Position numbers and translations under genes: made by a program. A stretch of 64,000 nucleotides of DNA, taken from Morinoia aosen. Lineage: Eukaryota > Arthropoda > Malacostraca > Amphipoda > Talitridae. Below the pieces are notes generated by a model. It did no database searches. It had not been told where the DNA came from and worked only from the letters and a program-made list of their open reading frames with translations. Where the stretch lies: NCBI GenBank assembly GCA_030386875.1, contig CM059566.1:40956068-41020067 (forward strand), read 5' to 3'. This document shows, piece by piece, positions 1 through 64,000 of the stretch (position 1 is the first letter of the stretch; each line of letters starts with the position of its first letter).

Positions 1-877
1 GCTCGCAGCATCTGTTAAATTCACGCTCGCAGCATCTGTTAAATTCACGCTCGCAGCATCTGTTGAATTCACGCTCGTAGCATCTGTTAAATTCACGCTC
101 GTAGCATCTGTTAAATTCACGCTCGCAGCATCTGTTAAATTCACGCTCGTAGCATCTGTTAAATTCACGCTCGCAGCATCTGTTAAATTCACGCTCGTAG
201 CATCTGTTAAATTCACGCTCGCAGCATCTGTTGAATTCACGCTCGTAGCATATGTTAAATTCACGCTCGCAGCATCTGTTAAATTCACGCTCGCAGCATC
301 TGTTGAATTCACGCTCGTAGCATCTGTTAAATTCACGCTCGCAGCATCTGTTAAATTCACGCTCGCAGCATCTGTTAAATTTACGCTCGTAGCATCTGTT
401 AAATTCACGCTCGTAGCATCTGTTAAATTCACGCTCGTAGCATCTGTTAAATTCACGCTCGTAGCATCTGTTAAATTCACGCTCGCAGCATCTGTTAAAT
501 TCACGCTCGTAGCATCTGTTAAATTCACGCTCGCAGCATCTGTTAAATTCACGCTCGTAGCATCTGTTAAATTCACGCTCGTAGCATCTGTTAAATTCAC
601 GCTCGTAGCATCTGTTACATTCACGCTCGTAGCATCTGTTAAATTCACGCTCGTAGCATCTGTTAAATTCACGCTCGCAGCATCTGTTAAATTCACGCTC
701 GTAGCATCTGTTAAATTCACGCTCGCAGCATCTGTTAAATTCACGCTCGTAGCATCTGTTAAATTCACGCTCGCAGCATCTGTTAAATTCACGCTCGTAG
801 CATCTGTTAAATTCACGCTCGTAGCATCTGTTAAATTCACGCTCGTAGCATCTGTTACATTCACGCTCGTAGCATCT
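1..877. repeat. 24-bp minisatellite, continues beyond the left edge
   Basis: About 36 tandem copies of a 24-bp unit carrying GCTCGYAGCATCTGTTAAAT. The main variation is a C/T switch at the sixth base, with occasional GAATTC and TTACATT variants. Bases 481-637 and 721-877 read identically, which shows a 10-unit (240-bp) higher-order duplication. The array begins outside the window and stops abruptly inside a unit at about 877. No coding potential was seen. Confidence 0.97.
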
Positions 878-2280
878 TATTTTCTCGTTTCTATTTATCC
901 ATGCCCCGACTAACCAGAGTTACTTTTAAGTTGTGTGTAGCTGGCTCGATAAATACAATACTAAATTACATCTAAATACCCACTAATCACAATTTAGGTT
1001 CAAATCTTACAAACGCTTACAAAAATGTTACGTGCTTCTCATATGTTATAATTATGTACTAATGGCAGCACCTTCATTTACAAAGGTTCAAATTTTTTCA
1101 CTGCTGTTTATTAACGTTTGGTTTTACGTATTAAATTGCTTGGGCTTGGATTGAAAGTGTAGTTAAAATATTTAAAGCCTTAGTTGAATGTTCCATGACG
1201 ACGTCAAGGGAATAATTTCCACGTCGAGTTTTGCTGCAAATGTTTTGCTGAAGCGGAAATTACTTTTCCTAGAAATGAGGCTCTCATTATTGATATTTCC
1301 TGGAGCATGTGAAAGCTATTTGACTGCTGCTCTTTATTTATTTCTTTATTTTTATACTTTGTTTTGCCTGTCTTTCATTTTTGTTGTATCTTTTTTCATT
1401 TCCTCCTCTTTTTTGATTTATTTTATATTTTTTCTTCTAAGTAATATTCCGCTCTGATTCATAAATCCTTTTTCCTTTTCTCTGGTACTGTTTTTTATTA
1501 ACCCTTATAGCACTCCTTTCCTAGTTAAGTAAGTTGAAAACAGCACCAGAACTTCGCCGTGAGTGACGCACAATTGACAATTCAACAAACCGAAAAAATG
1601 AATTCAAATTTACCTGAAAATAACTTGACGTGCTCAAAGATATCGGTTTTTAGGACAAAATCGACCTAATGAAACGAATTTATTATAAAATGTGCTGCTT
1701 TCTACTCAAAAAAATTCGTTTCATGAGCTAAATTTACGTAAATACCCGGTTTCTATTCCATCAGTCTGAGCATTCTTAATGCTTTATGTCGTCCATCACA
1801 TGCCCTTTGCGCTCCACGCTCCCTCTGTTGACCTCCTTTGTAACAGGAAGCGGTCGGGAAGACCGGCCATCTAGACGACACTTGATACATGGTTTTCCTG
1901 CATGAATAATCGAACGGGAACAGGATGGAAAGCTCGTTCTCCAACTCGCACTTCGTCAATATTTTTATGCAGGACGAAGAATTCTCAGCGTAAGACCCTC
2001 TACTACATGCATTCAATCAAAAGGAAACGACTTGTTTCCCAAGATTTACATTGCCTGTCGGAATCGAGCATGATGTCTTCACGAAGAAGTTTTCGTAGTT
2101 TTTTTTTGTTTCGCGAACATGGATGTAGACATGTTTGAATTTTATTTTGTAAGAATGCACTGTTTTACGTTGATGATTTGAATGTAAGGAACGTGTTTGT
2201 TCCTAATAGAGATTAAGGTTAAGGTAATTTTTTCCTTTTATGTTTTTTTGCTTTTTTCTTCGACGATTGATGCAAATTTG
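878..2280. other. AT-rich unique sequence
   Basis: No gene, RNA or transposon is recognisable here. The stretch 1300-1510 is T-rich on the plus strand, which produces a short hydrophobic open frame (1188-1457) with no sign of being a protein. Around 1750-2000 composition is more balanced, and short overlapping frames occur on both strands without coding character. Confidence 0.5.
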
Positions 2281-2304
2281 ACATTTGACCAGTTTTTTCT
2301 ACTT

Positions 2305-2345
2305 TTTTTAGGTTGATAATGACCCTGGAGGTCGAAACATTCCCG
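2305..2345 (+). other. possible Penelope-element terminal / hammerhead-like motif
   Basis: The string TTGATAATGACC, a short loop CTGGA, then GGTCGAAAC reads like the core of a hammerhead ribozyme as found in Penelope-like element termini: a CTGATGA-like box, a GACC/GGTC stem and GAAA. The first box is imperfect. No adjacent reverse transcriptase was found, so this would be a solo relic if real. Confidence 0.25.
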
Positions 2346-3110
2346 AAATTTTTATTTATTGACTTTCCTAAATAAATAATGACCTCATTTAAGACGCGTA
2401 TCTTGGCACTATAATGGGATAAAGGTTATCGTAATGTATTCCTACATTGAACAAAATGCAGCAAATTGAGTATGGGTATCTCGTCTCATAACTTTGGCTC
2501 CTGTGCAACAAGTATTCACTTATTGCAAAATGGGGTCCGCATCATTTTTGAAAATGACGAAATAGCTTGTATAAAAAAAAGTTTCCGGGAATTAGGAGTT
2601 TCTATAAGCAATTTAAGCCGATGCCATCTTTCGACTCACTCCATACAAAGAGCCTGAATTTCATTCAGAGAAAAAAGTTCATGAATAAAGCCCGTCACCA
2701 TGCTGTGTTTGGTGCATTCGACTACCATTGGCTTGCCGTACTTGCTGTCTTTGGAGCTCAAAAGTGGACCGTGTGTTCAATTTTCTTAGTTTTGTGTGCA
2801 AGTCTAAAGAAAATAGATGTTTCTCACTCTGAACATCACTGCACCTGAATTCAATGGTAGACAATAAAATCCTTAGTGCTTGTAACAAAACGTAACATTT
2901 CCCAATAAATGAGTTCAAGACCATCTCTCCGCAATAGATGATTTGTAATTAATCAACTTATTCACATTGGGTGACAGATTTTTGTCCCACAATATGCATA
3001 TGTAAACTTTTTATTGTCTATGACTATCAAACTTTAATTAGCATAGCTGAATTTGCTAGACTAGCGTATCTGTGATACAGGTTTCATTGCCTCACGAGTG
3101 CTAAAATACC
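2346..3110. other. AT-rich unique sequence
   Basis: Nothing recognisable as a gene, RNA or element. Short frames at 2466-2848 (plus) and 2679-2924 (minus) overlap one another and have no familiar domain. Confidence 0.4.
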
Positions 3111-3213
3111 CAGGCTAATTTTTCGCCGCAGCACGCAGGATTTTCGCCGCCTAAGCGATTTTATTACTTGGGCGGCGAAAAACATGCATGCAGGTGGCGA
3201 AAAAGTTAGACTG
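3111..3213. mobile_element. hairpin MITE, copy 1
   Basis: A 103-bp segment that folds back on itself. The ends are related to CAGTCTAACTTTTTCGCCGC and its complement. Inside, TTTTCGCCGCC and GGCGGCGAAAA bracket a short loop with the core TAAGCGATTTTATTACTT. The same structure recurs at 17862-17965, so it is a dispersed family and not a chance hairpin. It has no coding capacity. The transposase superfamily was not identified and no clear target duplication was seen. Confidence 0.8.
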
Positions 3214-3262
3214 GATAATGTTGTAACGAAGGTATCATGATGATCAATACATTTGGCGAATG

Positions 3263-3504
3263 CAGTGGTTCTTAACCTCTTTAGTCCCACGCCCCCTTCA
3301 GAATTGTCAGAGGAAATTGTGTGCAGATGGACTGGTAAATAAACGCGCACCACAAATAATATTGTAAGTACGTCCTCAATCATATTCAGCAATGAAAGTT
3401 TACTCGGTTTACTCTTTTGTCGAAAACATTATTCGGAAAAATCAGGCTTTACTGCGGAAGCTTATGCCCAAACCCCCCCCCCCCCCCCAGGTTAAGAACC
3501 TCTG
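3263..3504. mobile_element. hAT-like non-autonomous element
   Basis: The left end reads CAGTGGTTCTTAACCT. The right end reads AGGTTAAGAACCTCTG, its reverse complement apart from one base. This terminal sequence is typical of hAT (Charlie-like) transposons. The 242-bp interior has no transposase and includes a run of 16 C residues at 3473-3488. The expected 8-bp target duplication was not found (GGCGAATG versus ATCTAGTG), so the copy may be old or rearranged. Confidence 0.6.
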
Positions 3505-3948
3505 ATCTAGTGTCTGTAGGGGAAGAGTAATTAAAAGAAAATTCATACATCAGTGATGCATGTATATATGGATACGCTAATCGCATACTTTTCGAAGTTC
3601 AAATAAATAGTAAAGCTATTTTATATCATTACAAACCTGACTAAGTTATTCACGTGCTTTATTAAACAATATTAAACCCTAATATTTTTTGACGAGACCT
3701 GTACACCTGTTTATATACATTAGTCCAGAATTTAGACTGTAAATTTACTAGCACAATTTCCCTAACAAGTTGTTAGCAGCTTGTCACAAATTTTCCATTA
3801 CGGGGTAATTTAAAATAATTTTTTGAATAAATCTAGCTTAGACGTTCTATCGTACGCAAATTTTAGCAATAATAAAATAGCTACAACTTAACTTCCAGGC
3901 GAGAATACAACTATGCGCAAAAATTAGTTTCAATTATTCAGTTCAAAT
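3505..3948. other. AT-rich unique sequence
   Basis: No gene, RNA or element recognised. Confidence 0.4.
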
Positions 3949-4160
3949 TTCGCTCAGAAACACGAACAACGGATATAAATATCCGGGGATATTATTCAAT
4001 AATGCTACTCGCAAAGACTTTCGCTCATAAACACGAACAACGAATGTAAATATCCGTGGATATTATTCAATAAAGCTGCTCACGTAGACTTTCGCTCAGA
4101 TGCATGAACAACGAATGTAAATATCCATGGATATTATTCAATAAAGCTCCTCACATAGAG
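3949..4160. repeat. 70-71 bp tandem triplication
   Basis: Three diverged copies start near 3949, 4019 and 4090. Each has TTTCGCTCA, then CACGAACAACG or a variant, a near-palindromic AAATATCCNNGGATATT core, and ATTCAATAAAGCT. The copies differ at roughly one base in ten. Confidence 0.85.
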
Positions 4161-4450
4161 ACGTCCCAAATGTTTCCTTCAGCCACATTTCACATCTGCC
4201 ACAACACACTCGCCCGTGCGTTACGTTCAGAGACGGGAGAAAGTCCCACACTTTCCCCCGAAGTCCCCATCGGCGTCAGAAATGACCTAGTGTGCCGGCC
4301 GTAAATACCCGAAAGTATACCCGAAATTGCCTCATTTCGGGCAAATGCCTTCAGTCGTACGGAGGGTACGGCTAAAAAACGGCCTCACTCTCGCTGATCA
4401 GTGAGACAATCACGATCCTGCCCCAGCGTCACCAGAGGGGCCTTCGAGAT
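4160..4450. promoter_or_regulatory. GC-richer single-copy island
   Basis: More GC-rich than its surroundings. It contains motifs such as GCCGGCCGTAAATACCC and a short inverted pair around CCCGAAATTGCCTCATTTCGGG. No reading frame looks like protein. It resembles a conserved non-coding or regulatory element, which is inference from composition alone. Confidence 0.25.
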
Positions 4451-5328
4451 CATGATCGTGTTCTGATTTTCCGAGGTAGCTTCCGTAACTATCATTGTGT
4501 TTGTAATGATTGTTGTGAATATAATGATAGACATTTATATTTTATCATATCATTATATATATGTAATCATTGTTAATGATACATATAATGACTATTATGA
4601 TGACTGCAGTTCACCCTCCTTTATTTGAAATAAGAAAGAAGGCGATATGAAAGAAAGGCCGTAAGAAGTTGAAAAAATTCAATCTCTCGAGAGTGGATGA
4701 GGTCGAGTTTGTATCACAGAAACGCTCATCACATACTTTCGGCTGGCTTCGGACAGACAGACAGACGCGGCTCTTATAGGTATTGGTTGCTATCATTGGC
4801 ATAAATTTCTCTCGGTCTCTCCTCGGTACCTCTTCAGTTCCACGCACTGTAATTTCGAAGCGTGAGTGGATTCTTTTTTCTGAAATACTTCTAAAAGGTT
4901 CTGAAGTATGATTTGATGCCACAAAGGTTCTGTTTAGGGATTCAGTGAGCTTAGTTTACTTTGGACGACTTAGACGCATTAATATGCGCTCCACTTCTCC
5001 AACAAGCCGCCAAAAACATCTCTGCCTTTGTGTAGTATGGAATAAGCCTGCAGTAACACGCCTACTTCGGCTCTATAATACGTCCACGTACGCAAAGTAT
5101 GTGGTCCATACACCCTCAAAATAATCATACACAGTATGATTGTTATATATGAATTCAAATATCTGTTCGATATCGCAATTTGCAGAAAGGTTTGCTTCTA
5201 TTTTTGGACAGCTATAATGTCATGAAACAATACGTCGGTTAGTGAAATAAACACAATTACGTCCATATGACATTATTCCATACCTAGAATAAACATTTCA
5301 CATGTCATGAGACATCTTGTATAACATT
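4451..5328. other. AT-rich sequence with imperfect palindromes
   Basis: At 4500-4600 are overlapping ATAATGAT/ATCATTAT segments able to form imperfect hairpins. From 4610 to 4990 composition is mixed, with a minus-strand frame at 4611-4922 that has no recognisable domain. At 5140-5330 there are degenerate repeats of a GACATTATTCCATAC-like motif. No gene was identified. Confidence 0.4.
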
Positions 5329-5540
5329 ATTTTGGTAGCACAGCTCCTCTGAGGATATGTTAACGCAATATCCCACAGCTCAAAAACTACCCGGAATGAT
5401 ATTATTTAGGTACGACAACCCTGAGGATAAGACAGTGAAATCAATATCCCACAACTCATAAGCTACCAGGTATGATATTACTTAGGTACGACAACCGTGA
5501 GGATATGACAGTGTAATCAATATCCCACAACTTACCACCT
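5329..5540. repeat. about 84-bp tandem repeat, 2.5 copies
   Basis: Diverged copies share TTAGGTACGACAACC, CTGAGGATA and CAATATCCCACA. They decay outward on the left side. Confidence 0.8.
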
Positions 5541-6430
5541 CACTCTGCACAACCCTAGCCCATGCAAAGGAAGTAGACTTTGCATTTTGATGCAAGGGGA
5601 TGGTCGCGATTGAGGTCTTCGATCGAAATAAAATTTCGCAGTTGCGCAGAAGTTTGCGATCCCCCAACATCTGGCGTCGTTTGGAAGCTAGAAGAATATC
5701 TGCCCACATTTTTAATGGAAATTGCATTTTTTGTTATAATTTCCATCGTTCTAAAGCGACCAAATTTGTAGTGGAATTTTTTGAAAAGTTCGAATTTGAG
5801 TTCGTTTTGCCAGAAAATTCAGCATTTTTGGTTGTCGTAAATTTAGCGGTTCGGCTCGTTGTGGCCTATCCTGTAACGTATTTTTTATTGTGTCACCATC
5901 AAAACTTTTGACTTGCATACCTGAATAATACTTGATTATCGTTAGTTGACGATACTAATTTCCAACGCTTGTCACCTGCTGACCACGAAACAATGATCGT
6001 AATAACTAATCAATGAGAAAAATTACTCCTGTTACTTGTAATGAAAAATCTTTATTGTTTAGACCAACACATTAAAAAAATGAGCTGCATTTGGATTTTA
6101 TTGCTTATATGCTTTTAATTATTTGGGTATCTTAATTAAACTGTTGAAAAACTAGCCATCTTGTCCGTCAACTTTTTACATTTTAGCAATTTAAACCACT
6201 CGTTTAATATTTTTTGCTATGCTTTTACGTCAAGTAATTTTAACATCAGAACTCTCAAGTACTTAATCTCAGTCATATACTTGCTTGTTACTTCATTAAA
6301 AACAAGACATACCCATTAAGAACTAAATTGGAAAATGAACGTTCTCCAAATTTAAATTGCAACGTTGCCTCTTTCATATTACGTAACAAATTGCGAAATT
6401 TCATTTAGGTGAAATATTACTCCAGGGTTG
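5541..6430. other. unique sequence, no gene recognised
   Basis: Overlapping open frames occur on both strands at 5482-5911, but none shows a known domain or convincing codon use. The rest is AT-rich. Confidence 0.4.
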
Positions 6431-6640
6431 TCTCAATTTTTTTTCATCTGAGGGTTTTTGTGAAGCCTTTATTCTGGCGAGGATAATGAAGCCGCGAGTC
6501 CACAATGAGGTTATCAAAGTTAGTGAAGCTCCCCCAAAAAGTTGTCCTTATCCCGTGGCAAAGAAACTAATCCCGTTTTCTTTTGTCCCCGGCGAGTTTT
6601 CATGAAAATGGAGCAATTTTTCAGGGTATTATGTCTTACC
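6431..6640. promoter_or_regulatory. single-copy island with regulatory look
   Basis: Less AT-rich than its flanks. It carries transcription-factor-like words such as TTATCAAAG, TTATCCCG and CTAATCCCG (an Otx/Bicoid-type site). This is only a compositional suggestion of a regulatory element. Confidence 0.2.
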
Positions 6641-6654
6641 TCAGGGGAAAACTG

Positions 6655-6860
6655 AAGGCTCGTCGATTTTTAAATTTATCACTGGAACGAAATGACCTTG
6701 AATTTATCCCTAAAGGTTTTCTAAATTTATCACTAGAGGATTGCTGAAAATATCACTGAAATAGTGTTGAATTTATCACTAAAAGATTCTTGAATTTATC
6801 TCTGAAATCGCGATAGCTGAATAATTGATAGCCGATAATTTTTTTAATTTATACCTAGAA
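6655..6860. repeat. degenerate about 30-bp repeat
   Basis: Five to six loose copies of a unit carrying AATTTATCACTRAA with variable spacing. This is a heavily decayed minisatellite directly before the large 23-bp array. Confidence 0.55.
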
Positions 6861-6870
6861 GGTGTGAGTA

Positions 6871-8586
6871 CGCTAGAACTGTGAGACTGGGGGTGCTAGA
6901 ACTGTGAGACTGGGGGGGGGCTAGAACTGCGAGACTGGGGGTGCTAGAACTGCGAGACTGGGGGTGCTAGAACTGTGAGACTGGGGGTGCTAGAACTGCG
7001 AGACTGGGGGTGCTAGAACTGTGAGACTGGGGGTGCTAGAACTGTGAGACTGGGGGTGCTAGAACTGTGAGACTGGGGGTGCTAGAACTATGAGATTGGG
7101 AGTGCGAGAACTGTGAGACTGGGGGTGCTAGAACTGCGAGACTGGGGGTGCTAGAACTATGAGACTGGGGGTGCTAGAACTGTGAGACTGGGGGTGCTAG
7201 AACTGCGAGACTGGGGGTGCTAGAACTATGAGACTGGGGGTGCTAGAACTGCGAGACTGGGGGTGCTAGAACTGCGAGACTGGGGGTGCTAGAACTGCGA
7301 GACTGGGGGTGCTAGAACTGCGAGACTGGGGGTGCTAGAACTGCGAGACTGGGGGTGCTAGAACTATGAGATTGGGAGTGCGAGAACTGCGAGACTGGGG
7401 GTGCTAGAACTGCGAGACTGGGGGTGCTAGAACTATGAGACTGGGGGTGCTAGAACTGTGAGACTGAGGGTGCTAGAACTGCGAGACTGGGGGTGCTAGA
7501 ACTATGAGACTGGGGGTGCTAGAACTATGAGATTGGGAGTGCGAGAACTGCGAGACTGGGGGTGCTAGAACTGCGAGACTGGGGGTGCTAGAACTATGAG
7601 ACTGGGGGTGCGAGAACTGCGAGACTGGGGGTGCTAGAACTGCGAGACTGGGGGTGCTAGAACTATGAGATTGGGAGTGCGAGAACTGCGAGACTGGGGG
7701 TGCTAGAACTGCGAGACTGGGGGTGCTAGAACTATGAGATTGGGAGTGCGAGAACTGCGAGACTGGGGGTGCTAGAACTGCGAGACTGGGGGTGCTAGAA
7801 CTATGAGATTGGGAGTGCGAGAACTGCGAGACTGGGGGTGCTAGAACTGCGAGACTGGGGGTGCTAGAACTATGAGACTTGGGGTGCTAGAACTGCGAGA
7901 CTGGGGGTGCTAGAACTATGATATTGGGAGTGCGAGAACTGTGAGACTGGGGGTGCTAGAACTGTGAAACTGGGGGTGCTAGAACTATGAGACTGGGGGT
8001 GCTAGAACTGTGAGACTGGGGGTGCTAGAACTGTGAGACTGAGGGTGCTAGAACTGTGAGACTGGGGGTGCTAGAACTGCGAGACTGGGGGTGCTAGAAC
8101 TGCGAGACTGGGGGTGCTAGAACTGTGAGACTAGGGGTGCTAGAACTGTGAGACTGGGGTGCTAGGACTGCGAGACTGGGGGTGCTAGAACTGCGAGACT
8201 GGGGGTGCTAGAACTGTGAGACTAGGGGTGCTAGAACTGTGAGACTGGGGTGCTAGGACTGCGAGACTGGGGGTGCTAGAATTGCGAGACTGGGGGTGCT
8301 AGAACTGTGAGACTGAGGGTGCTAGAACTGTGAGACTGGGGGTGCTAGAACTGCGAGACTGGGGGTGCTAGAACTGCGAGACTGGGGGTGCTAGAACTGT
8401 GAGACTGGGGGTGCTAGAACTGTGAGACTGGGGTGCTAGAACTGCGAGACTGGGGGTGCTAGAACTGCGAGACTGGGGGTGCTAGGACTGTGAGACTGGG
8501 AGGCTAGAACTGCGAGACTGGGGGTGCTAGAACTGTGAGACTGGGGGTGCTAGGACTGCGAGACTGGGGGGGCTAGAACTGCGAGA
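6871..8586. repeat. 23-bp minisatellite, about 75 copies
   Basis: The unit contains CTAGAACTGYGAGACTGGGG. In 7340-7930 a three-unit (69-bp) higher-order repeat is clear: a variant with TATGAGATTGGGAGTGCGAG recurs every third unit. Deletions of one or more G at the G-tract occur near 8150-8570. The plus strand carries a run of four to five G in each unit. From 8587 to about 8770 decayed copies (AAAACTGTGAGG and similar) fade into unique DNA. Confidence 0.97.
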
Positions 8587-8995
8587 TTTTAAGGACTCAA
8601 TCAGTAAGGATGCAGGTACTAAAACTGTGAGGTTGCTACTTCCAAAACTGTGAAAGTGTAAGTAAAACTGGAAGGATGCCATTACCAAAAAATGTGAGGT
8701 TGTAACTCGAAAAAGTTTAGGCTTATTCCCAAAATTGTGAGGAAGCAGTTACCGAAACTGTGGAGATGCTACTCAGATCTGGGCTCAACTCAATATAAAA
8801 ATACCGTTTACTTTAACAACGCACTCGTTACGAACAGCTCTTGTTACCGAAGTTGCGTGCCGGATACTAATAACAGATATCGCAGTTTTAAAACATGTCA
8901 CAACTTTTCCCAAGACCAAATCCATTACACGCGGACCGTTTACAGAAGCAATGAACTTCCTATACTCTAGTTTTTTTCGTGTTTTTCAGTTTGAA
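8587..8995. repeat. decayed edge of the 23-bp array, then unique DNA
   Basis: AACTGTGA-like words with lost periodicity persist to about 8770. After that, unique AT-rich sequence follows with no recognised feature. Confidence 0.5.
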
Positions 8996-9862
8996 CATCT
9001 TACCTCCCCACAAAGAACTTCACTTTCAAGAGCTTTCACCATAAAGAACTTCATTTTCAACTATTACACACAAAGAACTTCACATTTAATAGCTTACTCC
9101 ACGAAGAACTTCACTTTCAACAGCTTACTCCCCACAAAGGACTTCACATTTAACAGTTTACTCAACAAAAAACTCCACTTTCAACAGCTTACTCCCCACA
9201 AAGAACTTCACATTTAACAGCTTACTCCACAAAAAACTCCACTTTCAACAGCTTGTCCCCACAAAGAACTTCACATTTAACAGCTTACTCCACAAAAAAC
9301 TCCACTTCCAACAGCTCACTCCCCACAAAGAACTTCACATTTAACAGCTTACTCCACAAAAAACTCCACTTTCAACAGCTTACTCCCTACAAAGAACTTC
9401 ACATTTAACATCTCACCCCCAAAAAGAACTTCACTTTCAACAGCTTATCCCCGAAAAGAACTTCACATTTAACAGCTTACTCCACAAAGAACTTCACTTT
9501 CAACAGCTTACTCCCCACAAAGGACTTCACTTCTAACATCTTACTCCCACAAAGAACTTCACAATTAACAGTTTTCCCTCACAAAGAACTTCACTTTCAA
9601 CAGCTTACCTCCACAAATAACTTCACATTTAACAGCTTACTCCCCACAAAGAACTTTACTTTCAACTATTATGCCCAAAGAGCGTCACTTTCAACTATTA
9701 TACACAATGAACTTCACTTTCAACAGCTTACCCCCTTCAAAGGACTTCACGTTCAACTATAATACACAATGAACTTCACTTTCAACAGCTTACCCTCTAC
9801 AAAGGACTTCACTTTCAACTATTATACACAAAGAACTTCACTTTCAACAGCTTTCAAGATTG
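8996..9862. repeat. 31-33 bp minisatellite, about 27 copies
   Basis: The unit carries CACAAAGAACTTCACTTTCA followed by ACAGCTTACTCC. In 9100-9400 two variants alternate (AACTTCACATTTAACAG and AACTCCACTTTCAACAG), giving a dimeric unit of about 64 bp. The right side is more diverged, with TATTATACACA variants. Confidence 0.95.
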
Positions 9863-10415
9863 ATTTCTTACAGATTCACCACCCCGGCCCGGACGCAAAC
9901 GGTCGCACCTGACAAGCTCCACTGATCGAAGAAGAAGAATTTCAGTTAGCTCATCTTGAGCCCAGCTCGGTGTTCCGAACTACAAATTTTCTTAATTTCA
10001 GCCGGCAGAAACTTGAATGGAATCGTCCATAAGTTTTCTAAAGAGAGATAATCGTGAGCCCGGGAGCTCTGGGCAGGCAGTTGGCCGTCCGTTAAAAAAT
10101 TCAAAAACTTGGAGCGTCAGAAACTTTCTCCGAACCTGGAATTGCTCTTGGGAAAGTCAGTGGAATGTTCCCTTTTCTGGAGGTGAGTGATTTTGGTGTG
10201 TTCAGAAACTCTCGAGGCTGGCTCCACAGGAACAAATGTGAAAGTCTTGCCATTTATTTCTTCGTAAAAAAGAAGCACCAATCGGACGTGGTTGTAAAGT
10301 GTCTTGGCTAATTCCATGCGTTCTTTTTCATGGTCAATAAGAGCTATTCACATTCGTGAGATCTCGTAGATTGTCTTGTTCTGCATGCTTGCATGATTCT
10401 TTATGCCCTAAAAAC
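9863..10415. other. unique sequence with a GC-richer part
   Basis: 9880-10110 is more GC-rich and includes a GCCCGGGAGCTCTGGGC partial palindrome. No protein domain was recognised in the minus-strand frame at 10117-10317. It may be regulatory DNA; nothing firmer can be said. Confidence 0.3.
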
Positions 10416-10830
10416 ACAAGTTGTAGCTTACTTCTTCTTTAAATTCTCTTGGTTCTGCTTGCTCTCTAAGTTCCTCAAGTTCTTTATACTGAGTTCTATA
10501 AACTCTTTCTCTCTCATTTCTGTACCTTCTGGTTCAGTAAGTTTACTAAATTCTCCTGCTGCGTCAGCTCTTCAAGTTTTTTCTTGTCAGATCACTAAGT
10601 TTTTCTTGTTCTGTAATTGTCTTAGCTTATTACCGCGTCAGTTCTCTTAGTTCTTTTTGTTCTGTCACCTCACTAAGTTCTTGTTTTGTAAGTTGTCTTA
10701 GTTTATGCCGAGTCATATCTCTAAGTTCTTTTGATTCTGTCAAATCACAAGTTCTTCTCGTTGTGAAACTTGTCTCGGTTATTGCTGTGTCATATTTCCA
10801 AGTTATTTTCATTTAGTCAGTTAGTTATTG
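10416..10830. repeat. degenerate AGTTCTT-type repeat
   Basis: Irregular recurrence of TCTTAGTTCTTTTTGTTCTG, CACTAAGTT and related words, with a loose period near 24 bp and its double. The pyrimidine-rich plus strand keeps overlapping frames open. Confidence 0.7.
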
Positions 10831-10852
10831 TTTTTATGTTTTTATGTCCTGT

Positions 10853-11105
10853 GAATGTTTTGAATTCGTTTTGTGTTCTAAGTACTCCATAACCCCTTAT
10901 GTTCTAAACAATTCTAACTCTGGCTTCAAAAGTCTTTTTAAATAAATTCGTTTTGTGTTTTAAGTACTCCATAAGTCCTTATGTTCCAAACAATTCCAAG
11001 TCTAGCTTCAAAAGTCTTTCAAATAAATTCGTTTTGTGTTCTAAGTACTCCATAACCCCTTATGTTCCAAACAATTCTTTCTAACTCTAGCTTCAAAAGT
11101 CTTGC
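10853..11105. repeat. about 86-bp tandem triplication
   Basis: Three close copies each contain AATTCGTTTTGTGTT, TAAGTACTCCATAA, CCTTATGTTC and GCTTCAAAAGTCTT. Differences are few. Confidence 0.93.
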
Positions 11106-11280
11106 ATATATCATTCGCCCATTAAAAATGCGTTGTGTCAGCATTCAATGAGGTCTCCGTTCAGATACCCACAAAGTATATCTCTCCCAAGTGGTCACCG
11201 CATCTGCACCCTCCAAATCTTACTCTGTTTACGTAGTACTTTTAGTTTCATTTTATAGTCTTAAGTGCATTGTATTACGC
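11106..11280. other. unique sequence
   Basis: No feature recognised. Confidence 0.4.
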
Positions 11281-11485
11281 AACACTTGACGTGCAAGAAT
11301 GGACTACGTATGTAACGGTAAACAAGTTAACTGGCTACGTAGCTTACGTTACACGTAGTACATAGCAAACTACGCATTATAGTTACACGTTACGTAGTTT
11401 AAATTACACGAACGTAGTAACAGGATACACTGGTTGCATTACAACGTAGTAACAAGTTACACTGATTGCATTACAAGATAGTGTA
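11281..11485. repeat. cluster of ACGTAGT/ACTACGT words
   Basis: A decayed short repeat in which ACGTAGTA, TTACGTA and GTTACAC recur in both orientations. It could form several alternative hairpins. Confidence 0.5.
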
Positions 11486-11504
11486 CACCTGGTATGTTTC
11501 TGAT

Positions 11505-11740
11505 AGGCCACACTTTGTGTCAAAATGTAATCGAAAATAAACGTGATTTTGCGCCTCGGTATACTTTTGCCATATACGATCGCTCATGCCTTGATATCTC
11601 GCATCTGTTGAACTTCAGCTTACTCCTCATTGACGATGCCTGTCAATTGTGAGTTGTGAAATTGTAATCGAAAATAAATGTGATTTTGCTCCTCGATGAA
11701 CTTATGTCAAATCTGTTCATGTCTTGAGATCTTACATCTG
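11505..11740. repeat. two diverged direct copies, about 145 bp apart
   Basis: Each copy has TGTAATCGAAAATAAAYGTG, ATTTTGCKCCTCG and a CATGYCTTGAKATCT block. They look like an ancient tandem duplication. Confidence 0.7.
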
Positions 11741-12671
11741 GTGCATGTCGTACCCACATGCTGGTGGATGTCTTGCCATGCCATATAATGGTCAGAGAGC
11801 GTATGTTTCCATTCCGAATAAGCAGCCAGAATATTCCAATAAACTCACTACGGAATTTATCCTGAAACTTTTCAAATATCTGAAAAATAAAGGGTGAATT
11901 TTAGAAATCGGGGCAAGCTTTATTGGACGAACAAGCGGGAGAAGTTCGGGATTTATGGAAAAAGATACGAGGGAAGTTAAAATGTTATGAACTTTCAGCT
12001 GGTTCTTAGGCAGATTAGACATGAAAAAAACTGAGGTCCAAAAAAGAATACAATCGGTGTCACCTCCCGGCACTTTTGGGCAAATTTCCAAACATCCTGA
12101 CGAGAACAATAACTTTTAGAACTGATCCCAAAAGCTCAGGTATAGCAATAACGAATGTAGCAGTGATATTTAAAACAATTAAACATTAGTCCAAGAGTTA
12201 CCTTGTGCTATAACATACAATTTAATACGTTCGCTGCCGCTGGACGCACATGTCAATTCTCTAGACCTGATTTTCATGCAAAATGCAGAGGGTATTCGTA
12301 CCTTACCTAACTTTTGTACAAGTTTCAATTAATTCTCTGGCTTTTATTTATCATTTTTGAATCATGATTCCGCGCAACAATGAACGCTACAAATACAGCA
12401 TTTCTCTTATCAATATCAAATGACCTCAGAGCGAGCATCATCTCATTCAACAGATCAATAAAATGAGCGTTAAAATAATCGTTAACTCAACGTAAATTAA
12501 AATCTGCCAAAATAAGAACTAAAATGATAACTTTAAGTTTTAGCCGACGACGATATGTGAGCGGGAGGGAATGGACGGTTAGATTGAAGCGCTCTCGCAT
12601 CCGGTCAACTATCGGAAGACTTGCTGCCAACCCTTTACCTGCTCTCGGTAAGTTATTGGTCAGTAATGTGT
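11741..12671. other. unique sequence, no gene recognised
   Basis: A 105-codon minus-strand frame at 11792-12109 has no known domain and no supporting splice context. The rest is AT-rich without identifiable elements. Confidence 0.4.
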
Positions 12672-12842
12672 TGACTATTTATTTCTATGGTAGCTATCTA
12701 TTTCTATGGTAGCTATTTATTTCTATGGTAGGTATTTATTTCTGTGGTAGATATTCATTTCTATGGTAGCTATTCCTTTCTATGGTAGCTGTTTATTTCT
12801 ATTGTAGCTATTTATTTCTATGGTAGCTATTTATTCCTATGA
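12672..12842. repeat. 19-bp minisatellite, about 9 copies
   Basis: Unit TATTTATTTCTATGGTAGC with scattered substitutions and one TATTGTAG variant. Confidence 0.93.
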
Positions 12843-13000
12843 CTTCTCTCTAACAATGGTTCCACCCTGCATTTCATTGTTTTTCAAAGTTTTTCAAAGT
12901 TTTCATTGCTCTATTATTGTTTCACTTAGCATAACTCATGCGATTTTATCAAAATAATTTGAAATCTGAAGTACATTTCTTATTTCTTAATTGATTCCTA

Positions 13001-13195
13001 GCTTAGGTGACCTGCAGCCTGCCGCTATTCCCAAATGTTCTCTATCTAACTCAGGTGACCTGCAGCCTACCTCTATTCCCTAACGTTCTCTAACTCAGGT
13101 GACCTGCAGCCTACCGCTATTCCCTAACGTTCCCTAACTCAGGTGACCTGCAGCCTACCGCTATTCCCTAAGATTCCCTAACTCAACTGACCTGC
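13001..13195. repeat. about 44-bp tandem repeat, 4-5 copies
   Basis: Copies share CTCAGGTGACCTGCAGCCTA and CGCTATTCCCTAA. The unit includes an AGGTGACCT palindrome-like core. Confidence 0.92.
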
Positions 13196-13560
13196 GCCTC
13201 TCAATCTCGCCATGAAAATCTGTAGACCAAGTCACGCTATGGCTAGGCACACAAGTCTCGCCCATAAAACAATTTATGGACTGAGAATTCTAGGGCAGTG
13301 TTCCCCTGAGCCTCTTGAGGTAGCGATAAGAAGAGATTGCAGAAGTCAAGGAAGGCGCCAGACAAGCTCTAAGGCGCTCCTTTCACGCTCCAGTGCCAGC
13401 AAAGCTGTTCTGCAGGCACACTTTCGCGCCCTAATTGCTTTCCTTGCTTTTAAATTCGGCCCAAAACACGAAAATCGGATATATATTCAAGCGACGGTTG
13501 GATTTCGGTCCGTGAGATGTGCACAGTCAAGGAGTGAAGGGATTTGAACCTCTGAGATGC
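13196..13560. promoter_or_regulatory. GC-richer single-copy island
   Basis: Balanced composition with words such as GCGATAAGAAG (GATA-type) and GCGCCCTAATTGCTTTCC (homeodomain-type). A 111-codon plus-strand frame (13212-13547) spans it, but it resembles no known family and shows no codon bias. A conserved non-coding element is the more likely reading, at low certainty. Confidence 0.25.
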
Positions 13561-14754
13561 ACTCGTGCACTGAATTTTCCGGCTCGTTTGTGAGTTGTGA
13601 GTGATACTCGTTTGCTCAAAGATTGACCTGAATTTTGAGTTGTAAGGGAAATAATTGGGTTGACTTTTTAACTGCGAGATGCACTTCTTTGGTCAAAGAT
13701 TGACCAAATTAAGAATACAATTAAACGATAACATTTCACCTCGTATGATACCAGTTATTTTTTTCAAAAGCTCGCGAAACAGATGAAAAGTCATTCGTTT
13801 ACGTGAATTTAGAAAATGATGCACATGTGACCCAATACGCGGGGATCGTGTTAATTTGGCTTACACGCTTCGTTTGTGACCTGTATTTGTGTAATCAAAA
13901 ATTTAACTGACACTCATCGTTAACGTGATGTGCTCATTTAATCAATTATTGAGCTAAAACTCATCGGTTATGTGTAGTGCTCATGTAGTCGATAATATAG
14001 CTGATTTAATAAATAATTAGTGGGACGTTTGAGCAGTGGAATGTATAGAGAAGGCCTAAGGCTGATCAATAAATCAATAGAGAATGATTAAATGCATGAA
14101 TTATGTAGCGAATTTGCCATAAAGTCTGATGACGTTGGAAGCAAGTAGCCAGTGGAAAGAAATTCAAAATCATCATTTGCCTTTCACTCTATAAGGTAAC
14201 GTGAATTTCGCTCACAGCATTTCAAAAAAATTATTTAAGTTTATTCAGTTAACTTAGAGGGTTTAATATCAGGTGCACAACTTCAACCTTAATTCATTTT
14301 GGTTTAATTTTGGAGGGAAAGTTGATTTTAAGGCTTTCATATTATCAATGAAAGACCGATTATAAACCGCATAACGTTTTTAACTTCACCAACTCTTGAA
14401 GAATGTGTTGTTATTCATGCTTTTTTGATCGTATTCTAGCTCAAGACAACTTTTCCCTGAGGGAGAACAAACTTGCACTGTTTTTTATAATCTTATTCAA
14501 TGACGTCAGTTTATTTGGCTTCAAATTCCAGTGGGTCGAAATTAATTTAATAATTTTTATAGTTAATTATAAAATATATTTTTGGATTCATGTTAACAAA
14601 TCCAAGCTCAGGCAAGCAGAAAAACTTTTAGAACACGAAGTAATTATAAATTCACTAACCTTAATTACTTCTTCACGTTCGTTAATTTGTTTTTAAATGA
14701 TTTTCTCGATTTTAATTTGAGGAAGTCGTTTGTTCATGGACAGTCAGAAAGACG
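13561..14754. other. AT-rich unique sequence
   Basis: At 13560-13720 a loose repeat of GTTTGCTCAAAGATTGACC and relatives occurs two or three times. The rest is AT-rich. The plus-strand frame at 14403-14696 is phenylalanine- and isoleucine-rich and looks random. Confidence 0.4.
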
Positions 14755-16073
14755 CAACAGTGAGAGTCTCATTAAAGTCACACCGCGCTGACGGTCACAT
14801 CAAGAAGGTCACACCAAGAAGATCACACAACACTGAAGGTCACACCAAGAAGGTCACAGAACACTGAAGGTCACACTAAGAAGGTCATACCAAGAAGGTC
14901 ACAGAACACTGAAGATCACACTAAGAAGGTCATACCAAGAAGGTCACAGAACACTGAAGGTCAAACTAAGAAGGTCATACCAAGAAGGTCACAGAACACT
15001 GAAGGTCACACTAAGAAGGTCATACCAAGAAGGTCACAGAACACTGAAGGTCACACCAAGAAGGTCACACCAAGAAGGTCACAGAACACTGAAGGTCACA
15101 CTAAGAAGATTACACCAAGAAGGTCACAGAACACTGAAGGTCACACCAAGAAGATCACACAACACTGAAGGTCACACCAAGAAGGTCACAGAACACTGAA
15201 GGTCACACTAAGAAGGTTACACCAAGAAGGTCACAGAACACTGAAAGTCACACCAAGAAGGTCATACCAAGAAGGTCACAGAACACTGAAGGTCACACCA
15301 AGAAGGTTACACCAAGAAGGTCAAAGAACACTGAAAGTCACACCAAGAAAGTCATACCAAGAAGGTCACAGAACACTGAAGGTCACACTAAGAAGGTCAT
15401 ACCAAGAAGGTCACAGAACACTGAAAGTCACACTAAGAAGGTCATACCAAGAAGGTCACAGAACACTGAAGGTCAAACTAAGAAGGTCATACCAAGAAGG
15501 TCACAGAACACTGAGGGTCACACTAAGAAGGTCATACCAAGAAGGTCACAGAACACTGAAGGTCACACCAAAAAGGTCACACCAAGAAGGTCACAGAACA
15601 CTGAAGGTCACACTAAGAAGGTTACACCAAGAAGGTCACAGAACACTGAAGGTCACACCAAGAAGATCACACAACACTCAAGGTCACACCAAGAAGGTCA
15701 CAGAACACTGAATGTCACACTAAGAAGGTTACACCAAGAAGGTCACAGAACACTGAAAGTCACACCAAGAAGGTCATACCAAGAAGGTCACAGAACACTG
15801 AAAGTCACACTAAGAAGGTTACACCAAGAAGGTCACAGAACACTGAAGGTCACACTAAGAAAGTTACACCAAGAAGGTCCCAGAACACTGAAGGTCACAC
15901 CAAGAAGGTCACACCAAGAAGGTAACATAAGGAAGGTCACACCAGGAAGGTCACACCTAGAAGGTCACACAAGGAAGGTCTCACCTAGAAGGTCACACAA
16001 GGAAGGTCACACCTAGAAGGTCACACCTAGAAGGTCACACAAGGAAGGTCACACCTAGAAGGTCACACCAAGC
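14755..16073. repeat. 45-bp minisatellite built from AAGGTCACA modules
   Basis: About 25 copies of a 45-bp unit made of three GAAGGTCAYA-type submodules followed by GAACACT. From about 15900 the pattern changes to a shorter module, AAGGTCACACCTAG alternating with AAGGTCACACAAGG. Nearly every submodule contains AAGGTCA, which equals a nuclear-receptor half-site. Confidence 0.96.
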
Positions 16074-16245
16074 CAAGCGTCAGCCTCTCTCATTTGGAAG
16101 CTGTAGATTTGGCTCTATCCTTCGTTTGAAAAGCAGATAATGTTCATTAAATATTCTGCAAGAACAATATCAAGATTGATTCCAAAACTTTGGGTTAGTG
16201 TTCTAAAATAACACTAGAACGAGAAACTTGGTAGAATGAAAATAA
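16074..16245. other. unique sequence
   Basis: No feature recognised. Confidence 0.4.
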
Positions 16246-16540
16246 ACCTAAGATATGGCACAAAGTAAAGGGAAGATACGGCACAAAATAGAGCAAAGAT
16301 TCGGCACAAAATAAAGCGAAGATATGGCACAAATAAAGGGAAGATACGGCACAAAATAAAGCGAAGATATGGCACAAAATAAAGCAAAGATATAGCACAA
16401 AATAAAGGGAAGATACGGCACAAAATAAAGGGAAGATATAGCACAAAATAAAGCAAAGACATAGCACAAATAAAAGGAAGATATGGCACAAAATAAAGCG
16501 AAGTTATGGCAGAAAATAAAGCGAAACTACGGCACAAAAT
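16246..16540. repeat. 23-bp minisatellite, about 13 copies
   Basis: Unit GATAYGGCACAAAATAAAGS plus GAA, with one-base deletions that shift the frame. No stops occur on the minus strand, so all three minus frames stay open. These are repeat artefacts, not genes. Confidence 0.96.
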
Positions 16541-17861
16541 CAAATGCATTATAACTCTCGGGAGAGGCAGACATCCGGGTGACGACGACCACCGACATTT
16601 TTATGCTTTAAAACTTCGAAATATTTCCTCCAAAATATTATTATTTGAAAAGCGTTGTTCCGTGCGAGTGACTCAGAACCTTTTTTTCGGTCTAAGGTAC
16701 CGAAAATTCAATAAAGACAACTTTTAAATTCACTTAGCATGCATCGCTTCACGGCTTTGAGTGAGCATTGCATATTCAACTAAGTTTGTCATCCAAGGTC
16801 GACAAACACTGTACATTTCACTTAGTCTTCGAACCAAGCCATTGTTTGATGTTTCGTGATCACGAAATATCAATCGTAACTCAACGATGTTTTTCCCACG
16901 TGCGACGCTGTTTCTAAACTTCCACGAATGGTTCAACTTCCGGCGCAGTTAAGCTGAAGCTCTTTACTTACAAGCAAGAGTTCACTATAGAATATAAGAG
17001 TGCAAATATATGTACAACATGCTTCGTCAAGTAACCCAATGGAACAAATGAATGAAAAAATGAACGATATGGCAAGTAATCCGAAAATTCAAATGAATGA
17101 ATGAGTTTATTTTGTCATTAATCGCAGTTGAAATTAAAATCAATTTGTGGCATTTTTGTTTGGTGAATGAGTTTTAGTTCGAAAAGAATTTTGGTGGTTT
17201 CTTTATTTGATGCTTAGAAAAACAACATTCTCATTAGAATGAAATGTTTTCAAGATGTAAATTAAAAACACTGGATTTTAGTGATACTTTAAGTGTTTAA
17301 ATTATATTACTGAGAGACCAAATTTAATCAAGACCTCCAATTTTCTTGACAGAAATAAATAAATGTACTTGATGGAATGAACATCGAATGAATGTGACAA
17401 AATTGGTCGAGTAAGTTCGTGGTGAAATTTCACGTCGAACGTAAGACATTCAGGCTCTTCTTACCTTTCCATGAAATATCTTGGATTAAAATTATCTGAC
17501 TTTAATAAAAAGTGTTTTGGATTCTCTCTTACAGACATTTGATCAGAGCCTCTTCAAGTTCTGACAATTTCTACATACAACTCACATCAAGGGGATCGTC
17601 AGCAACTGAAATTAAGAAGTTTTTGTTCTCATTAGCACTTCTTTTCGTACCAGATGAATTTTACTCGAAAAATTTTTATTTTTCTGACATTTTCTTCCAA
17701 TGCTGTTGATGAATGGTTTGCAAAATTTTCTTTCATCATAGCATATAATCATTAATGAGTGTTCCGAAATCCATCCTACAACCATTTTACCAACTGCCAG
17801 AAATTTTGGCAGCACTCCCAATACATCCAACATTCCAAAAGGTATTTTTACCTTAACAACC
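16541..17861. other. AT-rich unique sequence
   Basis: No gene recognised. 17040-17110 has a short AATGAATGA-rich patch. Small frames on both strands at 16506-16936 and 17512-17890 have no recognisable domains. Confidence 0.4.
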
Positions 17862-17965
17862 CAGTCTAACTTTTTCGAAGAAACATGCATGTTTTTCGCC
17901 GCCTAAGCGACTTCATTACTTGGGCGGCAAAAAACATGCATGCATGCGGCGAAAAAGTTAGACTG
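17862..17965. mobile_element. hairpin MITE, copy 2
   Basis: A 104-bp element with exact ends CAGTCTAACTTTTTCG and CGAAAAAGTTAGACTG. The internal arms GTTTTTCGCCGCC and GGGCGGCAAAAAAC and alternating ATGCATG tracts match the copy at 3111-3213. The core loop TAAGCGACTTCATTACTT differs from copy 1 at few positions. There is no internal coding sequence. Confidence 0.85.
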
Positions 17966-18635
17966 TGAATTATTCCTTTTCTTTTTTTCTTTGCATATTA
18001 CGACATTCATTACATTTTACCTTGAAGACTACGAACGCAAGAAACGTTAGATTTTCCGGTTGATATTCCACATAAAACAACTCGCACCACTCAGCAGTTT
18101 TCTTACGACCGTTTATGAAAAACGTTCCCCGTTAACAAGACTACTTCAGTATCATGCCAACCGGCATCAAGTCGTCACCAAGGTGCTCGAATATCTTCCA
18201 AATCAACTGTGGCAGGCATTATTCTGAAGCAACTCTAAGGAAGACATCCCTTCTCCCTGAGGCACAAGGATGTAGCAATGTGTCTCGGTAATAGATTGCC
18301 GATTTTTTCTTTAGGAATACATTCTTTGCGTTTGTTCCCAGATTTACGACCGCAAAAGCGAAAGAAGCCTAGCTTAAAGAGTTCCATTAAGTTAAGTGAG
18401 CGAATTATGCCCTGGAAAACAGGTTTCTCTCGTACGTGTTGGCAATAGATTTTGTACGGCGTTTTTAGCGTTCCTTTCCGTTACACGGAACGTCTTTTTA
18501 TAAAGAGCACAAATTTCGATAGTGGTTTCGAATGCAAGCCGTCAATACTGCACTGGTGTATTATTTCATCAATTCGCGTAGTGAAGCTAGTAGTAATTTG
18601 TCTTCATTTCCATAAACATCGTTCGATCTCACTTA
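17966..18635. other. unique sequence
   Basis: No gene recognised. Composition is mixed and the plus frame at 18452-18658 is without domain signal. Confidence 0.4.
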
Positions 18636-18945
18636 AAAAGTTAGGAAGAATTAAGTAGTGTGTGCGATATGAATTTTAATTTTATATTTCGTCATCAAAA
18701 ATTATACAAAATATCCGCAATCGCCGACCTTGTTCACTGTAAAACTTATAGACCAGAAGAAATAGTACAAAATATCCGCAATCATCGACCTTGTTTACTG
18801 TAAAAGTTACAGACCAGCAAAAAGTTTAGAAGAATCAAATAGTGTGTTCAAAATAAATCCTGATTTTATATTCCGTTTTCAAAAATTATACAAAAAATCC
18901 GTAATCGTCGACCTTGTTCTCTGTAGAAATTACAGACCAGCTCTG
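18636..18945. repeat. about 90-100 bp imperfect triplication
   Basis: Three copies share ATTATACAAAATATCCGCAA, TCGACCTTGTT, CTGTAAAA and TTACAGACCAGC-like blocks. The middle copy lacks part of the left half. Confidence 0.85.
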
Positions 18946-19040
18946 ACTAGCGAGCACTGACAAGTGACAACCTCACACATTGCCCTGCGGCTGTTCATGA
19001 CAGCTTTTTTATTAAAAGGTCCACACGACTTTCCAGTTCA

Positions 19041-19565
19041 ATGAAAGACTTGACGTACGTCTGTTGCTGCCATTACTGATCACAACTAATTCCTTGGTGA
19101 TCCTCAATTATGTTCAATCAAATGAAAAACCTAATGTAGAGTGGCTGCTGCAATTAATGATCACAATTAAGTTCGTAATGATCCATAATCATGCCCAGTC
19201 AAATTAGAATACCAGACCAACCCTAACCAGCTGCTGCCATTACTGATCACAATCAAGTCCCTATTGGCCTACAATGATATCGAGTCAAATAATAAGAAAA
19301 GACCAACCCTACCTACACCAGCTGCTGCCATTACTGATCACAGTCAAGTCCCTATTGGCCTACAATGATATCGAGTCAAATAATAAGAAAAGACCAACCC
19401 TACCTACACCAGCTGCTGCCATTACTAATCACAATCAAGTCCCTAATGGTCCTCAAGTATGTTCACTCAAATAAGAATAAAAAACCAACCCTACACCAGC
19501 TGCTGCCATTACAGATCACAATTAAGACCGTGATGGTCTTTACATGTTGCGCGCTGGCGTCCAGT
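19041..19565. repeat. 91-bp tandem repeat, 5-6 copies
   Basis: Copies carry CCAACCCTACCTACACCAGC, TGCTGCCATTACTGATCACA and TCAAGTCCCTAWTGG. The two central copies, spaced 91 bp, are almost identical, while the outer ones are diverged. This gradient fits unequal exchange acting mainly in the centre. Confidence 0.94.
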
Positions 19566-19745
19566 CAAATATAGCGATGCTGGAGCGCCTGTTCTGACGG
19601 TCTATTAAGATAAGCCGGATGAGGCATTGTGTCCTCGAACTGATGTGCCTCATCTGCAGCAGCGGAGGGGACCTAAAATGGGAGTTAGGCCGGAAAATAA
19701 TTGGACGACTTTGTAATTAAGCCAGCAAGTGATTACGTTCAATGA
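19566..19745. promoter_or_regulatory. single-copy island with regulatory-type words
   Basis: Contains TTAAGATAAGCC (GATA-type), GCCTCATCTGCAGC (E-box) and TTTGTAATTAAGCC (homeodomain-type) within 150 bp. There is no coding frame. The possible enhancer role is inference. Confidence 0.22.
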
Positions 19746-20624
19746 ATTGAAGTCTGAAGGTGGCAATGGGTGATAATGTACGTACGTTATAGTTCGAATA
19801 ATTCTTGGTGCTAGGTACTCGCTTAATGAGGTGTGTATTCATTTAGTTGTCGAAACGAGCTGAAAATTCCGATTTGGAATAATAGTGAACGCTATTTTAG
19901 AGCAATGTTTGTTGAGCATATGAAATTGTGAAACCATGCTCCGTGAGGAAAGCATACTAATGTTCAGTTCGTTAGAAACTTTTAATATAAGTAGTCATAT
20001 TATAAATAATAATTGTTGTTTGAGCTCCACCCCCCTCATTTATTTCATTTATGACCGAGTAGGGAGCTATTAACTTAGAGTTTCATAAATGCGTAAAATG
20101 TTTAATTTTGTTCACTGTTCAGATAAGGACGTGATTAAGTAGATGACGTAAAAATACATTGAGTTAAGTTATGCTGGGCTAGGTTTGGCTAAATTAAGTT
20201 TGATAACGTTGAGTTAACTACATTTCAATGAAAAATAATTTTTTTTTAATATTCAGGTGATATTAATGTTGAGGTGAAAACTAAAATAAAAAATAATGTT
20301 ACTAAAATAAAAAAGTGAATTAAAGTGTAGGTTAGTGCGATATATGGGCATGTTTATGTTGGACTAAGATAATTACTATTATCTGATGATGGAAACACGC
20401 AATATAGTTTAACAGCAGATGAATGCATTGGGCAAGTATTTATTTGAGCCAGTGTGATAAACATGAAATAAATAAAACTATTAAACAGGAACATAGTTAT
20501 ATACTAACCTTCATCACCATTTTATCCTCAACGACTCTCGTTACAAGAACAAAACAGCTTCAATTCACGCTTTGTCACCAATTCTTATTTGTTTAAAAGA
20601 AAGAACCTGAATGGGTTCAGTGTT
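19746..20624. other. AT-rich unique sequence
   Basis: No gene or element recognised. Confidence 0.4.
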
Positions 20625-20836
20625 TCGACAAAGTAAAAAGCAAGGCGAAAATCGGTCCACGTAAAGTCATTTTTATTAAAAATGATCAAATAAAACAGAG
20701 CGTTTCGGAGTAACTGTGCATCTTCAGCAAAGAAAAATCTCTGTAAAACGAAACCGAAAGAGAAACGTTCAGTTTTATTTGATCATTTTTAACAAAAATG
20801 ACTTCACGTGTAGCGATTTTTGCCTTGCATTTTATT
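20625..20836. mobile_element. foldback element with Penelope-like terminal motif
   Basis: Two arms of about 65 bp in opposite orientation: AAGTCATTTTTATTAAAAAT and GATCAAATAAAAC on the left, GTTTTATTTGATCATTTTTA and AAAAATGACTTCACGTG on the right. They flank an interior of about 75 bp. Read on the minus strand, the interior contains CTGAAGATGCACAG and CGAAACGCT, a combination common in Penelope-like element termini with hammerhead-type motifs. No open reading frame is present. Confidence 0.55.
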
Positions 20837-22686
20837 CTCAACCTGAGAAGCATCAATGATGGAGTTATTTTAGATTCAACAAAGTAGGAGCGATATTTAA
20901 CAAGTCATCTTTCAGACAAACCTATATTGGCTATCTTCGGGAGATTTGCTGCACACCCAGTAAGCGCTGCATCGTAATCTATACGTCACACAACTCTGTT
21001 GTCTCATCTATTGGTACTTATCGATCCTTTAAATCCTTCATTATCTTATGCGCCCGTCAATATGTTAGGATAATAATCAGCTCAGTTATTCAACACTAAC
21101 GATGCTTGAAAAAAGTTATGAGCAATTCAGAATAACTTGGACTGTTTTCATTTGTATAAGGTTAGATTTACATAAGAAGAAGTTGTTGGCCAGTGTGCTC
21201 TGTCAGTTTAAGGCAAGGCTCTTATAGGTCACACGAATCCACTGGAGCTTGTTATTAATTCAGACTAAACAATAACTATTATGTCAATAACTCTACAATA
21301 ACGATTGTAATAATTACTGTTGTGACAATTTTTTATAATTACTGTTGACAATTACATTGACAATTTTTCAATGCTGTGCATTAAGAGGGCTAAGGGGGAG
21401 ATCTGGTGAGGTGAGAAGTGATAGAGGAATATGTGCACATATTGCTTGATTAGTTCGTACTTTTCTGTTTCAGATTTCTTTTACTTAATTTTACGGATAC
21501 AAGCTTACAGTCCAAAGATTCGTGCGCTGCACATGATCATCTCTGTAAGTATATTTCTTTTAATTTCAATCTAAGATATATTCTTGGAATATGATGTGTA
21601 CCATTCTAAGAAATATTGAACCTTTTTTGGCCTGCTCCAAGTCTTGCTTGTAATGAACTCAAGCTTATGGTTTTTTCAAAGTACTTTCATCATCGAGAAT
21701 TTATCAAAGCGAAAGGTATCTAAGCAGACAGATAAAACTATATACTGAATGAGATACCCTGTTTTGGCTACATTATTGACTAAATGAAAAAGCATTTCAG
21801 AGTGTTTTTTAGCGTCACCATCCACGTAGATTTGTCATCTGTTTTATGAATTTCTCATTTGAGTTTTTTCATGAACTTCGTTTTAAAATTTTTGAAACAC
21901 ATTTATCATCTATAGATACAAAGACCATGAAGCTGAAAGTAGACTAAATTTATAGCAGCTTCCGTTTTTCCAAACGTGCAGATTTTCTTCTTCCAAAGTT
22001 CTAAGCGTAAACTCTTCCTCTTAATTTAAATAATGTGCCACAATTTCTAGGTTATGATAACTGCTCGCGTTTCGACACCTAGAATGATGATATGCCGATT
22101 TATATACATAGCTGTTGGGGAACCGGGCGTTCAGCTTGATTTATCCTTTTTTATTATACTAAAAGATGGCAGTTAGGGTAAGGTTGAATTAGTTCAGGTG
22201 AAGTAGCAATGTGATGAACCATTTCAGGATGTGTTTAGTTCATTTAAATAAAAAATCTCCTTTGTGCCGTTAAAGACAAAACTACACATGGAGTTACAGA
22301 CTTAACTTATAGACGTTACACACCAAAATTAGGGATGAGGTCAATGTTATTGCAAAGTTTTGAGTAGGCTTAGATTAGGCAAGACTGGATAACATTCTGT
22401 GGTGGTGCTGAAAAGCAAAAATCTTCAAACAGCAGTGAAAAACATGAATATTAGACAAATAATATTCAATTCAAATAGTGATAATTTTTTTATAGACTCA
22501 AATTTATTACATGAATAAGTTTTGAGTTGATTTATTTTATGCAATAAATACTTTTTACAGTATTTATACTAAGCAAAACAATTCAACAGCTTTTGAAACC
22601 AAAAATAAAAATAGTACTGGAAATCCTAAACAGACGATCATGAAAGTTGTCATTACGGACCATATGGTCTTCATAATTTTCACAAC
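20837..22686. other. AT-rich unique sequence
   Basis: No gene recognised over 1.8 kb. Around 21270-21370 there is a dense patch of ACAAT/ATTGT words (ACAATAAC, GTGACAATT), many in opposite orientations. The remainder lacks identifiable features. Confidence 0.4.
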
Positions 22687-23098
22687 TAACATTCTTAGAT
22701 CTTACAAAAGCAGTGACTCGGGTGTTGCTTACTGTTTACATTCTTCACTTCACTGCTTCACTTCACTGCTTACATTCTTTTTTTGGAGCTTATCATTACA
22801 TTACTTCACTTCACAGCTAACATTCTTTTTTTTTTGGAGCTTATCATTACATTACTTAACTTCACTGCTTACATTTATTTTTTGGAGCTTATCATTACAT
22901 TACTTCACTTCACAGCTAACATTCTTTTTTTTTTTTGGAGCTTATCATTACATTACTTAACTTCACTGCTTACTTTATTTTTTGGAGCTTATCATTACAT
23001 TACTTCACTTCACAGCTAACATTCTATTTTTTGGAGCTTATCATTACATTACTTCACTTCACTGCTTACATTTATTTTTTGGAGCTTAGCATTACATT
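22687..23098. repeat. about 40-bp minisatellite, left part
   Basis: A 41-bp lead-in containing TTACAAAAGCAGTGACTCGG (22687-22727) is followed by about nine copies of a unit with TTTGGAGCTTATCATTACAT and TACTTCACTTCACTGCTTAC. T-run length varies between copies. The array is interrupted at 23098 by retrotransposon DNA and resumes at 24134. Confidence 0.93.
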
Positions 23099-24133
23099 TA
23101 AACAAACAATTTAAACAATTTATTTACCACACGAGATACAGAGGTAGAATGTTTCTTAAGTCTAGTACAATGGTCAAATTTGAATATAGCTACCTGTGGG
23201 CCCGAATAAGTTCAGCGACTTCTGGGGCATCCTACCATCACGTTATTCTAAGGTGTACAATATTGTTTAACCTAAATCACTTAACCTAGTTTCGCATTAG
23301 ACTGATCAGTGAGATAATTTACTCGATATCAGATATTTCATTTTACAATATAGGTCATATGGACTATATTTAACAGTACATTCGATAAATGATTTAACAG
23401 TAGACTGAATATCGGCGATATTACCCATGGCACATCACATTATTGGAAACAGTCATGTAGGAGACAAGATTTGACTTGGCCACCTTACACGACTAGTATT
23501 CTGATAGGAAGTGAGACTCAAGATTTCTTTTGAATACCTTGTAAGAATTACTATCACGGATCTCCGCAGGTATTGAGTTCCAAGTTTTAGTTCCAAGGAA
23601 GAGGATACTGTGTTTGGCTACCGGGCCTTTGAATAATAAGGAAGCACGAATTTACTTCTATTTCGGGTTAAATGGTCGTGATGACCAGTTTTCGCAGTTA
23701 ATAATTGTTTTAGGCTATTGTCGCCATCAATTGATAATGTTTTGTAAATGAAATTGCAAATGGAGATTTTGAAGAGATCCGAAAGTTTAAGTATTTGTAA
23801 ATTTTTGAATGAACCATTTGTGTGATTATTATATTATAGATTCTTTACCGCTCTGATGGCTCTTTTTTGCAGAATAAAAATTACATTGGTTTTGTTTTTA
23901 TCAGTTCCGTGCCATGCTTCTATTCCGTATTGCAAGGATGGTGAAATGAGCGTTAGGTAGAGCATTCGTAAAGCTGTTTCAGCCATGTAATTTTTAACTT
24001 TATTCAGGATTCCGATGGACTTTGATAATTTAGAACTAATATGAGCGATGTGCTCGTTAAAGGTCAGATGTTTATCTATCATGATGCCCAGAAACTTGCA
24101 TGAGTTCGTTTCTTCGATTTCACCTTTTTCACC
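23099..24133 (-). mobile_element. 5'-truncated LINE (non-LTR retrotransposon) insertion
   Basis: About 1.03 kb of non-LTR retrotransposon 3' end on the minus strand. It holds the C-terminal part of the reverse transcriptase ORF (23493-24130) followed by a 3' tail rich in AAATTGTTT. The element sits inside a minisatellite: repeat units stop at 23098 and resume at 24134. The word ACATT occurs at both edges (23094-23098, 24134-24138), a possible short target duplication. The relation is to the Jockey/CR1-type LINE group; the exact clade was not determined. Confidence 0.8.
23493..24130 (-). pseudogene. LINE reverse transcriptase, C-terminal fragment
   Basis: Reading from 24130 leftward, the frame gives CKFLGIMIDKHLTFNEHI, then a connector segment and MLYLTLISPSLQYGIEAW, the typical post-catalytic thumb and connector region of Jockey/CR1-type reverse transcriptases. 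Further on come AIRAV, a KLSDLFKI segment, and the C-terminal block FLGTKTWNSIPAEIRDS with FKRNL near the end. An in-frame stop at about 23834 and a frameshift near 23605 disable it. The catalytic YxDD palm region lies upstream of the 5' break and is absent. It is a dead relic, but the protein is readable enough to suggest only moderate age. Confidence 0.85.
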
Positions 24134-24242
24134 ACATTACTTCACTTCACTGCTAACATTCTTTTTTTGGAGCTTATCATTGCATTACTTCACTTCACTG
24201 CTAACATTATTAGATCTTACAAAAGCAGTGACTCGGGTGTTG
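24134..24242. repeat. about 40-bp minisatellite, right part
   Basis: Two further copies of the unit found at 22728-23098 are followed by a 41-bp segment (24202-24242) that differs from 22687-22727 at one base. The right and left flanks therefore repeat each other around the array. Confidence 0.9.
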
Positions 24243-24829
24243 GTGATACTAACACAAATATTTTCTACACGCGAAAGGTTGTCTTTGAGGACACCTGAGA
24301 AAGAGAAGCATTCAAAACAGAACACTTGCACTCCCACTCCCAGAACCTTAAATTTAGCACTCCAGCACGTTTTGCATCCGCAAGAAGTCGTCAGCTCGAG
24401 CTTGGAGTTTTTGCACCTCTAAAGTAATTAGCTGTTTCAAAGTTTGAAGTTTAATTATGACACTGAGGGATGAAGCGAACTCAAGTTCGGAATATGTACG
24501 AGTCTCTCGCACTGGATCCCAAAGTTGCGGAGAACGCTCCGCGAACTTCTTGGCTGTAAAGTTTAATGAGATTATTAATTTATGCTTAATTTGGAGGCCC
24601 CAAAATGAAAGATTACTGAAACGATTTTCTAATTTCAATTCATTTGTTTGATATTACTTGAAGACAATTCAAAAATCGCTCAAGCACTTTACAAGTAACA
24701 GTAATATACAATATAACGATTGCAGTATATTAGCTTGCGAAAATTTTTTTGGAGTTTCGAAGTTTTCAGCTAAGTTGGAATAGTTAACTCGACATCCACC
24801 TATGAAATATATTTGTCTGTACATATAAT
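24243..24829. other. unique sequence
   Basis: Overlapping frames on both strands (24354-24638 minus, 24457-24651 plus) have no recognisable domain. No other feature is visible. Confidence 0.35.
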
Positions 24830-25045
24830 GGTTTGTTTATTATCAGCAGGGGGGAATCGTCCGCTCAATTTTCCAGTTCTAGTGCAGTTTTAAAGCCAAC
24901 TGAAGTAATTCACCGTATGCATCAACAATGTTGCTGTTTTGCGAAGGCTCTGCCTTGAAGGCAATGCATTATTAACATTTATTCCGACTTTTGTGATTAT
25001 TATAAATAATCGCAAACGAGCACGCCCAATGCTTTAAATGTTCAT
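24830..25045. promoter_or_regulatory. single-copy island with regulatory look
   Basis: Includes GATTATTATAAATAATC (an exact AT-rich palindrome) next to GCAAACGAGCACGCCC, and several AATG/CATT words. No coding frame. The regulatory role is inferred only from composition. Confidence 0.22.
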
Positions 25046-25254
25046 TTTAAGAAAACAGAGATGCTCAAAATACAAAATTGATCTAATTTACAAGGTCTTG
25101 AATGCATATTTACTTTTTCGTTGAACTTAACGAGATTTAATGCGTCGTTTCATAGTTGTTTTCGAATTTTTCAACCTTGTGGAATTGTTCTCGTTCACCG
25201 CGTGGTAAAAGACGAACAAAATTTCTTATCATACGGCATGTACGATAAAGCTGA

Positions 25255-25345
25255 ATCCGTAAAATTTAAAATTACTGTTAGTTCATAGAACGGCTTTCGA
25301 CGTTTCTACCATCATCTTCAGGCTGAAAAATTCTGAAAAATGATG
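25255..25345 (-). mobile_element. Penelope-like terminal fragment
   Basis: Read on the minus strand, CAGCCTGAAGATGATGG and GTAGAAACGTCGAAAG match the CTGAAGATG...GAAACGTC signature frequent at Penelope-like element ends, where hammerhead-type ribozymes reside. It is a short solo fragment about 1 kb before the other Penelope pieces. Confidence 0.45.
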
Positions 25346-25636
25346 GTCGCATTGATAATAATGTACATCCGATGTTCAAGCAAAATCAGACGCAAGTAAA
25401 ATTGCAGAAAATCCCACTCCAAGATGACTAGAGAGGAATGATTCTGTTACAACAGGAATACTGACCACAAGAAGACTAGTTAATATAGCTCAACAGCTCT
25501 ATGTTCGGGGCACCAAAGGCAGGCGAAATGGACGATCGTGCGGACGTTACAAACTCCTAACTACAGTTTTATTTATTAACAATTTTGGAGTAAAAATCTT
25601 AAGTATTTTCATTGAGAACCGGTGTATGTTTATGAC
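25346..25636. other. unique sequence
   Basis: No feature recognised. Confidence 0.35.
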
Positions 25637-25695
25637 TATATATATATATATATATTATATATGCATTATATATATATATATATATATTATATATG
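25637..25695. repeat. TA microsatellite
   Basis: Two (TA)n tracts separated by TTATATATGCA, directly left of the first long inverted repeat. Confidence 0.95.
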
Positions 25696-25701
25696 AACAA
25701 C

Positions 25702-25933
25702 AAATTTTTTTTACTGGAGATGTGTAAATTGATATAGACTAATTCGGGTACGCTGATTTCAAAAATCATAACCGTTTTGCTGTATCACGTCAGGATTTTC
25801 AGTTACAGAAGTACTTTTCTTTCTGCTTTCAGTGTCGTCACTGAACGTGATACAGCAAAACGGTTATGATTTTTGAAATAAGCGTACCCGAATTAGTCTA
25901 TATCAATTTACACATCTCCAGTAAAAAAAATTT
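25702..25933. mobile_element. long inverted repeat A with 54-bp loop
   Basis: Arms 25702-25790 and 25845-25933 are 89 bp each and reverse-complementary with one mismatch. They carry CATAACCGTTTTGCTGTATC and ACTAATTCGGGTACGC. The loop 25791-25844 begins CAGGATTTTCAGTTACAG. The same structure recurs at 26026-26223 with the loop reversed. It resembles a MITE or foldback element of unknown family. Confidence 0.9.
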
Positions 25934-26025
25934 TTTGAAATTTTTTAATTTCAAAAAGTCATTTAAAGTCATTGCTGAAGTAATTTTATTTCTTACACAC
26001 GTAAAAGATAGTTTGTGTTTGAGTA
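25934..26025. other. AT-rich spacer between the two inverted repeats
   Basis: Its first bases (TTTTTTGAAATTT) also follow the right arm of copy B, so the repeated unit extends a little beyond the palindromic arms. The rest is unique. Confidence 0.6.
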
Positions 26026-26223
26026 AGACTAATTTGGGTACGCTGATTTCAAAAATCATAACCGTTTTGCTGTATCACGTTCAGTGACGACACTGAAAGC
26101 AGAAAGAAAAGTATTTCTGTAACTGAAAATCCTGACGTGATACAGCAAAACGGTTATGATTTTTGAAATCAGCGTACCCGAATTAGTCTACATCAATTTA
26201 CACATGTCCAGTAAAAAAATTTT
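26026..26223. mobile_element. long inverted repeat B, loop in opposite orientation
   Basis: The right arm (26135-26223) matches the right arm of copy A. The left arm (26026-26080) is truncated at ACTAATTTGGGTACGC. The 54-bp loop 26081-26134 starts TCAGTGACGACACTGAAAGC and is the reverse complement of the loop of copy A with one substitution. Confidence 0.9.
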
Positions 26224-26244
26224 TTGAAATTTGTTGACCCGGCA

Positions 26245-26321
26245 TGAGATCTTTCAAATTCAAATATTTTATATCATGTTGGTAAAAAAGAGCATATGCG
26301 AATAATAGAAGCATCATATAG
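26245..26321 (+). pseudogene. Penelope-like endonuclease fragment, plus strand
   Basis: The plus-strand reading SNSNILYHVGKKEHMRIIEA corresponds to the C-terminal part of the GIY-YIG endonuclease domain of Penelope-like elements. It forms the left half of the perfect palindrome at 26253-26390 and is the mirror image of the minus-strand fragment next to it. Confidence 0.65.
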
Positions 26322-26390
26322 CTATATGATGCTTCTATTATTCGCATATGCTCTTTTTTACCAACATGATATAAAATATTTGAATTTGAA
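26253..26390. repeat. perfect 138-bp palindrome without spacer
   Basis: The arms 26253-26321 and 26322-26390 (69 bp each) are exact reverse complements. The centre is CATATAGCTATATG. Symmetry ends at 26252/26391. Both arms are Penelope-like coding DNA meeting tail to tail. Confidence 0.97.
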
Positions 26391-26489
26391 TTTAGGTCTT
26401 CACTCGAGGGTTGACAACCATGATCAACAAGGAAATCATTAAAAATAGAACCTTGATATTTGTGTGCTGTTAATCTTTGTTTCAGAGCC
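26322..26489 (-). pseudogene. Penelope-like GIY-YIG endonuclease fragment, minus strand
   Basis: The minus strand reads ALKQRLTAHKYQGSIFNDF, then LVDHGCQPSSEDLNSNSNI and LYHVGKKEHMRIIEA. The LxxRLxxH segment and the terminal RIIEA are typical of the endonuclease domain of Penelope-like elements, with the Arg and Glu expected there. The catalytic GIY-YIG start is missing. The same peptide, more damaged, is found in the plus-strand copy near 27805-27950. Confidence 0.75.
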
Positions 26490-26594
26490 ATATTGAAGGA
26501 ACTGAAGAAAAACTATATGAACTGAAATGTGGTGTAAATACTCTTCTAAATAATTATAATTTGAAAGAAGTGAAAAACAGTACCGTCAAGGTTA

Positions 26595-28045
26595 TATTTA
26601 CGGACATGCTAAAATTCCTACGATTCAGAACTATCCGCCGTAGAGGCCAATAATACCTCAGCTTCTTTTCGTCCCTTAGGCCGTTGCTAACACCTTGAAT
26701 AGAATTATAACTCCGTATGTCCCACAGAAGTATATGCTATAATCCACTGACGAATTCATTGCCTTCTTAAATAGTAAATTCCCGATCGGCAAGATAATGT
26801 CATAAGATGTTGAATCTTTATTCAACAATGTACTTCTTCCTGATACGACTAAGATAATTTTAGATTTTGTATATAATAGTGAAGATCTTTCTACCTCTAA
26901 ATCTGCATCCTCGTTATACTTTGAAGCAACTTGGACTTCTCGCTCTCAGGGCTACTGAAGCTACTTTTTGGCATACTGATGGCAGCTTGTTCCGCCCGCT
27001 AAATTGTGTCGCTATGGAATCCCCCTTAGGATGCCAATTTTTTCATGTCTTCCGTGGAAAACTTTGTGTTGAACACTACCCCTGTTAAACCGATAACATA
27101 CGACTGATATTTTTGTAGAGGTAGAAAGCGGTTAACCGTTAAAGACGTTGGAGAATTATATGATTGATAATTCGGTGTTCCGTTACACGTACGAGTTGGG
27201 TGAACACGGGAAGCTGCCTTTTTTGCATGTATTAGTTGAAGCTCCGCTGGGTGCTTTCCAGAGATCAATGTACGTTAAGCTTTTTCATGCTGGAAAAATC
27301 ATTAATTATGATTGTGTTGCTTCGTAATTGTATAAAGAGGCCGTCATTCATACTTTAATTAATAGAATTCATAAATTGAGCAGTAAATGGGCAAGTTTCC
27401 GCTCACAAATTCTTCGAGTAATTAGAGTGCTAATCAACAACAATTTTCCAATACACTGACTGAAAAAACAATCAACAAGTTTTTGAACCGAATTTCAAAC
27501 AGGTGCAGTCATCTTGGATTTAATACGCGACATTTGAATATATTTCATGAATCAGAATTACAAAACTGATGAACGAGTCTTTGAAAATATGGTAAGTACA
27601 TTTGGTAAAAATGTAGATTAAGATACGGCAGTTAAAGTCTGTGTGTATTATAAAGATCATTAAATCAGTGACCTCTTCGTAAGACATATATTTCCAGATC
27701 CAGGGTCAGTGATCTCCACAGAGCCAAATGATATACCTGTTCAATTGTCATGGAAGAAAATGTAAGTCTCTAAACCAATGTTACTTTTGCATGGGATGAC
27801 TAGAACAAAGATTAATTGTTCATAAATATCAAAGCCCTATTTTTGATAATTTCTGTGTTGATCACAGTTGCAAGCCCTCCAATTAGGACCCATATTCAAA
27901 CACAAAATTTTTACATCATGTTGTTAGAAAGAGCATATTCCAATAATGGAAGCAGTACATTTTTATAAACTTTAACCGGCCTTCAATGTAAATACCAATG
28001 TTTTTTGCTCTAAAATTATTTAATTTGACTGTAGTTCAGAGTTCG
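26595..28045 (+). pseudogene. Penelope-like retroelement, RT plus endonuclease, degraded
   Basis: From 26596 one plus frame reads YIYGHAKIPTIQ, then TLNRIITPYVPQKYML, STDEFIAFLNSKFPIGKIMS and DVESLFNNVLLPDTTKIILD. This is the finger and motif-A part of a Penelope-type reverse transcriptase, with in-frame stops at 26641, 26677, 26740 and 26803. After a frameshift, LNLHPRYTLKQLGLL and CVAMESPLGC (normally GVAMGSPLG) follow at 26890-27040. The YxDD motif is reduced to TTDIFVEVESG near 27100. Then come GEHGKLPFLHVLVEAPLG, HTLINRIHKLSSKWASFR, and a zinc-knuckle-like GRKCKSLNQCYFCMG before endonuclease remnants (27730-27950). Multiple stops and frameshifts make it inactive. Confidence 0.85.
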
Positions 28046-28877
28046 AAACATCGGCTCGATGGCCCACTTCGCGTGCCTCTGGTGCTCTGAACATGTAGCT
28101 GTTGTGCAATACTAACTAGTCATCTGCTAATCAAGATTCCTGCTGTACAAAAATTATTCGTATCTAGTCATCTTTTCAGTGTGATTTCCTGTCATTTTAT
28201 TCGCTTCGGATTTTGTTTGAGCATCGGATTTACATTTTATAAATATGACTGACAAAAAATTTTCCATATGTTTTTAACATGAAAATTATTATAGAAACAT
28301 CAAAGCGTTGCATTCTATAAATGTTTGAAATACTGAAGAATTTTATAGATTGAGGGCTTTAGCAAATATGACTTGCAATTTTCCTTATCTTTTGTGATAC
28401 TTTGAGCTAACAAAGTTAGATTTAGCTTTAATTTTTTTTTCCGATATTACACATGAGCTGCAGGTCTTTCTTTCCAATATTTACCCCATAGTCATGGTCA
28501 TTGATCGACTGGCAGCCTTTCACCTAATATTTGGAATAATTATAGTGAACATTTAATGCTCACAAAGTGAAATTGTTTTGCGAGGTTATAGCAATCCTTT
28601 GCTCGCTCGAGAAATGGGCAAAAAATAATGGAAAGTAGGGAATGCTCTGTATTGAATAAATAGTGGGAAGCTTTGCGATAAATTATTAAGCAATTTTAGG
28701 CTAATTATATGTACGAAATTCTACAAGAACCTAGATTTGTATTTCAGATAATAACATCTCATCTTTTTTTGCTGGTATTAGAATTTTACACAATGTAAAT
28801 AGTCATGTAAAATTAAGCAAAGTATCACCGAGTGGCATTTTTTATATAAATTCATAAGTGCATCAAAGGGTAATTCT
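28046..28877. other. AT-rich unique sequence
   Basis: No gene or repeat recognised. Confidence 0.4.
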
Positions 28878-29090
28878 TTAAATCCTGTAACTCAGCAGAG
28901 AAATCTGTAGTTCTAGCAAACTAGTTTCCAACCCACAGTTCAATTTGCAATCGGAGGAATGCGCAGTCTGGAAGTGAGTGTGTGCTGCAAGCAGTTCCTC
29001 CTTGAGGTGATCCAGTGGCTCTTGCTTTCGTGCCTTGACAAACTGGAGGTTTAAATCATCATTAGGCGAGTCCGGCAGCGCGCGGCGCAC
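28878..29090 (-). CDS. candidate exon of unknown gene (weak)
   Basis: On the minus strand the frame reads DDLNLQFVKARKQEPLDH then LKEELLAAHTHFQTAHSS, and ends at a TAA. Codons such as CTG, CTC, AAG, GAG, CAC, CAG and TTC are frequent here, unlike the AT-rich background, and the peptide would form an amphipathic helix. A possible splice acceptor (AACCTCCAG) lies just upstream of TTTGTCAAG. No donor and no partner exon were found, and the family is not recognised. It could instead be a GC-rich non-coding island. Confidence 0.22.
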   Translation of the reverse strand: MRRALPDSPNDDLNLQFVKARKQEPLDHLKEELLAAHTHFQTAHSSDCKLNCGLETSLLELQISLLSYRI

Positions 29091-29260
29091 CTACCTCCCT
29101 CCCTCGTATCCATCACACGACTGCCGTGGCGTTGACAGATTTTCAAAGCAACTGAGATGGACTGCTCTGTTTGCGGAGTGCCCCGTAATCTCAGTCTAGC
29201 CTTCGCTAACGTAGTCTCGAGTTCAGGAGAGCCTGACGCAAGGTACGGAAGGAAAATGTG
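29040..29260. promoter_or_regulatory. GC-rich island
   Basis: Contains CpG-rich CCGGCAGCGCGCGGCGCACC and several balanced words. It overlaps the candidate exon at 28878-29090. It might be a promoter-proximal or conserved non-coding element; nothing decisive is visible. Confidence 0.25.
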
Positions 29261-29900
29261 AATGGTCAAGGGGGATATGAATAACATGATGGGAAGTCCG
29301 TGAATATTTAAAAGTTTAAACTGGATACTTTGTTTGTTCGTTCGCCAAATTGATAACTGTGAGTTTATTTATTAGGGTTTGCTGGAGAAACGCTGTTTAA
29401 TTCATTAATATTCTAGGTATCGCGAGGGTTATGAAGTCAAAATTTTATCTGTGATAACTGTATGAAGAAACTTAATTTTTTTAGAACTGCTGTGTTTGCA
29501 AAACTTACAACACCTCTTGTTCGTTTCTGGGACCAGCAAAAAAAAATCGACTTTTTAAAAACTAAAGATAAATCTTTGAACCTCAAAACAATGAGTATTA
29601 ACGATTTCATTAGAATTTGTTAATAATTTTTTAATCAGTAACCTATATTTGAATTATTTAGCTTTCCGTTTGACTCAACTAATTTAAAGACATCATTTGA
29701 AGTAATATTGATCATAAAAAGCAATCGCAGGGCGAACTGAAAATGACCCCAAGCCTTACTGACCACAAGAGAGAGCTAAGTGCTACTTTAATGAGCATAA
29801 TCAAAACATGAAATTGAATATAACACGGATTCATTTGATTCACAAGAAAAACTCAGAACTAGCTCGACACAAATAACCAAAACAAAGAATTGAATAGTAC
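29261..29900. other. AT-rich unique sequence
   Basis: No feature recognised. Confidence 0.4.
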
Positions 29901-30130
29901 ACTTATCACTTCGAATCACCAAGAGCTAATTTCACTGCTGAGTTTCTACTGGAATACTTCAACGCTAATAAGATGAAACTGAAACTGAATAAAAAATTAA
30001 TAACATGAAACTGAAACTGAATAAGAAATAAATACCATAAAACTGCAACAAGTAAACGTGAATAAAATGAAACCGAAAATTGCACCTATCACTTCGAAAC
30101 ACCAAGAGCTAATTTCACCGCTGATATCCA
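29901..30130. repeat. direct duplication, about 176 bp apart
   Basis: TATCACTTCGAAWCACCAAG and AGCTAATTTCACYGCTGA occur at about 29906 and 30082. Between them GAAACTGAAACTGAATAA is tandemly repeated. Confidence 0.8.
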
Positions 30131-30289
30131 AAACGGACCTGACCGGAACGTATCACCACAAAATGAGTTCCATACCAGAAATTACAGCCCAGGTCCATGG
30201 AATTAAGAAGAATGGAAGACAGCATTCAGTCATCAGCTGCCCAAATCTTAGCAAATGATAGGAAATGAAAACGAGCTTCAGGGTGATGG

Positions 30290-30720
30290 ATAGAAGATAA
30301 GCAGAAGCTACGGCTGTAGAGGGATCGATGGGAGTAACCGGACAAGGGGAGTTTGAGGGTGGAGGGTGAGGGACCAGGGGAGTTTGGGGAAGGTAAGGAG
30401 GGGTCAGGGAGCGTGTGGAGGTCAGATAAAGTGTGTGGAGTTTGAGGGAGTGAGTGGAAGGCAGGATGAGCATGGAAGGATATTGAGCGTTAGTGGCGTA
30501 GAGATCTAAATTTGTGGTGGTGATGATCACGGTATAATTGGGAAAGTGGGCTAAATATTGTGAGTTAGGTGGAGGTGGATAGAATGGGTTCGGGTGATGT
30601 AGAGAAGTAGGATGATATAAAGTGGATTGGACGTCTATAAAAAGGACTTTGGTGGAGATTTGGAGAGATTAGAAGAGGTAGAAAGGTTTGTGTGCTCACA
30701 GAGATTGGATTTGGACACAG
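30290..30720. repeat. purine-rich tract
   Basis: GGAGTTTGAGGG, GGTGAGGGACC and GTGTGGAG-like words recur irregularly, so the plus strand is strongly purine-biased. The open minus frames in this region are artefacts of that bias. Confidence 0.6.
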
Positions 30721-31068
30721 AAAGGATTTAAAAGGTGGAGAAGACAAAGTGGGTTTGGAAGAAACTGAAACTGTTTTGCTTTATTAGGAAAAGCAAATGA
30801 GTTTGAAATGAAACAATCTATGGAAACAGGATAACAAGAGTCCAGTCTACGAAAAAAGAAGAAGGGTAATGGAACTGCTGTCATGAGAATCGCAATGGTG
30901 AAATCAGTGAAAGGAACCACTGGTTTTCTCGGTAATTCGATATTGTTTTGATTATAGAAACTGTTGAAATTCTACGGGAAAAAAATCAGTACATGCGAGG
31001 ACTAGATTAACTAAATTAATATTGTTACCATGGTTAATATTGTTTTAATTTTGGAAATTGTTGAAATT

Positions 31069-31335
31069 CTACTTGCAGATAGAGGTGGTAGATAAGGAAG
31101 TAGAGGCGGAAGAAGAGGAGATAAAAGTGGTAGACGAGGAGGTAGGGGTGGTAGATGAAGAGAGAGAGGTGGTAGATAAGCAGGTAGAGGAAGTAGAAGA
31201 AGAGGTAGAGGCGGTAGAGAAGCAGGCAGAGGCGTATATCGAGAAGAAAGAGTCGGCAGACAAGGAGGTAGAGCGGTAGATAAAAAAGGGGATAAAAAAA
31301 GAGGTAGAGGTGGTAGACAAAGAGGTAGAAGCTAG
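31069..31335. repeat. 18-21 bp purine-rich repeat
   Basis: Repeated GTAGANGNGGTAGANAAG modules, nearly all purine apart from T. The plus frame encodes a monotonous Val-Asp/Glu-Lys string, which is a consequence of the repeat. Confidence 0.85.
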
Positions 31336-31390
31336 GCGCTGTAAAGTACGTAGAGTTGCGTGCTAGCGTGACAGAAAATAAATTTCAGCT

Positions 31391-31592
31391 CTGTGAGGGG
31401 AGCTGGGATGTGAGGGGAGCTAGGATGTGAGGGGAGCTAGGATGTGAGGGGAGCTGGGACGTGAGGAAAGCTAGGATGTGAGGGAAGCTGGGATGTGAGG
31501 GGAACTAGGATGTGAGGGGAACTGGGATGTGAGAGGAACTAGGATGTGAGGAGAGCTAGGATGTGAGGGGATCTGGGATGTGAGGGGAGTTG
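31391..31592. repeat. 17-bp minisatellite, about 12 copies
   Basis: Unit GTGAGGGGAGCTAGGAT, with GGGAT and AACTAG variants. Confidence 0.95.
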
Positions 31593-32179
31593 GAATCTGA
31601 GGGAAGAAAAAAAGAAAAGAAAGAAGACGAATGCTCACCGCGGTTGAAAGAAAGAATAAGAATTTATAACGGAAAGCAAATGCGATGGTGGAAAAGAGGT
31701 AGTGAGAAAGCTTTCGTGAATAAATATATCAAACATTTGCATTCCATTTCTATATTTTTAGAGTAATTACAGATCATTGTTCACGGTGACGTAGTTATGA
31801 GTACGAATTTTTTATAAGGATGTAGATTTCATTGATGCGACGGTAAAACAAATTCAAAGCGCTCTGCGTATCTACAACACAGAAATATAAATACATCATA
31901 AATAAATAACTCATAAATAATACCAGGTTCCAAATGACATTCAGTAACGTACAAGACACAAACACTGGCGTTCCCCGTCAAGTCAGGGCTTAATTTTTTA
32001 TTTGTGATAAGCCGAGAATATTGTGTTGGTTTCACGTCTTCATCTCCGATAAATAAGAAAAAAAAATTTGGAAATTGTAAGTAAAGAATCGATTTACAAT
32101 TTAAAGAATCGAAACACTTAATAAAGAATCGATTTCCTAAATTCTACTGATTCTCTGAGTGCTGATCGTTACTGATCTC
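31593..32179. other. AT-rich unique sequence
   Basis: Three AAAGAATCGATT words near 32080-32135. Otherwise nothing is recognised. Confidence 0.4.
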
Positions 32180-32330
32180 TAAAGTCGCTAAACTGTCACT
32201 GCGAAGCAAGAAAACGTCGCTGAAAAGCCAGTATGCATAACTGGAAAGCCAGTAAACATCTTTTAAAAGGCACTAAATATCACTAAGAAGCTTGTAAACC
32301 ATTACTAAAAAGCTACCAAACTATCACCAA
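32180..32330. repeat. degenerate ancestor of the 64-bp array
   Basis: Irregular copies of a module of about 21-30 bp such as AACCATTACTAAAAAGCYA and AAAAGCCAGTA. Similar sequence is found at 35660-35895 on the far side of three intervening arrays. Confidence 0.6.
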
Positions 32331-33367
32331 AATGCCACTAAATAATCATAAAACTCTACAGAACCATTATTCAGCTACCACTATCCCTCACTAAAATGCC
32401 CCTAAATGATCACAAAGCTCCACAAAACCATCATTCAGCCACCCCTAACCCTCACTTAAATACCACAAAATATTCACAAAGCTCCACAAAACCATCATTC
32501 AGCCACCACTAACCCTCACTAAAATGCCACTAAATAATCACAAAGCTCCACAAAACCATCATTCAGCCACCACTAACCCTCACTAAAACGCCACTAAATA
32601 ATCACAAAGCTCCACAAAACCATCATTCAGCCACCACTAACCCTCACTAAAATGCCACTAAATATTCACAAAGCTCCACAAAACCATCATTCAGCCACCA
32701 CTAACCCTCACTAAAACGCCACTAAATAATCACAAAACTCCACAGAACCATCATTCAGCCACCACTAACCCTCACTAAAATGCCACTAAATAATCACAAA
32801 ACTTCACAAAACCATCATTCATCCACCACTAACCCTCAATAAAATTGCCACTAAATCATCACAAAGTTCCACAAAACCATCATTCAGCCACCACTAACCC
32901 TCACTAAAACGCCACTAAATAATCACAAAGCTCCACAAAACCATCATTCAGCCACCACTAACCCTCACTAAAATGCCACTAAATAATCCCAAAGCTCCAC
33001 AAAACCACCACTCAGCCACCACTAACCCTCACTAAAACGCCACTAAATAATCACAAAGCTCCACAAAACCATCATTCAGCCACCACTAACCCTCACTAAA
33101 ATGCCACTAAATATTCACAAAGCTCCACAAAACCATCATTCAGCCACCACTAACCCTCACTAAAACGCCACTAAATAATCACAAAACTCCACAGAACCAT
33201 CATTCAGATACCACTAACCCTCACTAAAATGCCACTAAATAATCACAAAACTTCACAAAACCATCATTCAGCCACCACTAACCCTCACTAAAATGCCACT
33301 AAATCATCACAAAGTTCCACAAAACCATCATTGAGCCACCACTAACCCTCACTAAAATGCCACTAAC
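32331..33367. repeat. 64-bp minisatellite, about 16 copies
   Basis: The unit contains CACAAAGCTCCACAAAACCA, TCATTCAGCCACCACTAACC and CTCACTAAAAYGCCACTAAA. Variant patterns repeat after seven units: CACAAAACTCCACAGAACC occurs at 32731 and 33180, a 449-bp higher-order duplication. Confidence 0.96.
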
Positions 33368-33600
33368 CCACTCGGAGCAGCTCTGTCGTCCCTCCCGCGT
33401 TTATCAGCAGGAGAATCCAATCAAGCAAATTGTCGGCGTTGATCGCCTATACAAACATGGCGGCTTCCAGGACACAACGGGGCCTGGAGCAGTCAGATGC
33501 CTGGAATATTCCAGGTGCCGGGCAGGCAAGGGGCTCTTAGTGTTCACCAGTCCAACCCCTGGGGAGTATTGGGAACTTACAGAGTGCAGGTGGCGCTTGG
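33368..33600. promoter_or_regulatory. GC-richer single-copy island
   Basis: Contains CGCGTTTATCAGCAGGAG, CAATCAAGCAAATTGTCGGC and ACAAACATGGCGGCTTCC between two minisatellites. Balanced composition and motif-like words suggest a conserved non-coding element, unproven. From 33530 it grades into half-units of the next repeat. Confidence 0.25.
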
Positions 33601-34078
33601 AAACTTTCAGAAGGTTTAGTGTTCTCCAGTCGAACCCCTGAGGAGTACTGGAAACTTTCTGAATGCAGGTGACGCTTGGAAACTTTCTGAATGCAGGTGA
33701 TGCTTGGAAACTTTCTGAATGCAGGTGACGCTTGGAAACTTTCAGAATGCTGGTGACGCTTGGAAACTTTCAGAATGCAGGTGACACTTGGAAACTTCCA
33801 GAATGCAGGTGACGCTTGGAAACTTTCAGAATGCAGGTGACGCTTGGAAACTTTCAGAATGCAGGTGACGCTTGGAAACTTTCAGAATGCAGGTGACGCT
33901 TGGAAACTTTCAGAATGCAGGTGACGCTTGGAAACTTTCAGAATGCAGGTGACGCTTGGAAACTTTCAGAATGCAGGTGACGCTTGGAAACTTTCAGAAT
34001 GCAGGTGACGCTTGGAAACTTTCAGAATGCAGGTGACGCTTTAAAACTTTCAGAATGCTGGTGACGCTTGGTAAGTTC
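33600..34078. repeat. 28-bp minisatellite, about 17 copies
   Basis: The unit contains GAATGCAGGTGACGCTTGG followed by AAACTTTCA. The central copies are identical. Confidence 0.97.
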
Positions 34079-34130
34079 AGAATGTGAATCACTCTGATGT
34101 GGGCCAGACCTGATGTGCAGTGTGAAGCTC

Positions 34131-35275
34131 ATGCAAATACCAGTAGAGATAAAGAAATACGTATTGGGTACATGCAAGCGTCAGAATAAAAAAAGGAATG
34201 CGTATTGAGTACATGCAAGCATCAGAATAACTAAGGAATAAGTATTAGGTACATGCAAGTAACAGTAGAGATAAAGAAATACGTATTGGGTACATGCAAG
34301 TACCAGTAGAGATAAAGAAATACGTATTGGGTACATGCAATTACCAGTAGAGATGAAGAAATACGTATTGGGTACATGCAAGTACTAGAATAAATAAATA
34401 AATGCGTATTGGGTACATGCAAGTACCAGAATAAATAAATAAATGCGTATTGGGTGCATGCAAGTACCAGAATAAATAAAGAAATACGTATTGGGTACAT
34501 GCAAGTACCAGAATAAATAAATAAATGCGTATTGGGTGCATGCAAGTACCAGAATAAATAAATAAATGCGTATTGGGTACATGCAAGTACCAGAATAAAT
34601 AAATAAATGCGTATTGGGTACATGCAAGTACCAGAATAAATAAAGAAATACGTATGGGTACATGCAAGTACCAGAATAAATAAAGAAATACGTATGGGTA
34701 CATGCAAGTACCAGAATAAATGAATAAATGCGTATTGGGTACATGCCAGTACCAGAATAAATAAATAAATGCGGATTGGGTACATGCAAGTACCAGAATA
34801 AATAAAGAAATACGTATTGGGTACATGCAAGTACCAGAATAAATAAATAAATGCGTATTGGGTACATGCAAGTACCAGAATAAATAAAGAAATACGTATT
34901 GGGTACATGCAAGTACCATAATAAATAAATAAATGCGTATTGGGTACATGCAAGTACCAGAATAAATGAATAAATGCGTATTGGGTACATGCCAGTACCA
35001 GAATAAATAAATAAATGCGTATTGGGTACATGCAAGTACCAGAATAAATAAAGAAATACGTATTGGGTACATGCAAGTACCAGAATAAATAAAGAAATAC
35101 GTATTGGGTACATGCAAGTACCAGAATAAATAAAGAAATACGTATTGGGTACATGCAAGTACCAGAATATATAAAGAAATACGTATTGGGGACATGCAAG
35201 TACCAGAATAACTAAAGAAATACGTATTGGGGACATGCATATACCAAAATAAATAAAAAAATACGTATTAGGTAC
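34131..35275. repeat. 41-bp minisatellite, about 28 copies
   Basis: The unit contains TGCGTATTGGGTACATGCAA and GTACCAGAATAAATAAA. Variants with GAAATACG and AAATGCG alternate in blocks. The unit has no stop on the minus strand and 41 is not a multiple of three, so all three minus frames remain open for about 900-970 bases. These are not genes. Confidence 0.97.
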
Positions 35276-35659
35276 AAAAAACACTTTTGCTCTAGGAAAT
35301 TATGTTTACTTCGAGCTATCGAATAAGAAAAGATTTTTTCGATGAGTTTTGTTGACGTTGAGTTCACCAAGACTCTGCACGTGAGGTACTTGGATACATC
35401 AGATGCATCAAGACTCAGTAAATGAGGGTTTTTAAACGTGAAATACTTCAAAACTCTAAATTATTTATGGCATTGAATTTACCATAACTCAATCTACGCT
35501 AGGTTGGGAGCATCAAATACGTCTCAGAACCAATGATCATTGAAAATTTTAGGGCATTAAAAGCATCAAAAGCCAGTGTCTTTCTTCAGGTACATCGAAC
35601 CCCGATGAAACTCTCGAGATTATTAAAAAGCTTGCTGTTGCAACCCTGGTACGACTTGA
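35276..35659. other. unique sequence
   Basis: No gene recognised. Words like ATCAGATGCATCAAGACTC recur loosely. Confidence 0.4.
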
Positions 35660-35895
35660 AAAGTCTCTAAGTCATCACTAGAAAGCCCTTAAACCATCAT
35701 CAAAAACCACCAATGCACCACTAAAAGGCACTACGTCACCCCTAAGACTCCATTGAACCATCAATTAGCCAACACTAATCATCACTAAAAAGCCACTAAC
35801 CCCCACTAAAACGCCACTAAACATAACTAAAAAGCCACCAAACCATCACTAAAAAGCTGCCAGACCATCACTAAAATGCCACTAAATAATAGCTG
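35660..35895. repeat. degenerate AACCATCACTAAAAAGCCAC repeat
   Basis: A diverged tandem repeat of about 21-30 bp, related to the start of the 64-bp array at 32180-32340. It ends with AAATGCCACTAAATAATAG, a piece shared with the 64-bp unit. Confidence 0.75.
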
Positions 35896-37560
35896 AGCGC
35901 AAAATTGACATCATTGTACAAAGTTCAGTGTTCTCAGTGCGCTGAAAGTCCGGCAACAGCTAACTGCCTCTGCTAATTTAAAACTTGCGTCTATTTCCGA
36001 ATCCTTGTGATGCCTTAGCTTAACGGGAGATGTTCAAGAATTGCTTTGCTTCAAAAGTCGTTTTGACTAATTCTCAGCAGTGATTCTGCATGAAGCCACC
36101 TGAGAATATTCGTAGTGTTCGAAGTAAAAGATTGGGGAAATGAATTTAATACAAATTTATTTCAAATTGTAAACTAGTTTAATTTATTATCATTTTCATA
36201 ATCTTGGAAATAGATTCTTACAACTTATTCTCTTCACAGATGAATATAAAATATTTATACAGTATTGATCGTTTCATCAGTAAGTATCGGTTTAATCATC
36301 ACTTTCAATAGCTCGCATAAAATGGCTGGCAAGAGAATGTGGTAATTCTAACGAACACACAACCATGTTTCAGCTTGCAAATAATCTACGGGTTTTACAA
36401 CCAGTATTTAAGTATCTATCCCTGACACCATTTGTGTGAAATAAGATCTTGATAAATATCTACGATGATAAAAACCAGTATTCAAGTATCAATTGTAGGC
36501 ACGATTACTGTACTAACAGACCTTGATAAGCATCTACTGAGCTTATCAACACTATTTGAATTTTTTTTATATCGTTGCTAGACAGCGAAATCCTGCCAAA
36601 ATCTACGGAGATACAAATAGAATTTAACTTATTTAGACAGCATTTTCAAAACATCAGATTTTGATACATGCCGACAAAGATCCTCATCAGTGTTTAACTC
36701 TTAGTCGACATCAATATTCTACAATATCTTGCTAAAGATCTCCAAAGATCACAACTGGGATGAAAGTGTTTTTTCTATTTTTTCTCTAACTCCTCTCACT
36801 CGCTGTTTGATTTTACTGGACAGTCAATTCATTCTAAATATGAACATAAACATGTGCAAAAATTTGATATGTAAACAAATTTAAACATGGACCTGCAAAC
36901 GAAAATCAATGTGAACATGAGTTTGAATATGAGCGGAATCATGAAATGAACGTTTGTGTCATGATATCCATGAATACGTTAACCTAAATGTGAATAACTA
37001 TCATGTAAAATGATTCACCTAAATAAAAAATAAAATGTTTGAGAAGGAAAAAACCTGTGTTCATTTTTTATGCCATTTAAACATATTCAATAATTATCCA
37101 CTCTCAAAGTGAAGAATCTATAGGAGCTTGTAACAACTTTGCTCATTAATGGCATAACAGAAATTTTCTTCCAAACAGTAACTCACAAGTTTCTCTGATA
37201 CATTTTGTGGTTAGTTCATCTTACTGAACTTGTCATCAATTTTATACTTAAAATAAAGTTTTATTTCATAATTCATGATTTTAGTGTGTTTTACGTTGTT
37301 ATATCCATACGTATGAATTTAGATTTATAAAATTAAATCCGCCGCTTAGGTTTCATTCTGGACACTGTTCGATTTTTTTGCATAATTTTACCGACTTTGA
37401 GGCGGGACTTTTATTCATAAAATGCATGCAAGATGAATCGCGCGACAATAATTTCTAACATGCGGGGGCTTTCCCGTCAAAAAATAATTCAAAATAGTTT
37501 GTGCTCTGAATTACTACAACATACACACGTCATCGCTAGTTTCTCATAAGAACACCACAA
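35896..37560. other. AT-rich unique sequence
   Basis: No gene recognised. 36370-36560 has loose repeats of AACCAGTATTYAAGTATC and CTTGATAARYATCTAC. 36840-36960 has AACATG-rich words. All are heavily decayed. Confidence 0.4.
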
Positions 37561-37690
37561 ATCGAATTCAACGGTAGCGAATGAAATGAATTCCCTATTG
37601 CGAACGCTCGGTGTAACTATTTTTTTCAATAATTCGACAATCACGCATGAAGTGAAGGCCTTACTGCGAACGCTCGGTGTAACTACTCTT
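37561..37690. repeat. two direct copies, about 70-75 bp apart
   Basis: TTGCGAACGCTCGGTGTAAC and CTGCGAACGCTCGGTGTAAC, each preceded by a GAATGAA/GAAGTGAA-type segment. Confidence 0.75.
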
Positions 37691-38334
37691 ACGTGCGCGT
37701 GCCCACTAACACACCAAATAGCATTAAGGTAAAAATCCGAAAATGTACAGAATTATAAATTAAAGAATAAATTGAAAATTTAGGAAAAATTAGGAAAAAC
37801 TTGAAATACTCAATGGAGATTGTGCGTGAGAGGAATTACTACCGCTGCAAAGCTACGGCCTGTTTGAGATCACTCCACTTTTTAAAAAAAAAAAAATACG
37901 GTGACTTTCATTTGAAATTGCAGTTGCGATCTGCAAGTATTAGCTTGAGAATCACGTGAGCAGATTCCATTTTGTGATGTACTATGCATCTTGAAAGGTG
38001 AATAATTCATAGGTCATTGCAGTGGTCCCATTTCTTACGTTCTAGTCTATTTCAATTAAAAATGAAAAGCATGAATTTACATGAAAAACGACACGAAAAA
38101 ATGACAACTCATTAGGGTCGAGGAGAGAAATAGCATGAAATAATTGACTTCGTGATGGGTCTACCGTATAAACAATTGTCAGCAAAGTATAAGCAATACT
38201 AATTTTCTTTTGTATACCTCTCAGCCTAGTAATTTTATCTGAGACTGAATTTTTGAATTGAATATAACCCTATAGTGTTTATTTGCGTTATCTATTTCGT
38301 TATCGTTTTCTGTTTTTCGTTAAGCTCAAAATTG
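37691..38334. other. AT-rich unique sequence
   Basis: No feature recognised beyond a short poly-A tract at about 37885. Confidence 0.4.
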
Positions 38335-38490
38335 ACTCTACATACACACACACACACGTACAAATATACATACATACGGACACACATAAACTTACCCCCA
38401 CACATACATTTATACATACACACGTACACACATAAACATACACCCACACATACATATATACATACATAAACATCCACACACGTACACAAG
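38335..38490. repeat. CA/CATA microsatellite
   Basis: ACACACAC, ATACATACATA and ACACACATAAACATACAC interspersed. Imperfect, about 150 bp. Confidence 0.93.
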
Positions 38491-39479
38491 GCAGCAGTCT
38501 CGAGAGGCTGCATGCTGAAGTCGATACCTACAGTGTTGGCTGACGCGCGCAAAAACAAAAGTACAATTCGCCTTCTTTCTTTTTACGCCGCAGGCTTCAG
38601 TTTGAGTCGTAGAGCATCGGGAGAGTCTAAAAATTTTGGTCCGAATTTGCATACGTGCAGGAGAGCTTCATGAATATCACGAGGAGGTTCCAAAACGGAT
38701 CAGAGTTTTCCAACAATTTCGGATGCAGTCAAGAGACTCCGACTTCATTTGTTTGTGTTGGTATGAGCAGCTGTGCACATTGACGTGTTCTCTGAGAAAA
38801 GAACGGAATCGAACACTTGTTTTTGCTTCATCGTCAAGAAAATGTGATGCTTACCTAATGTTGAAGTGGCTGTTGCGTTCTTGGGAGCTTACTTTGTCGT
38901 ATTTATTTGTAGTTCTTTTGATGCTCTTTAAAAGCGAAATGCTCTCCTGTTAATTTAAATGGATTTTTGGTGCCTTGAGGTAAAGTTGCTTTGAAACTGA
39001 ACTGAAATCGGTTTTTCAAATGACGTAAATGAATACTTCAAGGAGCTATTCATGTTTTCTTTTTTACATTTGCTTCTATATTTTTACCGTATAATTATTA
39101 AAATTAATTTTTAAAAAAATTGCTTCCGTAAGAACCTAAAAATAAGGATTTGTCACATTAGCACATCCGATGTTCAACGACAATCCAACACCTCTGTTAT
39201 GATTCTAATAACTTTGTTTAATTTATCCTTCAATTACCTCACCTGGAAACCCCTTTCTTAATGAACAAAGAATAATCCAAATGCATATAACTGCATAAAA
39301 TTGTAATCATTAATTGCTCCAAGAATTTGAAATAACTTATCACACGACATTTTAAATTTAAAAACCCTTCCCACACAAGCAAATGCACAATCCACATGTA
39401 TTTAATTAAAATTCGAACCACCAACTCCCCCAAGAATTTAACGTAATTTACCCTCTAGCATTTCAAAGTCAAAACCCTC
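38491..39479. other. unique sequence, no gene recognised
   Basis: A 105-codon plus frame (38636-38953) carries no known domain, and its last third is merely hydrophobic. 39230-39480 contains two diverged direct copies of a segment with AATCCAMATG and CTCCAAGAATTT. Confidence 0.35.
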
Positions 39480-39760
39480 ATCCAAGCGAGCAAGAGCAAA
39501 ATGTTCATACATCGACTTCCACTACGGAGACGGGAGACGATACCCTTCTCGGAAGCCACTGTCGCGTACGCCGAAGAATTAATCCCTAAAGACGAGTGGC
39601 CCAAAGCTCTAGGGCTACGTCGCCTAATCTCTAGTTTGGATTTATCTTAGGCCGTCCAATGAAGCTTAAGGAGACCGTGGGCATCTAATTACGGGCCAAG
39701 ATGGAGGCTATTACGTAGGAGCTAATAAGCATTTAGAGGGATTGACAGTAACAAAGAGCG
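39480..39760. promoter_or_regulatory. GC-richer single-copy island
   Basis: Sequence with GACGGGAGACGATACCC, GGGCATCTAATTACGGGCC and GAGGCTATTACGTAGGAG words. It is not protein-like in any frame. Compared with the AT-rich flanks it looks maintained, so a conserved non-coding element is possible. Confidence 0.25.
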
Positions 39761-39829
39761 CCTCTCTGGGAACTGACAAGCCCTCGGTATGGGTCGGGGG
39801 CTGCACGTTGGCTGTGTGGTGCACAACCT

Positions 39830-40437
39830 CATGCGGGGACCAGTCAGGGTTGAGCCTTGGGTGCCAGGTACAGGGACCAATCAAGGTTGAGCCTTGGGTG
39901 CCAGGTACAGGGACCAATCAGGGTTGAGCCTTGGGTGCCAGGTACAGGGACCAATCAGGGTTGAGCCTTGGGTGCCAGGTACACGGACCAATCAGGGTTG
40001 AGCCTTGGGTGCCAGGTACGGGCGGCCAATCAGGGTTGAGCCTTGGGTGCCAGGTACGGGGGGCCAATCAGGGTTGAGCCTTGGGTGCCAGGTACAGGGA
40101 CCAATCAGGGTTGAGCCTTGGGTCCCAGGTACAGGGACCAATCAGGATTGAGCCTTGGGTGCCAGGTACGGGCGGCCAATCAGGGTTGAGCCTTGGGTGT
40201 CAGGTACGGGTGGCCAATCAGGGTTGAGCCTTGGGTGCCAGGTACGGGGAGCCAATCAGGGTTGAGCCTTGGGTGCCAGGTACGAGGGGCCAATCAGGGT
40301 TGAGCCTTGGGTCCCAGGTACGCAACCTCATAAAAGGGACCAATAAGGGTTAAGCCTTAAATGCCAGGTTCAGAGGACCAATCAGGGCACAGGGGACCCA
40401 TATGTGTCAGGTACAGCGGACCAATCAGCGTTGAGCC
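39830..40437. repeat. 37-bp minisatellite with CCAAT box in each unit
   Basis: About 16 copies of a unit with GTTGAGCCTTGGGTGCCAGG and TACAGGGACCAATCAGG. Each unit carries CCAATCA, the NF-Y-type CCAAT-box sequence, at regular 37-bp spacing. The right edge decays at 40330-40437. Confidence 0.95.
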
Positions 40438-41034
40438 TCATAAGCTCGATCCATCTGTACGAAATAAAAGGCAGATATAATGTATGTTAACCTTCAACTC
40501 TAAGGTTCAATGGAGTTATCGGAGTTAATCATTACGTAAATTATTAAATGAATCCATTACGAATCCACTTCTGCAATATACGAAGTTTACCAATTAATAC
40601 TGAGCATTTGAAATTAAATACTGTTGACTAGCCATTTAGTTTTAATTTTGATTTACTCCCATAAAAGACACGTCAACTGGACTTTATGAATATGAGTAAA
40701 TGCGGTAGGAATAAATGAACCAAAAGCTACATCCCTGTTGCGCAAGTAATAGCTGCAAATAAGTAAGACATTGTAACACATTTCCTACATTTCTTTACGG
40801 ATTGCGCTGATCAGATAATTCTGTCCATAAGCTGCTTATAAATTGCACAGTAATAGAGCAAAACATGAATGAGCAAAGAAATAGTTGATCGAATTGAATT
40901 TTAGGTTACAATTATATTTATTAAATGATCATGATACGATGAATAAACACAATATAGCCCTCCAAATGTCCATTGCGTAGAGACAGCTCTATATATACAA
41001 TAGAATTTATCCTTAATTGAATGGTTGAGAAAAA
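40438..41034. other. AT-rich unique sequence
   Basis: No gene or element recognised. Confidence 0.4.
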
Positions 41035-43335
41035 ATGCCGAGATTATCAGAGATTTCAAGGGTGGCTGAGATCATCAAGGAGGTCAGGGGCAGCAGAGAC
41101 CATCAAGGAGGTCAGAGACCATCAAGGAGGTCATAGATCATCAAGGAGGTCAAGGGCAGCAGAGACCATCAAGGAGGTCATAGATCATCAAGGAGGTCAG
41201 GGGCAGCAGAGACCATCAAGGAGGTCAGAGATCATCAAGGAGGTCAGGGGCAGCAGAGACAATCAAGGAGGTCAGAGACCATCAAGAAGGTCAGAGACCA
41301 TCAAGAAGGTCAGAGAGCATTAAGGAGGTCAGAGACCATCAAGGAGGTCAGAGACGATCAAGGAGGTCAGAGACCATCAAGGAGGTCAGAGACCATCAAG
41401 GAGGTCAGAGACCATCAAGGAGGTCAGAGACCATCAAGGAGGTCAGAGACCATCAAGGAGGTCAGAGACTATCAAGGAGGTCAGAGACCACCAAGGAGGT
41501 CAGAGACCACCAAGGAGGCCAGAGACCATCAAGGAGGTCAGAGACCAACAAGGAGGTCAGAGACCATCAAGGAGGTCAGAGACCATCAAGGAGGCCGGAG
41601 ACCATTAAGGAGGTCAGAAACCATCAAGGAGGCCAGAGACCATCAAGGAGGTCAGAGACCCACCAAGGAGGCCAGAGACCACCAAGGAGGCCAGAGACCA
41701 TCAAGGAGGTCAGAGACCATCAAGGAGGCCGGAGACCATTAAGGAGGTCAGAAACCACCAAGGAGGTCAGAGACCATCAAGGAGGTCAGAGACCCACCAA
41801 GGAGGCCAGAGACCACCAAGGAGGCCAGAGACCATCAAGGAGGTCAGAGACCCACCAAGGAGGCCAGAGACCATCAAGGAGGTCAGAGACCATCAAGGAG
41901 GCCGGAGACCATTAAGGAGGTCAGAAACCACCAAGGAGGTCAGAGACCATCAAGGAGGTCAGAGACCCACCAAGGAGGCCAGAGACCACCAAGGAGGCCA
42001 GAGACCATCAAGGAGGTCAGAGACCATCAAGGAGGTCAGAGACCACCAAGGAGGTCAGAGACCCACCAAGGAGGCCAGAGACCATCAAGGAAGTCAGAGA
42101 CCACCAAGGAGGTCAGAGACCCACCAAGGAGGCCAGAGACCATCAAGGAAGTCAGAGACCACCAAGGAGGTCAGAGACCCACCAAGGAGGCCAGAGACCA
42201 TCAAGGAAGTCAGAGACCACCAAGGAGGTCAGAGACCCACCAAGGAGGCCAGAGACCATCAAGGAAGTCAGAGACCACCAAGGAGGTCAGAGACCCACCA
42301 AGGAGGCCAGAGACCATCAAGGAGGTCAGAGACCATCAAGGAGTCCAGAGACCACCAAGGAGGCCAGAGACCATCAAGGAAGTCAGAGACCCACCAAGGA
42401 GGCCAGAGAATACCAAGGAGGTCAGAGACCATCAAGGAGGTCAGAGACCATCAAGGAGGCCAGAGACCATCAAGGAGGCCAGAGACCATCAAGGAAGTCA
42501 GAGACCACCAAGGAGGCCAGAGACCATCAAGGAAGTCAGAGACCACCAAGGAGGCCAGAGACCATTAAGGAGGCCAGAGACCATCAAGGAGTCCAGAGAC
42601 CCACCAAGGAGGCCAGAGACCACCAAGGAGGCCAGAGACCATCAAGGAGGTCAGAGACCATCAAGGAGTCCAGAGACCCACCAAGGAGGCCAGAGACCAT
42701 CAAGGAGGTCAGAGACCATCAAGGGGGCCAGAGACCATCAAGGAGGTCAGAGACCATCAAGGAGGTCAGAGACCATCAAGGAGGCCAGAGACCCACCAAG
42801 GAGGCCAGAGACCATCAAGGAGGTCAGAGACCATCAAGGGGGCCAGAGACCATCAAGGAGGTCAGAGACCATCAAGGAGTCCAGAGACCACCAAGGAGGT
42901 CAGAGACCCACCAAGGAGGCCAGAGACCATCAAGGAAGTCAGAGACCACCAAGGAGGCCAGAGACCATTAAGGAGGCCAGAGACCATCAAGGAAGTCAGA
43001 GACCACCAAGGAGGCCAGAGACCATCAAGGAGGTCAGAGACCCACCAAGGAGGCCAGAGACCATCAAGGAGGTCAGAGACCATCAAGGAGGTCAGAGACC
43101 ATCAAGGAGGCCAGAGACCATCAAGGAGGTCAGAGACCATCAAGGAGGTCAGAGACCATCAAGGAGGCCAGAGACCACTAAAGAGGTCAGAGACCATCAA
43201 GGAGGTCAGAGACCATCAAGGAGGTCAGAGACCATCAAGGAGGTCAGAAACCATCAAGGAGGTCAGAAACCATCAAGGAGGTCAGAGACCCACCAAGGAG
43301 GTCAGAGACCCACCAAGGAGGTCAGAGACCATCAA
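41035..43335. repeat. 19-bp minisatellite, about 120 copies
   Basis: Unit GACCATCAAGGAGGTCAGA with variants GACCCACCAAGGAGGCCAGA, GGAGTCCAGA and GGAAGTCAGA. Blocks of 3-6 variants recur as higher-order repeats: around 42050-42300 one block containing CAAGGAAGTCAGAGACCACC repeats four times. The plus strand is purine-rich and most units contain AGGTCA. Weak open frames here are artefacts. Confidence 0.97.
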
Positions 43336-43480
43336 TCAGCGCCAGACAGTCTCTGCCCCCCCGCACTACAGGCAGGCCCCGACGCGGGCTTCAGGAATCC
43401 GTTCCGTGCCGTTAAGTGATTCCTGATGGCGGCCATTGACTTGCAGATGCCGATTGTGTCCTGCGACCTGCCGGCTTAAT
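43336..43480. promoter_or_regulatory. GC-rich single-copy island
   Basis: Between two repeats. It includes GCCCCGACGCGGGCTTC, GATGGCGGCCATTGACTTGC and CCTGCGACCTGCCGGC. Possible conserved non-coding DNA; no coding frame. Confidence 0.25.
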
Positions 43481-43481
43481 T

Positions 43482-43650
43482 TCTCAGCTGGCTTGCTTCG
43501 CTGGCTTGCTCCACTGGCTTGCCACACTGGACTGCTTTACTGGGCCGCTGGCTTGGTTCACTGGGTTTATTTCTCAGCTGGCTTGTTGCACTGGCTTGCT
43601 CCACTGGACCGCTGACTTGGTCCACTGGTTCGCTGCAAGGGACACCTGTT
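43482..43650. repeat. degenerate CACTGGCTTG repeat
   Basis: About 12 loose copies of a 10-20 bp module with CTGGCTTGCTCCACTGG and related words. The minus frame gives a Gln-Pro-Val-Glu-Gln-like periodic peptide from the repeat. Confidence 0.8.
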
Positions 43651-43744
43651 TTAATTACGCAACTTCTCGCTAATTCCACTGAGCAAAAGCCTGAGCCGAA
43701 TATCTGTGCCGCAGAGCCATCACTGTAACGACAACGTATCATCC

Positions 43745-44195
43745 TATTTAAAATCCGCAGCAGAAGCAGCAACATCATCAACATCAACAACAACACTATC
43801 AACAACAGCAGCAGCAGCAGCAACATCAGCAACAGCAGTAACGTCAACCACCAACAGCTGCAGCAACGTCATTAACAGCAACATTATTAACAGCAACATT
43901 ATTAACAGCAACATTATTAACAGTAACAACATCATCAACAGCGACATCATCAACAACAGCAGCAGCAACAGCAAAAACATCATTAACAGCAACATCATTA
44001 ACAGTAACAACATCTTCAACAGCGACATCATCAACAACAGCAGCAGCAACAGCAAAAACATCATTAACAGCAACATCATTAACAGTAACAACATCATCAA
44101 CAGCGACATCATCAACAACAGCAGCAGCAACAGCAAAAACATCATCAATAGCAACATCATCTACAGTAACAACATCATCAATGGCAACACCAACA
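43745..44195. repeat. CAGCAACA-type repeat with 81-bp higher-order unit
   Basis: AACATCATTAACAGCAACAT and ACAACAGCAGCAGCAACAGC blocks form three near-identical 81-bp units, preceded by simpler AACAGCAACATTATT units. The plus frame 43706-44431 stays open as an Asn/Ile/Ser-rich string, because 81 is a multiple of three. Minus frames are open too. About 75 non-repetitive codons follow to 44431, with no recognised domain, so a real low-complexity protein cannot be fully excluded. Confidence 0.9.
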
Positions 44196-44199
44196 GCGG

Positions 44200-45190
44200 C
44201 AGCAGCATACCTACAATTACCCATCAGCCAACATTAAAAGAAGCCGGACGAGAGGCTGTGTGGTACGACAAACAGGACGAATTTATTCCAACATTTTTTG
44301 TCGATGCATCTGTCATAGTGGGGGCAGAAATGGCGACGGCAACTAAAATCACGCATAAATGCCACTTTGAAAAATTTGAACAGTTATTTGCCTGTGTTGT
44401 TACAAGACTTCCGGAAAAAGGAAAGTCGTGAACTATGGAAGCAGCATTTCTTCGAGTGAAAGTAGTTCTAGACCAGCATTGTATCTATGTAAATATTAAA
44501 GCTGTAAAGTAAGAGCAGAAGTAACTGTTTCTTATAACTCTATGACAACGCATTGGATAAAGTTGGGAAATAAGAAAACTGGAGCAGTTTCTGAAATCCC
44601 AAGACTGGAACTCCGGCCTGAAAAACCAGGCCCCCTATTCTGACGTCTGTTCTTTTGCTGTTATTTTCACAGCGAAAGCCACGCTATTTCCTACGCATTT
44701 GGTAACAAGATTGTTCACACTGTTTGCTTTTTTAGCGAAACGCTCATCTTTTTCCAGTTTCCCTTCGATTTAAAACTTGCAGACAACGTCGGGCTGTGTA
44801 CCAGCTGTTCGAATTGGCGCTCGATCTTACCTACAAGAATTTCAGTGTTACGTTTTTCAGTAGTTGCAACGACAAGAAAACTTTCATTTGGAAAATTTAG
44901 CGATTTGCTTTTTTCCACGGGGCTGAAATTGCAGTGGAAGGTCTGGTGTTTGAAAACAGTGCGGGTTTGGCCGCGGGAATATTGCGATTTTTGGATCCCA
45001 TCATGAGATGCGTGCATGTTCATCTGGACGTGAACAAGCGAGGTGTAGTTGAAACTGAACGCGCAATACTCACCCAAAAGTGAGTATGTAATTTATACCA
45101 AACTAAAGACATTTGAACTGAACCATATTTCCAAGCCCAACTGGAAATGAGCATTCGATGTTTAGCTGGTAGTCGGTATTGCTCAACTGG
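44200..45190. other. unique sequence, no gene recognised
   Basis: The plus frame tail to 44431 and a 120-codon minus frame (44715-45077) have no familiar domain. A GGCCTGAAAAACCAGGCC hairpin occurs at about 44614. Confidence 0.35.
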
Positions 45191-45625
45191 AAATGATTGT
45201 AACAATGTCACATGCATTCTGACTCGCATGTAATGTGATTATAACATGCATTCTGACTCGCATGTAATGGGATTATAACATGCATTCTGACTCGCATGTA
45301 ATGCGATTATAACATGCATTCTGACTAGCATGTAATGCGATTATAACATGCATTCTGACTCGCATGTAATGTGATTGTAACATGCATTCTGACTCGCATG
45401 TAATGTGATTATAACATGCATTCTGACTCGCATGTAATGTGATTATAACATGCATTCTGACTCGCATGTAATGCGATTATAACATGCATTCTGACTCGCA
45501 TGTAACGCGATTATAACATGCATTCTGACTCGCATGTAACGCGATTATAACATGCATTCTGACTCGCATGTAATGTGATTATAACATGCATTCTGACTCG
45601 CATGTAATGCGATTATAACATTCAC
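45191..45625. repeat. 34-bp minisatellite, about 12.5 copies
   Basis: The unit contains AACATGCATTCTGACTCGCA and TGTAATGYGATTAT. Variation is mostly at the GTGATT/GCGATT position (a CpG-type change). ATGCAT recurs in each unit. Confidence 0.97.
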
Positions 45626-46169
45626 GTGGCATCATCACGACATATTTGTTTTTAAACGAAATATTTGCACCAAATTAGGACATGAACTTTACTCATCATG
45701 TTCTGCAATTACAATGTTGAGGGTATGTAAGAAAGTTAAAAAAATGAAAACAATTCAAGATAAGTCCGTGAAAACGAAGCATTATTTAACAAAATATTAA
45801 TCTGCAGACAACGCAAGCGTTAGAATTTTTATATCCCTCACTTAATGTATAAACTTCTAACAAACTAAATGGTTTAAGCAAAAACCTAGAGGGTAAGCAG
45901 TTAATCAAAAGATCTAACTTCAACCAAAATGATAAAAAAGTTAACCATAAAGTAAATGACATCAAAAAGTTTATTACTAGAATTTCCACAGTTTCGTTTA
46001 GAATATAAAATTAAAAAGCGATCTCACCAAGACCTAAATCATGATAGAGAACCACCACCTCACTCTCCTAACCTAACATTCAGTACAAGAACAGAAAAAC
46101 ATAAAAATTGGCGGAGGAATTTCAGCCTTGTGTCAAGCCTCAGAATTCCAGCTTCTCTATTTTAAACAC
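45626..46169. other. AT-rich unique sequence
   Basis: No feature recognised. Confidence 0.4.
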
Positions 46170-46327
46170 ACGTCTTTTCCTCCATGAGAAGAGAATTAGA
46201 GGCCGCACAGCAGTCTTAATTGTTCGGCTCTGTGTTCTATATTGGAAGGCTTAATAACAGCGGACAGTAAACAAGTCCACACTAAATTATACGACAAACA
46301 AAGGCGGCCGTCATTAAGGGCAGGATA
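46170..46327. promoter_or_regulatory. single-copy island upstream of a coding-like stretch
   Basis: Contains GCAGTCTTAATTGTTCGGC, CAGTAAACAAGTCC (forkhead-type) and GGCGGCCGTCATTAAGGGC. Regulatory function is inferred only from such words and from balanced composition. Confidence 0.22.
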
Positions 46328-46588
46328 TTGCTTGTTAAACTCAAAGACGTCAGTTCTACCTTTGAGGTCTCCGTAGAGATCGCCGAGACATCACAGCTGT
46401 GCGCTGCTACCGTGAAAACGGCCCTGATATTCTACAGCACACTGCACAGCAGAGCACAATATTGCGCCACTCAAGCTCTGCCTGTGTATGCATGCGTGCT
46501 AGACTTTTGTTTAATTGAAGTTAGAGTTATCTGTAACAATCTGAGTCGATGTAGATTTAAAAGAACTTACCTAGTTATTAAAGCATAA
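46328..46588 (+). CDS. candidate exon of unknown gene (weak)
   Basis: The plus frame reads LKDVSSTFEVSVEIAETSQ then LCAATVKTALIFYSTLHS and further to about 46520. In the first 55 codons third positions favour G or C (CTC, GAC, GTC, ACC, GAG, ATC, GCC, CTG, TTC, TAC), unlike the surrounding DNA, which is the only reason to suspect coding. No domain was recognised, no clear splice sites are paired, and the last 25 codons look like background. A conserved non-coding element would also fit. Confidence 0.18.
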   Translation: MLVKLKDVSSTFEVSVEIAETSQLCAATVKTALIFYSTLHSRAQYCATQALPVYACVLDFCLIEVRVICNNLSRCRFKRTYLVIKA

Positions 46589-46619
46589 AGGTAGGCTTTA
46601 AAGCTGAAATTTAGTGAAT

Positions 46620-48010
46620 AAATAGCGTGCCTAGTTCACTCTCCCAGCTGACAGATAATTTACCTAGTCATTAGATCGTTCACCTAGAGGCTACATTGTT
46701 CATCTAGGGGTTATATCCTTCACCTAGTGGTTATACCATTCATCTATTGGTTAGATCTGTTACCTAGTGGTTAGATCATTCACCTAGTCGTTATATCATT
46801 CAATCTATTGGTTAGATCTGTTACCTAGTGGTTAGATCATTCACCTAGTGGTTATATCGATCACCAAGTGGTTATATCATTCGATCTATTGGTTAGATCT
46901 TTTACCTAGTGGTTAGATCATTCACCTAGTGGTTATATCGTTCACCTAGTGGTTAGACCGTTCTCCTAGTGGTGAGACCGTTCTCCTAGTGGTTATATCG
47001 TTCTCCTAGTGGTTATATCGTTCTCCTAGTGGTTAGACCGTTCTCCTAGTGGTTAGACGGTTCTCCTAGTGGTTATATCGTTCTCCTAGCGGTTAGACCG
47101 TTTTCCTAGTGGTTAGAACATTCTCCTAGTAGTTAAACCGTTCTCCTAGTGGTTAAATCGTTCTCCTAGTGGTTATATCGTTCACCTAGTGGTTAGACCG
47201 TTCTCCTAGTGGTTATATCGTTCTCCTAGTGGTTAGACCGTTCTCCTAGTGGTTAGAACATTCTCCTAGTGATTATATCGTTCTCCTAGTGGTTATATCG
47301 TTCACCTAGTGGTTAGACCTTTCTCCTAGTGGTTATATCGTTCTCCTGGTGGTTAGACCGTTCTCCTAGTGGTTAGACCGTTCTCCTAGTGGTTATATCG
47401 TTCTCCTAGTGGTTATATCGTTCTCCTAGTGGTTAGACCGTTCTCCTAGTGGTTATATCGTTCTCCTAGTGGTTAGACCGTTCTCCTAGTGGTTAGACCG
47501 TTCTCCTAGTGGTTAGAACATTCTCCTAGTGGTTATATCGTTCTCCTAGTGGTTAGACCGTTCTCCTAGTGGTTAGACCGTTCTCCTAGTGGTTATATCG
47601 TTCTCCTAGTGGCTAGACCGTTCTCCTAGTGGTTAGACCGTTCTCCTAGTGGTTAGACCGTTCTCCTAGTGGTTAAATCGTTCTCTTAATGGCTATATCG
47701 ATCACCTAGTGGTTATATCATTCATCTCTTGGTTAGATCTTTTACCTAGTGGTTAGATCACTCACTCAGGGGTTAGATCGTTCTCCTGGTGGTTAGATGG
47801 TTTTCATACGGATTATATTATCCACGTCAGGGCTAGATGGCTTTAACAATTTAGTCCTTCACCTAGTGGTTAAATCGTTCTGGTAATGAGTACATCGTTC
47901 AGCTGGTGATTGCATCGCTCATCTAGGGGCTAACTAGTTGATTGAGTTGCCATATCATTCACATAGTGCTTGAACCGGTTACCTAGTCATTCAATCGCTC
48001 AACTTTAGTT
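46620..48010. repeat. 20-bp minisatellite with decayed flanks
   Basis: The core 46900-47700 has near-identical units of TCGTTCTCCTAGTGGTTATA, alternating TATATCG and TAGACCG versions. Toward both ends units become diverged (CACCTAGTGG, CTATTGGTTAG). By 47860-48010 only traces are left, the edge-decay pattern expected for unequal exchange acting on the centre. Confidence 0.96.
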
Positions 48011-48390
48011 CAAATCGTATCTAGTGGAAAGATCCTCAAGATCAGAAGGATCCTCAAGGTCAATGATCCTCAGGATCAGAAAGTAAAAATACTTGATGAG
48101 CGTATCTTTCTCGAATACTATTAGTACTTTGATTTTCATTTGGTTTGTATCTAAATCTAGGACATAACTTTACACGTAATGATAGGTTTTTTGCGCCCCG
48201 TAGTACTACAAAGCACCTGTTTACACACTCTTGAGAGCTTTCTGTTTCCCGCCTGCAATTGCCACCGACCCCTTACTGACGTATATAGCCTGTGTAAAGG
48301 CTCGATACCAACTGTATGTACTAGCCCAGTCTCATTTGATGATTTCTTGGTTGTAGAATATTGTACGGATGAAGAACATGTGTAGAGACC
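48011..48390. other. unique sequence
   Basis: GATCCTCAAGATCAGAAG and similar words repeat at 48030-48080. A 68-codon plus frame at 48179-48385 has no domain. Confidence 0.35.
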
Positions 48391-48940
48391 CTGACTACCC
48401 TCTTAGAGGCTGAAATACTCTGTAAAGCTCCTGACTATTACTGAGGGTTCTGAATACTCATTAAGAGTCCTAAATACTCTCAAAGAGTTTTGAGTACTCT
48501 CTAAGGGTTTTAGTACTCTGTAAGGGTCCTGAATACTCTCGAAGGGTTTTGAGCACTTTCTAAGGGTCTTGAATGCTCTTTAAAAGTCCTGAATAATTGC
48601 CAATGTTCCTGAATATATTTTATGGGTCCTGTGTGCTCTCTAAGGACCCTGTGTGCTCTCTAAGGGTCTTGTGTGCTCTCTAAGGATCTTGTGTGCTCTT
48701 TAAGAGCCCTGTGTGCTCTCTAAGTGCCCTGTGTGCTCTCTAAGGGTCCTATGTGCTCTCTAAGGGCCCTGTGTACTCTCTAAGGGCCCTGTGTACTCTC
48801 TAAGGGCCCTATGTGCTCTCTAAGGGCCCTGTGTACTCTCTAAGGTTCTTGTGTGCTCTCTAAGAGCTTCTGAATACCCTTTTAAAGCTTTGGAGAGTCT
48901 TTAAGGGTCATGAATTCTCCGAAACTGTCTTGAATGCTCC
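48391..48940. repeat. 20-bp minisatellite, about 27 copies
   Basis: Core unit CTAAGGGCCCTGTGTGCTCT at 48640-48860, with diverged copies (GGGTCCTGAATACTCT) on both sides. Confidence 0.95.
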
Positions 48941-49075
48941 CTTAGTTTTGAAGACTTATTTTGTTCTTAACACTGTTTAAAAGTTTTGAATGTTCTTTAA
49001 GATATTGTTAGGCAATGCTAAATTACTGCATCATTATTAAACAGCTATTAATGTACATCCTCTACCTTACGTTCA

Positions 49076-49931
49076 CTTCACACAGCCAGTACCCAACATT
49101 TACGACACACATTCACCCAGCACAGCCAGTACCCTACATTCACGACACACATTCACCCCATACATCCAGTACCCTACATTCACGATACACATTCACCCCA
49201 TACATCCAGTACCCTACATTCACGACACGCATTCACCCCATACATCCAGTACTCTACATTCACGACACACATTCACCCCATACATCCAGTACCCTACATT
49301 CACGACACGCATTCACCCCAGACATCCAGTACCCTACATTCACGACACACATTCACCCCATACAGCCAGTACCCTACATTCACGACACACGTTCACCCCA
49401 TACATCCAGTACCCTACATTCACGACACATTCACCCCATACATCCAGTACCCTACATTCACGACACACATTCACCCCTTACATCCAGTACCCTACATTCA
49501 CGACACACGTTCACCCCATACATCCAGTACCCTACATTCACGACACATTCACTCCATACATCCCGTACCCTACATTCACGACACACATTCACCCCATTCA
49601 TCCAGTACCCTACATTCACGACACACGTTCACCCCATACATCCAGTACCCTACATTCACGAAACACATTCACCCCATACATCCAGTACCCTACATTCACG
49701 ACACACGTTCACCCCATCCATCCAGTACCTTACATTCACGACACACATTCACCCCATACATCCAGTACCCTACATTCACGACACACATTCACCCCATACA
49801 TCCAGTACCCTACATTCACGACACACATTCACCCCATACATCCAGTACCCTATATTCACGACACACATTCACTCCATACATCCAGTACCCTACATTCACG
49901 ACACACATTCACCCCATACATCCAGTACCGG
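49076..49931. repeat. 40-bp minisatellite, about 21 copies
   Basis: The unit contains CCAGTACCCTACATTCACGA and CACACATTCACCCCATACAT. Two units have a 2-bp deletion. The plus frame 49015-49950 is open because no frame of the unit contains a stop. The resulting 311-residue string is a repeat artefact. Confidence 0.97.
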
Positions 49932-50944
49932 AGCAGGCAACGAGTTATAATGGACGGCGGTTGCTGGAGTTTCAGAAGAGCCTGACTTGAAGATTGACGA
50001 TTTCTGCAGCAATTTAAGTCGTCGTTCAAACAACTTAAGTCGACGTTGCCGTACTGCTGACAGAGTAAGAGCTTCTGAGTCGACTTGGGCATTATGGATT
50101 TACGCTGCTATTTGGATTTGGGTATTTCAAATGAAATGTATTCGTGTAGGGCTGCTAAGTCGACTTTGAAAAATTACGTTGTGTCGACTTGAGCGATGAT
50201 GTGGATTGCTTTATAACCTTACCCCTGACTTGAATATTTCCGGACCTATCTTTGCATTAATGAATGACCGTAAGTTTTTTGGATTAATTAATTTAGAAAA
50301 TCGGGGTAGCAAAATATGTTGATACATCGATGAAAATTTTGGATGCTCATTTTTTATTATGCTGCTGAATAAACTAAACAAGTTTAGTTCAAAAAATACT
50401 GTTCAGGTGATAATGTCCATTTCTGGGTTAGGATTTCCCGAAAAAAAATTATATACTGTAGTTGTTATGTCAAATTGTACACGTGTATGGGATCACATTT
50501 CTTTAACAAGTTGAATACGTTAGTCTAAAATTTCAAGTTGAGAGAGTTAATAATAATAAGTAAAATAGATCAAAAGTCATAGAAAAATATTTTCCTAAAA
50601 TTTTATTGGTCATCCGCCCTCAAAAATTCCCAAAATTTTGAATTGTAATTTAGTTGACCTCACGCAAAAATTCACGAAATTATGAAAAGTTATTTTGAAT
50701 TTCTCTGTGCGGTGTTTCTAGGTGATGACATCTATTGGAGTTTTAGGATAGTTAAATTTTCCAGTACTATCTCTGATAATACCATAATAGCTTCAAATGA
50801 TATTCGTGTATGCATAAATTCGTTACAGATCGTTAATCATGACAAGGGCCTGATAAACTTCATGATCGACTACCTCAACTCGCCCATCTTAATTAATGCA
50901 ACCTTTAATGTAAATTTTAAATGTAAATATTACAACTGAAAATG
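49932..50944. other. AT-rich unique sequence with GTCGAC cluster
   Basis: Between 50020 and 50190 AGTCGACTT or AAGTCGACG occurs about five times at irregular spacing, with the palindrome GTCGAC. The rest is AT-rich with no gene recognised. Confidence 0.4.
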
Positions 50945-51440
50945 TAGATGTCGCGCGCATTATATTTCCACGTCGTTCAGCACCATGTCATCATCATCGC
51001 TATAATACTTTGCTCATCATTTAGCACCATGTCATCATCATCATCATCATCATCGTCATTATATTTTCCAAATCGTTCAGGCCATATCATGACCATTGTC
51101 ATTATATTTTCCTCACCTTTCAGCACCATATTATCAACATCGTCACTATATTTTTCGCATCGTTTAGCACCGAAAAAAACACACGAGTCTAAAAAAATTG
51201 TTGCTTTATTTTATACCTGCTGTATGGTAAAAATTTCATAAGAATCCGTCGAAAAATGACGGACTTTTTATCAACCGACCTTTAGCACCACCTGGGTCTC
51301 ATTGACATCATGATCACTACCTCAACTCGTCCATGTTAACATCTTCATTTTAACTTCTGATGTAAGTGGAGTGCGCATTTTATTTTCCACATCGCTTAGC
51401 CCCATGTCATCATTATCGTCAACATCGTGATTGACCATTT
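50945..51440. repeat. degenerate CACCATGTCATCATC repeat
   Basis: Several diverged copies of a unit of about 55 bp with ATTATATTTTCC, RTCGTTCAGCACCATGTCAT and CATCATCGTC, resuming at 51360-51440 after a gap. The CATGATCACTACCTCAACTC segment near 51310 has a related copy at about 50860. Confidence 0.75.
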
Positions 51441-51506
51441 CAGTTTGCGAATTTTTCAGTTTCAGAAGCGACGCGACGTAAGTTAATGGCTGATGTTGCC
51501 AGCAGT

Positions 51507-52017
51507 TTAACACTTTGACCACAACGTGCGCCACCGGTGGCCACGGAGGGGATTTCCAAAATGTTGGTGACCGACCAGTAGACACAAACTTAGTTTTCAT
51601 AAATACTTAATTAAAACTAAATAAAGGCATGATACAGTCAATGTTTGCCATTTTCAAAAATTCTTGCTAAAATTAACTTTAAATTTTAGTTGAATATTGA
51701 ACTTTAGTATCACAAACTGCAGTTTAAGAGTTAATTAAAACCAGTTAATGTTTGCCATTTCAAAATTCCTTACCAAAATTGCTTTCAAATTTTAGTTGAA
51801 TATTGAACTTCAGTTTCACAAATTGCAGTTTAAGAGTTAATTAAAACCAGTTAATGTTTGCCATTTTCAAAATTCCTTACCAAAATTGCTTTCAAATTTT
51901 AGTTTAATATCGAACTTCAGTTTAACAAATTTCGGAAACTGATTGCCAAAATTGCCTTCAAATTTGAGAGTAATATTAAACTTCATTCAGTATAACAAAC
52001 TACGCTACAAGTGTTAA
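51507..52017. mobile_element. piggyBac-like MITE with internal tandem expansion
   Basis: The 511-bp element begins TTAACACTTTGACC and ends CTACAAGTGTTAA. The ends are short inverted repeats and both carry TTAA, the piggyBac target and duplication sequence. The first 130 bases align with the shorter copy at 54225-54457. Inside, a 106-107 bp segment with ATGTTTGCCATTT, AATTTTAGTTGAATAT and AACTTCAGTTTCACAAA is repeated about 3.5 times (starts at 51641, 51748, 51854). No transposase is encoded. Confidence 0.8.
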
Positions 52018-52210
52018 GCGCCGATGCTTTGGACGTACACCCGCAGTTCGGGGAGGGAAGGGCGGGCTACCGCCCAACAAATGGCGTGTCAGCAACAGGC
52101 GCAGCAATTAGCGACTTCAACGGAACCGATACCACAAAGGCTCTCAAAAACCGAAACACTGGACCAACTTTTGCGACCGCAATTTGTTCCCCTCAGATAT
52201 ATCGGCTAAA
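52018..52210. other. GC-richer unique segment
   Basis: CACCCGCAGTTCGGGGAGGG and neighbouring balanced sequence. Overlapping plus frames lack recognisable domains. It directly abuts the piggyBac-like element. Confidence 0.3.
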
Positions 52211-52779
52211 AAATGTTCTCCTAATTACTGAAATGTTCTGCATTGTTTTCCAAAAAAAAATATTCACGAACTCTCAGAATAGCAGATACATGATCTATTG
52301 TTAAAGATCTGTCTCTAAGATACATGAAAGATATTCATTATGAACGCGAGAACATAAGTAATTTTTATGATTTCTTTCGTTCACGCCTTAAAGTTAAACA
52401 TGATTGAAATGAATCTTGACATATTTTTAAAGACGTAACCATCATTAACGCATGCCTAATATTTTCCGCAATTAAAAATGTTACCATCCCCCTTTCATGC
52501 ATAATATTAAACGCAATTGAAAACGTTATCATGCCACACTAATGCCAAATATTTATCTCAAATAAAAAGGTTATCATCCCACATTTATGTCTAATATTTA
52601 TCGTAATAAGTCAAGATCGCTAAGGTTTAAAGGCAATAATTTTATCAGCGCACGATATAATGTAAGCATCGCTGCATTGCCTCTTGGAATGAATCCATGT
52701 TTTCCACCAAGAAATTCAATCAGAACTTTCATCACGTTTGTCTTTTCTCCATGACTGTAAAATCAAACATTTCCCTAGG
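52211..52779. other. AT-rich sequence with degenerate repeat
   Basis: 52440-52610 holds three diverged copies of a segment with GTTATCATCCCACATTTATG and CTAATATTTATCG. No gene was recognised. Confidence 0.5.
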
Positions 52780-52990
52780 GGAATTCCGCGTTTGTTTTTC
52801 TGAATTTCCCACGAGAGAGGCAGCAGAGTTTATTGCTCGGGTGCAGCAGCTTCTGAAAGATAATTAAAAAGTGATGTGCATGCAAAAACCTGCGTCGGAT
52901 GCCATGGTTGCATGATTTAGGGAGTGAAATGTACGAGGACATAAATAAGGGTTAATTTTCGTCAAACGACGCCCTGGAAATCAACAAGGG
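52780..52990. promoter_or_regulatory. single-copy island with regulatory look
   Basis: Contains CAGCAGAGTTTATTGCTCGG, AAGATAATTAAAAAGTG and TGATGTGCATGCAAAAACC (octamer-like). No coding frame. The regulatory role is inferred from composition only. Confidence 0.22.
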
Positions 52991-53835
52991 TTGTTCATTA
53001 TAAAACTTGATAAATTTATCGCTTCTATAAATATTAACAGGACAAAAGCTCCTCTCACGCAGGCGCATTGATGCAAAATTTGAAAAAAGCGCCTAGAAGC
53101 GAAAGAAATTACAAGTTTATCTTTACTTAAACTTTCTCTAACTGATGATATGTTATTGAAAATAGATGATTCAAAACCCGATCAAACGCAGTTCATTTCA
53201 TCGAAAAACATCCTATCTCCACTATTGTGTGAACAGAAATAAGTTCAAAATTAAAATGAAGATGATAAATTACCTTCAACGAGGCAATTAATTTTAGCAG
53301 CTCATAGTTAATTTATTCAATTATCACTACAATATTGAGTGTGACGTTTTGAGATAACGTAGATGACCTGAAAAATAAGTTTGGAGATCGGTTCGTTGCC
53401 CACGCCGAGGTCGGTCTGCTGCCCATGCCAGAGTTGGTGTAAATCTGGGACAATTTCCAGACGGTGTTCGACCATTGTTCCAGTGTCCAGACTCCGAGTT
53501 AATCCTTTCGTAGCGACTGGGACACACGTGTATTTGACACATATATATATATATTTAAACTGGGACATATATGTCAAAGTAATTTCATTCATTTACAACA
53601 TTAATTTACACGTGGGTCAAATATGGTCCTTGATGACAAATGGGATGCATCCGTCCCAATTTTGAAGGTAACAAAATTGGAAAAAAACTCAGTCAACCTT
53701 TTAATACCATCTAACAGAATCGCATACAACTCTAAAACATGCTAAAAAGTACGTTGTTTACGCAGGAAAAAACTCCGTTACCAAAGGGTTGAGGAAGTGA
53801 AGAGTTGACTCGTCCATTAGCTGCACCTTACACAC
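52991..53835. other. unique sequence
   Basis: Overlapping frames on both strands at 53317-53665 lack known domains. A short (TA)n at 53541-53552 and imperfect repeats around TGGGACACA/TGGGACATA occur. No gene was identified. Confidence 0.35.
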
Positions 53836-54065
53836 CGGGTGTTGTGTAATTCGATGTACAAATTTTAACCATGAACAAAAAAAAATAAAAATAAACGATT
53901 TTCAGGACTGACAAAAATCTGAAGACTCCTGTTTCGAGAAATTATTCCAGGTCATCATTTCTCGGAAACGAAAAAGTTTGAGGATTTTGTCACTCATGAA
54001 AATCGTTTTATTTAGCGTTTTTCTGTACATGGATAAAATATGTGCATCGAATAACGGAACGCCCT
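53836..54065. mobile_element. foldback MITE, probably Tc1/mariner-like
   Basis: Arms of about 100 bp are inverted and imperfect. The left arm has GGGTGTTGTGTAATTCGATG, AACCATG and AAACGATTTTCAGGACTGAC. The right arm mirrors these as GTCACTCATGAAAATCGTTT, CATGGATAAAATATG and CATCGAATAACGGAACGCCC. TA dinucleotides lie at or near both ends, compatible with a TA target. The arms differ at about one base in six. There is no ORF. Confidence 0.7.
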
Positions 54066-54224
54066 ATATATTTGTATGTACTCAGCCCACACCTCTGACC
54101 TAATGTAACGCTCTACCTATTTCTTTCAATAAATCTTCTTGACCGTGTGTGATTCAAGCTCCTCTCCTCTACGCTCCCTAAACACTAGTTCGAGGTGTGG
54201 GAATGTCCTTCAACCAAGTAGACT
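54066..54224. other. unique sequence
   Basis: No feature recognised. Confidence 0.35.
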
Positions 54225-54457
54225 TTAACACTTTGACTGCCTCGTGAGCCACATTTGGTCACAATGGGGGAGTTTTCATTATGCTGCTGACCAACCAATA
54301 GCCGCAAACTCAATTTTAAAAATGCTTAATTAAAACTGAATGATGACAGGATCCAGTTAGTGTTTGATAATTTTGCAACATTGCTCACTGCAACAGACTT
54401 TAAATTTTAATAGAACATTGCACTTCAGTTTTACTTGCTGCAGTCAACAAGTGTTAG
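54225..54457. mobile_element. piggyBac-like MITE, short form
   Basis: This 233-bp copy begins TTAACACTTTGACTGCC and ends CAACAAGTGTTAG; the last base breaks the TTAA. Shared blocks with 51507-52017 include CTTAATTAAAACTRAAT and TTTAAATTTTA. It contains a single copy of the segment that is tandemly repeated in the longer element. Confidence 0.78.
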
Positions 54458-55509
54458 AGAAATGCCAACTGAAGCTGTTTCTTCTCTAAACATCTCAGCC
54501 ACTCTGCTCGTCTCTCCGTTCTGGAATGCATTGAGGCTCTTCGGAGGTAAAATAAGCATTTCAATGGTGGCAGTGATAAGTCGATCCCGAGAGCTGTGCA
54601 GTAATGCATATGCTTCTCTCTCAAAACTTCACAACTTATGAATAGAGCCTAGTGACATAACTTGAACCTTGTAGCTTACAACTTAGAACTAGAACCTCAC
54701 AATTTTAACTTACGTAGTGAGCATAACCTTATAATTATCTCTCTTGAGGAAATAGATCTGACGCTTGAGTATAGTGTAAATTTTTCTGCCGACCGACTAG
54801 GTTGAACCGCCGATTTCTTTAGGAATGAACAAGAATTCACAGGTTACTGAACCCTCTCTTTTGCCTCTTCTATCAATGGTACCTCTCCTGTCGCTGGTAC
54901 GTCTCCTGTTACACTTTCTTGCCTCTCCTGTCATTGGTCGCTCTTTTGTGGCAGTCCTGTCCTGGAATTCTCTTACCTTTGTTTGGATCCAGGGGTGATG
55001 AAAACATTAAGAAATTAATTAATGACTTCGAATCTAAGCCATATTGATTGGCCTAATCGTCTGGTCCGTATCCTCTAATTTACTACCGATTCAATTGTTA
55101 GATGCGCCTGGCAAACTGAAAGTTTCTCTAGGCATCTTTGAGCATAATTATAAGACTGGTGATGAATAATTGACGTAGATCTTTGTTTTTAAAACAGTGC
55201 CTGAATTTTGTACCATTTGTGAATTATCGGGGTTCAACTTTTCGATTCGTAATACCCTGAGTCGTTTTCACATGGCTGCCTTGACAGAGGACACAATAAT
55301 TTTCCATAAACTGTTCATGTTTTTCTCAACGATTATATAACATGAAAGGTTTAATTTATATTATTTATATTTACCTCGTATTTGGTCGACGGTGAATTCA
55401 AGAATATAGATTTTAATAATTTTGTATTTCAATTTTAATTTATAATTTTTTAGCCGTAAAGCGAGTAATTAAATTCTACATTCACATCTGATTTTGAAGA
55501 CGAGAATAA
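54458..55509. other. AT-rich unique sequence
   Basis: 54640-54740 has short CTTGTAGCTTACAACTTAG-like repeats. 54870-54960 repeats CCTCTCCTGTCRYTGGT three or four times. No gene was recognised. Confidence 0.4.
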
Positions 55510-55515
55510 ATCTGA

Positions 55516-55628
55516 AAACTTTCATGTCAGTCTCTCTTACTAACTTTCATGTCAGTCTCTCTTACTAACTTTCATGTCAGTCTCTCTTACTAACTTTCAT
55601 GTCAGTCTCTCTTACTAACTCTCATTGC
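55516..55628. repeat. 25-bp tandem repeat, 4.5 copies
   Basis: Nearly identical copies of a unit starting AACTTTCATGTCAGTCTCTC. Their identity suggests recent expansion. Confidence 0.96.
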
Positions 55629-55807
55629 ACCTCAAATGCTACTACTACGACGGTACAGCAACAAACTTCACTCTTTTTTTCAAAATAGTCATAGTCCACG
55701 AGTGATAAATCTGAAGAACTTGAAGCTTTACTTTTGTGACGAAGAATTCGCAACGAATTTACTGGAAAATCCACCACCACGAACAAAATACAAGTCCGGT
55801 GCAACCG
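55629..55807. other. unique sequence
   Basis: No feature recognised. Overlapping frames on both strands are short. Confidence 0.3.
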
Positions 55808-55900
55808 TCACTCTCCATCACGCTGCTTCTCAGCACAAACTCTCCATCACGCTGCTTCTCAGCACAAACTCTTCATCACGCTGCTTCTCAGCACAAACGA
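55808..55900. repeat. 27-bp tandem repeat, 3 copies
   Basis: Unit CTCCATCACGCTGCTTCTCA plus GCACAAA, essentially identical in all copies. Confidence 0.95.
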
Positions 55901-56164
55901 AAAACATTGAATCAGAAACGCATTGCTGCCACCAGCGTTGTGATTAGATTGTAGTGTTCTCCCCCAGGCTGCAACACGCTTCGGGCAGACTTTGAGCTAT
56001 CTTTTTCGTGATAGGATAGCCCGAAGCGAGTGCCTGAGGTACAACCGTATTCGGCAGGATATGGACAACACGGGGGTAACACGGTAATTATATTGGGGAC
56101 TGTTAGGTACACGGAACACGGACTATTACACAGGGCCCTCGGTGACTACTATGAGCACTGTTCG

Positions 56165-56720
56165 TTACTCGTAAATTACGTAATGATTGGAACACAGCAC
56201 TAATACGTGATGGTTGAAATACAATACTATTCGAGACGTACGTAATGATTGCAACACAATCCTATGTGAGAATAGTACAAATATGTGGTGATTGAAGTAC
56301 GATCCTATTCGAGAATGACATAAATTGAAACACAATCCTATGCGAGAATAGCACAAATACGTGATGATTGAAGCACAATCCTATTCGGGAATGACGTAAT
56401 GATTGAAACACAATCCTATGCGAGAATAGCACGAATACGTGATGATTGAAGCACAATCCTATTCGGGAATGACGTAATGATTGAAACACAATCCTATGCG
56501 AGAATAGCACAAATACGTGATGATTGAAGCACAATCCTATTCGGGAATGACGTAATGATTGAAACACAATCCTATGCGAGAATAGCACAAATACGTGATG
56601 ATTGAAGCACAATCCTATTCGGGAATGACGTAATGATTGAAACACAATCCTATGCGAGAATAGCACAAATACGTGATGATTGAAGCACAATCCTATTCGA
56701 GAATTACGTAATGAATGAAA
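56165..56720. repeat. 39-bp repeat organised as a 78-bp dimer
   Basis: The half-units TGATTGAAACACAATCCTAT and TGATTGAAGCACAATCCTAT alternate, each followed by a distinct spacer (GCGAGAATAGCACAAATACG or TCGGGAATGACGTAA). About five homogeneous 78-bp dimers lie at 56310-56700, with older monomers at the left. The long minus frame is an artefact. Confidence 0.96.
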
Positions 56721-56729
56721 CAAGCACCA

Positions 56730-57000
56730 ATAGCTGGTAACGTCCGCGAGGACGCTACTTACGAACGCAGCGGTGAGACGTGTTGATTGGTGCTACGTCG
56801 TGCGACTGTTACGAACAGGTCGGCTGGTGCTAGCGGGGCGCCGAGACGAGGCTAGTCAGCTGGCTCGGGCCCAGCCGCCACGCGGTTCACCGTGGTAGCT
56901 GGTAAGTAGCTGCGGCGAGGCTAGCCGGCCGGAGCGGGCGAGAGATGTCGTAGAGCGGCTTGGCCGACGACGCCGGCGCGGGGCGTTGCAACGTGGCTTT
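56730..57000 (+). promoter_or_regulatory. CpG-dense island, possible promoter or first exon
   Basis: By far the most CpG-rich segment of the window, with GCGGGGCGCCGAGACGAGG, GGCCCAGCCGCCACGCGG and ACGACGCCGGCGCGGGGCG. A perfect splice-donor match TAGCTGGTAAGTAGC is at 56896-56910, and a related TAGCTGGTAACG at 56731. No TATA box or start codon can be assigned. It might drive a gene outside the window or a non-coding RNA, or be an old GC-rich repeat; the composition is seen, the function inferred. Confidence 0.35.
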
Positions 57001-57440
57001 TTTTTAAGGCTTTGCAACACCTTGAAGCGTCAAGACGCTACTAGGTTTAAGACCTTGCAACACCTTGGGGCGTCGATAGGCAGGGCCGGTCTCCGGAGCT
57101 TGGTGCAGGTACGCGAGAGACAAAGTCGATCTCGGAAGCTAGATGCAGGAACACGAGGCTGGTGCTGGAGATGTGACTTGAACGAGGACGAGGACTTGAG
57201 TGAGTGCGAGGTGGTGGTGGCGAGGTGGTGGTGGTGGTGGCGATACCGAAGAGATGAAGAGAGAGAAATTAAGAGTTTGGCAAAGAGTGTGCCGAAGGTA
57301 GAGAGAAGCGAAAATGAAAGGGATAGTAGGAGAAATTAAAGGCACAGCTCCTGTGCATGACTAGCTGTTTATGTGTATTTTATTGGTCTATGTAGTTGCT
57401 TATGTTGTTGAATAAATCAACTACCTGTCAAGGCTTTTTA
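57001..57440 (+). other. GC-rich downstream segment with GGT repeats
   Basis: GCTTTGCAACACCTTGAAGC and AGACCTTGCAACACCTTGGG form a duplication of about 55 bp at 57005-57080. 57210-57240 holds a GGTGGTGGTGG run. A plus frame from 56986 to 57339 spans it without recognisable domain. AATAAA occurs at 57412. It could be the body of a short transcript beginning in the CpG island, though no evidence fixes that. Confidence 0.3.
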
Positions 57441-57846
57441 TTCATTTATTGGAGGTCTGTAAAATGTGACTGTTTCTTGAATTGTTGTGTTAAGTAGATG
57501 GCTTGCGTCAGTAGCGGTGTGAAATGTGTTGTAATGAAGTTTTGCTCTATAGGGTGAGTGCGAGCCTTGTTGGGGTCGCCTTATGTAGGCCTCGAGTGAG
57601 AGCCTTGAGTCCGGGCGTGAGTCCTGATTGGTCGCGAGTTTGTGGGCCTGTGGTGCTGGAGGCAGGAAGCCGTTGTAGCTTACGGGCACCTTTTCTCATA
57701 GTCGCGAGGCGGCTTCTCTCAGGTCCCGTGTTTGGTTGGCTAGGCGCTTCGGGTCCGGAGGTGCTCTGGAACGGATGCGGTTGTAGTCTGGAGGCAGCTT
57801 TTCTCAGGTCTTGTGGAGGTCCGCGGCTTGCCGCTGGGATCACCAC
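57441..57846. other. GC-rich unique segment with internal duplication
   Basis: GGTTGTAGTCTGGAGGCAGC and CTTTTCTCAGGTC near 57780 resemble GTTGTAGCTTACGGGCACC and CTTTTCTCATAGTC near 57680. Open frames exist on both strands, as expected for GC-rich DNA. No domain is visible. Confidence 0.35.
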
Positions 57847-58222
57847 AAGATCGTTGTGATTAGATCGTTGTGATTAGATCGTTGTGATTAGATTGTTGTG
57901 ATTAAATCGTTGTGGTTAGATCGTTGTGATTAGATCGTTGTGGTTAGATCGTTGTGATTAGGTCGTTCAGAGAAATTAGATTTATTGTTGTGATTAGATC
58001 GTTCAGCGAAACTTGATTAGATCGTTGTGATTAGATCGTTCAACGAAATTAGATTAAATTGTTGTAATTAGATCGTTCACCGAAATTTAATTAGATCGTT
58101 GTGATTAGATCGTTCAACGAAATTAGATTAGATTGTTGTGATTAGATCGTTCACCGAAATTTTTTTAGATCGTTGTGATTAGATGATTCAGTGAAATTAG
58201 ATTATATCGTTGTGATTAGATC
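57847..58222. repeat. 14-bp minisatellite with longer composite units
   Basis: Tandem AGATCGTTGTGATT at the left (57847-57975). It is then interspersed with GTTCARCGAAATTAGATT to form composite units of about 60 bp to 58222. Confidence 0.94.
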
Positions 58223-58589
58223 GTCGCATCAAGGCTTCGTTCATGCCAAAGTCCTGATGCAACTCCCATGTCACATTCAAACACACATCTCGCATGACTC
58301 AGAAATCGTCGAGTTATTCCTGCCGCACTTGGTTCATTGGTCTTTTCATTTACGAAGAACTTTTCAATTGAGTAATTTTCCACGCATTCTCAAAGGCCTT
58401 TGTGATTTTTTCCATTCTGTCTCATCTGTAATTGCTCTTCCTTTATCGGTCGTACACTATTTCACCACATTTCATAGGAAATGTTGGAGGAAACTTCATA
58501 TTATCTAGCCCTCTGTCTATACAGAGGGAGGGAATGGAGAGTTACCACAGCTAGCGGGTTTCCCGCTAGATGCAACATTCAGTTCAAAT
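58223..58589. other. unique sequence
   Basis: A 105-codon plus frame at 58191-58508 has no recognised domain. Around 58510-58570 AGCGGGTTTCCCGCT forms a short hairpin. Confidence 0.35.
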
Positions 58590-58740
58590 GACGGTGCTGC
58601 AAAGGGAAACCTTGCTTATGGCAACACTCTGAATGGAAAGCGAATTGGAATGCAATGAGAACAGCGCTGTAATAATATTCATTAGTTAATAGCCTCATGA
58701 GCTTGCAGCCAGCGGCTAATATTAATTTTTATCATAGTAA
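58590..58740. promoter_or_regulatory. single-copy island with regulatory look
   Basis: Contains AAAGGGAAACCTTGCTTATG, GAATTGGAATGCAATGAG and AGCCAGCGGCTAATATTAAT. Balanced and motif-rich against AT-rich flanks; an inference from composition only. Confidence 0.2.
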
Positions 58741-59334
58741 ATATTCTTGTTCCAATATTTCTGTCACAGCCTTTGAAGCAGCATTTTGCATCAGTGATTG
58801 AAAAGAAACTATAGAAGTTCCGTGGACTTTTTCAAGCCATTGTTTCAGTCATAATGGCTAGACTATGTATCATTATGTTGCGATTCTATTTAAATGAGAA
58901 TTCGCCTTGAATTTCGCTCCTGTATGTTCAAGTGAAGCTGCATAGCTGATTTATTAAATTCGTTTACTGTTTACGCATCCAGTGTTAAATAGTTATTTTG
59001 GTATTCAAGTTTGTTCCTTGACCTCTAATTATGTTTTTAGGACGCGGTTATCACAAATACCCACTTGAAATATTTCATATTAATATGCTGAATATTTTGT
59101 GAAAACAAGTCAGTAATAAATTAAAATATTTTTAGAGCGTACACATTACTTATTCTGATTATGCGTCAAAACTTTAACACTCAATTCACTTCATTACAAC
59201 GCATCTCAATACTCTACACTGAAAATAATCAAACTCTAAATCTTGCCACAATAAACGCAAGTCTCTAATTTCATCACTATCATCACTGTTCATCAGAGTA
59301 TGCTATAAATTTGCATCACAACTGTTTTTCACTA
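58741..59334. other. AT-rich unique sequence
   Basis: No gene or element recognised. Confidence 0.4.
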
Positions 59335-60542
59335 CCGCCACACAGCCTCTTCATCACCACCACCACATCATGCAACAACATCACCACCATCACCACCACA
59401 TCTACATAATTACATCATCACCCCACAATATCACCACCTAAATATACCGCCATCATCACATCACCACTACAACATCACTCCATCACCACTACGACACCGC
59501 CTCCACCACCATCATCACCACTGCAAAACCACTCCCATCACCACCATCACATCACCACTACAACACCGCCTCCACCACCACAACACCACTCCCATCACCA
59601 CCACCACATCACCACCACAACACCACTCCCATCACCACCACCACATCACCACCACAACACCACTCCCATCACCACCACCACAACACCACTCCCATCACCA
59701 CCACCACATCACCACCACAACACCACTCCCATCACCACTACGACACCGCCTCCACCACCACATCACCACCACAACACCACTCCCATCACCACCATCACAT
59801 CACCACTACAACACCGCCTCCACCACCACAACACCACTCCCATCACCACCACCACATCACCACCACAACACCACTCCCATCACCACCACCACATCACCAC
59901 CACAACACCACTCCCATCACCACCACCACAACACCACTCCCATCACCACCACCACATCACCACCACAACACCACTCCCATCACCACCACCGCACCACCAC
60001 CACAACACCACTCCCATCACCACCACCACATCACAACCACAACACCACTCCATCACCACCACCACAACACCACTCCCATCACCACCACCACATCACCACC
60101 ACAACACCACTCCCATCACCACCACCACCACACCACCACCACAACACCACTCCCATCACCACCACCACAACACCACTCCCATCACCACCACCACAACACC
60201 ACTCCCATCACCACCACCACAACACCACTCCCATCACCACCACCACATCACCACTACAACACCACTCCCATCACCACCACCACAACACCACTTCCATCAC
60301 CACTACCACATCACCACCACAACACCACTCCCATCACCACCACCGCACCACCACCACAACACCACTCCCATCACCACCATCACATCACTACTACAACACC
60401 GCCTCCACCACCACAACACCACTCCCATCACCACCACCACATCACCACTACAACACCACTCCCATCACCACCACCACAACACCACTCCCATCACCACCAC
60501 CACATCACCACCACAACACCACTCCCATCACCACCACCACAG
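59335..60542. repeat. CACCAC-rich minisatellite, about 37-bp unit
   Basis: Roughly 30 copies based on ACAACACCACTCCCATCACC followed by ACCACCACATCACCACC. A longer block with CTACAACACCGCCTCCACC recurs near 59560, 59810 and 60390, showing higher-order duplication. The plus strand is almost free of G. Confidence 0.96.
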
Positions 60543-60829
60543 GTGCGCTAACACCTGCCACGAGATCGTGGTATTCACAATCACTGAATTCAAAACCCGG
60601 TCGATTTCATAAGGAATTCACCTTTTGAAATTCAAGTTTAGTGTCCAATTGTGCACAAAATCTTATGGAATGAAGCACAGTATACCATCAAGAAGCTTTG
60701 ATTTGAGGCAATGTATTAAAAGCTTCCTATGAAAGTCTCTAAAATTCGTTCCGATTTCCATAACACGAATCCTAACTGTAGGTATAATTACTGCTGACTT
60801 CCCCCCAAATGCGCCCTTACTGCGAATGG
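60543..60829. other. unique sequence
   Basis: AGGTGCGCTAACACCT forms a short hairpin at 60541-60556, right at the array edge. Nothing else is recognised. Confidence 0.4.
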
Positions 60830-62196
60830 AATTCATCCTAACTGCCCATTAAACTCACATTAACTGCGCATAAAGTTTCTTCAACTGCGCATAAAGCTCT
60901 CCCAAACTGTGCCTAAAGTTTCTAAACTTTGCATAAAACTCTCCCTAACTGCACAAAAAGCTCTTCATAACTGCGCAAAAAGCACTCCCTAACTGCACAA
61001 AAAGCTCTCCATAACTGCGCTCTTCCTAACTGCGCAAAAAGCTCTCCCTAACTACGCATAATGCTCTCCCTAACTGCGCACAAAGCTCTCCCTAACTGCG
61101 CACAAAGCTCTCCCTAACTGCGCATAAAGCTCTCCCTAACTGCGCATAAAGCTCTCCCTAACTGAGCATAAAGCTCTCCCTAACTGCGCACAAAGCTTTC
61201 CCTAACTGCGCACAAAGCTCTCCCTAACTGCGGATAAAGCTCTCCCTAACTGCGCACAAAGCTCTCCCTAACTGCGCATAAAGCTCTCCCTAACTGCACA
61301 CAAAGCTCTCCCTAACTGCGCACAAAGCTCTCCCTAACTGCGCATAAAGCTCTCCCTAACTGCGCACAAAGCTCTCCCTAACTGCGCTCAAAGCTCTCCC
61401 TAACTGCGCATAAAGCTCTCCCTAACTGCGCATAAACCTCTCCCTAACTGCGCACAAAGCTCTCCCTAACTGCGCATAAAGCTCTCCCTAACTGCGCATA
61501 AAGCTCTCCCTAACTGCGCAAAAAGCTCTCCCTAACTGCGCATAAAGCTCTCCCTAACTGCGCATAAAGCTCTCCCTAACTGCGCACAAAGCTCTCCTCA
61601 ACTGCGCATAAAGCTCTCCCTAACTGCGCATAAAGCTCTCCCTAACTGCGCACAAAGCTCTCCCTAACTGCGCATAAAGCTCTCCCTAACTGCGCACAAA
61701 GCTTTCCCTAACTGCGCACAAAGCTCTCCCTAACTGCGCACAAAGCTCTCCCTAACTGCGCACAAAGCTCTCCCTAACTGCGCACAAAGCTCTCCCTAAC
61801 TGCGCACAAAGCTCTCCCTAACTGCGCATAAAGCTCTCCCTAACTGCGCACAATCCCTAACTGCGCTCAAAGCTCTCCCTAACTGCGCATAAAGCTCTCC
61901 CTAACTGCGCATAAAGCTCTCCCTAACTGCGCACAAAGCTCTCCCTAACTGCGCATAAAGCTCTCCCTAACCGCGCAAAAAGCTCTCCCTAACTGCGCAT
62001 AAGGCTCTCCCTAACTGCGCATAAAGCTCTCCCTAACTGCGCACAAAGCTCTCCCTAACTGCGCATAAAGCTCTCCCTAACTGCGCATAAAGCTCTCCCT
62101 AACTGCGCATAAAGCTCTCCCTAACTGCGCATAAAGCTCTCCCTAACTGCGCATAAAGCTCTCCCTAACTGCGCATAAAGCTCTCCCTAACTGTAA
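60830..62196. repeat. 22-bp minisatellite, about 60 copies
   Basis: Unit AACTGCGCATAAAGCTCTCC plus CT, with CGCATAAAG and CGCACAAAG versions mixed. The left edge (60830-61060) is decayed and the right edge stops sharply. One 9-bp deletion is seen near 61853. Confidence 0.97.
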
Positions 62197-64000
62197 ATAA
62201 AACTACCCTCACCTTCAGCAAGTCATCTTAAACTGCAATGGGTAGTTTCCTCTTCTCTATAATAAGGTTAAAATTCAATTCCTTGATCTATAAATTTGAG
62301 TTGTAGGATACGTTTTGTCATTTGCTATGTGTTGGAAATTTCAAATATTGGAAGCAAAAGAAATGAAAAAATCGAATGCCATACTCTTCGGTATGAGACA
62401 CTCTTCAAGTGTCAAAGAAATGTTCATTTTGTTTTCGGAGAATGAATTTTATTGCTATTACATCACGTGGAATAATATTCTCCTTATGTTCTTCATCCGC
62501 CCCATTTGCGTATTTTCTGCACATAATATTCTTTAAATTTTCTGAGTGTAGTCTATCGGTGCATACTCATTGTTGTCCTCTTCTACACGCTCTTTGAATA
62601 TTCCTTTTTCTATATTCCCTTAGGATTATTCGTATTCTGTTTTCTACTGATGCACTCCCTTATCTGTCTGTGCTCCCTTTTCCAAATCAATTCTGCATTC
62701 TTCTTTTTCATGATTCTCTAAGAGTAATTTTATTCCAAATTTCCTCCGTGAACTCAGACTCGGTGGTAGCACAGCTGCTGATACTGTCTGAAGTTACAAG
62801 TTATGCTGGCGGCAAGTCTGTCGAACATAACAATAACTATCAACTATGGCCAATAACTCTGTCAACTATTACTCAGTTCACGAATTCAATCAAGTAGTAC
62901 GGAGCCATTTTAAATGCAACTATTCGATTCGAACCATATCGTTGAATAGGTGAACAAAACCGTATTTAAAGAAGCCGTACCGGTGGTATCATTTTGTGGA
63001 ATCCGTGAATAAAGTCGTCTTAAGGAAACTATACCATTGAAATTCTTATGGGATAACTGTGAAATTTAAACAAATAAATTTCAATGCAACTGTGTTGAAT
63101 TCGACCATGTCATTCGACTCAAGAAAGCAGCCTTGTCTAATTCAGCTGTGACATATAAAAGAACCTTGAAACGTTAAAATTTCGATATCGATTGGTAATT
63201 ATCAGTAGCCTAAATCAGGGTCATCGACTGTTCTGCATCTGTTTCTGAGAATCAATACATGGAAAAGTTACTGAAAGTTGCAACAAAAAATAAAACATTT
63301 TGGGTTGCTTTTGTTTCATGTGCGGTACAATTTATTGCCTTGACATCGTTTTAGTTTGAATAAAAGGCAGCTGAGATTGCAAGGAAGGGGAAATTTTTCA
63401 TTAAATTATGGATGTAACTGATAATGAAATGGAAACTTTTTTGTTAGTAAAGCTTTGCGTTCCCGCAACTGGTGAACGAACTGTTGACCAAATCATTTTG
63501 GCAAATTGTGGTGAAATCATATGATAGATTTCAGCTTCTGACCCTATGAATTTTACCCCAAACAATGAACAATTTCAACTTTTGTTCAACCCATGTGAAG
63601 TCCCTGACGACTAAACAGCCCTCTTTCGAAAGTTTAAATAAATTGTAATTTTTGTTAAATTTATCTCCCTAATCTATTTTTCGAAGTCCACTGTCTGGTA
63701 ACAATTACTTTCTAATTCTGTTGTCGGTTGCAACCTGATGCCCGTGCCAGTTGGACGACGGTGGTTGTGGTAACGGTGAGATGAGAACCAAAATACTCAC
63801 TATGAAGGGCTAAAGTTTCTTTATTTTTGCGTTCATCAAAACAGCAGCTAGGTAATAAAAAAGCTGTTCGGTTGGAGAAAAACTCATTTCCCACGCATTC
63901 CAGTATTCGTGAACTGGAACAGTACCTGGAAATCTTAGTTCGTAAAGCAACCTTCTTGCTCTATAGCAGGTCTTCTTCAACGTTCAGCCATCGGAGATTT
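62197..64000. other. AT-rich unique sequence to the right edge
   Basis: No gene, RNA or transposon recognised in 1.8 kb. 62940-63120 has loose repeats of CCGTATTTAAAGAAGCCGTA-like and GTGAATAAAGTCGTCTTAAG-like segments. Frames at 62315-62897 and 63712-63894 lack known domains. Confidence 0.4.

Follow-up and report, generated by a model that had tools for sequence, protein, structure and literature searches.

In the window, by which we mean the whole stretch of 64,000 nucleotides analysed here (C11:40956068-41020067 of the 1.99-Gb assembly with 29 contigs), an old copy of a very abundant piggyBac-type MITE acquired extra right halves derived from itself, most likely after it had inserted at this site. 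Similar births of tandem repeats occurred in related elements and probably did so repeatedly. We assign this reading as a whole a probability of roughly 0.8. It is supported by the TTAA-bounded junctions of the unit, by the array form standing alone among the scored members of its family and by the derived letters that the first additional unit shares with the element it adjoins.

The MITE family

The end motif TTAACACTTTGAC showed 11,655 exact matches in the genome, compared with 280 for the same pattern read backward, and marks a repeat family and not a chance occurrence. Within the window alone, and with up to two mismatches, it was no commoner than in shuffled sequences. The profile of this family was built from 21 and then from 55 copies and has a length of 227-229 positions, with the single form of the MITE measuring about 229 bp. 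The consensus ends form short terminal inverted repeats, TTAACACTTTGACTGCGAC ... GTCGCAGTCAAAGTGTTA(A), and of 48 full-length profile matches, 33 had TTAA at their 5' end, 34 had it at their 3' end and 25 had it at both. At one locus (L012) an inserted MITE was flanked by one TTAA per side at the internal TTAA of another copy, and the letters flanking the insert rejoin as AAATACTTAATCAAAGC, which is the consensus site. The family therefore shows the TTAA target-site duplication, the short terminal inverted repeats and the short, high-copy and putatively non-coding form that characterize piggyBac-type MITEs, and from its ends and target site we take it to be piggyBac-type.

For the transposase domain DDE_Tnp_1_7 (PF13843) there were 2,398 candidates in the genome, and many of the best 116 scored contained apparently open frames of more than 550 aa. 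As these 116 also included groups of equal score, the piggyBac superfamily may have been recently active in this genome. An Rfam search over the window returned no match at gathering scores.

Among the first 100 places with TTAACACTTTGAC we found 18 exact end pairs at most 600 bp apart, of which 16 spanned 220-248 bp and the two longer ones, L011 and L012, contained an insertion and not an array. L012 (455 bp) had been considered as a second tandem case and turned out to be the nested insertion described above; in L011 (530 bp) the MITE is interrupted by other DNA, and a stretch of this DNA shows 94.8% similarity to a stretch of L020. A candidate autonomous element at L009/L010 (2,258-bp span, opposite ends) was likewise rejected, as it consists of two MITEs around other DNA, with L009 and L010 being near-copies. 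These MITEs insert in or beside one another, as seen at the internal TTAA of L012 (C1:15076810-15077264) and at L084, where one lies directly at the end of another.

Anatomy of the two copies in the window

The long copy at 51507-52017 (plus strand, like all features given here) begins with a complete piggyBac-like MITE of 228 bp running from TTAA to TTAA (51507-51734, profile match 1-228). This is the single-unit part of the long copy, and its K2P distance to the family consensus is 0.21. From the TTAA list and the unit alignment, an internal TTAATTAA at 51607-51614 is the left breakpoint of the tandem unit, and the right terminal repeat of the original MITE, GCAGTTTAAGAGTTAA (51719-51734; consensus right end GCAGTCAAAGTGTTA(A)), makes the first unit junction. 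Alignments and inspection by eye resolved four right-half copies. The first, u1, lies within the full MITE. It is followed by u2 (51735-51840, 106 bp), which again carries the right terminal repeat at its end, by u3 (51841-51932), which is missing its right end and has a K2P distance of 0.04 (0.038) to u2, and by u4 (51933-52017), which is missing its left part and has the outer TTAA at its end. A stretch of 17 bp of u1 is absent from both u2 and u3. TRF reported a tandem array at 51635-51931 with a period of 106 and 2.8 copies. The last unit shares derived letters with u2 (10/19) and with u3 (10/15) and is therefore part of the array.

The unit junctions at 51731 and 51837 read GAGTTAATTAAAACC. 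Here the end of the right terminal repeat passes directly into the TTAATTAA that lies internally at 51607-51614, so that each unit is a right half of the MITE. The tandem unit spans from the internal TTAATTAA to the terminal TTAA. The earlier note had counted about 3.5 tandem copies, which fits four right halves with u3 lacking its right end and u4 its left part. It had further taken the repeat unit to be an internal segment, and this is refuted by the reading of the junctions: the unit is the terminal right half and carries the right terminal repeat.

The second copy, at 54225-54457, is a single-unit copy of the same MITE family with its internal TTAATTAA at 54326-54333 (TTAA list), and the description of it as carrying one unit was borne out. 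Both copies had been said to lie between the same TTAA-bounded ends. They do share TTAACACTTTGAC, whose exact matches in the window start at 51507 and 54225, but the right end of the short copy reads TTAG and not TTAA. The identity of the two copies is 72% over 221 bp, and neither is therefore the direct parent of the other.

Origin of the right-half array

A genome search with all 511 bases of the long copy gave 6,914 candidates, of which 40 were scored. All 39 scored loci other than the window copy aligned within positions 1-235 of the query only, that is with the single MITE part, and the window copy aligned over 1-511. Members of the family thus normally have one unit, and the array most probably arose where it now stands, the window array form being alone among the 40 scored of 6,914 candidates. 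Of the derived letters of u1, 15 out of 24 comparable ones were found in u2, while the best of 54 other copies had 11/27 and the median fraction was 0.11. As this sharing exceeds that of all 54 other copies, u2 most likely derives from the adjoining MITE. K2P distances were 0.135 for u1 against u2 and 0.038 for u2 against u3, compared with 0.21 for the MITE against the consensus. These values would suit an array that is younger than the element and that grew slowly. The single-unit state of the 39 other loci and the letters shared by u1 and u2 support the claim of the earlier note that a tandem repeat was born inside a transposon.

The opposite course, in which a parent element already contained the array and the 229-bp form arose by deletion, was the case that the earlier note had set against its own idea. 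Published MITEs do hold arrays, and miDNA4 is described in an excerpt of PMC12628747 as having captured a pre-existing repeat. Here, a parent element with a native array was not found: there was no second unit in the alignments of the 39 other scored loci, of 6,914 candidates, and the exact end pairs were almost all of single-element span (16/18 with 220-248 bp), L011 and L012 being longer through insertion. We therefore regard a native array as highly improbable. The same junctions would also be expected if a MITE had inserted into the internal TTAA of another and this host copy had later lost its left half, so that a full MITE preceded a right half, after which the right halves multiplied. 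L012 provides an actual case of such an insertion, with AAATACTTAATCAAAGC restored when the flanking letters are joined. Upstream of 51507, however, we saw no left half and no profile match, and the share of derived letters common to u1 and u2 (15/24, against at most 11/27 in 54 other copies) argues against an arrival of u2 from elsewhere, which makes nested self-insertion quite unlikely.

We favor a stepwise growth of the array in place. The internal TTAATTAA and the terminal TTAA would have been the two sites of a slippage or unequal exchange that made the first duplication, followed by the 17-bp deletion and then by a later duplication giving u2 and u3; a single deletion would account for the fusion of u3 and u4. 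The breakpoints of the window copy share 4 to 8 letters only (TTAA/TTAATTAA), which is weak for slippage, and since the 17 bp missing from u2 and u3 lie near the junction, the first junction may have arisen in a more complex way. PiggyBac transposase cuts at TTAA and leaves TTAA overhangs. The first duplication could have come from two cuts by this enzyme, one in the terminal TTAA and one in the internal TTAATTAA, with the equal overhangs subsequently joined head to tail. The window copy has TTAA at both breakpoints, three other loci also show right-half pairs, and PF13843 candidates are abundant (2,398), yet slippage at a microhomology of 4-8 bp yields the same junction, and we consider an involvement of the transposase unlikely. 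If it did take part, the target motif of the transposon would, within the transposon itself, be a birth site of tandem repeats.

The three other loci come from a genome search with two right-half units, in which 40 of 2,537 candidates were scored. Two successive right-half units were matched with 72-74% identity at C21:110836029, C2:35082936 and C18:55858093, and C16:55211362 matched one right-half unit and part of another.

Left-half arrays in a related subfamily

A profile scan of 298,526 bp met, unsought, a related MITE in which a left-half unit of 41 bp is repeated in 46.2 copies (L041:4452-6514). A search with this array gave 187 candidates, of which 40 were scored. All 20 loci fetched from stronger matches contained arrays with a period of 40-41 and 3.6 to 35 copies (TRF), with arrays running past the fetched stretch at the end of L067 and L068 and at the start of L053. 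Five loci from weaker matches had two units (L075, L076), three units (L078 and, by eye, L074) or one unit (L077). In total, 24 of the 25 array loci fetched for such matches had at least two units, up to 35, compared with 46 in the chance find L041. MITE sequence on both sides of the array (profile left start at most 12 and right end at least 200) was present in at least 7 of 21 elements among the matches listed for L041 and the first twenty loci, namely L041, L050, L051, L054, L060, L064 and L065. An exact two-unit pattern had 123 matches in the genome and none in the control. The first 100 of these 123 matches fell into 11 loci, eight of them outside the 40 scored, and match spacing indicated an array of about 51 units at C19:19519376.

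The array-bearing elements, whose left ends resemble CATTGACTGCTTGGTGACCC, are relatives of the main family. The similarity of units was 0.89-0.97 within a locus (13 arrays with at least 8 units) and had a mean of 0.73 and a maximum of 0.89 between loci, in a comparison in which the row of L084 mixes two adjacent elements and the near-copies L075/L076 and L050/L051 are included. Units being alike within a locus and less so between loci fits local growth. The earlier note had proposed that a spectrum from one to many units would support its idea. Such a spectrum exists, with 0, 1, 2, 3 and up to 46 units, but in a left-half segment of about 41 bp and in a related subfamily.

Several further observations were made on these arrays. 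On C22, between 25.8 and 47.9 Mb, we found 11 of the 40 scored 41-bp array loci, although this contig makes up 2.6% of the genome (binomial p 5e-9); with neighbours and a duplicated pair merged, the count was 9/38 (p 5e-7). Only 2 of 44 subfamily left ends (0-1 mismatches) lay on C22, where array growth, and not the presence of elements, seems to be concentrated. At C24:7435948-7436325 the MITE left end itself is repeated with a 32-bp period and ten one-mismatch matches, which is a third kind of array in the family. At L086 (C6:79643808-79644258) a subfamily left end is followed by a different sequence that itself consists of 2.5 repeats of period 41.

Unit numbers in elements sampled by their left end

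The left end TTGACTGCTTGGTGACCCACCGGTGG had 6 exact matches and 525 matches with at most three mismatches in the genome, and none in the controls. We sampled 29 of the first 30 listed places (C3:15708769 was left out). At least two units were found in 5 of the 29, no unit in 4, and one unit or an unclear number in 20. The places with two or more units were L060, L075, L098 (by eye), C17:33381582 and C11:50249805, with the counts for the last two coming from alignments and pattern matches only. In the zero-unit places L080, L085, L095 and L096 a single seed is directly followed by sequence resembling that which otherwise follows the second seed (by eye). Reciprocal loss products, which are expected of a minisatellite of the Haber-Louis type, are thus present. 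Among the 20 places with one or an unclear number of units, two seeds were recognised in 12 and one seed in 8; the latter (L073, L079, L081, L086-L089 and L091) were classed by eye as decayed one-unit elements, of which L086 looks broken.

L069/L070 and L071/L072 are duplicate pairs, so that the sample comprises 27 distinct places. The members of these pairs, on C2 and C10, respectively, are near-identical including their flanks and lie about 0.7 Mb apart on one contig. Further possible pairs on C1-C4, judged by coordinates only, share a pattern variant at distances of 0.5 to 2.3 Mb. Near-identical pairs of this kind are either large duplications or uncollapsed haplotypes of the assembly.

Seeds of the 41-bp arrays

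The 41-bp arrays likely started from a pair of similar GGTGACCCACCGGTGGTCAC stretches, their seeds, with a spacing of about 41 bp. Gain and loss between the two seeds would give elements with 0, 1, 2 and up to about 46 units. In single-unit members of the subfamily the GGTGACCCACCGGTGGTCAC seeds were 37-42 bp apart where both were recognised, and the two seeds of a pair agreed in 8-18 of 20 letters in 15 such elements. The corresponding stretches in 49 copies of the main family agreed in a mean of 9.6 and a maximum of 13 of 20 letters. A direct-repeat pair at the array period is accordingly found in the single-copy form for the 41-bp arrays, and for the window copy the shared stretch is TTAA with 4-8 letters only. 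In the main consensus the longest exact direct repeat also has an offset of 41, and its length was reached at this offset in 2 of 1000 shuffles and at any offset in 95 of 1000. This repeat does not, however, mark the limits of the arrays.

Left-half arrays were present in 0 of 55 elements of the main family and in 5 of 29 of the subfamily sample (Fisher p 0.004), the two samples having been chosen differently and the 55 omitting 6 of 61 copies with scores of at most 90 bits, L041 among these. No close pair (<500 bp) was seen by eye among the first 100 of 4,926 exact main-family motifs. The subfamily is also more diverged than the main family, with a median end branch of 0.33 vs 0.11, so that more time, instead of better seeds, could explain its arrays. 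Seed quality as the cause of the subfamily arrays is therefore a good candidate, but not proven.

One or several births of left-half arrays

A tree of the right halves, with 13 array rows and 14 other rows, required 11 changes of the array label, compared with a shuffled mean of 9.3. A single clade of the 13 array rows was rejected (AU p 7e-6), but the tree is weakly resolved. Of its 24 inner branches 19 are open, the right half was too faint for 10 of 37 rows to be kept, and two rows, L050 and L051, are near-copies. Its starred branches force at least three changes. In a tree including the main family, eight of nine left-half array rows lay outside that family, and L064 and the window copy lay inside. 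Here the array label changed 3 times compared with a shuffled mean of 9.4, and none of 500 shuffles was as low.

It is possible that one founder with at least two 41-bp units was spread by transposition and that each copy then grew or shrank separately. Letters such as GGTGACCCACCGGTGGTCACTGAGGG are common to the 41-bp units, and the clustering of array rows on the tree with the main family (8/9 outside; 3 changes vs 9.4; 0/500) would be expected from such a founder. On the other hand, the same left end occurs in single-unit and zero-unit members, and the arrays are scattered within the subfamily, with one clade rejected at AU p 7e-6 on the weak tree. We consider a common founder rather unlikely. 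A fair reading of the two trees is that there was one array-prone subfamily with probably more than one birth inside it.

Other tandem arrays of the window

The window contains 36 merged arrays of at least 100 bp, which cover 32% of its bases, compared with 7.8% at the other sampled loci. Only the array at 51507-52017 matched the profile of the MITE or of the 41-bp unit. The suggestion that the MITE might be the source of other minisatellites in the window is therefore not supported, with 0 of the 35 other arrays matching these profiles. One of them, at 33537-34084, resembled the MITE to the eye and was rejected, since its profile match had 2.4 bits and an E value of 2.2. Even in the 294-kb sample as a whole, which was chosen around copies of the MITE family, 2 of 75 arrays came from it. 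Only a small part of the numerous minisatellites is attributable to this family. Other transposon origins are possible for the window arrays, whose flanks were compared with the 294-kb sample only, a comparison that families below some thousand copies would escape.

Two of the sampled loci, L020 (C1:142347) and L029 (C1:7530000), are 98.4% alike over 2,008 bp and about 7.4 Mb apart. This duplicate holds a MITE truncated at position 177 and, by eye, a tRNA-like SINE. Its 41-bp array was considered as MITE-derived and was rejected as other sequence, as there was no match to the MITE or unit profiles.

Comparison with known systems

According to excerpts of two sources (PMC12628747, PMC9659126), Xstir of Xenopus (Hikosaka and Kawahara 2004) occurs as MITE, tandem array and composites side by side, and the Xenopus Tc1/mariner MITE miDNA4 (Scalvenzi and Pollet 2014) as a single monomer or as arrays that differ in length, where short AT-rich direct repeats have been proposed to underlie gain and loss. 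The family described here resembles both in having single-unit and array forms of a MITE in one genome. As far as these excerpts go, it differs in three respects: the Xstir and miDNA4 satellites are tied to one MITE each, whereas a single array origin was rejected here on a weak tree; a second segment, the right half, also multiplies here; and miDNA4 is of the Tc1/mariner type whereas our MITE is piggyBac-like.

In human, transposons are the source of at least 23% of minisatellites and satellites according to Ahmed and Liang (2012, PMC3389668), with 300 of 7,276 having flanking direct repeats of 5-20 bp and 136 cases in which a partial Alu adjoins one that is full or nearly so, followed by later growth through local duplication. 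The postulated mechanisms explain only 6% of these transposon-derived starts (PMC3389668). The partial Alu beside a full Alu resembles the right half beside a full MITE in the window. In the human cases the partial copy adjoins the 5' end beside a LINE-1 endonuclease site, whereas here it is at the 3' end and at TTAA. Younger elements gave more arrays in human, whereas here arrays were seen more in the more diverged subfamily. In the model of Haber and Louis, as cited in PMC3389668, a stretch between two short direct repeats is gained or lost, and elements with zero and with many units are both expected. We see no essential difference from this model, of which the family offers many replicate cases.

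Significance

Tandem-repeat birth inside MITEs is thus already published, and it is seen here in an unusually full set of stages. Work by Luchetti from 2015 on the terMITEs of termites reportedly concerns small non-autonomous elements, and work by Satovic and Plohl from 2013 on a clam is said to concern small non-autonomous elements with internal tandem repeats; both were compared by title only. In the open-licence literature, judged by titles and the openings of abstracts, we found no report of a piggyBac MITE with tandem repeats.

The starts of minisatellites are poorly known, and a MITE family with thousands of copies amounts to one experiment run many times from a shared start. Elements with one unit, loss products and elements with two to dozens of units are visible together here, and the quality of the candidate seeds varies between subfamilies. 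The role of short direct repeats in the birth of minisatellites can therefore be tested by counting.
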